Of a stretch of 64,000 nt of DNA, positions 1 to 64,000 are shown piece after piece. The DNA lies in the NCBI RefSeq assembly GCF_000002985.6, contig NC_003282.8:10912001-10976000 (forward strand). Direction: 5' to 3'. Position numbers and translations under genes: made by a program. The notes beneath the pieces are model-generated. The model made no database searches and was not told where the DNA came from. It worked only from the letters and a program-made list of their open reading frames with translations. How positions within the stretch are numbered: position 1 is the first letter of the stretch; every line of letters begins with the position of its first letter. Source of the stretch: Caenorhabditis elegans (lineage: Eukaryota > Nematoda > Chromadorea > Rhabditida > Rhabditidae).

Positions 1-418
1 TGATAAAAAAGTGTCGGGTTACAAGTGATGTGAGACAATTTTTAAAATAAATCGGAGAGTATCACAAATCATAAGCCAGACCAAAAACTGAAAATTGTGT
101 ATGTAAATTTAAACAAATTAATAATGAATTATGGGAAAAAGTAAACAAAAATTGTATTTCCTCTAATAATCTTGCACCCGATTTTTCAACTTTGGCAGCT
201 CCTATCTCAGTTGTCTTTTTCAAAAATTATCAACGTCATAAAAGTTTGTTGTTTCTTCCAAAATAGTTTTGCAGATATTTTTTTTACTATTTACAACGCA
301 CCGAGATATATGTGATCAAATTAGATTAAGTGGATGCGAGATTAATGGAGGATTCTAGTATGACTCAATTGAACAGAAAAATAAAAACTAGTTGCAAATC
401 AATATTTTTTAATTTCAG
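1..418 (+). other. Intron of the pyruvate kinase gene (window starts inside it)
   Basis: No reading frame here continues the pyruvate kinase sequence found downstream. The stretch is AT-rich and ends in a typical AATTTCAG acceptor at 411-418. It is best read as the intron before the next exon; the upstream exons lie outside the window. Confidence 0.6.
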
Positions 419-999
419 ATCTGCAAAGAAGCAGAATCTGCATTCTTCCATATGAAACATTTTGAAGAGCTTATTCTTCATACCAAGAAACCAACTGGAA
501 TGACTCATACAACTGCAATTGCAGCTGTTTCTGCAACAATCACATGCCGTGCTGTCGCTATTATTCTCATCACAACAACGGGAAAGTAAGTTATTAAAAA
601 TCATTGGCATTGGAAATTAATATTAAATTCTAGAACCGCCCGTCTATGTTCCCGATACCGTCCACCAGTTCCAATTATTACTGTTTCTCGTGATGAACGA
701 ATCTCTCGTCAACTTCATCTTCACAGAGGAATCTTTCCTGTTTACTATCCAAGTGAGAGTTTTTCTTTTCAGAAAATTGTGCTTTCTAAAATTATTTCAT
801 TCCAAATATTATAAAAAATATAATTTCAGAGGGACGTATTGATGAATGGGATGTTGATGTTGAGGAACGTGTGCAATACGGAGTAAATCTTGGTAAGACA
901 CGTGGATTCATTCATCTTGGAGATCCACTTATTGTGATCACTGGATGGAAGCAAGGAGCTGGATTCACAAACACCATGAGAATTGTAGTTGCCACCTAA
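419..999 (+). CDS. pyk-2: Pyruvate kinase, C-terminal exons (partial)
   Basis: Pyruvate kinase makes pyruvate and ATP from phosphoenolpyruvate and ADP in the last step of glycolysis, in the cytosol. Three exons are visible: 419-585, 634-752 and 830-999. They encode the end of the A domain and the C domain. The first exon reads ICKEAESAF, matching the start of the eukaryotic C domain. Later stretches RYRPPVPIITVSR, HLHRGIFPVYYP and ITGWKQGAGFTNTMRIV match family blocks for the allosteric fructose-1,6-bisphosphate region and the C-terminal strand. The stop is TAA at 997-999. The 5' exons are outside the window. C. elegans has two pyruvate kinases; the neighbourhood (rbr-2, dnc-1, lgg-2) is why I choose pyk-2 over pyk-1. 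Confidence 0.88.
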
Positions 1000-1380
1000 C
1001 TTATATCTTTGATTTGTTCTGTGTATTTTTCAAAAAAAAAAGAGTTTAAGTTTCTTGTTTCATAAATATTTCTTCTTTACTTGTGAAAAGCTTCTTTAAA
1101 AATGCATCTCCCCGAACAACTGACCACCTCGTGGGAAGATATCCGATCACAGGTATCAAAAAAGTTTTGAACTAACAACTTCCAAGAGAAGGCGGCGGGG
1201 GCAGCTGTCTTATCTCAATATTACAGTTTTAGTTCAGTTTCCAACAACACGCATCACAATTACATTTCTATTTGTTTTTGCTCCTTTTCTTTTTTTTAAT
1301 TTTCACTTTCTCATGGCCAGCAGTGAGAACGATTTTTTTGATTTCAGCAGCATTTTTTTCAGCCAACACAATTGTCGAAA
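1000..1380. other. Short spacer: pyk-2 3' UTR and leader of the next gene
   Basis: No gene seen. The left part is the pyk-2 3' UTR. The right part has two 3' splice-like sites (GATTTCAG near 1347 and TTTTTTTCAG near 1362) just before the next start codon, consistent with SL trans-splicing of the following mRNA. Confidence 0.4.
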
Positions 1381-2489
1381 ATGATCAATTCCTCGTTGCT
1401 TTGTGTTTTTCTGGTTAGTTTTTTCAACAAATATTTAAAGAAAAGCCACTGCTTTAGTGATTGGTTCTGTAGTGGATCCTAGTAGTAAGCTCACCGAGTA
1501 GGTACCAATTGCCTACCTACTTTCAGGCAGCGTATGCCTACCTGGTGACCGTTGCCTAACATCATCTTTTTTAATTAAAATTGCAATACAGTGTTTAAAA
1601 TACGAATATCAGAAGCTAACCTATTTGAGTCCTCGCATAATAGATCAGTCTGGAAATAGGAGGTACTTAAGCATGTAGGTACGTAGGTTCATAGGCAGGC
1701 AAGCATGCGATAGGCATCTAATTCTGAAGATGCAACTGCCCTACCAACTGAAGGAAATTAAAATCGAAAAATATTGAGTTACCTCTGACGTACATCTGTG
1801 CAGACAGCTACAGTACAAACCATTATATTGTTTTGAAAAACGTCTAGCTGATAATTGTTATCATTCGACCGCTCAAAAACCAAAATGAAAACTCAAGTTT
1901 CATTGTTTTGATGATTGCACAAAATGTTGTTTACTGGGATATATTGAGCACGTGATATTTTCAGTGCATCCTGATCTCTGCTCCATTCACAAGGTCTCGT
2001 CCTTCTGAAGAGCATCCAATGTACACAGCAGCTCGTCTTACTGATGAGTACAAGCATATTCTTGATGGAAAGATTAAGCTCGCCGAAAGCCACATTTTCA
2101 CAGATGATGTCACAGTTGACGATTGCGGAAAAGGAGGAAACTTTGGTTAGAAACTACAATTACCGTATTTACTTGTTTAATTGTGCACATTACAGATTAT
2201 CTTTCTGATAAGCTTGACTCTTTAATTCCAACACTCAGTGAAATCAATGTATCTGTGAAGTTTGCGTACCCTGTTCCATTCACCAACAATACGATTGAAT
2301 TTTCGATCGACGAAATTCTAACTCTTCATGATGGAAATGTACAGCAAGGGGAAAAAGCTTTCTTCGCAAGAACAGTTGGTTCCCAAACTCCTTGTTTCCC
2401 GTGTCTCACTATAATTATTTCAGGACGAGAAGGACGACAAATACAGAATTTATGACATTCGTGCTGTACCGTGCTATTCTTCACAATAA
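1381..2489 (+). CDS. Small secreted nematode protein, function unknown
   Basis: Four exons join in phase: 1381-1413, 1965-2145, 2196-2338 and 2424-2489, giving 140 residues. The N-terminus is MINSSLLCVFLCILISAPFT, a clear signal peptide split by a 551-bp first intron. The mature part is about 120 residues and contains TARLTDEYKHILDGKIK, DDVTVDDCGKGGNF, VSVKFAYPVPFTNNTIEF and a C-terminal DIRAVPCYSSQ. Two cysteines could form one disulphide. I do not recognise a named domain; the size, signal peptide and beta-rich look resemble small secreted nematode families such as transthyretin-like proteins, but I cannot confirm membership. The last intron (2339-2423) is needed, because reading through it would end the frame at an unrelated C-terminus. 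Confidence 0.7.
1480..1735. repeat. Degenerate inverted repeat built on a TAGGCAGG/CCTGCCTA motif
   Basis: Inside the first intron of the small secreted gene. The left half has repeated TGCCTACCT words (for example around 1509-1543). The right half has their reverse complements, with TAGGTACGTAGG and ATAGGCAGGCAAG near 1676-1712. The halves can fold on each other imperfectly. It looks like an old palindromic MITE; related words occur at 46045-46065 and 63475-63660. Confidence 0.5.
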
Positions 2490-4614
2490 AAAGTTTTATG
2501 ACGAGCTATCATTGTTTTATCATCTGAGAATAAAATAGGGTTGAGCTGAATTAAAAAGGTCGATGCTTTCCCAATTTTGGTATTCCTTCTGTATATTGTT
2601 TAGTCCATTCAGTTTGTAGGCAGATCAATCAATTTTTAGGTTTATATAAATAATCCTAAAGTCGATTGCTCTACCCACAAAAAGTAATGTTGACTTGAAG
2701 TTATGTATATGAAATTATGAAACTAAATTTTCAAGGTAGTTTTGGATTGATCTCGAACATTTTCAACAAAGATTTCAACAAGTTCTGAACCCAAGTTGGC
2801 AGTGGAACAGTTGAGCATACATTCTGCGAGGGGTGTTCATTGCCGGGCAGTCTGGGAAAATTTCAACTTTTGCGGCTTGATTATCTATTGAAATTGCTCA
2901 ACAATCTAAATACTGGAAAGAAATTCAACGTGTTTTTCACCAGTTCAACAATTTCGACCAGAGTTTGGAGTTTAAACTAGATAGCTTCAAGGCGGTATTC
3001 CAAAAGTCTAAATAACAAATTAGTGAAGTATAGAAACGTATTCTTGTCAAAAATTGATAAAATAATCTAGAAGAGCCAGTCGAAAGTGAGAAACAATTAT
3101 TAAAGTCAACTTTCAGCAAGTTTTTTAGAGTTTTTTTTTTCAAAATTCTAAACAATATTGTTTTATAACAATAAAAATTATTTCCGAATCAAGCAAATAA
3201 TTTTATCTGTATTTGTAGATTATTTTTGTTATAAAAATTGAACTATCGTACCGAAAGGAGCAGCCATGGAGTATTAACAAACAAGTTATTGAACGTTTCA
3301 GCAGAAAATAATTTAATCAAACGCATGAAATTCAATCTGGAAATGTGGGAACTGCATGATACAGAATATTTTAAAAACAGTAACTTGTAAACGTGAACAA
3401 GATATACCATTTATTAATAGTCAAAAGTCAAGCTATTCACACAAAACTTTCAACTAATTTAAACGTTAGTTATTTAAGACTTGAAAAGAACAAATTTTGC
3501 TCGGTAAAATGATTAAAAAATGAATTATACGGTGAACAGACAGTGAACTTTAATTTCAAATACCGTTTGGCTCTGATAACAAATTTTATTTCTCTTGACT
3601 ACTTCTAAAGTTTCTTTTTTTATCTTACACCTGTCAATTTTCCTTTATAGTTCAAAGAATTTATGTTGTTAGAAATTCATTTACTTTGCAGTAAAACTTT
3701 GAAGCTGAGCCACCTTATTGCAAAGCGGTTCTTCGACCATCTGAACATACATCCGAAATCGTGTACAGTATGTTCAAACACATTTTGATATATCTACTCG
3801 GTTTCGCCGTTGAATTCAAGTGTACAAAAATCGCACATAAATGCATCGTTCAAAAGTTGTTTGCAAGTCAGCGAAAAAACCCGCGGTTCCGCTGATATTA
3901 TTTTGTTTATCAAAATTTATGTTCAAAACAATTAGCGTTTTGTTGATTATAAATATAGAAAAAACATATTTACCTCCAAAATTCATATTTTCAATTTTCC
4001 TGTTCTTCCTGGAAAGCCTGAAATTCTGTTCAAATATTCAATTTTAAATATTTTCTGATGTATAATAATTGTTAAGATCAGTTGAGGGACTTTGTATATA
4101 ATTTAATTCATAACATATAAACTAATAAACTGGTATTGAATTTCCAATTTTTCCTGTCTTATCAGCTTTTGAAAATGGGTCACACCTCCAACCCCGAGAA
4201 TTCATTTCAAACAGTAGGTTCATATTTCTAAACAAAACGAACGACCTTTCTTCTTTTCTCAGTCAATCTTTAATTCGTTACTACCCTTGTCCTCGACCCC
4301 AAACAGTTACTTATCGCACCAACTGATCTTTTTCTTTACTCCTACGAATTTTAGATCCAAATTTTTGATAACTATTTTTCTATTGTCATGGCTTTACCGG
4401 TCACCTTTTCAGATGACATTGACCCTTTGAATAGTATAAAGAGGACTTGTAAGGCTATTCATTCGACCAGTACGCGTTATTTTTCAGTGCGCTGGCCCGA
4501 AAAATCCAATATTTTTGTTTTTATTTTCCATCCGCGCTTTTTGTGTGAAGTTTATTTGTTCATCGGTCAGCCATAACCAACTCATTTTATATTTTCAGTC
4601 ATTCGTTAATCAAA
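2490..4614. other. Intergenic region, no gene seen
   Basis: About 2.1 kb of AT-rich sequence. Short open frames on both strands (for example 2937-3155 and 3841-4047) have low-complexity composition and no recognisable domain. A 3' splice-like TTTTCAG at 4592-4598 lies 16 bp before the next start codon and may be an SL trans-splice acceptor. A possible upstream exon starting with an ATG at 4388 cannot be excluded. Confidence 0.4.
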
Positions 4615-5565
4615 ATGGTCGCCGTTATGCTCCCAACAGCTCGAAAACCAACTGAACATAAAACTCCATCAGCTATTGATCAAAATTGGCCGTGTTTTAT
4701 CGTTGCATTCACAATGGCATCAATCAAGCTTTTGCTCTCATATACTGGAACAGAAGACTTCAGAATTGTTGGATTCAGTAAGTTATAGTATTTGGAAACA
4801 AAGGACAATGATAAAACAACTCCTTCTGGGAAATTCTAGGGTTAAAATTCAAAAACAAAAAATTATTACGAACTATACAAATTATTTTAATTTTGCTAAA
4901 TCTTTCGCACTTGGTGTATATCCTGAGAGTTTTCGACTCAAATGTGGAACGACAAAGAAAAATATTAGGCGAAAAATTTTCAGTAGTCAGGTGGAACTAG
5001 GTGGAACAAAAGTTTTGCCAACATACCGTATATTCTCTATTAGTGGGGCACCCCTTCGCTCAACTTTGACGGATTTGCCAATTTATGAATTCAAGTTGCT
5101 TTTTTCGGCCAAACTTTTAGACGAAACTGCCCCTAAATGCCGAGATTTTGGAGTAAACTCCTTTTTTTTAATTATAGCGCTGTAGCATATGCCGGTTAAG
5201 TTTGCTCTATACAGACAAGTAGACAGATATGTTTTGCCTACATAAAATAATTTTCCTAATCTGGCATTAACTACTGAATTTCAGATGATGTCAACGTATT
5301 CTTCCTCATGGAACTTGGCTCAACTCCACTTGCAGTCATAAATCCACGTGTCTGGTTTGGAATGTTTATGTGTTCTCTTTCATACATGTCTGTGGAGACT
5401 GGATATCCAACTGTCGCTATTGTCACTATTGTTTCAATGCTCATTATTGCCTACGCAATGGAGTATGTCGATTATAGAAAGAAGCAAGAAACTGAGAGAA
5501 CCGCTGTCTACCAAATTCTTCCACTTGTCGATGAGAAGAAGTTCAGAGAACAAGAAATGATCTAA
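4615..5565 (+). CDS. Small multi-pass membrane protein, function unknown
   Basis: Two exons, 4615-4777 and 5285-5565, joined in phase 1, give 147 residues. The N-terminus is MVAVMLPTARKPTEHKTPSA. Hydrophobic stretches are PCFIVAFTMASIKLLLSYTG (about 27-46) and, near residues 82-120, VWFGMFMCSLSYMSVETGYP followed by TVAIVTIVSMLIIAYAMEYV. The C-terminus is charged (DYRKKQETERT, then LVDEKKFREQEMI) and probably cytosolic. The 507-bp intron carries an unrelated open stretch with no coding likeness. I do not recognise the family. Start choice: the ATG follows a TTTTCAG site by 16 bp, the usual layout of a trans-spliced worm leader. Confidence 0.68.
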
Positions 5566-8106
5566 CAATACTTTTCGTGTTTCTAAATGCTTATTTTAGT
5601 CAAATTGACTCAAACTCGAGTGATTTTATCAAAGATTTCAAACTTGTATTTTATGCCTCATTTTCACATTCTGGTTTTTCTTGTAATTAAGGTACTAAAC
5701 TATAAAACTATATATTTTATTGACTCTTTTCATATTTTACTATTGGATATGTATATCAATATTAAACCCTCATAAACTAAACATAATTGTCTATTTTAGA
5801 GTTGAAGCCAACATTCTCTGGTGTGTATGGTTAAACTCCATGGCAACCCGACAGCTGTTCTTTTTGTTTTTGCACGAACACTTTCTGATTAGATTCTGAA
5901 TATGCGAAAACGCCTGCTCGTATAGCATTTCCATTTCAGAAAAATTCGGCTAGAAATTCAACATTTTAACTTACAGTAGCTCATTTACTGTTATATTGCA
6001 ATAATCTCTATTTATTTTCTCGGCATTCATCCCTCGAAATCTTTTTCTTTGCTCGAAATTGACTGGGAATTCTTGAAAATTATTCAGGAAAGTCTGAGTA
6101 GCTAAGAGATAAATCTTCAAAAAGGAGAAGAAAAGTTATATATGTCCAGGAATGGGTTACTGTAGTCATATGCTGCTTATTCGTATGTTTTTTTGGTGGA
6201 GCGGCAGCGATTTTAAGGTCCTCCGGTTCGCGGTGAGAGCTGTTAGTGTATATTTAGAAGAAGTTTTTTGAAAAATTCAGTCAGATGGACACTGATATCT
6301 TCTCGGAATACAGTAATCTTTGTGTGAAAAAGTTATATATTTTATTAACGATTTATCTTAGAAAAATTGTTAACTGTCAAACGAATGCTCTGAACATCTG
6401 AAAATCGTGCACTGTTCAATATGTTACACATTTTCGCTTTAAGTTCCGCGTTCAGCCTCACTTTCTAACCACGTCTGTGATTACACGTCTTCAGCGTTCG
6501 GTCATAAACTTCTGATTCTCCCTCCGTTTCGTCTATTTGTCGTAAGAATGTGTGTAGTCGTGTGAAACAAGTCTTTTTCGCCCTTTCGTTTTTAATCAGC
6601 TTCTTCACACGCAGACAGCTGATTCTGCTTTTGCAGTTATAATCTATGTCTTCTCATTCTCTCGCGCGCAACCATCGTTTATTTCAAAACGGGCGCATAA
6701 TAACTTTTTAATGAGTTTGATTTAGTTTTGAAAAATAATATTCACATTCCTTAGAAACTATGGAGATTCACAATTCGGCGAAATCAGTTTCTACATATTA
6801 CTGTGTACTTTTTACAACTTCTATGATTTTAAAGTGGCGAGTTTATGCGGAATGGTCTCGCCACGCTCTGCGATTTTTTTTTCAGAAATCTGGTATGTGC
6901 GCCTTTAAGATTACTGTAGAGGGTTTGCTGGCAAATCTCCAATTTTCTCGTTTCTCCCTTTTCTTCATTTTCGATTGTTCTTTTCCCAATTTTCTGTATT
7001 TTATGTAATTAGACATGCCAGAAAAATCTCTACAGTCATCTTAAAGGCGCACACGCCAATTTTTTCATGAGTTCGCAGTGCGTGGCGAGACCATTCCGCA
7101 TTGATACGCCTCCCTTTAAAACCGTAGTAAACAAACACAGTCTCAAATCTTCAATTAAAAATGCTGGCTCTCGGAGCCATAATTCCATGTTCTCTTTTTC
7201 TCTCAGTCTGTGTTCATTTTACATGCGTCTTCCTGCTTTCTCTTCGTTTTCTTTGTGTGCGCCCATCTTTCCTCAGCTGCTGGCCTCAAAAAAAAGTTAG
7301 TGCAAAAATTCACGTATTACTAGGAGGCACATGCGAGAACGCGTCGCGCACATAACATGAATAAAGTGTGATTGGGCAGGAGACCGAGAGATTATTGCTA
7401 GCGAATAGCATGCAAACAGAGGAGTGACAAGACGACGAGAGTGGACACTCGAGAGTAATGTTCGGCGGAGCGCACTTTCCTCGATTTTCGTGGGCCGACC
7501 CTGGTGGGCGCTGGGGGCTATTTCCTCTCGGTTTTTCGATTTTATCTATATTTTTTTCTGTTTCTCCGCTTATCTTTACCGCACGCAATTTCTGACGAAA
7601 AGGACACCGACCTACTGCAAAGTGGTCAAAGAATACCAGTCTCTCAATGCATTTTAGGTGACACATCAAAAAGATTCAGAGAGATGGAGTTTTCAATGAT
7701 TTGAGTTACTATACGATGCCTTACGTGTCTTGACCTACATTTAAAACTCTACCAAAGATCCTTGTCTAAACTTTGAAAAGCTGCTCGACCTCAAAAATTG
7801 GAGAAATATATATATTTAAATATGAGTCATTTTTCAGCTTAATTATTTATACAATATTAAGTTCAAATCAAAAGCTTAATAAGAAAAAGCTTAAAAGCCA
7901 ATTTTAAAGGAGTATAAGCTAATTTTCATTTCCGGGTTTCTATGACGTCTATCATAACACTCGTGATGCATCTTGTTTCATCACATGGAAATTTCTCGTC
8001 GGTACTTAAAATGTTCTTCTTCTCAAAGCTTTTAATTTCAATTAATATTAAAGTCAAACAAAAATGAAATTTACAGATCTCATGAAGCTATAAGCCAAAC
8101 TGAAAA
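5566..8106. other. Intergenic region upstream of rbr-2, containing a palindromic repeat
   Basis: About 2.5 kb without a supportable gene. Pyrimidine-rich stretches (6480-6660, 7160-7300) and the palindromic repeat at 6830-7125 create short open frames that I do not accept. A 3' splice site TTTACAG ends at 8076, 30 bp before the rbr-2 ATG, and is a likely leader splice or trans-splice acceptor. Confidence 0.4.
6830..7125. repeat. Palindromic MITE-like element of the GTGCGCCTTTAA family
   Basis: The left arm (about 6830-6945) carries GCGGAATGGTCTCGCCACGC and then TGTGCGCCTTTAAGATTACTG. The right arm (about 7010-7110) carries the complementary words CAGTCATCTTAAAGGCGCAC and GCGTGGCGAGACCATTCCGC in mirror order. 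Arms of about 100 bp flank a T-rich centre. There is no coding capacity. It shares the GCGCCTTTAA core with the elements in the rbr-2 and fic-1 introns, but its outer terminus differs. Confidence 0.75.
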
Positions 8107-11100
8107 ATGCGTGCACGTCGTCAAGAGAACAGTATCTCGACGCCGTCAGCACCGTCGACGAGCACTTCTCCGCGGAAGAAAGCATCCATCGGAAATTCAA
8201 GATCTAAGAATCATGGAAGCAAAATGGAAATGTACGATCAATTCTATAAGGTTTGATTACTAAGACATACATAAGGTGAATAAGCTTTCATAGTTTTCAG
8301 AAATTCGTACGACCTCCAATGGCTCCAATTTACTACCCGACAGAAGAAGAGTTCTCAGATCCAATCGAGTATGTTGCCAAAATACGACACGAGGCCGAAA
8401 AATTTGGAGTTGTTAAAATTGTTCCGCCGGCGGTAAGTTATTTATTCGGAAAATTGTACGTCTGACGTTTAACAAGTTTTTAATCGTTTTTGAAAAGTCT
8501 GAAAAAAAGCGAAACAATGTTTGTAGTAGTTTAAAAACTTCTACTACTCCCTTCAATTAAATACTAAATATTAGAAAATTTTCAGTTTACTAAAAGAATG
8601 GTCACCACTTGAAAAGTGCAATTTTATCTGAAAATTTTTGATTTTTCCCTCAAAAAACGAATCGAGAAGCATCAACTCTCTTTTTTTGCAGAATTTCAAA
8701 CCACCGTTTGCTATCGACAAAGAAGCCTTTACATTTCGTCCCCGAACTCAAAAACTGAATGAAGTGGAGGCAATTGTCAAAGAGAAACACACATTTATTG
8801 ACCGATTAATCAATTTCAATCGATATTCTGGTCTAACTTTTGAGTTTCCAGTGGATCGAGATGGAAATATTGTCGATTTGTATCGATTACATCGTATAGT
8901 TCAAAACTTTGGAGGATGTGAAGAAGTGAATGAAGATGAAAAATGGAGAGACGTTGCCCGCGAATACCTTCCAAAGGAGCAAATGGCTCGCGGTGTTCCG
9001 TCGGCTTTCATAAATTTGATTCGATCACATTATAATTTGCACATTGAACCATTTAATCGAAATTTGAAAGAAAAAGCGATGAAAAATGATGATGAAAGTG
9101 ATGATGAAATGGAAGAATTAAAGCATAAGTGAGTAATTAAGAAATTTAAATAAATAAAAATCTACAAATCAGTTAAGAAAACATAATGTAGATGGATTTT
9201 TTTGAAATTATATGCATTTTAAATTTTTCTTATGTACCCATGTTTTTGTTTTTTAGAACCATGAAAAAATGTTAAAACCGATAAATAGTAAAATTTTTAA
9301 TTTTGTTATTAATAATTTCCCCCATTATTCTAATTAAAAACGAATGAATTTCATAGATATCAACATCACCACGGAACTATGCGGACAGAAATAGAAGTTC
9401 CAAATGATAAAACTACTGAAGGAGGGGAAGATGAGTGTCCAGTGTCGATGCAAAGTGGTCGACGGAGATCTAAAAATAAGAAGGCTTCATCTTCAAGAAA
9501 GACTCTTGGAACATCTTCAAAGAAGAATTCAACCAGAGGAAGAAGTTCGTTTTTTAAATTTAAATTTTTTAAATTTATTTTCACAAATTACAGAAAATAA
9601 GAAGAAAGCCGAAGGAGACGATGATGATGATGAAGATCCAATGGATCAAGTATTCTGCGTTGCTTGTAATGAAGGAAAGGATGAAGATCTACTACTTCTT
9701 TGCGATATTGATGGATGCAATAATGGTCGTCATACATATTGTTGTGATCCAGTACTCGATGAAGTACCAGAAGGCGAGTGGAGATGTCCAAAGTGCATTG
9801 AATCAGAGGATGCAAAAATCGGATTAGACTGGGGATTTTATGATGCGGACACAGAATACAATCTGAACTCATTCACTGAATTTGCCAACAAATGGAAATG
9901 TGATTATTTCGGTGTAAAAGATGTATCACAAGTGTCGTGTGATGCTGTGGAACGATCATTCTGGAAGAATGTAATTTCACACGAAAATCCAGTTTCTGTC
10001 AAATACGGTGCCGACTTGATTACGAGTCGAGTAGGAAGTGGATTTCCTCGAAAAGAAGATAAGCACACTGGCCCAGATCTGAAGCTGAAGCAGCAATACG
10101 CTTCACATGCATGGAATCTGAACAATATGCCTGTACTTCGAGAATCTGTTCTCTCACATTTTAATACTGGAATTTCTGGAATGATGGTACCGTGGGTCTA
10201 TGTTGGTATGTGCTTCTCGACGTTCTGCTGGCACACCGAAGATCATTGGACGTATTCTGTTAACTATAATCATTTTGGAGAACGGAAAATTTGGTACGGT
10301 GTTGGTGGAGAAGATGCTGAAAAGTTTGAAGATGCATTGAAGAAAATAGCACCTGGATTAACTGGAAGACAAAGAGATCTATTCCATCATATGACTACAG
10401 CTGCAAATCCTCATCTTCTTCGTTCATTGGGAGTTCCAATTCATTCAGTTCACCAGAATGCTGGTGAATTCGTCATTACATTCCCACGTGCTTATCATGC
10501 TGGTTTCAATGAGGGACTCAACTTTGCGGAAGCTGTCAATTTCGCTCCAATTGATTGGCTATCAAAAGGTCGAGAATGCGTTGAGTCTTACTCAAATGTA
10601 CGAAGATATCTTGTATTTTCTCATGATGAGCTTCTCTTTAAAATGGTTGAAGCAATGGATAAACTTGGAATTTCGATGAGTTTAGCAACACATGAAGAAC
10701 TGATAAGAATATATGAAAAACAAAAAATGTTGAGAGAACTTCTCGCTCGCCTCGGAGTTTCCAATCGCCAAATGCAGCAAGTGATGTTCGAAAAGATTCC
10801 AGATGAACAAAGATCGTGTCGTTTTTGTAAGACGACTCTCTTCATGTGTGCATTGGTTTGTAACAAACACAAGAAAATGACTTGTGTTGAACATCATGAT
10901 CATCTTTGCAATTCGTGTACAACGAAAGACTACAGATATCAGTACAGATTCGAGTTGGATCAATTGAACAATATGTGTGATGAACTTGGAAAGCGTACGG
11001 TTAACTACAATGGATGGAAAGAAGAGTCGGATGAGATGCTTGAAGAAGAAGGAAAACCAAAACTCGAGAGAATTGAAGAGTTTATAGATTCTGCCAAACA

Positions 11101-14100
11101 AAACAAGTATCCACAGACAGATCAAGTTCATAAATTGATAACAATTCGTCATACAGCCAAGAGTGCCATTGAAAAAGCAAATCAATTGCTCTTTAAGAAA
11201 GTACGAACGCGAACAAAAACCCGATGTCAGAGAGCCGACACTCGTACAGACACCGAGGGAGTACGGTCATTGATTGAACAAATGCAAGCCATGGATTGCA
11301 ATTTGACTGTTATTATTGATAAACTTGAGAAATGGATGGAACAAGTTGAAATGTGGAGAAACAGAGCAAAAGATGCTATCTATCGAGAACAAGAATACTC
11401 AAAAGAAGAAATCGAGAAGATTATTGAAGAGGGAGATGAATATGATATTAAATTGGAAGAAATCGATGAGTTGCGAAAAGTTATTCAAATGAAGGATTGG
11501 TCGGATAGAGCAAGAAAAGTTACTACATGGAAGGCAACTCCCGATATGGAGAAAGATATTGATTTTGAGTATAAGCTTCGATATGCATCCAGTGATATTT
11601 TATCGTAAGATTTTAAAAATATTTTTTCTCTTAAAAGGAAATTTGTGTTTGTGGATTTTTCCTCGAATGGGCTCGGCCCAAAACGACCGAATTTCATGAT
11701 GAGACCTTAAAAATATTTCCAAATACTCTATACCCCTTTAATTCAAAAATTCAATTATATGTTTCAGATTGATTCGTGATAGTCCACGAAATCCCACAGA
11801 TGGTACTTCTAAACTCGTCTTTGAACTTCAACAAATGCTCCGTGACGCCAATACACTCGAGGTCATTGCAAACAATTTCTGTGAGAATCCAGCACTTGAT
11901 CAGCTTCAATCAATTTGGCAAAGCCTTAGAGAAACTGATTGGTTCTATGAAAAATGTTTGTTATTTAATGCATTAGTAATTCTTACAAAATAATTTTTAA
12001 GATATTAACATGGTTCGCTATGAGATCATTCATGTTGCCAAAATCAAGTCAATGATAGATGCCGCAATTCCCGTGCTATCAGAATTTGATTTAAAAACAC
12101 AACTGCAGAAAATTGTCAATGTTGAAATTACACTATCGAAGGCGGCCGAAATCAGTAAAGCATTCGAAACTTCAAAATGTCTAAACGGTTCCGAAGAGCA
12201 TCTCGGGATTTTGGATATGATCAGCACAATGAATGCATTTACTCAGAGGATAGCTATTCTGTTCAAGCCAAATAATGCGTATCACAATCTTTTTGAAGTG
12301 AGTGAGATTCGTGAAATTTGACGATTTTTCGCAAAAAATACGGTACCCGGTCTCGACACGACAATTTTAGTTAAATACAAACGAATGTGCGCCTTTAAAG
12401 ATTACTGTAGCTTCATAATTTCGTTACTGCGGAATTTTCATAGATTTTTCATAGTTTTCGTTATAAATTTATTTATTTAATAAAAAACTATGTTGAAATA
12501 ATTAAAAACATGAGACAAATACTAAGAAAAAAAAAGAAAAATCAAGGAAAATTTCGCAGAACCAAAAATTTGAAATTACAGTATCTTTAAAGGCGCGCAC
12601 CTTTTTAAATTAAACGAAAAAATTTCGTGTCGAGACCGGTGACCGTATATTTGGGTAACATTAATCCAATCAGGAAGTAGCATAGACATTAGCTTCGATC
12701 TAATTTGCCTTAAACTTGAATTTTCCAGATTCTCTCCGAACGCGATGATTTAACTCCACTTGCTGAAGGACAAACGATACCATTATATTTTCAAGGAGGC
12801 GCAGTACATCCATCTGATGAATGGCATCAAATGAAAGAATTCGAGTCATTAGATCAAATTGTGCATCATCAATCATCGCTACGTGAAATGCAAATGAGAA
12901 TTTTTGAAAAGGTGAAACAAGCAAATTCAGCTCGTGGTCTTGAAGCATGCTCATGTCTTGGATTCAACAAATCAGATGATTCCGAATCAACACTGACATG
13001 CATAATGTGCGATTCAGAGTTTCATGTTCGATGTTGCGAGTGGTCACCGTTCCTTGAAAAACTTCCAGAAGGATGCTTTTTATGTGTTCGATGTCTACGG
13101 GGACAACGTCCAGTCATTGATGATGTAACAACTGCTCTGAATGGAACACCTTCTGGATGTTTGGAAACACATCTTGTTCGAAATCTAATACAAAAAACTC
13201 GTGGAATCACTCAAAATTTGATGGAAGCTGCTAATAAACGGAAATCAGGAGAATCCAGCGACGATATTTGTAAAATTGCCTTATTCGATTGGCTATCGTG
13301 TGAAATTCTGAATCCCAATGGTCTTCCGAAGGCACGCGAGCTGATTTCAGAATTTTATATGGAATATCTTCAAAAACAGTCAAGGTTTGTACACATTATA
13401 TGTATTAATTTTATTTTTAATTTTTTCAGCGCCGCACTAGAACTCAAAAATCGCCCGGTTCGTTCAAAACCATCGGTATCACTCTTCGATCCAAAAATCA
13501 CAGCTAAACGCAAAAGGCCAAGTGTTTCACACAAAGAGACGTCGAAAAAATCACGCAAACGTCAAAGTCAAGCATCACCCAGTGAATATTACGAAGACGA
13601 GTCTGAATTCAAGTCGTGTCAAGCTCGCGCCTGTTTGAAGCCATATGGAGACTCAGTGAACTGGGTGATGTGTGAAGCAGGCTGCAAAAACTGGTTCCAT
13701 GTGATTTGTCTTGGATTCACTCTGAGAGGTAAATTAAGATCGGGTTTTGTGGTTTTTTGGAAAAAAAATTTAATTGTAAGGAGAAAAAAAAACGAACCTT
13801 TGTTTTGTGACAGACCTGATCTCAAAAAAAAACTTTGTGCCAAAAATACGGTACCCGGTCTCGACACGACAATTTTTGTGAAACACAAACGGGTGTGCGC
13901 CTTCAAAAAGTATACTGTAGTTACCAACTCTCGTTTCTGTGGGATTTCATTGTCGTAAAACTTTAAAAAATTTTAAAAACTTCCGCGTTTTTATTTACTC
14001 TTTAAAGGCACACAACTTTTTTGCAAGTAAAAAAAATTGCCGTGTCGAGACCGGCTACCATATTTGTTCAATTTTGCGTATTTGCTAATTTAACAATTTT

Positions 14101-14190
14101 TTTTCAGAAATTAATGACATGCACGAGTACCGTTGCTCATCCTGTCTGGATCATGCGGACTCTCCAACTTCGAGTGTTTCCACCGATTGA
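8107..14190 (+). CDS. rbr-2: KDM5/JARID1-type histone H3K4 demethylase
   Basis: Removes methyl groups from di- and tri-methylated lysine 4 of histone H3, using Fe(II) and 2-oxoglutarate, in the nucleus. Ten exons: 8107-8250, 8301-8432, 8692-9128, 9357-9544, 9594-11604, 11768-11955, 12002-12297, 12729-13384, 13430-13728, 14108-14190. All phases agree and give 1477 residues, the usual KDM5 size. Domains in order: JmjN (about 52-98, PIYYPTEEEFSDPIEYVAKI), ARID (about 122-210), PHD1 (about 320-370, VFCVACNEGKDEDLLLLCD), JmjC (about 450-620), C5HC2 zinc finger (CRFCKTTLFMCALVC), PLU-1 helical region, PHD2 (about 1204-1256) and PHD3 at the C-terminus (about 1413-1468). The Fe(II) ligands are visible as H514 and E516 (CWHTED) and H602 (YHAGFNEGLN), so the enzyme should be active. 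Introns 7 and 9 each hold a palindromic repeat. Confidence 0.96.
12338..12646. repeat. Palindromic MITE-like element in rbr-2 intron 7
   Basis: The left terminus reads AATACGGTACCCGGTCTCGA and the right terminus is its near complement, TCGAGACCGGTGACCGTAT. Just inside are GTGCGCCTTTAAAGATTACTG on the left and CAGTATCTTTAAAGGCGCGC on the right. Total length is about 310 bp with a T/A-rich middle and no open frame. Same family as 13839-14067. Confidence 0.8.
13839..14067. repeat. Second copy of the same palindromic element, in rbr-2 intron 9
   Basis: Starts with the same AATACGGTACCCGGTCTCGA terminus as the intron 7 copy and ends with GTGTCGAGACCGGCTACCAT. It is shorter (about 230 bp). The inner words GTGCGCCTTCAAAAAG and CTTTAAAGGCACACAAC are diverged forms of the family core. 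An open frame running from exon 9 into this element is read-through, not coding. Confidence 0.8.
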
Positions 14191-14923
14191 ACCAGATTAT
14201 ATATTGCTTCACCAGTATCATATTTTCTAATTAAATTTATATAATACGTTCATCTTTTCACATCAACCCTAACCATTTTCATCAGATTACTGTCATATCT
14301 AGCCACTCTCTTTATTCTCTGTAATTCCAGCTACTCTGGATTTTCATCTCCATCATTTTCCTCTTTACTTTAATCGTTCTCAACACTATAAGCTTTCTCC
14401 TGAAATTCAGAAAATGTACCGTATTTCAAAACCACCAAACTTTACCACAGCTTCTTTCCTTTCATTGCATTCTTCTTCTTTTCATCGCGCAACCTTTCTC
14501 TCTCCAAAGTTTTTTAGTTTCCTCTGTTGAATCTCGCTTCGGGTTTTTTCACCCTAATCCATTTCCACCATTGACTGTTTTTTACAATTTCTAATATCCC
14601 TTTGCCTCATGTTCGGTCTTAACTGAAAAACTCTGTAAAATTCTAGCTTTTAAAAAGTTTTGTTTTGTTTTTTCAATTACCCCTTACCATAGTGTCTCAA
14701 CCTGTCAAAACCTTTTCACATTTGTATCTAAATAATTTATAAACGCACCTCAAAACAGTGCAAGAATAATAATAAAGATAAATCCTTATTTACAGCATAA
14801 ATAATTTAATGGTGAAAAATGATATTTGAGAAAGTTACAAGCGAACCCGTCGCGTAGCGAAGCAAAACGAGAATTATGATACTAATAGAAGTTACGTCAT
14901 GATTTAATATGAATTTCGGCAGT
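14191..14923. other. Tail-to-tail 3' region between rbr-2 and dnc-1
   Basis: Holds the converging 3' UTRs of rbr-2 (+) and dnc-1 (-). A short palindromic stretch lies near 14838-14872 (CCGTCGCGTAGCGAAGC). No gene is seen. Confidence 0.45.
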
Positions 14924-17900
14924 CTACCACACGATTCCCCACTTGGCACTGATTTCTTCGAACTTCTTCGGTTCAGGTACTGCTACTATTGGTCGAGATT
15001 TGGCCGCGATTTCGAATGGATACTCTTCTCCCCACGCATCAAACCATACACGACGAAGACGGCGATTCACCTGAAATATATGAATTTAGTATACTTCTAA
15101 TAGTCCAAACTTGACAAAAATATATTAGGGAAAAACAAAAAATGTTTAGATTATTTGTTAAAACTACTTTTGAATGTGTACCAAAGACATTCAAAAAATC
15201 TTTGAATAATTTTACAATGATATTTTGACATTTTAGTACTATAGGTGTGGGTGCCACAGTTACTTACCGAGTTGAGTTTATCAAAGAATTGTTCCCGTTT
15301 AACATTAAAAATCTCCATTTCCTCAACCATCTTCTCTGTTGATATTTTTGGATTCGATGGGACATACGCTTGATGATTAACTTCTTCACGACGCAAACGA
15401 AGAGATTCATCGTGAAGATTATCAATGAGCTTGAGGAGTAAGTCCTGTCTTGTTTGAGATTCCAAAGTTATCGGTCCCGAAATAAGTCCAGGAACAGCCG
15501 AGAATCGTTTCGAGCCCGCTTGAGCAAGTTCTCCCTTCAATTTACGAACTTCCAACTCGGCTCTCTTCCTTGCATTGGTTTGCTTGTTGAGCTGATTCTC
15601 AAGGAATACAACTTCTCCACGACTGGCACCTCCTTCATCAATAGATGTAGACATAGGCACGGATGGAGATCCTGATGAACGAGTCTCCATCGATTGAATA
15701 TTTTTCCACAGTGCTTCTTTACTAATCTTGTTTGCACGTTGTTTTAGCTCGAGATTATCACTTTCGACCTCTTTCATTTCTCGTTGAAGAGCATCCATTG
15801 ATTCGTCGTATTCTCTGAAAATGTTGAACTTTTTGCTTTCAAAATTAAATTTAGATTTTCTTTTTTTTTGTGATTTTTGGTTTTTCGAAGAATAGCTTTA
15901 AATTTTTGCCATTTTTTCTTTTTAGATAAAATATTTTTTTTTCCTATGTTTTTTTTTATCATAAAGAAACCTAATTTGATTTTAAAAAATTGTTTTTTTC
16001 TTAATTTCAAAATTCAAATAAAAAATTATAGTTTTTCGATTTTTTTTGTTTCTTTTTCTTTTTGTGAAAAAATTCGATTTTTTTTTAAACTTCGAGTCAT
16101 TTCTCAATTTTTCAAAAAGAATTCATTCATTGTCCTCCTATTTTTTTTAAAAAATATATTAATAGTTTGTCGTCTTTTTCTATAAATTTTTTCGGATTTT
16201 TCGTTTTTTTTTGTGAAAAAATAATCCAATTTTTCAAATTTTCGGCGGATCTTTTCTTAATTTTTAAAGCAATATAAATTTTTCTCATCTTATTTAAAAT
16301 TAACTTTAAAATAAAAATAAAAACTTACATCTGCTTCCTTCTGTGATCAGCCACCATTTGATTAATCTTTTCCTCGAGATGTTTGACCTTATCACCTTCT
16401 GCTTTATCAGTGGAATTCAATCGAGATTCAGCCATATCGAGTCTCAATTTGTAGTTTGAAACATCTTCAATTCTTGCTTTCATCTGTTTTCGTAACTCTA
16501 ACATCTCATTGTCTTTCTTTTCCATTTGCCATCGAAGGCCTTCTGCCTCTTGTGCAGCTTGTTTTCGATGATGAGCACGATCGAGTAGTGGTGGGAATGA
16601 TTTCTTCTCTGGAGCAGAATGCTCCATTTTTGCAGATTCCAATGTTGAATTCACCTTTTCAAGACTATCGCGTAAGGATTTTATTAATGCACGAATTGGG
16701 TCAAATGTTTTATCGATTGCAATATACCCATCCTGCTTGCCAAGTACTGCATTAATCATTTCTTTAACTCTTTTCTCATCGAATCCTTCCGTTTCTGATA
16801 TTCCACCGAAACTGAGTGCACCGTTGGCACATACTTCTTGAAGAATGGATACCATTTTGTCGAGTTGGACGACTGAATTCAAAAGATCTTCAGTAAATTC
16901 AGATTCCAATTTGAGAATCTTCTGCTCTGAGCCTGAGACATTTCCTGGAAGAAGGCGATAAGCTTTCAAAATCACGGATTCACAGGCAGCAAATTCATCA
17001 TTTAATGTTTGAAGCATGTTGTATACCTCTCCAGCGGTTATTGACTCCTGAAAAATCAAAATTAATATTTGAAAATTGGAAAACCTTTCAATACCTGCAA
17101 GAAGTAGGAAATCCGTTGGGTATTGACGCGGCAATACGCCAGACCTGCCGAAAGTGATGCACAAATCTCTGAAACCCAGTGAGCAGCGTTGAATCCATCT
17201 CCTCCGATGTGAAGGGAGAACATATTTTGGAAATACACGAGCGGCCGAACAAAACTGTCCAATGAGGTATTCTCGTCGAATCTGGACTTTTTAAGAAGTT
17301 CCAAATATTGATCGACAGTTTTCTCATGAGTTGACATTTCTCCATAAGTTTCAGTCAATTTTATAAGTACTTCCACTGTTGTTTCTCCAATTGCACTTTC
17401 CAATTTTCCCAGTGCTGCATTTATAGAATTGGCAAGATAGTTGACACGAGCCACATGAGCCCATTGTTCTCCTTTGTGAGACTTTGTCACATGTTCCCGA
17501 CGCATTCCTCCAGGTACTTGTGGAAACTGAAAAAATTGAATAGTTATATGAATAATCTCGACTCTGAACTTACACATTGAGCAGCTAGGCTAGCAAATAG
17601 TTTAGTCTTCGCAGCAAGACGTGGAAGCATGACAACTAGAAGAATCGAATCATTTTCCCCTCCAACTCGTGAAAAATTATCGGGAAGGAATGCCTTCAAA
17701 TATCCAGCCTGACGACGTGCAAATTCTACTTCAATAGCGTTGACCTGTCTTTCCACATCTTCAGCAAAGTTACGATTCGCCGAAATTTGCAGTTGGTTCA
17801 CCATTGAAGCACGATCATTATCTACAGAAATATGTCCATGTAGTTGTTCTTCGAGGCTCAACACTTGATCTTTTTGATCTTGAATTTGAGAATTCAAATT

Positions 17901-20900
17901 AGCCATTCGTTCTCTAAATTTCAAAATCGTCTGCGATAAATCAACCGCGTGCTTCTGCTCGTCGCGTATACGGCCATTTAATTCGTGAATATGTATTTTC
18001 AATTGTTCAATTTCCTTCATAAGATCCTTTACTTGTTGTTTTTGTACTTCAGCCAACTGCTCATCTAAATCTCTCGCTTCCTCCATATCTTCTATCGTTT
18101 CTTCCAGTTGCCTGAAAATTTCCAGTTTATAATTATTATATGGAAAGTCAACAAACGCACATAATTCTTTCTTCCATATTGAAATTCTTGTCGGTCAATT
18201 GAGTGACCATTGCTTCAGCTCCCATTGCAGCATCAATCTTAAAATATCAAATAAAATCAATTATAAAAACATTTTCGTGTCTAGAATGCGTGCAAATGAC
18301 AGTCGTCCCAGGGTGGACAAATAACACAATTTCTAACGAAAGAAGGCCCATTTAATAAAACATCACGATATTTGGTCTATTTATGAAAAATCTACCTCTT
18401 CCCACATCTTCGAAAACTCAATCTGAAACAAAAAATTTGGGATATTCGATTGACCAAACTATGAACGACACATTGACACGGTGAATAGAAAAAATCCCAC
18501 TGCCAGTTATGGGACATTTGAAATTTTGAAACTCAGAGAATTTACAAAGTGGCAGCAGGATCTATGTTACAATAGAGGTCAAGTGAAAACGTGATGATTT
18601 TCATTTTCTCATTACAGTATATATCTATTACCTGTTCTTGGAAGCCAGCGATTTTCGATTCCGCAATTTCCGTTTGTCGTTTCAAATTTTCTGCCACTCG
18701 AATAAGCTCCGAGTTTTCAGTCTTCAATCTTTCCGCCTCGTCAACAGCCTTTTGCCTATCTAATGTAGCTTGTGCATTCAAATCTCGAAGTTTTATAAGT
18801 GCATCTTTAAGCTTATCATTTTGAATCTCGATTTGCTTCATTTGAACACTATTTCCGACTTGTGCTGCACCACCTCCATTTGCCATTTCTTCTTTCAGGA
18901 TTTCTAATTCAGTTTCCATGCTTTCCAGTTTTTCAGTAAGTGTCAGAACATCATTCTGCAATGAATCAGCTCTCTCTTCAGCAAGTTCTTTCTCAATTGT
19001 AGCCATTTCCATAGTATCTTGATGATCACTGAGAAGAACTTTATTCTCGTCTTGCCATGCTTGTAATTGTTCTTTCGCGATTCTCTCGTCTCCAATCTGT
19101 TTCTCTAATTCTGTAATTTTTTGAATCAGACGACTTCGAACTTCTTCCGATGAACGCAATTCAAACGAAACACGATCAAGTTCCATCACTTTAGTATGAT
19201 CCTCTTTTCGTTTAACTCTCGCCGCTTCAAGCTTTTCTGTGAGTTCTTTGACTTGATTTCGAAGATATTCAATTTCAGTGGAACTTTCTTGTGCAGAAGA
19301 GGAAACGGATGTTGTTCTTGGTCGCGCCGCTGCTGTAGTAGAAAGTGGAGACATTGGAGCTGCTGGTCCAGTCTGGAAATATGACGGCTTTGATTTTTAC
19401 AAGTTATCAGAAACTGAACAATGCAGCGATTAGATAAACCGAGAGATGAACGGAAAAAGGCGTTTCCCGACCCACCGTAATTACAGTAAGAATTGAAGAA
19501 GATCTAGATCGGGATTCAGAATCTTCGTCGTTTTCTAAATTTTCTTCAGGGATTTCTTCAATGCTCTAAATTATTATCGAACATTCATGAACAATTGTAC
19601 GCTTCTTCATTAATTATTTTCAAACTTACATCATCAATCTTCTTCGCTCGAGACAAAACACTTTCTTTTGGAAGCTCTGTGCCGGACTCGGTCATTGTAG
19701 GTAGTGGCAGCTCATTTGGTGGATCCCCTGCTTCTGATGCTTGTGCTGCAGGCACTGGCTTCTGTGGAGTCACTTCAGCTGGTTTGCTCGGAGCCAGAGA
19801 TTGTCGTGGTTTTGAAAGTGATGGCTTTGAAACTGGGGCTGAAAAATATAGGTTTTTCTGATTAAAATATTATGAGTCTACCAGTAGTCGTGGACGCTTT
19901 TTTGGGCGGTGCAAGACTTTGCCGTCGAGGATCTGGAGCAGTGAATTGCGGCTGAAAATATTACATTGGTTATCTGAAACAAGCGGTAGTAGAATGATTA
20001 TGATTAAATGAATGTTGGTTGTACATGTTGTTAGTTATGTAGTTCTTTAAAATAAATTATTTGTCAATTTATCTGTAATGAAATTAGAATATATTCCAGA
20101 CCGACTTGTGAATTTTCTAACACAAGTAAAAATTACGTGTTTGAGCTATGAGCAAGCAACATGTTCCACCAGCCATACACCAATCATACATTCCCACGCA
20201 AAGGTCAAGATTTAATAATTTGAGCATTATACAAACCCTAGGTTTAGAAGCTGATGCACTAGCACGACTCGAAGCGACAGAAGATTGCGATAAGTTGGAG
20301 AATTCACGAACCATTCTCGACTGAAACAACGATTAAAATCACATGAAGCAGGACAAATGATAATAATGGGGAAGAACATAATCAAGCTGATAATTTGACA
20401 ACCGAGGAAAGCAGACATAATCTTGCCAATTCAGAAACAGTAAACGAAAAAGGGTCATTTACTATCAGCATAGATTACCGTTGACTCGGAGTTCTTTTTC
20501 GTCATTGGCGGAGCTGGAGATCTCGCCTTTTGCGGAGTTGTAGACCGCTTTTTCTATAAAAGGATTTCCCAAGTGTTTAAATTTCAAAAATTACCTCATT
20601 GGGATCTGCCAGCTTCGACATTGAGCGTGGGCCCATTCCTGTTTGACGACCTGTCAATTTTTCGGACGAAGCAGCAGGTGACATTCCAGGGCTTGACTAA
20701 ATTTATATAAGTGAGACGTTGAAAATATAATTAAAATTTCTTACTCCTGGTGAAGCCTTAGAACCTGCGGATCTGCTCATTACACTAGAATCTTTTCGAA
20801 TAGCAGAAGCTGCTGGAGCTTTCAGTCCTGATCTCTTTGATGCATCCTCCAACTCAACAGCGCTCGATTTCACGAAAACCCCAAAATTCGGTTCGCATTC

Positions 20901-21105
20901 GAAATATTGAACATTTTGAACAGTTCCGTTGTTTTTTCCGGTCGCCGTATCAAGAATCACTCCAACCCAATCACCTTCTGCGAATTGCGTTTGTCCGCAA
21001 AACACGACTCTTCCATTTCCCGAGCTTGCTGAAGAAAATAAATATGAAACGATAATTCAACTTATTTGGCTTACTTTTTACCCGAGTTCCTATTTCGAAC
21101 GACAT
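14924..21105 (-). CDS. dnc-1: Dynactin subunit p150-Glued
   Basis: Largest dynactin subunit. It links cytoplasmic dynein to microtubules and cargo and is needed for spindle positioning and retrograde transport. Sixteen exons, in gene order: 21105-21075, 21028-20745, 20696-20595, 20553-20479, 20320-20237, 19951-19882, 19838-19630, 19565-19476, 19372-18632, 18422-18396, 18237-18161, 18111-17574, 17526-17095, 17047-16329, 15814-15268, 15070-14924. The phases agree and give about 1390 residues. Residues 1-75 are a CAP-Gly domain (GNGRVVFCGQTQFAEGDWVG, then GKNNGT in place of the common GKNDGT, then FGVFV). Next comes a basic Ser/Pro/Lys-rich linker (about 76-315), split into small exons that invite alternative splicing. 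The first coiled coil spans about 336-640, the p150 inter-coil domain follows, and a second coiled coil lies near 1160-1215. Exon 10 is only 27 bp. The Arp1-binding end is the C-terminal part. Skipping of small linker exons is likely, so annotated isoforms may be shorter. Confidence 0.93.
15815..16328. other. T-rich low-complexity intron of dnc-1
   Basis: This 514-bp intron between dnc-1 exons 14 and 15 is made largely of T runs on the + strand (A runs in the transcript). It yields spurious open frames on both strands and I see no gene in it. Confidence 0.6.
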
Positions 21106-21526
21106 CTGGAAGATTGCGTTCGGTCACCAATTTTCCAAACGAATCAATATCGAACTACCTGGAAAAAATAGTTCAAAATCGATAAACTGTTGCGAAATAA
21201 ATTGAGGAACAGAGGAAAAAGAAAGGAGCCGAAAATTGCAAACACTCTGGGATCGCTGGCGCGTTTCCGGTGCGCTGTGTGTTCGAAAAGTGCGTCAGCA
21301 CCGTTGTTGAGCTAATATTTTTCGAATTTATTTTTTCTTTTCTTTATTTTATTTTCTTCTCTATATACGTTTGTAATTTTAAATCATAATTTATCAATTA
21401 AAAATACCGTTTAAAAAAATTCTAAATCAATAAGATTTTGTCAGCTTAATTTATTTCATTCGTAATCGATAATTTCATTCAAAATTTCGGAATTATTTCA
21501 GACTCACCACAACTCAACACAGAGAA
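21106..21526. promoter_or_regulatory. Shared divergent promoter region of dnc-1 and lsm-7
   Basis: Only 421 bp separate the two start codons. A 3' splice site on the minus strand (TTTTTCCAG, near 21162-21170) probably marks the dnc-1 leader, and TATTTCAG ending at 21501 precedes the lsm-7 ATG by 25 bp. The middle (21240-21310) is the most GC-rich part and is the likely core promoter. This is inferred from position only; no factor site is claimed. Confidence 0.5.
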
Positions 21527-22110
21527 ATGTCGGTATGTTTTAAAAATACAATGAATAAGTTATTTATAATTGTTGTATTATTTTAGAAAGACGAAGGAAA
21601 ACGAAAGAAGGAGTCTGTCGTTGATCTCACCAGATTTCTCGACAAAGAGATTCGCGTCAAGTTCCAAGGAGGACGTGAAGGTTGGTTTTTTTTTTGCACA
21701 ATGATGTGCACTAGCAATAAGATTCCGTCATTAAACTATTTAAACAATATGAAAGCGTCCAACATACACAAGCTGTACTTCACTCCATAAAAATGTATAA
21801 ATTTCAGCAAGTGGCGTGCTTCGAGGATTCGATCAGTTGCTCAATATGGTTCTTGATGACTGCCGCGAGTATCTCCGTGATCCACAAAATCCTTCGGTCG
21901 TCGGTGATGAGACAAGGTAATTGATAGATTTCCAAAAATCGATTTAAAGCTTGGATTTCAAATTAAATCTAGATTTTCGATTTTATCTTATCTTTTATCT
22001 TAAGACAACTGGGTCTTATTGTGGCTCGCGGAACAGCAATTACAGTAGTTAGCCCAGCAGATGGACTCGAGCAAATCGCCAATCCATTCGCAACCCAGGA
22101 AGAAGAATAA
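21527..22110 (+). CDS. lsm-7: U6 snRNA-associated Sm-like protein LSm7
   Basis: LSm7 is part of the LSm2-8 ring, which binds the 3' end of U6 snRNA in the nucleus, and of the LSm1-7 ring, which promotes mRNA decapping in the cytoplasm. Four exons: 21527-21532, 21587-21680, 21808-21916 and 22005-22110, in phase, give 104 residues, the normal LSm7 length. Sm1 motif: VDLTRFLDKEIRVKFQGGRE, then GVLRGFDQLLNMVLDDC. Sm2 motif: QLGLIVARGTAITVVSPADG. The first coding exon is just ATG TCG. Transcribed away from dnc-1; the 3' end meets lgg-2 tail to tail. Confidence 0.96.
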
Positions 22111-22763
22111 TCGTTGATATCATCATCATCTCTTATTATTATTATATATGTATGTGATCTCCTTGTGAATGAACATTCTCCAGATAAAAACGACGAAAAA
22201 GTTGTTATTACATACAAAACATTTGATACATTGAATTTGGAAAAGTAACGATGGAACAAGATGTAATAATTTTGAATTGAATCCGTCTAGGCAGTCAGAA
22301 AGTCCATAGCGGTAAATTTCAATGTTCAGGGCAGTAAGGAAAATAGTCCCTATGGGCTTTAGAGACTAGCCAAGTACACAGAATCGTAAACGGTTTAAAT
22401 TTTGTTGAAAGAGGATCAGTTGTGAAAAGAAGACATGAAGAAATTCAAGAAACGGGCTGGAAAATGCGGAGAAAGAGTTATGAGGGAACACATAAAGACT
22501 ACACGAAAACGTAAGCGAATTTGGGTTTCTTTTTTTTCGTTTGTAAAACAAATTTCAGCTGGAAGTTTTGAGGTGGGGAATTGCGAGGGGCGAAATTAGC
22601 AAAGGCAACTAGAAAAATGGTTGGCGCCTGAGTATGATGGGTTTTCAGGTATTTACATTTAAAAATACAACATTTTACAGTGAGGATTGCATTGGGCAAT
22701 CAGTGGTGTTGGTGGAAATTTAAAAATTGATTAGAATTGTGATGGAAAACGGCTCTTGATGTG
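22111..22763. other. Tail-to-tail 3' region between lsm-7 and lgg-2
   Basis: Contains the converging 3' UTRs. Short purine-rich open frames on the minus strand (22366-22699) show no domain and are not called. Confidence 0.45.
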
Positions 22764-23825
22764 TTATCCAAATGCTGGTTGAGACGTGTAAACCATATAC
22801 ACAAAGCCATCTGGATCACGCTCTTGACTGTACAAATTGGACATGCTCATAGAATTTGACACCATTGAGCGTTCATTGACGAGCAGGAAGAATGCTTGTT
22901 GTGGATGAAGTTGGAGGCTGAAAAGCAAACGGATGATTTTGAAAAAACAACTCAGTTGAATAGCTCACCGTCGTCTAACAATTGACATGAGCTCGGCAAC
23001 GGTTATATGCTCGGGTACTAGGAATTTGCAGCGATCCATAAGTGGTAAACTGCGTTCTCCATCAAATCTTTCGATAATTACCGGAACCTTGTTCGGTTGT
23101 TGGCTGCGGATTTCTTCCACATCTTTCTGACGCTCATCTGAAATCGAATAGGTTAAAAAGGTTTTCTTTCGAAAATTTGAAAATAAAAAAGTTGTTCCTC
23201 AGTTCTGGATTTCTCTTTTCCACTCGTAAAATTCATATTTCTATTTAAAGATTGGCGTACGTTCAGTTTTGGTTGTTATCTTGAATGGTGGGCAATATTT
23301 TGAACTCTAGAATATCAATATTGATCCAAATTTTCCTATAATCCTATTTCCCTTGCACCTGCCCTATTGATCTTTGTTTCTCAGGTCCATCTATCTCTTT
23401 CTTTCATACAACGAAGAGCACCCAATTAATACGCAATGTTCCATGGGTGCTGCTCCACTGACATAGTCACTCATTCACACAAGATCAGCTGATTTTCACA
23501 TGTCTCACTTGCATATTGTCTCTTGTTTCCTCATGCTCTCTCGCTGAAACGCATGACGCGGGGTGTCTGTCCTCTGCGTCTCTGACCTTTTACAATGGAC
23601 GGGTGAAGGAAAAAAAAGTGGGAATGATTGGGAATGAATTGGTTGGGATGAAAACCAGATGTTTGATGTTAAAGTAAAATTAAAGTGAGACTTGAAGCTC
23701 TATTTTTATTTTGATGACAATTGTTTGATTAGTAAATGAATTTTAAAAAACTTACGGAATGGCCTTCTTTCCTTGAACGATGGAACGATTCCGGAAATGT
23801 AAGATCCTCCCCGATTTCCGCTCAT
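22764..23825 (-). CDS. lgg-2: Atg8/LC3-family autophagy protein
   Basis: Ubiquitin-like protein conjugated to phosphatidylethanolamine on autophagosome membranes. In worms it acts with LGG-1 in autophagosome maturation. Exons 23825-23756, 23137-22969 and 22917-22764 join in phase and give 130 residues. Family blocks are PSFKERRPFHERQKDVEEIR, KVPVIIERFDGE, CKFLVPEHITVAELMSIVRR and AFFLLVNERS, with SNLYSQERDPDGFVYMVYTS at the end. The chain ends in FG, so the acceptor glycine is already C-terminal and no residues follow it for Atg4 to remove. An in-frame extension without stops runs upstream to a TTTGCAG acceptor (exon from 23903, reading IENRVSARKSEEAFMLATLQ), so a longer N-terminal isoform with an extra 5' exon is plausible. 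Confidence 0.95.
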
Positions 23826-25471
23826 CGCTGTTTGTGTGTAACTTTGAAGCGTGGCTAGCATAAACGCTTCTTCACTTTTTCGTGCTGAGACCCGATTTTC
23901 GATCTGCAAACTTGAAAAATGGTAACTGGTATTTGAAAAGTTGAGAAAACTGATTTTAGAAGAGAAATTAGAGTGTGAGATGCTAAAGGACACTGTATGT
24001 TTTTGTGAGAATTTTTTTATCAAGAAGCGAAAAGACAGGTGAAAGGGAATGGGACAGAGGGAAAAATCGAGACAGAGGCAGTAGGCAGCACACACGCTCT
24101 TTTGCTGTATGTCTCTTTGTCCTCTGTGTCTCTTCATTGATGCTACTCTCTTTTCTCACACCACAAGATCGACTGAGCGTCGAGGACACATGACCGCGAG
24201 ACGGAGAGACGATGAGAAGAGAAGAATCATGTGATGAAGGAATAGATGGGGAAAAGAAAGAATAGAGTTAGAGAAGATGAGAGTGTGTATTATGACCCTT
24301 CTCCCAGCTAATACAGAAGTTCGAAGCAGTGTCAGACAGATGAAATGATAGCGAAATTTGAAACGATGAGTGGCAACGAATTAAATAAATATGACAGCGA
24401 GACTTGTTGGCGACACTAAGAAAGTTATAGGAGAAAACGTTTTAATTGAATACTTCCTAGAAAACTTCTCAACTAATGTTCTAGTGTGAAAATGCTTGGT
24501 TTTATGAATGAAAATTTCTAATATTAAAATGGGCCGTTTAAATTAACGGAAAACTAAAGATTTTATCTATACCAGCCAACTCTTTTATATCGGTCTACGT
24601 AAAAAAAGTGCTTGTACTTTGAAAATAGTGGCAGGGAGAGATAAAGGGCAGGGGAACCAGATGATCTCTAGAACTTCCAGTCTGAATCTACTACTCCCAA
24701 TCAGAACAACTGACGTTTTTTTCTGCAAACTTTTTTCTCGGAACTTTAGATCTTTGACGCGATTTTCGAAAAAGGGAGAAGTGATGAAATATGATCAAGA
24801 TTTCACAGCAAAAATTGGCAATCTGCGATATTTTTTTGACATTTTAAGGGTTTCCTTAGATTTTCCGTTGTTGAAAATGCGGGTATCTAAATAATTTCGA
24901 AAGAAGTTTTGAGATGAGGACGAAACTATGGAAAGAGCAAAACAATAAGTGATGAGGGGAAAGAAAGAAAAGTGAAAAATCGATGTACGAGTAAACAGAC
25001 TCTCATGACTAGTGAACTCAATTATGTTTACGTCTCAAAATCGATATGTTACTGCGCACGCCGTGTGCATTTGTCTGCGTCTCGTTTATTTTCTTTTCTT
25101 TAATAGCATTTTCCGCGTACGAACTTCAAAGATGAAGAAATTTCTTGTGAAATCGAGTGGAATGTCGATATTTATATGGTTAATATTTAGATAAAAGATT
25201 ATTCAGTTTTTTAAATTAGGTTTTTCGGATATAACTTGAAAAAAAAGAAGGAAAACATGCCAAAATCGAAAAAAAATGCATTTGGTGTTCAAACCATTAA
25301 TCAGTACTACCGTAACTCAAAGGCGCATTAACGTTTTTTTACTCTGGTCTCGAAGCGAAAGGTGGAATCATGCTCAAAATTAATTTGCAGATCTTTTTTC
25401 TTGTTTTCGCTTCAAATGCATGAATAAGTTCTGGAAAATTTGTTTTTTTGCAGATAGTTTTAAATAATGTG
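23826..25471. other. Divergent region between lgg-2 and fic-1
   Basis: Holds the promoters of lgg-2 (-) and fic-1 (+) and possibly a 5' exon of a longer lgg-2 isoform. The stretch 24020-24290 is strongly purine-biased (GAGA-like). A fragment of the GGCGC repeat family lies near 25310-25360. TTTTTTTGCAG ending at 25453 is a strong 3' splice site 18 bp before the fic-1 ATG, fitting SL trans-splicing. Confidence 0.45.
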
Positions 25472-27800
25472 ATGTCAGTTCGAAGACGAACTCATTCCGA
25501 TGATTTCTCCTATCTTTTGGAAAAAACCCGAAGACCTTCCAAATTAAATGGTACATTTTTGATTATTTTCCAAATAAAAACATATAATTTTCAGTAGTTC
25601 AAGAAGATCCGAAATCGGCCCCACCACAAGGTTATTCACTAACCACAGTCATCATTATCTCAGTTTTAGTATCACTAATCTGCCAACATTTTGTACCATA
25701 TGCAGTCTCTACGCTGCACACTGTAATAAAAAGTGAGTCGCAAAAATAAATATTAATATTTTCGCTTATTTCTTGAAATAAAAAATCAGCATTCAGATTC
25801 TCCAAAACAAAAGTCATCACCACCACCTTCTAATCGTCTCAACATTGGGTTTATCAGCGGAAATTCCCCGGAAAAATATGCGCCCGCTGTTCAAAAACCT
25901 ACTTTTCTAGTGGATCCTATTTATGATGAAAAATGGAAAGGAATTCAAACAGCAGTTCCGGTTATGAGCACCCAAACTGATGAAAAAAGAGAAAACGATC
26001 CGGCAAAAGTGAAAGAAGCTATTTTGGCCGCGAAGGCAGCTGGAAGATCTAGAAAAGATGGAAATCTGGAAAGAGCAATGACAATAATGGAGCATGCAAT
26101 GGCTCTAGCACCTACTAATCCACAGATTCTCATTGAAATGGGACAAATTCGAGAAATGCATAATGAGCTGGTGGAAGCTGACCAATGTTATGTGAAAGCT
26201 CTAGCATATGATCCGGGAAACTCAGAAGCTTTAGTGTGAGTTTTGAAGTTTTATTCACATTTTTAAAAATGAAAACTAATAACATTCGATTTTTAAAATT
26301 TAAATTTGTAGTAATTTCAGTAATTCTTGATCGACAATTATTTATAAAATGAAAAGCTGTAAGATTTCTTACAAAAGTATCAAAAATTAATCCAATATTA
26401 GAGCCAAATCAATTCAATTTCATAAAAAATGATTTATTACCTAGACGCTAGATGTTACGATTCTTGCGAAAAAATACGGTATCTGGTCTAGCCACGAAAA
26501 AGTTTTGATAGAGGAAGAAAGGTGTGCGCCTTTAAAGAGTATTTACTGTAATTTCAAACCTGAATAAATCAATAAAAATACTAAAATCTCAGCAAATTGT
26601 GGTAGTGCTGCAAAAAAAAAATTTTTATCAGTTAAAAAAAAGTTTTTTTCTCACGATTTTCTGAGATGATTGTATTTATTTTTTATTGTTCTAATCAAGT
26701 TTGAAAAATTAATTAATCTTCTTCGGGAAACTGTGAAAAATCGATCAAAATCCTAAAAAAATCGATAAAAATCCACGCGAGTTTGTAATTACAGTACTCT
26801 TTAAAGGCGCACATTTCTTCAAAAAATTTTCAGTCTTCGTGCTCGTACAACGCCACTGGTTAGTGCAATTGATAGAAAAATGCTTCGTTCAGTTCATGAT
26901 CTTCGAGACGAATTCAATCATTTACAACATTCGACAGCCTTACGAAGAATGATGAGGTTTGTTTTGAAAACTTGAAGATAGATCAACATTTTAATTTTAT
27001 AGAGAAACATATTTTCTGTATGTCTATCATACTGTTGCTATCGAAGGAAACACATTATCACTTGGACAAACTCGTGCAATACTCGAATCAGGAATGGTTA
27101 TTCCCGGAAAAAGTATTCGTGAACATAATGAAGTTATTGGAATGGATGCAGCTCTTCGTTTTCTGAATTGTTCTCTTCTTTCAAAGGAACATGATGAAAT
27201 ATCAATTGATGATATTCTAGAAATGCATCGGAGAGTTTTGGGAAATGCTGATCCAGTTGAAGCTGGAAGAATTCGAACGACTCAAGTATACGTCGGAAGA
27301 TTCACTCCTGTTTCTCCTGAATATGTGATGGAACAATTGAAGGATATCGTTGATTGGTTAAATGATGAAAGTACACTAACAATAGATCCAATTGAAAGAG
27401 CAGCTATTGCACACTATAAACTTGTTTTAGTGCATCCGTTCACTGATGGAAATGGTAGAACCGCTAGGTTATTGCTTAATCTTATTATGATGAGAAGTGG
27501 ATTCCCACCTGTAATATTACCAGTCGAGACACGTGCCGAATATTATGCATCTCTTCATGTAGCAAATTTAGGAGATCTCAGACCATTTGTGAGATACGTT
27601 GCAAAACATTCCGAGGCATCAATTCAAGTTAGTTGCATCAAAAATGAGAAATTCCAAAAAAAAAGTAATGTTTCCAGCGATACATCGGTGCAATGAAGAC
27701 ATCATCAGATAATATTCTCAACAGTGGAGATTCAAAATTGACACCTGAAGAGTCGGAAGTCAGCGAAAAAATCGAAGCGGAGTGTCGAGCGGGAAACTGA
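25472..27800 (+). CDS. fic-1: Fic-domain protein adenylyltransferase (AMPylase)
   Basis: Transfers AMP from ATP to hydroxyl side chains, mainly of ER chaperones of the Hsp70/BiP type, and can also remove it. Six exons: 25472-25550, 25595-25732, 25797-26235, 26834-26956, 27003-27627 and 27678-27800, in phase, give 508 residues, matching known FIC-1. A single membrane anchor lies near residues 40-62 (TTVIIISVLVSLICQHFVPY). TPR-like helices cover about 150-230 (ERAMTIMEHAMALAPTNPQI). The Fic core motif HPFTDGNGRTAR begins at the catalytic H404. The inhibitory-helix motif TVAIEGN puts its regulatory glutamate at E274. Exon 3 starts at the ATTCAG acceptor ending at 25796; the nearer upstream AG would give the wrong frame. 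Intron 3 carries a truncated palindromic repeat. Confidence 0.97.
26469..26816. repeat. Diverged palindromic element in fic-1 intron 3
   Basis: Left end AATACGGTATCTGGTCTAGC resembles the rbr-2 intron elements (AATACGGTACCCGGTCTCGA). Inside are TGTGCGCCTTTAAAGAG on the left and ACTCTTTAAAGGCGCACA on the right. The outer right terminus is missing: 17 bp after the last family base the intron ends at TTTTCAG (26833). Confidence 0.7.
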
Positions 27801-28958
27801 AACTGGAACTGAAATTCTATATTGTAAATCTTAATTCTTACACCAAATGGGTTTACATGTGATTTTTCATTAATGTTATATACTATCGGGTTTTCCTGTT
27901 TTCACTGTATTTTTTAATAAAATCTTAAAAGCATCTGTATGTGAGTCACGGACGCATTCCAAACATTATTTATTTCAATTGGATTGAAAGGTTTTTAGTG
28001 TAAAAACCAATAGATACTAAAAGCTTTTCGTCCAATTCTTCCGCCTACTAGTATAAAAGAAGAGATGGAAACTTTTTATCATTTTTCTTTGTTCACAACT
28101 AAATTCGTTTCCAGCTGCTACACAATATTCAGCATCTGAATTATAAAACATCGCCTAACCGTTGTCATGTAATATTTCCCAGAGAAAATGATATTACATG
28201 TTTCGGGTAGGAGCTGTTCAAACTTTGGACATTGGCATCTCTTATTTTAAAGGAACATTCGGTTTTCGATGTATTCACTAGTATGAATTAGTTTTTTCAT
28301 TTTGGAAATTGGCGTTTTGCTGCTTTTCATCAGAAGCAGAAGTTTGTATTTTCTAGAAACAAAACTTAAAGGGGAAGTATGACCAGTGAGGAAATGATTA
28401 ATAATCAATCTTATGGTGCTCAAATGATCAAATATCATAACAAAACATTTCAAAACATTACTGTATTTCGAGCCAAAAAGTGGTGAATACTCAGTTTTCA
28501 CAACTTTCCGACTCGAAATATTAAAATTACTAATTTTTTTTTAAAGTTTAAAGTGGTTTCCAATAATTTCTCCCTACTTGCTGTACACCACCCTTAAAGG
28601 CGCACAATAAAAAAAAAGTGCGATCAAAAATTTATCTCGCAGCGATCTGAAATGTATGCTTCCTTAGGTGGACGTTTCAGGAAACGAAATACATAACTAC
28701 GATATAGAAATTCCCTTTGAATCGGAATTTGCTCTTACCGTATTCCACACGGGACTCTATCACATGACATTTCTGTAGTTTTTCACGGAGCCTTTTTTCA
28801 ACAAAAGAAATTGAAAGTTCAAATCTCTAAACGTGAACTCTCCATTTAACTTTAACTTTAACTTTTTCTTAAAATAAAAAGACACATCAAAACGAATTTG
28901 CATCAAAATATTGCCATTTCACAGTTTAAACAATCGATTGTGGTCGTCGATTCATCAA
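27801..28958. other. Spacer between fic-1 and the first SH2 kinase
   Basis: Fic-1 3' UTR with AATAAA-like signals near 27917, then AT-rich sequence. A lone fragment of the GGCGCAC repeat family sits near 28590-28625. Tandem TTTAAC repeats lie near 28845-28865. No gene is seen. Confidence 0.4.
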
Positions 28959-30867
28959 ATGAGTTTCGAAGAGAAAACTTTCAAATGGTTGATGAATCAG
29001 AAGTTCTATCATGGATATTTGCCAAGAGAAGATTTGCCATATGTGCTCAAAAAGAAAGGAGGTTTTATTTTAAGAGTTACAGAGGTATTTGACTAATATT
29101 TCTATCAGTTGGAGTTATTGGTAGCATATTTCAGAGAACAGTTGGTAAAGAACAAAAGAAGGATATTGTTTTGAGCATAGCTTGGCCTACAGAATCAGTT
29201 GCTATGATTGATACTAAAGACGTAAGGAATCTGAAATGTATTAGAATGACAAATTAGTTGTTATCTTTCAGATTAAAAACTATTTGATTGAAAGAAGTGC
29301 CAATTCTGTTTGGCTTGATTTGAAAATTTCATTTCATTCGATTGATGCTCTTTATAATCTCGAAAAAATGAACTTGTCCATCCAAATCTTCGAATCAAAC
29401 TTGGCCGACCAATTTGTTTGTTTTTTTGGGAATTCAAACATTCACAAATAAATCTTATCAAGAAAGTTGGGAAAGGTGCATACGGAGAAGTGTTCAAGGG
29501 AACGGTCACACGAGGAAATAAGACATTTAACGGAGCAATTAAAGCGGTATGTTTCGGTCTTTTTTTAATTTGGAAAAATACTCATCATAATAGAAGTTAA
29601 TGATTACCTATGTTATATTTCAGATGCGGAAAGATTTGGATGCAGGAAATGAGAAAATGAAGGAAGTAATGGCTGAAGCTCGTCTGATGAGAAGTCTCAA
29701 TCATCCTAACATTGTTCGTTGTCGTGGAATTGCAGTTCTTGAGCAACCTGTGTACATTGTCATTGAATTTATCAATGGTGGAGGACTAGACTCATATCTC
29801 AAAAAGAATAGTCAAACTCTTACTATGGATCAAAAGAACAGGATGGCAATTTCAGCTGCATGGGGAATCGAGTTTATGCATTCTCATGACATTATCCATC
29901 GGGACATTGCTGCCAGAAATTGTCTTTATGACAACAAAAATCTGGTGAAACTTTCCGATTTTGGACTTTCGAGGAAAGGATCAGTGTATAGGATGAAGAA
30001 GGCAATGAAGATGCCCACGAAATGGCTGGCTCCAGAGTCACTTACAACATTCACGTTCTCCGGAGCATCTGATGTCTACACTTTTGGGGTTTTGCTCTAC
30101 GAGATATACACGTGTCAAGAACCATATCTAGCAGTGAAAGCGGGAGAAGCAAAACGGTATATTCTCTCTGGAGCATTCCCCAACTTCACTAAACAGGCTC
30201 CACCGGAATTGAACGAAATAGTCAAAAAGAGTATATATCAATTGGATCCAGCCAAGAGAGACACAATGAAAGTGGTAATATAAAATATTACAATTAATCA
30301 ATAAAACATTTTATTTCAGATAGTCAAAAAGTTGGAGACTTGGTTGGAAGTTGAACTTGTTCTTGATGAGAACGAAAAACCTGAAATTGATCCAGAACTG
30401 AATCGTTCCAATGGAAATATGCCAATCCCAGTAGATTCATCGACAAAGAAGATGCGCAACGACACCGTGTGTATCCCACCACCAGAAGTATCTGCCGTTG
30501 TTCCTCCAGACGGATGGGCTCCAATCCCGGTTCCAGCTCCCACGAAGAAACCGAAAGTGTCAAAGAAAGAGAAAGAGAGAAAGAAGAAGACTTCGGTGAG
30601 CAGAGCCAAAACCCTTGTCAATTTCAATAAAATATTCATTTTCAGAAGGACTCCTCGATGACAACAACTACAACGAACACAAATGAGAGCGAGCCGCCTG
30701 CTGATGGTCAAGTAATTTCATCGGAATCCATGTCCTCTGCAAACAAAATGGTATCCGATGCAAAGGGAGGAAGTCCTGAAATGTTGACTCCGCCACTTGA
30801 AGAGTTGAAGCCATCTCCGAAAGAAACTGAAACTTTTGCGAATGAGAAAAATAGCACTGATAAGTAA
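28959..30867 (+). CDS. SH2-domain non-receptor tyrosine kinase (Fer-like, nematode-expanded family)
   Basis: Predicted cytoplasmic tyrosine kinase: an SH2 domain binds phosphotyrosine and the adjacent kinase domain phosphorylates tyrosines. Exons: 28959-29084, 29135-29221, 29272-29415, 29463-29546, 29624-30274, 30320-30595 and 30646-30867, giving 529 residues. SH2 at about 14-110 (FYHGYLPRED, FILRV with the phosphate-binding Arg). Kinase: glycine loop GKGAYGEV, Lys146 in GAIKA, catalytic Asp241 in HRDIAARN (Ile replaces the usual Leu), DFG Asp259, and WLAPESL. The activation loop keeps a tyrosine (GSVYRMKK). The tail is Lys-rich, then Ser/Thr-rich. Oddity: the SH2 frame and the kinase frame differ. 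I joined them with a 47-bp intron (29416-29462) that has a fair donor but a poor acceptor (TTATCAAG), and this removes residues that look conserved in the other frame. The gene may be frame-shifted or a pseudogene. A germline/sperm role is common for this family but is only inference here. Confidence 0.75.
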
Positions 30868-31116
30868 TCTGTCTGAATGAATATTCCTATATTTTTCTAC
30901 TTTGAAACTTGTGTCTTTTTTTTTGTTGGGAAGTAGACTTAATCTGAACGTAGTTTTCATATAGTAAAATGTTTCCAGCAAATTTTAATATTTTATTAAA
31001 TATTAATAGTAAAAATAAAGCAGTAATTTGGCAGTTTTTCAAAATGTTAACAAACTGGTAAAATCTTGCAATTAGTTTGATTTTGACCCATTGACGGTGG
31101 TGGCGAGAGGTCGACT

Positions 31117-31125
31117 TAGCTAGCC
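31117..31125 (+). repeat. Left 9-bp direct repeat flanking the giant palindrome (putative target-site duplication)
   Basis: TAGCTAGCC lies immediately before the first base of the palindrome and is repeated in the same orientation right after its last base, at 34583-34591. If it were part of the inverted repeat, the right copy would read GGCTAGCTA; it does not. Confidence 0.75.
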
Positions 31126-31450
31126 GGCCTTCATTCCGAGAGGACAAACTTTTAGGGTGGCAAAGTATTTTTGGGGACAAAGTATCCAAAGTGACATGGT
31201 ATCCAGTCGACAAAGTGCCATTTGTCTCTGACCGGGCGTATCTTCGGTGACAAACTTTTTCAACTAGTTTTTTATATATATATTTCTCGATCGATTTTTG
31301 TTTTTTTTTTCACTGGAATAAGTTTTTTCATGTAATTTTCAGCGGATTTTCGGCCTTGACTACTCACAATTGAATGTATGAACAATGATCTTTTGGGAAA
31401 ATACTGTAAAACGTCCAACTAACTTGGAATATCGTAAGATTCTTACTTAT

Positions 31451-32172
31451 AATCTGATCCTTAAGCTCCGAAGGATCACAGGGGGTACCTCCTGATGATC
31501 TGATCCTTAAGCTCCGAAGAATCAGAAGGGTACCTCCTGGTGATGTGATCCTTAAGCTCCGAAGGATCACAGGGGTACCTCCTGGTGATCTGATCCTTAA
31601 GCTCCGAAGGATCAGAAGGGTACCTCCTGGTGATGTGATCCTTAAGCTCCGAAGGATCACAGGGGTACCTCCTGGTGATCTGATCCTTCAGCTCCGAAGG
31701 ATCACAAGGGTACCTCCTGGTGATCTGATCCTTAAGCTCCGAAGGATCACAGGGATACCTCCTGGTGATCTGATCCTTCAGCTTCAAAGGATCATAAGAG
31801 TACCTCCTGGTGATCTGATCCTTCAACTCCGAAGGATCACAAGGGTACCTCCTGGTGATCTGATCCTTAAGCTCCGAAGGATCAGAAGGGTACCTCCTGG
31901 TGATCTGATCCTTAAGCTCCGAAGGATCAGAAGGGTACCTCCTGGTGATCTGATCCTTAAGCTCCGAAGAATCAGAAGGGTACCTCTTGGTGATCTGATC
32001 CTTAAGCTCCGAAGGATCAGAAGGGTACCTCCTGGTGATCTGATCCTTCAGCTCCGAAGGATCACAAGGGTACCTCCTGGTGATCTGAACCTTAAGCTCC
32101 GAAGGATCAGAAGGGTACCTCCTGGTGATCTGATCCTTCAGCTCCGAAGGATCAGAAGGGTATCTCCTGGAC
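31451..32172. repeat. Left tandem array of a 45-bp unit (about 16 copies)
   Basis: The consensus has a CTGATCCTTAAGCTCCGAAG half followed by GATCAGAAGGGTACCTCCTG and GTGAT. Each unit contains a small hairpin: GATCCTT pairs with AAGGATC across 8 bases. Variants alternate AGAAGG/CAAGG/CAGGG and TTAAG/TTCAG. Because 45 is a multiple of 3, several frames stay open on both strands: a 15-residue repeat of the type ITRRYPSDPSELKDQ on the minus strand and RRVPPGDLILKL on the plus strand. I regard these as by-products of the period. Confidence 0.9.
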
Positions 32173-32297
32173 AAAGTATCTTAGCGGACAAACAAAAATT
32201 ACCGGAAACTGATGTAAAGCATGGTGAAATGGAATCCTATGGACTATTAGAAATGTTCAATAGGTGTATTCAGGACTGTCCGTCAAAGTAAAACAAA

Positions 32298-32370
32298 GTT
32301 TGTCAGACAAAGTTCGAACCTGGGACCTGTATCATGCAAAGTGGGCTCACTACCACTACACCAGCCATGC
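32298..32370 (-). other. tRNA-like module in the left arm
   Basis: Mirror copy of the right-arm module at 33474-33546. On the minus strand it shows an A-box-like TGGCTGGTGTAGTGGTAG and a perfect B-box GGTTCGAAC at 32320-32312. It cannot form a good acceptor stem, so it is not called as a functional tRNA gene. Confidence 0.6.
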
Positions 32371-33473
32371 GAAAGTCGGCGCGCCTCATCGAAGGCTATT
32401 ATAAAACTTAGTTCGCACGAGTATTATCTCCATTCAACAATAAATAACATCTCTCCACAAGAATTTCTTCATGAAACTGAAGTCGTTTGACTATTTTTAT
32501 CGCTTTGTCAAGTCGAGCATAGGGTCTTTTAATTTTTTAAACATGGAAAATCATGAAAGCTGCCTGTTCCTTGTTTCCTGGATCGAAATCGAGGTATCTG
32601 GTCTGAATTATTTTCTGAAAAATGATATTTTTCATGTTCATCGTGTGTTTCTATGTATTTTGAGCTAGAAAGTCGAACAAAAATGCTAATATTAAATCGA
32701 TAAATGGATCAAATAAAAATAAATTTTGGGCCTAATCGAATTTCCTCCGGATATTGTATTTTATCAGGATTTTATGTTTCTAAATTTTTTATAATGTGTT
32801 TTATAATAAAATTCGTCATTATTTCCTTCATTTCAAGCAAAATTTAACAGTTCGAGCTGAAAAATAGTTGCTGCAAAAAATTTAATTCATTTCGATGAAT
32901 ACGGTATACGGTCGGTGTTTGCGTACTTTGGCGTTTGCGTGTAAAGCATCTTATTCGACGCACGAAACTTTCAGTGAAAATTACCGCAAATTCGGCATCG
33001 AAAAGGCACATTACGATGGAAATAATGACGAATTTTATTATAAAACACATTATAAAAAATTTAGAAACATATAATCATTACAAAAAACAATATCCGGAGG
33101 AAATTTGATTAGGCGTAAAATTTATTTTTATTTGATCCATTTATCGATTTAATATTAGCATTTTTGTTCGACTTTCTAGCTCAAAATACATAGAAACACA
33201 CGATGAACATGAAAAATATCACTTTTCAGAAAATAATTCAGGCCAGATACCTCGATTTCGATCCAGGAAACAAGGAACAGGCAGCTTTCATGATTTTCCA
33301 TGCTTAAAAAATTAAAAGACCCTATGCTCGACTTGACAAAGCGATAAAAATAGTCAAACGACTTCAGTTTCATGAAGAAATTCTTGTGGAGAGATGTTAT
33401 TTATTGTTGAATGGAGATAATACTCGTGCGAACTAAGTTTTATAATAGCCTTCGATGAGGCGCGCCGACTTTC

Positions 33474-33546
33474 GCATGGCTGGTGTAGTGGTAGTGAGCC
33501 CACTTTGCATGATACAGGTCCCAGGTTCGAACTTTGTCTGACAAAC
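33474..33546 (+). other. tRNA-like module in the right arm (RNA polymerase III A/B-box-like)
   Basis: Reads CATGGCTGGTGTAGTGGTAG, then GAGCCC, a TTTGCATG stretch resembling an anticodon loop with TGC (Ala), then GGTCCCAGGTTCGAAC. The A-box-like segment is at 33478-33492 and the B-box GGTTCGAAC at 33524-33532, with tRNA-like spacing. The acceptor stem does not pair, so this looks like a decayed tRNA or SINE head carried by the element. Confidence 0.6.
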
Positions 33547-33679
33547 TTTGTTTTACTTTGACGGACAGTCCTGAATACACCTATTGAACATTTCTAATAG
33601 TCCATAGGATTCCATTTCACCATGCTTTACATCAGTTTCCGGTAATTTTTGTTTGTCCGCTAAGATACTTTGTCCAGGA

Positions 33680-34255
33680 GATACCCTTCTGATCCTTCGG
33701 AGCTGAAGGATCAGATCACCAGGAGGTACCCTTCTGATCCTTCGGAGCTTAAGGTTCAGATCACCAGGAGGTACCCTTGTGATCCTTCGGAGCTGAAGGA
33801 TCAGATCACCAGGAGGTACCCTTCTGATCCTTCGGAGCTTAAGGATCAGATCACCAGGAGGTACCCCTGTGATCCTTCGGAGCTTAAGGATCAGATCACC
33901 AGGAGGTACCCTTCTGATTCTTCGGAGCTTAAGGATCAGATCACCAGGAGGTACCCTTCTGATCCTTCGGAGCTTAAGGATCAGATCACCAGGAGGTACC
34001 CTTCTGATCCTTCGGAGCTTAAGGATCAGATCACCAGGAGGTATCCCTGTGATCCTTCGGAGCTTAAGGATCAGATCACCAGGAGGTACCCTTCTGATCC
34101 TTCGGAGCTTAAGGATCAGATCACCAGGAGGTACCCTTGTGATCCTTCGGAGCTGAAGGATCAGATCACCAGGAGGTACCCTTGTGATCCTTCGGAGCTG
34201 AAGGATCAGATCATCAGGAGGTACCCCCTGTGATCCTTCGGAGCTTAAGGATCAG
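33680..34255. repeat. Right tandem array of the same 45-bp unit (about 13 copies, inverted)
   Basis: Same unit as 31451-32172 in reverse orientation. The order of sequence variants matches the left array at both ends, but about three units are missing from the middle. This fits unequal exchange or slippage after the palindrome formed. Confidence 0.9.
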
Positions 34256-34582
34256 ATTATAAGTAAGAATCTTACGATGTTCCAAGTTAGTTGGACGTTT
34301 TACAGTATTTTCCCAAAAGATCATTGTTCATACATTCAATTGTGAGTAGTCAAGGCCGAAAATCCGCTGAAAATTACATGAAAAAACTTATTCCAGTGAA
34401 AAAAAAACAAAAATCGATCGAGAAATATATATATAAAAAACTAGTTGAAAAAGTTTGTCACCGAAGATACGCCCGGTCAGAGACAAATGGCACTTTGTCG
34501 ACTGGATACCATGTCACTTTGGATACTTTGTCCCCAAAAATACTTTGCCACCCTAAAAGTTTGTCCTCTCGGAATGAAGGCC

Positions 34583-34591
34583 TAGCTAGCC
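34583..34591 (+). repeat. Right 9-bp direct repeat flanking the giant palindrome
   Basis: TAGCTAGCC, identical and in the same orientation as 31117-31125. See the left copy for the argument that it is a target-site duplication. Confidence 0.75.
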
Positions 34592-35268
34592 AGCGCGGGC
34601 TCCCTGTGACATAGAGATGCGTTGTTTGAGATGTTTAAGACATTTTTGAACATTTGCATGGAAAAATGACATCCCTATTATCGGATTCATCTGGAAGAAC
34701 TCAAACGCTTGGAATACTAAATTTTTAGCGTCCACCATCACCCGACTGATAGTGAGCTAGGAGCCCGTTCTTCGATCGCGATGTGCCCATTGTGCTTAAT
34801 GATACTTGAGCCCCCCTGAACATCGCGATTTATCAGCTTATTCAATTATCACTTGATTGAACATAATTTTTTTGTAACTAGTTGAAAATAGCTGATTGAT
34901 TTAATGTTGAGCGTGACTATACTCTCATTGTTGTGAGGTAACTCAAACGAGGAGAAGTGCATCGGGTGGTTTTGATTTGTTTAAATTCCTTGTTAGTTTT
35001 ATTTTACAGCAAAATAAAAATTGTTAATACATGTATTATCATCAATTGGAGAAGACGAAAAATACATGAAAATTGACGAAACCGCCTGTGATTATTAAAA
35101 ATTGCAAATTAAGGGTTTTACCGCTAAAACCTAACGAGGCTCAATTGATGGGATTTCAATAAGAGCATTTTTTTGAGTCCTTATAATAATCATGAAGATT
35201 TGTCTATATAAAAAGGTGAAAACAATAGAAATATTGACAATACTTTATTGGGGCAAAATCAAAGTTCT
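34592..35268. other. Spacer between the foldback element and the membrane-protein gene
   Basis: No gene seen. A short inverted pair (CGATCGCGATGTG near 34772-34784 and ACATCGCGA near 34820-34828) is the only structure. The right end holds the 3' UTR of the minus-strand gene. Confidence 0.4.
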
Positions 35269-36736
35269 CTATGCTTTTGGTGGTTCAGCAGATCCGAACA
35301 ATCCGTATACGAGGGCCTTCGAGAAGAGGAACGAAGAGACCAAGAGAATCTGATACATGTGGATCTGAAATAAATAGTTTAGAAATAAATAGAAAAATGT
35401 AAAGTCTCACTCTATTCTGAGCAGTCAAGTTCTTGAAGGCAACTTGAAGAAGAGCACCAGAAGCTGCACTGTAGAGAGCAGACAAGAGCAAGTAAGAGAA
35501 CGAAAGTGATCCAGAGACAAGTCCGAGCACAAGTTGAGTTCCGAATGCGGCTCCAACAGCTCCGCCGAGCAATGGAGTACGGGCGGTTCCAACTTGTCCG
35601 GCAATCAATGGGTACGCAAACGCAATGACCAATGGAGTAACGAAACCAAGTGGTTGAGCACTCAGATAAGTGTATGAAATCGAGTGTCCCATCAAAAGTC
35701 CTTGAACCAATGCCAAAACCAAAAGTTGGAATCGTGTTCCCGATGTCGATCCATCCTCATTGTTCAGTTGATAAGCACCGAACGCAGGAATGGCAAGAGT
35801 TGCCAAAATGGCCGATCCACCTCTCCCAATGAAAATTCCGAAAATTGGAGAAAGTACATATCCTCCAATAATGCTTGCAATTCCAGCTCCAAGAAGCAGA
35901 ATTGAAGACCATCCGAAAATTTCGACGACTGAGGACGTTGGAAGACCAATTGGAGATTGTGTCTCTTGGAGAGCCGAGATGAGCTCTTGTGTTTGAGGCT
36001 GGATTTGTGATTGGAGTTGCTGGAGTTGTCCTGAACCTTCTTGTTGGAGAGCAGCCGCACGTTGACGTAGTCCTGAAAGCAGTTATTTATATATACAGTT
36101 AAGGTCACAGAGAGCACAATGGACTCATCGCGATTGAGGAACAGGCACTGTGTGCACGTTACGAAAATAATCATTTGCAATGCTCACTAGAGAATTGAGG
36201 CACATTTTTTGGCACTTTCACATAATCCGCTTGTTCCCATCGTTAAATCAAAGTTTTTTTTCCGGAAAATTATAAAGGAATATTTGTACTTTGTGAAAGT
36301 AGCTTTACTTCCAATTCCGAAAGTTCCGAAAAATTGATCAAAAACTGATTCAAATATCAATCGTCGTCGCTCATTGCCACTTTGAGTAATTTTTCAAATC
36401 TCCCAATTGAAACTAAAGTTGTTTTCTGTATACATTTCCGAAACAAAACTTCGACACAACAACGAGTGCCGATAAATTTGTTGCGCAACTCTGGTGCCAA
36501 TCCTTAACAGTATATCAAAACTAACCTTCAGCAGCTTGCTGAATATCCTGAACGTAGTTGGCATATGTCTTGGTAACAAAACCAATCGATGCATCTTCCT
36601 GTCCTCCGAGTTGTGAGGCACCTCCTGGAGTAACAGTTGGAGCGACAGATGCGTCCGCTGGTTGGACTTCAGAAGCCATTGTTGGTGCTCCAGTGACAGC
36701 ACTTTGGTCCATTGCAGATTGGCTTCCGTCGGCCAT
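35269..36736 (-). CDS. Multi-pass membrane protein, tentatively BI-1/TMBIM-like
   Basis: Exons 36736-36526, 36072-35411 and 35364-35269 join in phase and give 322 residues. The N-terminal third is soluble and rich in Ala, Ser and Gln (MADGSQSAMDQSAVTGAPTM), followed by a short amphipathic Gln-rich helix (LRQRAAALQQEGSGQLQQLQ). From about residue 125 there are six or seven hydrophobic segments, including SSILLLGAGIASIIGGYVLS, FQLLVLALVQGLLMGHSISY, LGFVTPLVIAFAYPLIAGQV and TQLVLGLVSGSLSFSYLLLS. The C-terminus is GSAEPPKA. The spacing and the Gly-rich third segment (LVQGLLMGHSI) recall Bax-inhibitor-1-like proteins, but I cannot show a diagnostic motif. Third positions favour GGA, CCA, CTC and GTC, suggesting strong expression. 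Confidence 0.72.
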
Positions 36737-37877
36737 TTTTCTTTTTCTTCTTTAACGATTTTCACCAAAAGGTGGCTGGTATTGGATTTGTGAGTGGCAC
36801 GAAGTGCTGAAAGCCTCTTGTTGAAGAAGATACCAGGATCAGTTGATGACTTACCAGAAGTTTTCCAACTCGAGACGAGTAAGAGTCGAATATAATAAAA
36901 CTTTTATGAAGTTTTCGCTCTTTTATAATCAAATATTTTAGATCTAGGGCAAAGATAAGAAAATGTAGTTTTGACGATTCACGCAGAAAAGTATAGAATT
37001 TTAACTTTTTCAAAATTAGAAAAAAACATAATAATTTTGAAATTCTACTAATGAGGCACCAACAAGCTTCTCGAAACCAGGAGTGCAAATCAAGCACAAG
37101 ATTGGATATTCAAGAATCAAGCATCGAGCCCCACTTGTTTGTCCAAGTTTGTCGTGCTTTCAAGCGAAAATTCTTTCAAGTTTTTTTGCAAACTTTTTAA
37201 AAATCCCAAAAAATTTTATAAGCTCAAATATCAAATATCAAATAGGTTCTAAAAATTCTAAAAACTTAATATTAAGCAAACATAAATCATCCTTTTTAAA
37301 ACTGATTTCTTTTTCAAAGTGCCAGTAAATTTTCAACAGTTTAAACTTAAAATATAAAATTATCAATCCAAAAAGAAAAGTTAAACAAGTGTTTTTGTGT
37401 TGCTAAAATATCAATTCCGATTTTTCCCGACTTTCAGATAATGAATGCACGTCATCAGGCGTGCCATGCACATCTTCAGGCGTGCATACCTTCCTCATGC
37501 CTATACAGTAATTTCGTGACGGGCTCATCATGTGCTGCTTTAAATAATAAAAATGGCAAAAATTCACAACTAGGAAATATAAATGTTTGGAAATTTCAGA
37601 AAAAAACCCTCAGCCTTCTTCAAATGTTATTTTATCGGTTGAAATGTTTATAGTTTATTTATTATTCAGAAAGGTTTCTGATCTCAAAATTTTTTTTAGA
37701 AAGTGAGTATAAAAATGAATAAGCACGTGACTCCATGCGAACTTTGTCCAGTTGGAAATACGTGGCAAAAAAAAATAAAATTTTGGTATAAAAGCTCGAA
37801 AATTTGCTCATAATTCAATCTACAATCGATTTTTTCAACCGATCGTCCAACAAGAGACAAGTTCCTCTGAAAACGCA
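36737..37877. other. Divergent spacer with promoter of the duplicated-domain gene
   Basis: Separates the membrane-protein gene (-) from the next gene (+). No gene seen; short frames at 37083-37328 and 37441-37653 lack any domain. The right end contains the TATA box listed separately. Confidence 0.45.
37787..37794 (+). promoter_or_regulatory. TATA box of the duplicated-domain gene
   Basis: TATAAAAG sits 83 bp upstream of the ATG at 37878, with a pyrimidine/CA-rich stretch 25-30 bp after it (TCATAATTCAATC). No 3' splice site lies between it and the ATG, so this mRNA is probably not trans-spliced. Confidence 0.6.
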
Positions 37878-39076
37878 ATGCCGAACCCGCCACCGAAGGA
37901 AGACACCTGGGCGTTTCAACCAATTGGAGCCCCATTCCCACCGAGTCCTGTGAAATGTATGGGAGAACAGAATATGTATGTTGCTCTTTGGTACAAGCAC
38001 GGTAAACCAATCCACGGTCGCTCATGGAACAATGGAGGAGTTGTTGAATGTTCATTCCCATATAAGCAAGCTGAATTGACAACCAAGCAACAACTGGAAG
38101 GACAGATCCAGGTTCTTCAATACGTAGGAGACCATAACAATCAAGGTAAGCTTAATGGTGAAAACCTTATAGTTTTAACTTTATGAATTTCAGGTTTCTG
38201 GTACGAATGGATTAAGTACAAGGATCGTATTGAGAAGATTGACGATAAACATCAACTTGTGCGTTGTGGTGATTCATTCCCAATCTTCTGGAAGCGTGCC
38301 GAAGGAAATCTTCTTGGTTATGTCGACAACAAGACTGAGGAGGCTTGGTTCTCGTTCAATGGAAAAGTGCTGAAACAAGTTGGACCACAACTCAATGACA
38401 TGTACATCATCACCCGTAACTGCATTGGTGGGCCACCATCTTGTGATTGTGCCAACTGTGGAAGTGGACCAAAGGTTCGTGTCGAGAGAGATGAATGGAT
38501 GGACATTCGTGAGGGTGATGCATGGCCAACTCGTCAACTTGTCAAGGCTCTTGATAAGACTCTTGATACTTTGCCAGGTGTCAATCCAGATCAATACGTT
38601 GCACTTTGGTACATGCAGGGAGAACCTGTCATGGGTCGTGTATGGAATGAGGGTGGAAAGGTTAGTCTTGCTATTATTAAAGAATTCGCGTTCAATATGT
38701 TAAATTTCAGGTGGCTGCCAACTTCTCGTGGTTCAATAACGAATACACCAAGAATGTTGGATCTATCCAACTTCTCGTTCATCTGCCTGATAACCTTCGT
38801 GGTTTCGATTATGGATGGATTTCGTTCCCAGAAGCTGCCAAATTCGGAGACAAAGAATGGCATCCAGTTCATGTGAACAACCACAAGGGTGACATCTCAG
38901 TGGGAGTTGTCAATGTTTCTGGAGGAAAGCAAATTTTGGCAAAGGTCGATGTTCGTAATGAAAAGTACGGATATGGTTATCAAGGAAAAGAGCATACTGC
39001 TTCTGCAAAATCTTGTGCTGACAATACTACTGTCTTGTGCCGTAAGGCTAAACCAGGATGCAAGTTGGATGGTTAA
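37878..39076 (+). CDS. Internally duplicated soluble protein, DM9/DUF3421-like
   Basis: Exons 37878-38145, 38194-38660 and 38711-39076 join in phase and give 366 residues. There is no signal peptide or membrane segment. The protein is a tandem duplication: [20 protein letters not shown] with a later [11 protein letters not shown] (about 30-100) matches [20 protein letters not shown] with [11 protein letters not shown] (about 225-300). After each comes a second unit ([20 protein letters not shown], and [20 protein letters not shown]). The G-x-W/x-V-G-R pattern is like DM9/DUF3421 repeats, some of which bind mannose, but the match is my judgement. A Cys cluster (CDCANCG) lies between the halves. 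Codon use is biased (AAG, GTC, CCA, GGA), suggesting strong expression. The function is unknown. Confidence 0.85.
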
Positions 39077-39546
39077 TTCTGTCCATTCCGAACTGTATTG
39101 AATATGTGTTTATTGATAAAAAGATATTTTCTTGTTCGTGTTTGTATTTTTTCCTGCTCCAGAAAACAAGAGAATAAAGTTAAAAGTGCGGGGGTTATCA
39201 ATACGAAACAAACTAATGGGCAGCTGAGATAAGTGGCTACAAGAATTTGGCTTCAGAATTTTCTGCTAAGGAGCTACACAGAGCTGAAATTCTTTGTCCG
39301 AAAATGTCTACTGTGCTGTTGTGATATTTCTATTGAAAAATAATATTTTCTACATTTGAAAAATAAAATGGGATTTTTTAAAAGAAAATATACAACAACA
39401 ATACAGCCGAAAGTTCCAGACGAAGAACAAGTTTATTAAAAAAATTCTCGTTGGTATTTTATTTCATTGAAACTTAAATTTTCTTCGGCCACATAGCGTT
39501 TGACATTTTTCTAAATTTGATTTATAAATGTAAGGACATTCAAAAC

Positions 39547-39903
39547 AGGGATGTGCGGCAAATTTGCCGAATTTGCAATTTTTTTTGAATTGCGTGCCGT
39601 AAGGCTAAACCAGGATGCCGAATTTGAATTTGCTGAGCTCGGCAAATTTCGAAATTTGCGGCACACATAAAAAATTTGACAAAACAATTTTGACCAAAAC
39701 TATTGATTTTGTAACTAAAATTTAGTAAAATGGCATGAAATTGAGTTATTTTGATGCTTAAGCAGACACACTACAAGGAACTTATTCAGACAACAATTTT
39801 ATTCAGAATTCAGTTGTTCTGGTGCTCCAAAAAAAATCAAAAAGCATCACATTCTCGGAGTTTGTTAAGTACGGCAAATTTGTCGAATTTGCCGCACTCC
39901 CCT
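39547..39903. repeat. Palindromic GGCAAATTTGCCGAATTTG element
   Basis: The left end reads AGGGATGTGCGGCAAATTTG and the right end is its near complement, AATTTGCCGCACTCCCCT. Several GCAAATTTGCCG/CGGCAAATTT words lie inside. The element has no coding capacity. A foreign 25-bp segment is embedded at 39594-39618. Confidence 0.75.
39594..39618 (+). repeat. 25-bp copy of coding sequence from the neighbouring gene
   Basis: Identical to 39037-39061 in the last exon of the duplicated-domain gene; the shared part begins GTGCCGTAAGGCTAAACCAG. It interrupts the TGCCGAATTTG repeat and has the same orientation as the source, about 557 bp away. Confidence 0.85.
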
Positions 39904-40151
39904 GATTCAAAATTTGTTATTTGAAAGTTTCCTTGAAATTACAGTTTGGAGACGCCGTAGAGTGGACTCCCCCTCGTCCCCTGATTTCTAGTAGCACTCG
40001 TAATCGGAAAATAACTTCTGACATCGAGAAGCGATTACGCAACCTCATATTTTTCGGATTCCTTTTTGGGGTTTCCATTTCCTGTAAGGGGGACGCCGAA
40101 ATCGGCTCTCAAAAATCGAAGGGGACGAGAAGGGACGCCCCCCATAGAGAG

Positions 40152-40218
40152 ATCATCCAAAAATCAATTTTCATTGGAAAAAATACATTTCACGTTGGAA
40201 TTTAAATTTTTTGAAAGG
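40152..40218 (+). promoter_or_regulatory. Upstream block shared with the phosphatase gene
   Basis: Related to 43091-43160: both contain ATTTCC/TTTTC then CATTG, GAAAAAATA, ATTTCACG, TGGAA and a final TTTGAAAGG. It ends 141 bp before the kinase ATG; the other copy ends 137 bp before the phosphatase ATG. It could be a shared promoter element or a dispersed repeat. Confidence 0.4.
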
Positions 40219-40358
40219 TCAAGTTTCGCTCTAGTGTGAACTTTATTTTGTTGAAATTTAAAAAAACCGCGTTTTGTACAAAAAAATGATTATTTCACAA
40301 TTGTCCGACACTGGCGATAGGACGTTTATCAATATTTCATTGGCGAACGATTTAAAGA

Positions 40359-42630
40359 ATGAATTCAATAAAATCGGAACACGAGAGTGATGATGATCTT
40401 GCACTGGAATGTGTCAGGTTGAATGATGTGAGTGTGACTTTTATGGGAAGCAACCATTTAAGAAGAAATGCGAAATGTTATTTCAAGTTCTGATTTCAAA
40501 CGAAACTTCAAAATTCCAATGTTCAGTATTGCAAATTTTGCAATTTTTGCAAGTTTTCCCGTCATGAATAAAATATCCTTTCAGGCTCCGTCAGACATCG
40601 AAGCAAGCGACAAAAATCCAAATGAACCGGGAGCGGATAAACTGGAATCGGGGAACAAGAATGTCTCAACTTCGATGATGTCTAACAGTAGTAGTAGAGA
40701 TGATCCAGAAGAGGTCAGTGCTTTCTTGTGGGCAAAACACAATGCTTTAACATTTAAATACATGCATTTGAAACTATGGAATCTCTTGATTAAATTCCCT
40801 CTATAATATAATACAAGACCAATCAGCGATTTGCTCCGTCCACAGCAACTCATTGGTTGGGACATTGGCAGAGTAGTCGCTGATTGATCTCATAGTTTTC
40901 TTTTTGAGAGACAGTGGAACGGAAAAACCTAATAATTTCGAACGTGTTTCGAAACAATGCTAGACAACTTTCAACTTTTATATTTTTTCAGGACTACATT
41001 CGCAGTCACTTGATCAATCTACACGTGTACCATGGAGTGTTATTCGGATCGGAAGCTGAGAAGTTGTTGACTTGGGATCGTGCTTATCTTGTGAGACGTG
41101 CGATCACAAAACCAAATAAGTTTTTGTGCATTTCCGTCAACTGGAAAAATAAAATTTTCCACTATCAACTGGACTTTAATGAGGATGGATGGTGCTGCAA
41201 AAAGGTATTATTTAACAAATATCCAAGTTTTCTATGTTAGAATTAACTTTTTCAGTTGTATGAAAAATTCCCCACTATGCCAAACAGACGATTCCTCCAC
41301 ATTCGCCAACTTCTCGAAGCCTGGTCTCAAGCAACACCTTTCCTGATTCCAACGCCACGTGGATCGAATGTGCTGATCCATAGTACAATCAACCTGGATA
41401 AAAAGTTGGGCTGCGGAGCCTTTGGAGAGGTGTTCAAAGGACAATACAAAGCAGTCGGAAGCACTAATCCTCCAATAGAAGTGGCTGTGAAGCGAATACT
41501 TGGAAATGCAAAGAGAAAGCAAATCCAAGAGTTTTGCAATGAAGCTCAAATCATGACAGTGCTACAACATGAAAACATTGTTGCATTTTATGGATTTGCC
41601 TCACTTGAAGAGCCAATTATGGTTGTTATGGAATTGGTCACGGGCGGAGATTTGAGGGTATGTTCATTTTTACCTTGGTTTTTAAAACATTATATTTTCA
41701 GAAGTACTTCCAGACCACTCAAAACATTCCAAAACTACAAATCCTGTGGTTTGCAATGAACGTGGCGTCTGGAATGAGACATCTGTCGTCGAAAGGAATC
41801 ATTCATCGAGACTTGGCGGCAAGAAATTGCCTCGTCACGCAGGATCTCAAAGCCAAAATATCTGATTTTGGGCTGTCTCTCCAAGGAACAGTGACAACGA
41901 AAAACCTGGAGAAAGCTCCAATCAGATGGTTGGCACCGGAATCGCTAAAATCTGGACTGTTTAATGAGAAGACAGATGTTTGGTCGTACGGAGTGTTTCT
42001 GACGGAGCTTATGACAAGATGTGAGCACGATCCATTGTACCCAAAAAGTCTCAAAGATGCCAAAGCCTGGATATTGACAGAAGAACGCCCACATAAGATG
42101 AAGAATGGAGATCCGAAGGAACTGATGGTTCTCATTGATGCGTGCTGTGAAAGGGTTAGTTTTATTGAATGTTTTTTGTTCGGAAACAATTTGAATTTTT
42201 CAGAACCCGAACGAACGGCTCAATTTCAATACGGTGAAGCGACAAATCACAGACATCTATATGGAAGCATTGAACAAAGGTCCCCAGGATGGTCGAAAAC
42301 CAGAAAACTCAGCTATGACTGTGTTGACTTCAGTTAGTTTCACTTTTTGTTCTGAAAATTTGGTTCATGATATTTTTATAGAAACCATCAGAAGATCGAA
42401 CCAGGATTTCATTGAATCGCAAGAAATCTGTTGATAGACAGAAGATCCCGTCGTCAAGTAAACGAAGCTTCTTTTCATCTCTTCGTAAGAAAAACAAGGA
42501 TCAAGTCACACTGCCAGCCGGAATGTCTATCAGCCCATCAACTAATTCAGCCAAACCACCATCATCAGAAACGCCAAACACTGGAAGCTCATCACCAAAT
42601 GCACCAACACCGCCACCACAAGCCAAATAG
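40359..42630 (+). CDS. SH2-domain non-receptor tyrosine kinase (second gene)
   Basis: Exons: 40359-40427, 40585-40713, 40992-41204, 41256-41657, 41702-42154, 42204-42332 and 42382-42630, all in phase, give 547 residues. The N-terminal 70 residues are acidic and Ser-rich. SH2 at about 77-160 (YHGVLFGSEAEKLL, YLVRRA with the conserved Arg). Kinase domain from about 185: GCGAFGEVF, Lys216 in VAVKR, Glu in CNEAQIM, catalytic Asp308 in IHRDLAARN, DFG Asp326 and WLAPESL. All catalytic residues are present. The activation loop DFGLSLQGTVTTKNLEKAP has no tyrosine, so the usual autophosphorylation switch is missing. The tail is basic, then Ser/Pro-rich (KKNKDQVTLPAGMS). It belongs to the large nematode Fer-like family, many members of which are sperm-enriched; the role here is inferred. 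Confidence 0.9.
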
Positions 42631-43296
42631 ATTTTGTATTATAACTCGAACTTCTTTTTTTTCATTTTCTCAATGAAGATTTTGGCTGGTGTTTTTGTGA
42701 GACTTTTATTTCCAACATGATCATTTTCCGGTCTGACTTATAGTTTTAGAAAATTTCTTCTTGGCCACTTTTGTTTTTCCGTGCTTTTTGAGCTGTCCGG
42801 ATTTGTTTCACTAACAAGGAAAGGAAGTGCGTTCTTATTTATTAGATTGTCAGAAAAATGTGAGCGGCCAAACCCGACTTCGAACCTCTGAAATTCGATC
42901 TGAGCAATGAGCAAAAAAAAATCTTTAATTTTTGGCAGTTTACCAAAGGTTGTCGGATAGTTTTGAAAAAATTTAATAAATTGTAGAGTGTTTTTTACGA
43001 GATATGTAATGATTTCTGACTCAGTCTAGTCCCATGTGCTACCCCATTCCAAATTTGTGATATGTGCCAGCTTGAAACACACCCTAAATAGATGGGCCGT
43101 CCAAAATTACATTTCCATTGAAAAAATAAATTTCACGGTGGAAGTTTATTATTTGAAAGGGTAATTGTTGTCTTACGTCATTTGTTCTATTTAGAATTTA
43201 GAAAAAAGAATTTCCATGAAAAAAACATCAAAAGATTTGAAGAAAAAGTAATCATTTCTACATTTTCTCAATTTGCAATCGGTCTTCATAATTTCA
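42631..43296. other. Spacer upstream of the phosphatase gene
   Basis: Kinase 3' UTR followed by about 600 bp without a gene. Contains the upstream block listed at 43091-43160. Confidence 0.4.
43091..43160 (+). promoter_or_regulatory. Upstream block shared with the second kinase gene
   Basis: Partner of 40152-40218, aligned over about 65 bp with scattered mismatches. A weaker likeness seems to continue downstream (GAATTTAGAAAAAAG versus GAAATTTAAAAAAAC). Confidence 0.4.
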
Positions 43297-44589
43297 ATGG
43301 AGAAGATCAATACTGAAGATCAAAAAAATGTTCGAAATTTTGTCAATAAAATATTGGAGAAGATTGTATTCAAATGGACTCACAAAACTTCGATGGATCT
43401 GTTCTGTGCTGCCGAGCTTGCAGAGCTCTGCCACAGAGCCCGTGAGCTCATTTGGTCTGAGCCAATATTCTTGAAGCTGGAGGCGCCGATTTGTGTTATG
43501 GGGGATATTCATGGACAGTTTGATGATTTACTCGCAATGCTCGATATGAATGGGTGGCCCTTGTCTTCACAAGAATTTGAGGCTCTCAAGGTGAGACACT
43601 TTTTACAATTGAATATGCATTAAATAAATCTAGTTTCCAGTATTAAAATAATATTTATTTAGGATACAACAGTAAGAAGTCGTGAAACAGGAAAAAGACC
43701 TCAGAGTGAACCACATTCGACACAGCCAGAATCAAGTAACGATGTAAAACCACCAGTTGCTGCTCCGAAAAGTGTGAACAAAGAGGTAACAACTGGATAC
43801 AAGAGATACCTATTCCTTGGAGATTATGTCGATCGTGGACCATTTTCAATGGAAGTTGTCATTCTACTCACTGCTCTCAAACTTGCATATCCCGATCGTA
43901 TTTATTTACTGAGAGGGAATCATGAATCAAGATCAGTTAACACTTCGTATGGATTCTATCGAGAGGTCAATTATCGGTTCGTTTTAAAATTATGACATCT
44001 TTGAGAATACATTAACATTTTTCAGTTATGATGCTCAATTGTACGAATGCTTCCAGAACATGTTCAACGTTTTCCCATTCTGTGCTGTGATTAACAATAC
44101 GATTATGTGTATGCATGGAGGAATCAGTGAGCATCTGACAAGTTTCAATCAGTTTTCGGTTTTCAAAAGACCACTCGAGATTCCTGATGTTGGTGTTCTA
44201 ACTGATTTGACATGGGCTGATCCTGATCCGGTATGCGTTCATTCAGAATTTTAAAATAATAAATATCTTTTCAGACTGAAAAAGGCTATAAACCATCCGC
44301 ACGTGGTGCATCTTTTGTCTTCGGACCACCAGCTCTCCGTGCATTTCTGAAAAAACTGGATCTTCAAATGGTTATCCGTGGTCATCAAGTTGTTGAAGAT
44401 GGCTATGAATTCTTCGATGGTCGACGTCTGGTCACAATTTTTTCGGCTCCAAACTACTGTGGACAGAATGACAACACAGCGGCTGTTTTTAGTATTGATA
44501 AGAAACTGAAGATTTCGATCAATGTCTTCAGGCCGGAGAGCAGAGACAAGAAACGTGGATTTGAAAAGGAGAGAAAGGCCAAGAAATGA
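43297..44589 (+). CDS. PP1-like serine/threonine phosphatase with a 54-residue insertion
   Basis: Metal-dependent protein Ser/Thr phosphatase of the PPP family. Exons 43297-43590, 43663-43976, 44026-44230 and 44275-44589 join in phase and give 375 residues. The motifs are complete: GDIHGQ (Asp70, His72), GDYVDRG (Asp152), RGNHES, MHGG, VIRGHQ and SAPNYCG. The core is PP1-type, with [14 protein letters not shown] and WADPDP. In ordinary PP1 the first two aspartates lie about 28 residues apart; here they lie 82 apart. The extra segment (roughly residues 90-145) is hydrophilic and Ser/Pro/Lys-rich ([16 protein letters not shown]). It is encoded across the exon 1-2 junction. The N-terminal and C-terminal tails are Lys-rich. 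Divergent PP1-like genes are many in worms and often sperm-expressed; that is inference for this gene. Confidence 0.92.
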
Positions 44590-44958
44590 TCCTGAACTCG
44601 TTTAGACTTTTTATTCGTAGAAATAAAGAAATTGAAATTACTACAACGTATACATATCATGAAAACAATAGATTCATCAAACTTCGAATGAGTTCGATCT
44701 TTAGCTTTGCTCAAGTAACTTTTTCTTTACATTCTGTTACATTTTAACCACCTGGACTTATTCCTGTCATAATTGTTCCGAAGAAGTTATTAGCCAACTT
44801 TCGATATTATATTATTATTATATTATTTCCCTCGATTGAGCATGGAGTGAATTTTCAATAACCACAAAAATTAAATTTTATTACATAGAAATAATTTCAA
44901 ATTAGAAAATGGCTATTTCGTTGTTATCCAATTATAATTACACATTAAATTACAATAT
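44590..44958. other. Tail-to-tail 3' region between the phosphatase and the PEBP gene
   Basis: AATAAAG near 44621 serves the phosphatase. The rest is AT-rich (TATTATTATATTATT near 44807-44825). No gene seen. Confidence 0.45.
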
Positions 44959-45643
44959 TTATCCCTCGTGTTGAGCAAGGAAGAAATTTCCGGCAATTGG
45001 GTCTCCCAACTTGTTCTTCTCGATGAATTGTTTAACGTTGAACTTGGCACGAGAGCTAGGCTTCGGCACAGAGATGCGTCTTCCAGCGTGCTCCCACATA
45101 AGAATCACATAACGATGAAGATCAGTTCTTGGTCCTGGAGCTGGGCTTCCATATGCCATTTGATGTTGACCTGGAAAACATACATTTCGTGATCGTAGGT
45201 ATAAGTGTGTCCTATTATTATCACCATCAACAATTTGAGAACAGAAGCCAGGTGAATTATAAGTATTCTCGCGTTTTATTATAGTTATTACCTCCGTTAA
45301 TTCCATCAATAATATTGCTGGCTGGAATATTGCAGACAAGCCAGTGAAGCCACTCGGCAACAGATGGATTCTTTCTTGACAAGTTATCTGGATCAATCAT
45401 AAGAACTGTGTAGATTGATTCTGGGTCAGCTCCTGGAAGAGCCCATCTCGGAGCATTTTTAAGGTTGCGAACTTGCATAGTCATTCCTGGCTCAACTTGG
45501 ATTCCGTCCCAGCACAACTGAATTTTCAATGTTGTAGCAATTAACTTTTAAAAAAAACTTACATGAAGCTTCTGCTTTGGGGCATTTTCAATAATCTTTG
45601 GAGTAATCTCGTGTTGAGCAAAAGCGGCAGAAATGTCGGACAT
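44959..45643 (-). CDS. Phosphatidylethanolamine-binding protein (PEBP/RKIP family)
   Basis: Small cytosolic ligand-binding protein; relatives bind phospholipid head groups and modulate kinases such as Raf. Exons 45643-45563, 45517-45292 and 45170-44959 join in phase and give 172 residues, close to the usual 180-190. Family blocks: LCWDGIQVEPGMTM, YTVLMIDPDNLSRKNPSVAE (the DPD site), WLHWLVCNIP, and YGSPAPGPRTDLHRYVILMW, which is the anion-pocket loop. The C-terminal helix is FNVKQFIEKNKLGDPIAGNF. No signal peptide is present. Confidence 0.92.
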
Positions 45644-47076
45644 TTTTTATGTGTTCTGGAAGACGATTTTCAAAATGAGGTTATCAAATGAGAAGACTGA
45701 AGAAAACAAGAAAATAACGAAAAATAACAGGTGTTTCAAGGCGGTTTATGAGCAGACAACAACATGGAACAGAGAGAAAAGAAGATAAAGAAACTGGAGA
45801 TGTGACGTGGGAACTAAGAGAAAGAGCATTGAGCACAATGTAATGGGGGAGGAAGGGGTGATGGATGGTAAGCGATGGAAATAAGAGCAAGATGTACAAT
45901 GCAAGCTGGTGAATCAGAGGTGAAAAGTAATGGAACATACAAAAAGAGAAATACAACAACAAAAGGAAAAAACCCAAAACAATAAACGATTGGTTCCATT
46001 TGAAAAAAAATAGGTTGGAAGACAGTACTCAAACCTTTCTGCTAACCGAATGCCTACCTACCATTATGTTTACCTTCTACCCATACAAGTTGTTAACAGA
46101 GAGCAATGAGCGCAGGACCAATAGGGAAGAAATTAAAACATTAGGTTCCATGAAAAACGAAGCATTTTATTGGAAAACCCCATTCACCTCGGTAAAACTG
46201 AACTATTGAATGCTTAGCCCAGAAACTAAAAAAATAATTACGACGTCGGTTCATCTGGCAGTTATGAGAGTCATTCTACTGACTGTGATGTACTACTTAT
46301 TACAGCAAAAAGGCGGGAAGAACTCAGATTACACTTTCATATCTTTCTTGTTCTTCATCTTTAACCCATACGAAAAGCACAACAACAGTTGACCGCCCCC
46401 ATCTGACTCTAAATCTCTTCATTTGAACGATCTTTCCACCGGATGCCTACTCATCAGAGATTGAATGTGGTTTTCGAATGTTCTGATAAAATATGAAAAT
46501 GAGAAAGTTTTGAACTGCTAAATTTCACGACTGTACTGAATTAGGTAAAAAAAATTACTAAATTTTTTTTCTATTGGACTTTGTAATTTTAAGTAGAATC
46601 TTCAATAGTAAAATGAAATACAGAGTTGCCATTCAACCAGCATACACCTTTAGCTAAAGATACTATTTTGTGAATTTTTTCATTTTTTGAGCTAAATTGT
46701 CAACCAAATAATTACTGATAAATTGAAAATTTCGACAATCTATACAGTTCAGAAGTTCAGACACATATACTCCTGAATATATTTATGAAAGTACAGTACT
46801 CTCTTCCTAAAACAATTGATTCGAAACGTTGTTTAACCACTTGACACCTTTCTATTTCAGCTTTCCAGAAGATATGCCAAGACTACGACAGGTGAATTTG
46901 GACGGATAACTAGCTTATTTTAATCAGTTACGCCCTTATAGTCATTTCTTTCTGACTCTTTTGCTCAAATCACACTCCTAATTTGTTTCAAATTCTCTAA
47001 CTTCTTTCTTCTAATTTCTTTTCCATTTTTGATTAATCAATCATTCAAATCTCTTGAGCTGATTTTCAAAAGTCAA
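45644..47076. other. Spacer between the PEBP gene and the chemoreceptor gene
   Basis: Purine-rich on the + strand at 45690-45980, giving spurious frames on the minus strand. A short CTAACCGAATGCCTACCTACC word at 46041-46061 belongs to the TAGGCAGG repeat type. No gene supported. Confidence 0.4.
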
Positions 47077-49208
47077 ATGTATACATATTCTGAAGTGACC
47101 ATTGATGTTACTAAACCAACTTTCCTATTAACTTTCTATTCAATTCATGGTACATTTGCATTGGTTTTCAACATTTTGGGAATATTTCTAATCATGAAAA
47201 ATCCCAAGATAGTTAAAATGTATAAAGGATTTATGATTAATATGCAGGTAAATTAATTTTCAGTGTTAAAAATCACGAAAAAAGTTCACATGCAGTATGG
47301 AAGAAACCGTTAGTTTATTGGTTTGAGTGCAGCTGAAACAAATTTTGCAGTGGAAGTCAATTTGAAATTTGTAGAACCTTTCTATTAAAGTTCATAACAT
47401 TAAATTTCCGCTTGCAAAATTTCCGCTAGTTTTCACCAAACTATTATAGAATAATGCATGAAGTGCAAAAAGAAGCAAAGTTATGAATTTTCTATAAACA
47501 GCATTTGAAAAATTCGATTACCAGTGGAATCAAACTTATTTTTTTTATTCAAAAAGAATCAGAAAAATAATTATGAAAAAAGGTCAATAAACTGGAACAT
47601 CAGTCACAAATATAGTGCATTGAGTGAGTAACAAAAGTCGTTTTGCAGATTTCACCTGTTGAAGTCTCAGAAATTAAAATAAAGATCCAATTTTAAGATT
47701 CTGTCTCTATTGGCTGACGCTCAGACAACACTGCTAATGCAGCCAGTCTACATACTTCCAATAATTGGTGGATATACAAATGGACTTTTGTGGCAGGTGT
47801 TCAGACTATCTTCACATATTCAAATGGCAATGTTTCTCTTGTTATTGTATCTTCAAGTTGCTTCAATTGTCTGTGCAATTGTTACCAAATATCATGTTGT
47901 TTCAAATATTGGAAAGGTAACGTTTAGAAGTTGCAAACAATCACTTTCAACCAGACTTTTAAAAACACACGAGATATAATTATGCCAAACTTGAAAGATT
48001 TTTCGAACACCTAGATCACATATTTGTTGAAAATTGTGGCTGGAAATAAAAATTAAAAGAGAATAGCGCTAAAAATTTCTCGACCTGTAAGAGGAAACAA
48101 GAAATCGTAGCTGAGTAAATGATACCGGAAGCAGCTCTCGGAAAATTAAAGCAAAAAGAATTGAAAATCTTTGTCTGAAAATGTTTCATTCAAACGGGGA
48201 CCACAGTTGTAAAATCTTCGGGCAGTATTATATGTATTCTAAATTTAAAACACGATTTTACGCACAAAAAAGAAATTTATCGAAGGTACCTCCTTAAGTT
48301 AGTAGATATAGAGGTATTTTAAGAAACTGAAATGAACGTGCTGTAAAATGATCAATGCAACATTCCAGCTCTCTGATCGATCAATACTATTCTGGATTTT
48401 TGTTATAGTTTATCATGGGTGTGCGTTTGTCATTACAGGATTTTTTAGTGTTTCTTGTTTGGCACGACAAGAGGAAGAAAATTTGATTAAAACGGTAAAA
48501 GTATAGAAGTTAAAAAAATAATTATAATTCTTCTTCTTCTTCAGAAGTTTCCAAATGCGATCAGCGTATTCACATTGGAAAATGTGGCAATTTACGATTT
48601 GCAAGTTAATAAGTGGATGATGATAACAACTATACTTTTTGCATTTATGCTAACTGTAAGATCATTGTTCATTTTTCATGTTAATGGTTAAAAAAGTTTC
48701 AGAGTTCTATTGTGATATCTTTTTATTTTTCCGTCCGACTTCTAAAAACACTTCCATCAAAGAGAAACACAATATCAGCTCGTAGCTTCCGTGGACATCA
48801 GATTGCAGTGACAAGTTTGATGGCACAGGCAACTGTTCCATTTTTAGTGCTAATTATTCCAATTGGCACAATTGTCTATTTATTTGTTCATGTGTTGCCT
48901 AACGCACAAGGTAACAAAAATTATCAAAATTTAAAAAAGAAATTCTGAATTCCAGAAATATCAAACATAATGATGGCAGTCTACTCATTCCATGCTTCAT
49001 TGTCTACATTTGTAATGATCATCAGTACTCCTCAATACAGAAAAATGATTCGAAGAGGATTTAGGTAGAGTGAAAAACTAAATTTTTTGTAGATCTCATG
49101 AATTTCAGGGCTCAACACCCAATTATATCAACTCAGATGACAAAAGTCGGTCCACCATCAGCTGATATTAGTCTTCGATTGAAAAAACTTTCGGCTCCCG
49201 AAATGTGA
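47077..49208 (+). CDS. Seven-transmembrane chemoreceptor, sri/srh type (Str superfamily)
   Basis: Predicted G-protein-coupled chemosensory receptor. Seven exons: 47077-47247, 47698-47916, 48369-48494, 48545-48655, 48703-48910, 48956-49064 and 49109-49208. All are in phase and intact, giving 347 residues. TM1: TFALVFNILGIFLIM. The following YKGFMINMQ and LLADAQTTLLMQPVYILPII, then GGYTNG, are typical of the srh/sri families (loop PxxxxPIxGGY). Further helices include MAMFLLLLYLQVASIVCAIV, SILFWIFVIVYHGCAFVITG, TTILFAFMLTSSIVISFYF, and VPFLVLIIPIGTIVYLFV. The last TM leads into the conserved tail STPQYRKMIRRGFR. Subfamily (sri versus srh) is not certain from sight. Confidence 0.88.
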
Positions 49209-49354
49209 AATATTCCGGTTAAATTCGTGTAATTAAATTTTTATTATTATGCATTTCATTAAACAATAAATACATTTCGAAAAGATCATGAATTAATACA
49301 AGCCATCCAATTTTACAAAGGAATTGTAAAACAGAGATAAATAACAAGCGTTGA

Positions 49355-51815
49355 CTAAATGTTTCGCAAACTTGGGTTTTGATGAATCGATGCTATGTCG
49401 GATAATCTGAAAGAATTTTTTTAATTAGGAAAATTATTTTCAAAAACACTTACTGTTTCTTATCTGTATATTCGGGAAGTTGATTCTCAATATCTACCAT
49501 ATTATCAATCATAGTCTTCAATTGCTTATCACTTTCGGAATCTAATGAGACAGCATCTTCATCTTGAATATGGAAACCAATGAAAAATTCGTAAAGCCAT
49601 GCACCAAGAACGCCACCAATCATTGGGCAAATAATTGGAATCCAGAACCATTTATAATTTCTATAACTGAAAACTTCCCATCCGTAACCTGCACATAAAT
49701 TGAAGAGACGAGGTGCAAAATCACGTGCTGGATTGATTGCATAACCAGCATTTAAAGCAAGTGACATTCCGAGGAATGCGAGAAGTGCTCCAATCCATGC
49801 TGGTTGGAGGAAGGCTGGTATTCCGTTTCGACGATCTGTGATGGCTGCTACTCCAAGACAAAGTACTAGAGTTCCGGCGATTTGATCCACAATTGCATTG
49901 AAAGTTCCTAAGAAGGGTCCAGGATAGGTTGCAAAAATAGATGCAGTTGCTGTTGGTCCGGTTACTGTACGATTTCCTCCTTCGAATACGTTTATGGCAT
50001 CTAAAAATAAAATTATAAACTACAGTATTCTTGAATACGGTTCTTTCGTTTAAAAAGTTTTAAATCAAGCTTACCATAATATACACAAAAAACTCCGAAT
50101 GCTCCAAGAAATGCTCCAATATTCTGGGCCACTGCATACACTAAAAAGCGTATCAAATTGATTTTCCCTTGAGTGAGTTGAAAGAATGATACAGCAGGAT
50201 TCAAATGAGCACCGGATATCTTGGATCCCATGAGCACAGCAAGCATTAATACAAGTCCCCAACCAACTGAAATTCCAATCCATTCGTTGTTCTTTCCTTG
50301 TGAAAGAACATATTGCGCATTGACACATTCTCCTCCGAACTGGAAAAGGTTTTTATGGAATTATAATTAAGAACAGTTCAACTTACAACTAGGAATCCAG
50401 TGCAGAATAATTCTGCAAGAAATGCTCGGATGAGCTCATTGCCAATGGCGAATTTGGGCTTGAGGCGTTCAACATGATTTATGTACATCTGGAAATGTAA
50501 AATAAGAATACTTTTTTTTTAAATTTTCTATCAATATGATCTCGAGATTTTAAGTATGCTTCAACAATTATGACTGGCTCGTACTATTTAGGTAATCATG
50601 TTATTATATAGTTCACAATATTATATAGTTCACTAAATTTTAGAAATTGGAATCTCTTGTCTCTCATTAAAAATTAAAATTGATCAGATCTGGAAAATAT
50701 TCATGTAGTACAGGGGCTTTGGTTTTGAAAAACATACATGTCTGTCCTAGAGGGTTTGTCTAAGAGGTGTGCTTTTTGATCTGTAAGAAACAAAACTTTG
50801 AATGCTTCTTTGCAGACTGAATTTTTTTTTGGAACGCCTGAAAAACTAGTTTCTAAAATAATTTTGATGTTTCTCAGAAACTCATAAATTCATTAAAACC
50901 CTGATTACATAGTACTTGTGTCATAGATTATGCTCATGAATATTCTACATTCAACTCACCATTTCCTCTTCAGGCTTCACAAACGGCGGTGGCCTATTCG
51001 TATGCTGTGATGACTTTTGACTCGGAGCAAACTCGAACGGTGTATCAGTTACAGCGACAACTGAGTTGTCCACTGATTTTCTGTCTACAGCAAAGGGCGG
51101 CGATCCTGGAAGAGAAAAATATGAAACTGTTTGCCATTAAAAAACATGGGGGGGGGGGGCACAAAATGCAATGTGATACAGAGAATGGGTGGCTTCCGTG
51201 TGTTGTTCCCAGGAATTATTGATGGGGAACGGCAGGAGGCAAACATGGAAAAGCGATCGAGAAATGGGCGAAAATGAAAGTAAGATGAAAAAGCAAGTGT
51301 GATAATAGTTCTTGGCTTTTTGGAACTTTTTTCTTGCAATTTTCATGAAGCTTTCAAAAATGATAGTTTTTCTTAATATTGAAAATGGTCAAACATTGTG
51401 ATGAAACACCCCAAATATGTTTGGTCAAATTTTCAAACAGTTTTCAAATTATAAAAAATGTGTTTTTTTAATCTGGAGCATAGTCGCATGTGAGAACTCC
51501 TACAGTACACAAAATCGAAACATAATGAATATACAATTGTCGAAAATAACATTTTTAAACACTTTCAAAAAAATGGAACAATTTCAATATAATATTTGGA
51601 AACTTGAGCACTATAGGAGCAAATGTTGAAGTAGCCATGTTAAATTCCCCCAAATAATTACCTGGAGGTGAATGCATAGCAACACTAAACGGATTTTCAG
51701 CATCCGGTTTTGGTAGATCTTTAACAGCCAGCTCGTGGATCGACAGAGCATCAGTTGTATCGAATGGAAATTTGAATGACCGATCAGATGAACTACACGA
51801 AGAGTCGGACAACAT
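49355..51815 (-). CDS. aqp-3: Aquaglyceroporin
   Basis: Membrane channel for water and small solutes such as glycerol. Exons in gene order: 51815-51662, 51105-50960, 50488-50387, 50339-50075, 50000-49454 and 49406-49355, in phase, giving 421 residues. The long soluble N-terminus (about 100 residues, Ser/Pro-rich) is unusual for aquaporins. First NPA box at residue 181 (SGAHLNPAVS) and second at 312 (YAINPARDF). The Asp after the second NPA-Arg marks the glycerol-conducting subgroup. Six TM helices are visible. The 3' end is ambiguous: the frame meets TAA at 49450, but the bases before it are a GTAAGT donor with a TTTCAG acceptor 46 bp on, so I splice to a last exon encoding LSDIASIHQNPSLRNI. 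The symbol rests on sequence and neighbourhood. Confidence 0.9.
51148..51159 (+). repeat. 12-base poly-G tract in aqp-3 intron 1
   Basis: An uninterrupted run of 12 G on the + strand (C on the aqp-3 transcript). Such tracts can form G-quadruplexes and are known unstable sites in worms lacking the DOG-1 helicase, although the reported hotspots are usually longer. Confidence 0.9.
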
Positions 51816-54669
51816 TGAAATGAAGACAACTTTGAGAAAGTGTATCTACTGTAAGTCTAGACACTTCTACCACCTTCTAATATCTAGTTTTTCTTTTGAC
51901 TGAAATTAAAAATAGAATTCCCTCCATTTTTCTACGATAAATTGACCACGTACAACTATTCATTCATCTTCATCAACAGTGAGTGTTTTTCTTGCACTTT
52001 CAACCACAGTAGTTTTTTTTAAGTCAATGATTATGATTGGAAAACTAAAAATTCTTGAAATTAGCAAAATGGAACACGATAGATGTGACATCATAAATGT
52101 GCCTTCTTCTTTGAAAGTCTATGTTGTTCTATTTATATCGACGACGGATATTTTGACATTTTGGTTAAAACATAAGATGTGCCAAATATAATAACATACT
52201 TGAAATACAGTATCAAAACTCTCTGCCAGTGATGCAGTTCCAATTGGTTTTGTACCGTATTTAATTTTACGATGGTTCAACTTGTAAAGTGTTTTGCAAA
52301 TTTGAACAACTGTTAAAATTTGGATAACATATTTTTTCAACTGCCTACATTTATTCTTCTGACAATTAAATGCAACAAAGCCTTGTTAAAACCCGGCGTG
52401 TTTTATCTATTTTTTCAATCATCTCGTTACATAAGTTTAATTAAAAATTTTAAAAATTTATTTTTTGATCTGGCAGCGCAAGGTAGGCATAAATATGTCG
52501 CCGTGAAAGCGAGCTGGTAGTAACTTTTTATCTACGATGAAGGCTCATTATTTAATCAGCTATTTAAGCTTTCACATTTTCTAAAGTTGTAGTGCAAGAA
52601 TATATTTTGATTAGCCTGGACCACGTTCAGTATATACAGTAACCAAAAAAATATGTGAGAATATCAACAGAACACTTAAAATCATCCCTATAAAAATTGA
52701 ATGTTTTCAAAACACGCAGGAAAATCAGATTTACATCGAAAAACCTACAGTAACCCATCATCATACGACATTTAAAAAACCATGTGTTTACAAGAAGACT
52801 ACACATTTTCGATGCCAAATTTTTGAAGAAAAAAATAATCGAGCAAAGAAAGTGTGATAAGCCGCCACCAACCTACACGTGACAACACCATCATCGGAAA
52901 AATGCGGGAGTGGACAATTTAATGCTCTCGGTGCGCTATGTTCTGGGTACAGAAGTGATAAGTATGAAAAAAAATGATGGAAACGGTGCACGAGTACTGC
53001 ATTGATTTGCATTTTTTAGCAAAATAATTTAAATATTGGGTATTAAAAATGTGAAACCGCAAACTCGACCAAATTGTTTTTTTTTGAGTATCAAAAAGAG
53101 AGAAAACAAATGGACACAAAATTATAAATATGATGATTTGATTTTTCAGGGGTACTGTAGCTCAAAAACCTAAATATCACTTGTTCGATTTTATTAGAAA
53201 AGCTTTGTGATTTTTATTAGAAAAGCTTTTGATGAAATTAATTTGAAATGTTTTAAACATTTTCAAAAACAATTTCCAAAAACAATAATTCAATACGCTC
53301 CTTTTTTCTTAATCATTTGCAAATTATTTCCAGATTATTTCCCCCGATTTGCTCTGAGATAGTTTCATTTTTGGGTGCAAATAGGTTCAGTGTTTTTTCA
53401 AATTGACAGAGATGTTTGTGAAAAGTGATGTCAATTAATTTGAAAACCTCAAAATTAAATAAGCTGTCTAGTTTTTTTTACATTTTTTATTGTGGAATTT
53501 AATTAAAATAAAACTATGTACAAGATGCACCAGATTGCTCAAGTATATGATTCAAATTTTTAATTTCAAAATAATAATTTTCTGAGCGTGATGTCTGTTG
53601 ACTGATTCTCTATGTCAAATGGTACGAATTGATTCCCAAAATTTTTTGAAACAACACATTTATACGAATTTTTTCCATTTTCAATCTGTTTGACTTTTGT
53701 TTTCTTTTCAGCCATGCGACACTTTTTTCAAAGACCACTGACAGAAATTGATAAGCGAGATAGTAACATTGTACCTAAAGTGAAGCAAACAAAAAAATGG
53801 GGGAGAAATGTACGAATTGTTTCTTTTTCTAGAGGTTCTAGGAATATTAATTCAAAACTACTTTTCTTAAATTTTTGGAAGTCTAAATCCAATGAGTTCC
53901 CAGAGTGTTCTCAACTGTTCCTCTGACAATCGTGGCAGAACGTATTTTTGAGGAACTACATTTAAAAAATAATTGACTCGTTGAATTTTCAAATTCACAT
54001 ACTACCACAGCTTCCAGGCATCGAAGAAAATAAACACATACTCGAAGTTTACAGAGTCGAATTTTACTCGGCAATTCCCGGCAGCTTCTTCCCCAAGTTT
54101 GGGCCTTTTCAGCTTCTTACCCAACTCTTGCCAACTTCTAACCCAGCGTACGCCCAAGTCTTACCCAACTTCAACAATTCTAGTGTAAACTCCCTCGCCC
54201 AACTCTTGCCCAAGGTTTACCCAAGTCTTGGCAACTCCTTATAAATGTTTTTATTTTTTGGGCAAGGCTTGGGTAAGAAGTTGCGAAGCCTTGGGTAGGA
54301 AGCTGGCGGCAAACGCCGAGATAATTTGAATTAAATTTACCAAAAAAAGATTGTTGCAATTGTCGAGGTTTTTTTCGTAATTTTTTAAAGCTAAAGCCTC
54401 ACCCTGAAATATCATTTTGACTGGTCAAGTCTATTCATTCTCAATAACGTGTCCGAAATAATTTACTCCAGCAAGAATACAAATCCACGTATCCTATATA
54501 AATTATTTTGTAATTAATTATTATTGCGTGAACTGTTCTCCTTTAACTAACCAACTTTCCCCACGACTGAACTCTGAATTGATTTTGGCGGTATTTCGAA
54601 ATTTAAAATTGCTATCGTCATCGACGTCTTCTTCTTCATCTGCTATTTATTAGTTCCATATTCAAAAGG
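51816..54669. other. Intergenic region, no gene seen
   Basis: About 2.9 kb, AT-rich. Short open frames on both strands (for example 52119-52340, 52788-53012 and 53690-53926) lack domains and splice partners. The right part contains the inverted repeat at 54059-54322. Confidence 0.4.
54059..54322. repeat. Inverted repeat rich in CCCAAGTCTTACCCAAC words
   Basis: Left end TTTTACTCGGCAATTCCCGG then CAGCTTCTTCCCCAAG; right end GGTAGGAAGCTGGCGGCAAACG then CCGAG. Between them ACCCAACTC/GCCCAAG words repeat on the left and GGGCAAGGCTTGGGTAAG words mirror them on the right. A diverged relative lies at 61597-61856. Confidence 0.7.
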
Positions 54670-56111
54670 ATGCAACGTTTTGATGATCGACTGGAGTTGA
54701 ATTCCATATCGTATTCAATGATACAAACTGAAGAAAATCCAGATTATTCGGGTACCATATATTTCTTATTTTGCACGGAATATAACATGAATTTTACAGA
54801 TGACTCGTGCACTTGCGAACATGATCAATTGGCTTTTGGTGACGGATTCGGTCACAAGTGAGTTCAAAAATATAGCCGAAAATTGGAATCTGCAATTTTT
54901 AAAACTTTCCACGTCAATTCTTTGAGAAATCGATTCAATTTATTTGGAGAAGATTTCACGGAAAATAGTGGATTTCTACTTTTTTTTCTTTTTAATTTTT
55001 TTTCTTTTCAGACGACCATTCTTCAACCACAACAAAGTTTTTTCCAAAGTTGAGAGCAACAAAAACTACGGAACGGCGACAGAGCATGAGCTCAATGCAC
55101 CATATTTGAAACAAATTGCTGATCGATATGAAGCAGAGTATGACTATTGTATGCGTTGGGCTTGTGACTATAAGTACGTTGCTGCAAAAGTTATTCCATT
55201 TCAATCGAATTTTTATTCGGTTGCAAAGCTTATTTTCAAGGAGAAAAGTTCGTTTTATTTCGTTTCCAAGCTGCTGTAAATATACATTTTTAGATTGGGC
55301 ATTGGATTGTGCTAACTTTGAAGGTGGATATGATTTTTGTGGATGGTTGCCAAGTGTTTCTGCTTCGATCAGAATGAAGAAATCTCTGTTGACCGACTCT
55401 TCAGAGTTCACACATCCACGTATTGAAGCTGGCAGAACACTTCGATCATCGGATACCGGTTACGGACTTAAGTCTCTTCAAACAGATTATTCTGACGATA
55501 AATTCTTATATTCGGAAGGCTCTGGACTGACAAAGAGTCCAATTGGTATTTTCAGAATCCCATGCTTGCTTCCTTTTCAAGTCAAAAATCTTTCAGATTA
55601 TGATGTTTACCAAATCATGGGCTCCGCCTCGGACATCGAAGAGTCTCCAACAAAGAATAGCTTCCACTCAACTCTTGAAAATCTTTCCCCAATTCTGAAA
55701 CATGACATGGTGGTTGCATCATCTAGTGAAATTTCTACACAATCCCAATCCAGCCTGAAAGCCGTTTTTCATGACCTTGTCGAGCTGAATCACATTTTTG
55801 CTCAACAAGTCGAAGAGGCCGAAGCTCAAAGAAGTTCATTTGATGATTATGTAAACTGTCTCACTACTGCACGTTCATTCTCAAATATTTCTCTTTCCAC
55901 TCATCATGATTTAGTTACTGGTGGTAAGTTATTTAAGTTTTGAACTTTTTCTCATTCAGTTTTTAATTTAGAATCGTGGTCCGCTCCAACTTCCACTGAA
56001 GCTACCGTAGTTGCTCCAAAAAATTCGACGATGTTCTCTCATTTGATTTGTTTGAGTGGAAAGAAATTCAACATCGCATTTTGGAAGAACTGGTCGAAAT
56101 CAAAAAACTAA
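54670..56111 (+). CDS. Nematode-specific protein of unknown function with a Cys-rich segment
   Basis: Six exons in my model: 54670-54751, 54800-54857, 55012-55247, 55294-55545, 55597-55923 and 55972-56111, giving 364 residues. There is no signal peptide. A cysteine- and aromatic-rich central part (YDYCMRWACDY, then WALDCANFEGGYDFCGWLPS) slightly recalls MAM-type modules, but I would not assign that family. The second half is Ser/Thr-rich and probably disordered, with an acidic helix (FAQQVEEAEAQRSSFDDYV) and a basic C-terminus (FWKNWSKSKN). Exon 3 is uncertain: a strong donor at 55174 would break the frame at the only good acceptor, so I used the donor at 55248, making a 46-bp intron. The 51-bp intron 55546-55596 is in frame and could be retained. 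Confidence 0.65.
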
Positions 56112-59100
56112 TTTTATTTTTTTAAATGTTCTTTTATTGTATGGTAATAATGAATTTTAGTAGTTTTCCCTTAACTTTTCTTCCTTCATCTCACATCTTG
56201 AAAGCCCCATATTTCAAAGCTCGAAACGACTTTCAAATGTACATCAAGGAGAGCCGTTTCTATTCCATTTGAGTTCGTAACGGAAGAACGAAAACGAGAA
56301 AGAAGCCTGTCACCAAGAGTGACAGATGTTCGTCGCCAAACCCATAAATAGGGGTGGTGGCAAAGGAAAAAAAGGAAGGAGCCGTGGTGGTTAGAGGAAA
56401 TGTTTTTGTGAATTGGCAGATAGGAAGGCCAATTTTAAAACTGAATTGGATTATAATAAATGCTTATTACTTTCTGATCTACATGATTACCTCTCACACG
56501 GAGGTGTGTTGTTACTCTTCAACGTGTTCAATAAAGGTTATAGTTTCTGGTGATTTCTGAGAAACGTGGATTTAAATGCCATACTAGTTCTGAAGAATGA
56601 TTGTTGTAGAGGAAAATAATTTATGCGAAGTTGTGCCAAAAGTATATACCTTTTAAAATTTTAAGAATCCTTTAGTTCTCTGAAATATTAATTTAACTTT
56701 GGATAACTAAGTTTTGACCGAAATTTGTAGTAGCCATTGGGTTTGAGTATTTCGTTTAAAAAGTGAGATTTGTAGCTAGAGTAATCTAAATTTAATTTTT
56801 GTGAGGACCTCTCAAGGCCTAAACGTTTTCAAAAATTAGGTTGCTACAGTGGTTTAAAAAAGCCTTGCAATTATCTGAATATTCCCTCTTCCATTTATTG
56901 GATGGTTTGCAATATGTAAGCATCGAAAGCATTCTCGTTTCGTTTATTTTGTGACCCCGTTTATACTTTTTTCATCTTTCGTTTGGCACCGCAAATAAAC
57001 GTCTTTTTCGAACAAGTCTACCTTTTTCATCTCTCTTTCTCTCACTAACTTTCTTCCCGAGTTGCGCATCTCAAAACGTGAAAAGGGCACAATGTTTAAC
57101 TGTGATTCGATGGCGGGTGGAAACATACACACAGAAATAGAAACTTGAAACGAGTCGGACGCTTGATTATAGTGTTTTATTTAAAGCGACAACGACTGGT
57201 TTGGTTTTGAAATAGTCAGAGTTGAGTAGATCTTGAGAGCATTACAACCTGCCATTTTTTTTCTCTGCAAAAAATAGTATTATTTTTAAAAATCTACAAG
57301 TATGTTCTGTGACCCCAGATTTCAGAGTTCCGATTCCAAAAAACCGAAAACCAGAATAAATTGGATTCACAATTTTTAATTTGGATTCATAATTTGTGTT
57401 AGGTATACATGCAACTGAAATTTCTTTTTTTTTAGCAAGCGTATCTCCGACATTTTTGTCAGATTTCCTGGTTTTTTTCCGGAAATTTTGAGCCAACTGG
57501 AAAGTTAAGCAACTAAACATTTTTTATTGGTTTTGAGAAAAAAACGATCAATCTGGATTGCTGTAGATATTACGATACGAATATTGTATTTTTACAAAAC
57601 CCTCATTTAACCATTTTTCTCACTGTGGGAAAACCTATATATCATTTGGAAAAAAATGTGTATCGATGTGTGTATTTTTCACCAATACTTTTCCTTGTTA
57701 AAAATTCAAAATCTAGAGTTACTCTTTTTGCCATTCATGAACAAATTTTTAATGTGGACTCAGTTGCTCACAAAGACACACAGAGGCGCAATACTTTTCC
57801 AATGATGACACATCACTGACTATATCAAACTTTGGTTTTATTTAACGGCTCGGAAAGTTTTTTTGATGATTTTTTTAGCTCACGAGGAGGTTGGCAGTTT
57901 TTGGAAAATAGAGAATAACGGCGACTGTCAGTTTTCATATTGAGAACTATTTTTCTGAAAGTTGAAATTTGAATTATCTCTGCGAGTTCAAATGATAGCT
58001 TAAGGGGTACTAACAAGTTTAATTTTGCAAAGCATATGGGTTTTAGCTTCTACCCATTCACCAGTTCAAACAATAATTTGCAAAAAATTATTAATGTATG
58101 CTCTTTTTAAGTCCTGCCTGCCCTTCCCAATCTTAAAAACGTAGAATTCTTATAATATGTTCTGTACATTTTTTTAAATTAAATAAAAACCCATCGAAAA
58201 GTTGAATTGCAATCTTCAATTGTCTTGGTCTCTTTAGAAGTAATGGACAGGTAATTTTTGAATATTAATTCAAGGTCTTAGAACCAATTATCTTCTGTCA
58301 ATTTCCCTGTTTACCTTTTCCAAAACTGTTCGATGCGACCTTTCTTTCAGAAAAACCGCTTATGTAATGGGTCCCGAAACGTAACGTACACACATTCCAA
58401 TTTTTATGATCTTTTTTCTTTTTCATTCCATATTCACCATCTTCTACTATTTCTTATCATGCTCTTCTCTCACTTACACATATGACATGACATGGCAACA
58501 TTTTGCTGTTCTTTCATTGTCTTCTCGTTTCACTTTCCGTTTCGGGATCCTTATCACTGTACACATTTTTGATAACAAAGTGCTGCTCCAGAAATATTTG
58601 AGAGCAAAGGAAAAAGAGAGAGAAAGGCGTTGCAATACTAATACAACCTAACAGTTTAATATTCTAAAATTATAAGCCGTGTTCATTGAAAATTTGAATG
58701 AAAGTGTGCTTACTCGTTTTAAAATTTCAACTTTTACATTTTAATTCGTAAAATTAGCTGATTGTAGTCAACTGATTTGATCATATGAAATGTAATTTGT
58801 TTGCTGAATAATTTGCATTTTAAGAGAGACTAGATAAAGTATAATTTTTGTTTCGGTGGTTTATCAGTCTTTTTGCTCTAGATTTTTTCTTAACACGTCA
58901 CTAACTAACCATATGAAGCCGTCATTAACCTTTATGCTTCTGTTATTTGCAATAAATACTTTCTTCAGTAAAAAAAAACATTTTTTTGCCTGCAACCTTT
59001 ACAAAAATCTCCAAATAACATTTTTCAAAAGTTAGCTCTGTATCCTGAGATTCAGAAGGTCACATTTGCCTGTATAACCTTGACTTCCGATTACAAATAC

Positions 59101-61596
59101 TAACCAGAATATTTTTGTGTTATAGTCCATCCTGGGCTCCGTGTTCAGTCCGTTGTGCTCCAGGAAACACAACTCAATTACATGAAAATTTACATCGACG
59201 TGCTCCGTTGTTTCTCTCGTCTACACCTTTTTCCCTCTTTCTCGATTGCTTTTCCCTTTCTTCGTTTTTCTTTCGATTTGCCCAAAGTGAAGCTATTAAC
59301 GATTAGGAGGTCTGAAGGAAAAAGTGAAGAAAAGAGCTTCATCGTTGACTGCTCTTAAAGTTAATGCTGTTTTGGTGGTACTTTCGGTTGATTGAAAGGT
59401 AAATCTCTTTCCCGGAAGTGTCTATTGAAATCACATTTGCTTTATTTTTTTGTGTAGATATTTCTATATCTTTTTTTAAAGTTCAGAGCCCAAAACTATT
59501 TCCTATTTTCGTCATCCTTGCGTAACAATTGAAACTGTATGTATGACATACTTCAAACTTTAAACTTTAACGTAATTTTTAAAAAAATTCCAGAAAAAAT
59601 GATTTGACTTTTCTTTTTCGTCTATTGAAAAAAATAATTAGTTTTGGTTAAAAATGATTGTTGGTATGTAGACTACATTAACATTAAACCAAGTAAACAT
59701 ATGTTCACATGATCAGTCTTCAAAGATTACCTAGTTTAATACTGCCCTTCGCCCCACTTTCCACATTCACCTTAACAATTCTCTGTAGTATTTTTTTTGG
59801 GTTTTACCACCCAACAGTCAATAGAGATCATAATCAGGTCATAAGGAGACGAGGAACGTTCAGAAAGAACAGACGGCACAATTCAAGGGTGACGCCAAAC
59901 ACAAACAGTTTGGTGGATGCGCAAGTTACCACAGATAGGGAAAAAGAGAGAGAAAGACAATGAATTTTGAGTAGCGAGATGTTTAGGTGGGGATGACCTT
60001 GAACAGACCTTTTTTCTCTCTATTTTTCATTTGCTATTCCCGACTAAATTGGTCGATCGAGACTAACTAGTTGGGTTAGCCTGCCGGCTGTCAATCCGAT
60101 CTGAACCGACATGTGATTTTAGGTTTCGTCTATTTATTGTTTGCGTATTTTTGCAAACATCTCCTTTTTCTCGATTTTCAAGTGGTCATGCAAAGTTTTT
60201 AAGTTTTCTATTATTTTAAGTAAATAATAGTAATTTTTCAAAAAAAAAAAAATTCAACAGTTAATCCACATTCTTTCATAAAATCACTGACGTATATCCG
60301 ACCAAGCCCCTGTAAAAACTGTTCCATAAAACAAAAAACCTACTTACACCAAAAAAATTTCGCAAAATCCATCAAAAGTTTTCAAAAAAAGCAGACTCAT
60401 TCTATTTTACTTCAAAAAAGTCCCTACTCGGACCGAGTTATAATTTTTCACGGATATGTAGTTGTAGGCACCGTTCAGAGCGTGTCATACTTTGCCTGTA
60501 TTCAGACGGGAAGGCATGTCTGTTCATACAAGACCTATATTAGAGTTTTCCAGATTCTTTTAAAAAACGAAATTTTGAATCAAAGTTTATGTATCACTTG
60601 CATTTGTCAAATGGTGCGCTTCGATTTTTTAAAAAGTTATATTTTCTGGTACCTTTTGGTGAAATTTTTAGCTTATTCGGGGTTTGGTCTTGTAATTTTC
60701 TCAGCTGTAATACTTGGCTCCCTGTTTTTAAAGACCGCAAATTCAAAATTTGGATATATTGTTTTTTGGTGTTTTTTTTTGTTTTCAAGAATCGATTTTT
60801 TTCCTTTTTGCTTTGCATTGCTTGATATATTATTTTATTAACTTTCTCACCTCATTTTCATTGTTATTTTTTCTCGATTACTTTCACCCGTTCTCGGTAC
60901 AGTTCAACGGCATGTTTGCTCGTATTTCGGTGCCCTTTAACCTCACTTCTTTGCGTCTCAACCTCTTGTGCCAACTCTTCGTTTACCTCTCCCTTACCCC
61001 CTCCCACCTTTCTACCACCCAAACAATTCCCTCCTACTCTTACCAGTTTTTCTTCTTCTTCAACTTTTTACTTACTTTATATACATTTACTTTTTACTTT
61101 TACTCTCTTGCGTTCAAAGTACCATTCTTTGCTTGCTATTTTTCAACCAAAAAATTCTTGCTCCGAACTTGATGCTCCAAATAAACTCCGCCCATTTCCC
61201 CCTCATTTTCTATACAACTTGTTTTGTGTATGTGTGTATGGAGGAATGGCAGTGAGCTTTGCTCTTTGTCCGAAATAGTGTCAATTCAATTTGATTGACA
61301 AAGCTCATACACATCTTCCCTTTTTTCTTCTTTAACTTGTGCTCCGTGGCTCTTTTCGAAAAACTATCTCCCAGTTGTGGTCATTTCTGTTAGTTGGTGG
61401 TCCCCCATCGGTAAACAAAATGTTTGGGTTCAGCTGTTCGAGAAGTATTCACAAGTTTGATAAACATTGCCTCAAGCTAAATTTCAGTTTCCTGATGAGT
61501 ACACTATTTGTATATTGTAGTGAATTTGAAGTCCATTATGTGGATTTGTAAACTTGATTCTTTTAAGAAAACGTTATATCATCTACGCACGTAATC

Positions 61597-61856
61597 GGCA
61601 TAATTGGAGCCAGCTTTCTGCCCAAGTTTGTCCAATATATATCTACATAAGTCGATCAAAAGTTGGCAAAACCGCGTACAAATTTAGCCCACGTTTGTCC
61701 TAATTTTTTTGTCCAGCTGAATTTGTTAAGAAATTCGCAAGAATTGGGTCTAACTTGGCATAAGCTTGGGAGAAGCCTTAACAAAACCTTGCCCAAGTGT
61801 TGTCAATTGTTGCTCCATTTTTTTAAACCAAACTTGAGAGCTGGAGCCAAATGCCG
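61597..61856. repeat. Diverged copy of the CCCAAG inverted repeat
   Basis: Left end AATCGGCATAATTGGAGCCA then GCTTTCTGCCCAAGTTTG; right end AAACTTGAGAGCTGGAGCCA then AATGCCGGGAT. Inside are TTGGCATAAGCTTGGGAGAA and CCTTGCCCAAGTG. The layout is the same as 54059-54322 but with more decay. Confidence 0.55.
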
Positions 61857-63469
61857 GGATATTGCCACCTTTGTAGCTATCACACGTGAGTGTTGTTGCC
61901 CGTAAAAAAACAAAATTTTCACGGGTGTTTTTTTCTGATTTTATCAGTACAATAGTAATCCTAATAGTAATCCTACAAAATTCTATCGTTCGATCATTTT
62001 TGTGACGTATCATTTTTCACAAACTACTCTAAATTTCACTTTCCAAAAAGTAGCAGTTTTCATTGTTCGCTTTGTCTCCAAAAGGAGCCGATGGCGCTTA
62101 GCCTCAGCCGCCATTCGAAATGTTTGAACAGCTTCTTCCTCTTCTTTTCCTAGTATTTTGTGAATTCTCATTCACTCATTTTTGTGTGTGTAGAGATGGC
62201 AGTCCCGTTTCCCTGGTTTTTGTGCGACCATTTTTAGTCTTTTCATTTTTGTCTTGTTATTGCCATAGTATTCATTAAAGTCAGGTGTCTGTGGGACAGA
62301 GTTAACACAACGGAATTTGTAATATGTTTTTGAATGAAAGGAATTTGGTAGGGTTTCTAATTAGAAATTGCACAAAACTAGGTGTTTTAGTTGACACCAT
62401 CGGCAGTTTTCAACGTTTTCGTGCATTGTTTCCATTAACTTTTGAAATTTTTTTAAAAATAAATCACATGAGAAATCAAAAAGTTTATTTTTTAATTGAA
62501 AATATTTTGATCATGAGATCATTATGGCATCAGCTTAACCACAAAAAAGTTGTCATGTGACGTAAAATTCATTAATGAATAAAATATTAGGAGTTTCTAG
62601 GTGACGAGTGGCGAAAATTGAGATCTTCTCACTTCATTCTAAAATTCTTGAATATCTCCCATTTCCACACTCTTTTAAACATTTTTGTGCATTTTTCTCT
62701 TTCTCTTGCTCTTCTTTTCATATTCTATTCATCTTCAGACCCAGTTGCATCCACAATTCACCCAAAAATCTACGTAGCGTGTGAATAAAAAATGTTTTTC
62801 CTTAACCACAAAAAAATAAATTAGTTTTTGGAGCAGCAGAAGCAGCAGGTGCTCCACACTCTAATTCTATTCCATTTTTCAGGCGTTTTTTATATGACCA
62901 GTTTATGTCCTTTTCTTGTTTTTTATCCAATCGCCAAATCTTCTTACTCATGCTGGTCAAAAGTTTCAATCTCTATATTCATCCTCACTTTTTCACTTTC
63001 ATTTCATAAAAAGAAATTGTATTCTATATTGAGCATTCAAGGAAGTTTTCCTCTCAAAAATAATAAGATTCTCTGAGATGAAATTTCCTATTAAAAATTT
63101 TAGATTCTCATTATTTTTTTTTTCTCAAATTTTTTTGTTGAATCTGGGAAATGAGTCTGGACAGATCAATTGTTAATTTGTGCATGAGCTTTGTTATAAA
63201 CAAAAAATCTTTAAAAAATTGATAAAATGTAATGATTTTAAGAGTTTTTAACATGTTCCAAGGTGAAGTATGATCAGTGGGAATTTTATCTAAAATACTC
63301 CCGATCTAACATGCTTCATCCAAAACATTGAGATTTTAGGAAATATTCAGTCAAAGATTTTGTAATTGTCCAATTTTCGGAAAAATGACTTTTTATAGAC
63401 GAATTTAGATTTAAAAGTTTGAAACAAAACTTTTATTTTTCCAAAAGTATAGGTGGTGAACTTTTTGAC

Positions 63470-63660
63470 TGCACGTCTGCCTACCGCCTATTCTATGTAT
63501 AATTTTTTCCTAAAACATTTCTCTTTTTTTTCTAATTTCTTAAAATTCTAACCAAGAAATGAAAAATTAATTTTCAAATAGTTTGCATGATGGATGTAGG
63601 CAACATGCATGCCTTCATCAATAGTGTCGGCAGGAGTCATGCCTAAATATGTGTATGCCA
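63470..63660. repeat. Degenerate TAGGCAGG-type inverted repeat
   Basis: GTCTGCCTACCGCCTATTC on the left faces GATGTAGGCAACATGCATGC and GGCAGGAGTCATGCC on the right. Same word family as the element at 1480-1735. Confidence 0.45.
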
Positions 63661-64000
63661 AATAAGATATAAAACTAGATATTACTTGTACACTTTTGGA
63701 AAAAAACTAGTTTTTTACCGGTCATGGTTTAATATTTCCTTAGGTTCACATTCCGAATTCTAAATTCTTTGGAAACAACTAACTGTTTTGATGAAAGCAT
63801 ATTTTAATTTCCTGAGAAACTTTTTGGTTTTCTGATTTTGTGTTTCAGACAATTCTTTCAAGGTTTGTTGTTGTCTTAAGATATCGTCCACTCCTTCTAT
63901 TCTTCTCAAGCCCACATCATGTTCTGACATTTGAACCCCTAGGGGTATTCACTCAGGTTGACAAAAGCGACCCCACGAGGACAATGGCGCCTATTCTCCT

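Follow-up and report, generated by a model that had tools for sequence, protein, structure and literature searches.

A 3457-bp palindrome in the Caenorhabditis elegans genome, very probably a non-autonomous foldback transposon of a Mutator-like family

A near-perfect palindrome of 3457 bp (31126-34582) lies in the window, the 64,000-nucleotide stretch of C. elegans DNA analysed here (C4:10912001-10976000, on contig C4, which we take to be chromosome IV). Very probably it is a foldback transposon in a MULE-like family, one that is non-autonomous, moved in trans and derived from the right end of a longer relative. The window element is one of about two dozen related copies in the C. elegans genome, is unable to move itself and, rather than being new in kind, illustrates well a type of element that is already known. 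It is inserted between two genes which, judging from their frames, probably both point their 3' ends toward it. The features of the element and its surroundings are as follows.

29594-30283, with further frames to 30867, plus strand: gene with a protein-kinase domain
31117-31125, plus strand: left 9-bp target-site duplication TAGCTAGCC, identical to 34583-34591
31126-31451, plus strand: left terminal section of 326 bp, comprising the TIR and a right-end block (about 31363-31431); mirror of 34258-34582
31452-32170, plus strand: left array; its 45-bp unit, which contains a hairpin, is repeated 16.0 times (TRF, 92% matches)
32171-32830, plus strand: left arm of the inner palindromic core, aligned to the reverse complement of 33015-33673
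32312-32320, minus strand: B-box-like Pol III motif in the core arm, judged by eye
32353-32363, minus strand: A-box-like Pol III motif in the core arm, judged by eye
32831-33016, no strand: 186-bp spacer at the palindrome centre, from the alignment, matched in other core-bearing copies
33017-33673, minus strand: right arm of the inner palindromic core, from the arm alignment
33674-34257, minus strand: right array; the 45-bp unit is repeated 13.0 times in inverted orientation (TRF, 95% matches)
34258-34582, minus strand: right terminal section of 325 bp, comprising the TIR and the right-end block, from the arm alignment
34583-34591, plus strand: right 9-bp target-site duplication TAGCTAGCC, in the same orientation as the left repeat
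35285-36082, minus strand: frame with a ZYG-11-interactor domain

The original prediction of a near-perfect palindrome at this position, bounded by a 9-bp direct repeat, is borne out by the arm alignments and by the presence of TAGCTAGCC in the same orientation at both flanks. The whole arms (31126-32830 and 33017-34582) are 98.4% identical over ungapped columns, with 1541 matches, 25 mismatches and 139 gapped columns, 135 of which fall between the arrays; the arms are unequal in length because the left array holds 16.0 copies of the 45-bp unit and the right array 13.0. The terminal sections, compared as 31126-31451 against the reverse complement of 34258-34582, give 324 matches, one mismatch and one gap. 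The inner arms of 660 and 659 bp (32171-32830 and 33015-33673) give 647 matches, 12 mismatches and one gap, and all 13 differences lie between 32541 and 32830, the 290 arm bases closest to the centre. Long inverted repeats fill most of the element and tandem units lie within its arms, which is the structure of a foldback element.

A comparison with the whole genome (100,286,401 bases in 7 contigs) reveals many related termini. When 284 bases from the left end were used as the query, at least 41 matches were obtained (40 of 62 candidates scored), including the two ends of the window element itself. Allowing up to 3 mismatches, the 23-bp terminus occurs at 52 places (26 forward and 26 reverse), as against 0 and 0 for the reversed-pattern control. 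Twenty-eight places, including the window copy, were retrieved and L037 and L041 were added afterwards; eight loci with one complete end each (L010, L011, L012, L014, L015, L017, L031 and L035) were left out of the count of direct repeats. Exact 9-bp repeats flank 18 of the 22 two-ended copies, and the remaining four comprise an exact 10-bp repeat (L022), an imperfect one (L023) and two copies with none, L013 and L019, the left end of L019 also being incomplete. Among the 18 repeats tabulated (17 of 9 bp and the one of 10 bp), no two are alike. The palindrome with its repeat is therefore beyond chance, given 52 terminus matches against none and 18 of 22 exact 9-bp repeats. The terminus search proposed with the original prediction thus found other copies with different 9-bp direct repeats.

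Joined flanks were used to search for empty sites of four copies, L024, L029, L033 and the window copy. For L024, a relative described below, a paralogous empty site is present at C4:11317858-11317952, where the match is 100% over the junction; when the comparison is extended, 215 of 222 bases are identical, and the 9-bp target ATCACCTTT is present once. The flank of L024 belongs to a dispersed repeat: among the 43 matches listed, 41 cross the junction and two are the flanks of L024 itself, and the 40 junction-crossing matches besides the perfect one are at 78-88% (40 of 123 candidates scored). For L029, L033 and the window copy, the joined-flank search of the C. elegans genome returned their own flanks only. 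Copies elsewhere with different direct repeats, together with the empty site of a relative, point to mobility, and the original prediction of a foldback-type transposon with a 9-bp target duplication holds on the same evidence.

Two longer copies share the termini of the palindromic copies, L024 (C3:7678666-7683746, 5081 bp) and L032 (C4:4189311-4194400, 5090 bp), each with an exact 9-bp target-site duplication; the two are 98.9% identical over 5100 aligned columns. In both, a 76-bp block lying inward of the TIR is found at the right end only. Among the two-ended non-autonomous copies tested, in contrast to this arrangement, the block is at both ends in 17 of 18, the exception being L028, which carries it at the right end only. 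The right-hand match of L027, counted among the 17, is 23 bases long, as is the match at the right end of L019, which was tested at that end only; L041 was left out. In the left terminal section of the window element, the block match (about 31363-31431) is 94% over 69 bases. The ends of the non-autonomous copies are of two types, A and B, and 31 of the 33 B-type ends are at least 97.9% identical to the right end of L024 over about 300 bp, the two below this value being L027 right and L028 left. The block at both ends and the high identity to the L024 right end imply that the non-autonomous palindromes are right-end/right-end structures: judged by their sequences, these copies are inverted duplications of a right end, close to the 5.1-kb copies.

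The 45-bp array starts where the right-end homology ends in the copies that were aligned, and a search for the unit in the 5.1-kb copies did not find it. A genome search with the unit gave 145 matches, all of which, by reading, are in stretches of the window element's family (38 candidates, all scored); the match of L017 is about 3 kb from the L017 end. The unit includes a hairpin: for two of the units, taken as single-stranded DNA, the folding energies are -9.9 and -7.6 kcal/mol, with z values of -3.97 and -2.57. Other readings of the arrays were rejected. All four Rfam matches in 30000-36000 are to mir-23, but their 21.8-27 bits fall below the gathering score of 52 and do not make the units microRNAs. 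A 277-aa array frame draws two Pfam hits, in neither of which does a stretch pass alone, PF10400 reaching 23.0 bits, slightly above its cut-off of 22.4; with a unit length of 45 bp, which is divisible by 3, the array frames stay open.

The inner core has a distribution of its own. Window positions 32171-33010 match L022, L029, L030, L036 and L037 at 88-91%, with shorter pieces in several more loci, and one core arm is matched at 68-70% in four further places (C2:1814224, C5:15429157, C5:18950410 and C5:13057976). In the three of these that were retrieved (L039/L043, L040 and L042), the arm is present once and is not inverted. L043 represents another family. It contains a homologue of one core arm, at 68%, and next to it, in linear order, a piece of the spacer; it is 3229 bp long, with GGCAAATACT at its ends, arms of about 970 bp that are 99.8% identical and a 9-bp repeat TAGACAAGA, and at least 65 matches to its end were found genome-wide (40 of 79 candidates scored). 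In light of the single arm in L043 and the inverted pair here, the core looks like cargo, held singly in one family with long TIRs and doubled in the family of the window element. The most conserved part of the core is the A-box-like stretch, which is unchanged in 12 aligned core arms, these being related rows and not independent ones, and the B-box-like stretch varies; both likenesses were judged against what we take to be the Pol III consensus. A tRNA gene in the core was ruled out, as ARAGORN reports 0 genes in the window and Rfam no tRNA at E up to 1 in 30000-36000.

Both 5.1-kb copies contain a multi-exon minus-strand gene with the motifs LDTTF and ITDGEAAF, then RCDIH and IECVNGTIK. By eye, LDTTF, ITDGEAAF and IECVNGTIK may supply the D, D and E of a putative DDE transposase and RCDIH a MULE-like C-x2-H; the motifs agree only partly with the MULE signature quoted in PMC2725143. 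The TIR of L024 is about 229 bp, with 218 of 228 compared bases identical, and is long as in MULEs; the 9-bp repeats of the family lie within the 8-11 bp given for MULEs in the excerpt of PMC6446971. In a plain reading, an in-frame stop interrupts the L024 gene near 6069, another frame difference lies near 5570, and the L032 gene has a frame break near 6340, so neither shows an intact transposase copy. A genome search with the 336-aa frame found L024 and L032 at 99-100% and two diverged relatives, at 36% over residues 173-269 and 25% over 179-328; in the relative on C5, DGTF and HDGE can be seen by eye in later frames, which the scored match does not cover. Neither the product of the 5.1-kb gene, searched in Pfam, NCBIfam and PDB, nor the C5 relative has a meaningful database match, and the MULE label is consequently drawn from the motifs and from the lengths of the target-site duplication and the TIR. 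The Pfam MULE model PF10551 has 0 matches in the C. elegans genome, the identical search being positive in 3 of 14 control genomes. The Mutator-like assignment of the original prediction is thus consistent with the duplication length, the long TIRs and the DDE-like motifs, but is unproven in that PF10551 finds no match.

The arms and arrays, taken alone, could be produced by inverted duplication and slippage. One conceivable origin without transposition is by segmental inverted duplication or by minisatellite expansion, with the flanking 9-bp repeat present by chance. The terminus count of 52 with none in the control, the differing 9-bp repeats at other copies and the empty site of L024 rule out this origin, to which we attach almost no credence. 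It is considerably less far-fetched, yet still rather unlikely, that the foldback transposon comes from a non-Mutator superfamily, for example hAT-, Rehavkus- or a new DDE-type, that also makes 9-bp duplications. The lack of a Pfam MULE match speaks for such an assignment, as does a zinc cluster in the L032 gene, C-x2-C...CSH: the SWIM zinc finger, which is frequent in MULEs, reads C-x-C...C-x-H. Rehavkus, additionally, combines 9-bp duplications with a minisatellite before the 3' TIR, as described in an excerpt of PMC6446971. On the other side, the same excerpt lists long TIRs and duplications of 8-11 bp as MULE features, and the D...C-x2-H arrangement fits part of the signature excerpted from PMC2725143, the intervening residues not being exact.

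Which element moved the window copy is a separate question. The A-type ends (those of the window element, L009-L012 and L014-L016 and the left end of L013) share 82-86.5% identity with the right end of L024, the value for the window element being about 85%, whereas those of the other copies are at least 92.9% identical to the window left end. By its end sequences, the window copy belongs to a sister subfamily of the 5.1-kb relatives. No transposase-bearing A-type copy was found, there being no match of the 336-aa frame inside any A-type locus. The original prediction that the element contains no transposase and depends on a partner elsewhere accordingly stands for the family, which has two 5.1-kb copies with a transposase-like gene, but not for a partner bearing the end subtype of the window element. 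These end identities, together with the restriction of high-identity transposase matches to L024 and L032, neither of them A-type, make it plausible, if somewhat short of probable, that the mover was an A-type autonomous element now missing from the genome and not the B-type 5.1-kb element. Against such a lost mover, the window core is about 90% like the cores of B-type copies, and L013 bears an A-type left end and a B-type right end. The shared cores and these mixed ends imply that the A and B groups exchanged sequence and might share a transposase. The absence of a direct repeat at L013 is as expected, because this copy is recombinant-like, with one end of each type.

The likeness of the arms had originally been ascribed to recent insertion or ongoing gene conversion. 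When 270-bp ends were compared in 19 two-ended elements, both 5.1-kb copies included, the outcome was mixed. In 6 elements, the window copy among them, the two arms of the element resemble each other more than they resemble any other element; in 4 there is a tie, and in 9 another element is closer. In the window copy, its own ends show 0 differences and the closest other element shows 18. Recent formation accounts for the likeness of the arms as well as gene conversion does.

For the favored origin as a right-end-derived foldback transposon, the following course may be envisaged. An inverted duplication of the right end of a 5.1-kb element would have arisen through snap-back or template-switch repair. 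The product would then have grown by expansion of the hairpin-forming 45-bp unit, and also by taking in and doubling a core segment. A transposase of the 5.1-kb kind, acting in trans, would bind the TIRs and move the palindrome with a 9-bp staggered cut. A more ambitious scheme, which we consider unlikely, would have all palindromes made in one directed way, with only the right end inverted and duplicated before they spread, while the same system trades core cargo across families with unrelated ends and its transposase comes from a lineage that the Pfam MULE model does not cover.

In Drosophila FB and other foldback elements, the inverted repeats are long and contain tandem units, and the target duplication is 9 bp; the window element resembles FB, by description, in all three respects. 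The nearest described kind is Tm1, a Mutator/Foldback family of root-knot nematodes (PMC3169594). Tm1 shares with the family of the window element variable-length composite inverted repeats with tandem units and mostly 9-bp target-site duplications, and it too has both non-autonomous copies and copies encoding a putative transposase (PMC3169594). Tm1 differs in its end motifs, which are 7 bp long and asymmetric, and in its units, which measure about 14 bp (PMC3169594); the ends here are symmetric (GGCCTTCATT/AATGAAGGCC) and the unit is 45 bp. CEMUDR1 and CEMUDR2 are Repbase Mutator-type families of C. elegans in the excerpt of PMC2725143, and CEMUDR1 is also named in excerpts of PMC7917558, PMC6873666 and PMC5554785; as autonomous Mutator-type elements of the same species, compared by name and type, they may include the 5.1-kb copies. 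LONGPAL1 and LONGPAL3, Repbase repeats of C. elegans, are named as piRNA targets in the excerpt of PMC9683057; their names suggest long palindromes, and by name alone they resemble the window element. The family of the window element may thus already carry a CEMUDR or LONGPAL name. In the literature searched, from which most subscription journals were missing, no paper on a C. elegans foldback/Mutator family was found.

Long near-perfect palindromes are likely sources of double-stranded RNA, and such RNA drives silencing in C. elegans. The origin of foldback transposons from ordinary ones is, to our knowledge, poorly settled. The reference genome of one model animal contains, side by side, a 5.1-kb element that resembles a parent, derivatives of right-end/right-end structure, an empty site and a version of the core in single copy, so that the order of end duplication, unit expansion and core capture is directly testable.

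A diverged relative of the transposase-like gene is present on genome contig C5 (L038:137-1538), where 36% identity extends over residues 173-269 of the 336-aa frame from the 5.1-kb copies used as the query, and the match holds one stop; Pfam gives no match for this relative. One of the 5.1-kb copies also carries a minus-strand frame (L032:4540-4980) with weak similarity to Ig-like domains, for which the hits to BACON_2 (E 0.0018) and Motile_Sperm (E 0.0037) are both below the curated cut-offs. In the window, a frame with a Fic/DOC domain (26995-27696; Pfam E 3e-22) lies upstream of the foldback element.

Among the other copies of the foldback family, a chimera at L013:2681-3629 combines an A-type left end with a B-type right end and lacks a direct repeat. 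A one-ended A-type copy contains 27.6 units of the 45-bp repeat (L012:7387-8627), more than the window copy, and another one-ended copy is directly adjoined by a 25-bp tandem array (L035:1634-3500) of at least 74.6 copies, a lower bound as the scanned stretch ended at 3500.

Two further features concern the core, the inner palindrome arms and spacer of the window copy:

L043:814-4042 (C2:1812713-1815941), example of a second long-TIR element family
Window 32312-32363, minus strand, Pol III box-like motifs inside a core arm

The arms of the L043 element, approximately 970 bp each, are 99.8% identical to each other, and its ends, GGCAAATACT, are accompanied by the 9-bp repeat TAGACAAGA. At least 65 genome matches to this end are observed (40 of 79 candidates scored). 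No tRNA is called at the box-like motifs by ARAGORN over the window or by Rfam over 30000-36000. The window core is present in single-copy form within the L043 element, and the A-box-like part of the motifs is kept in single-copy core relatives.
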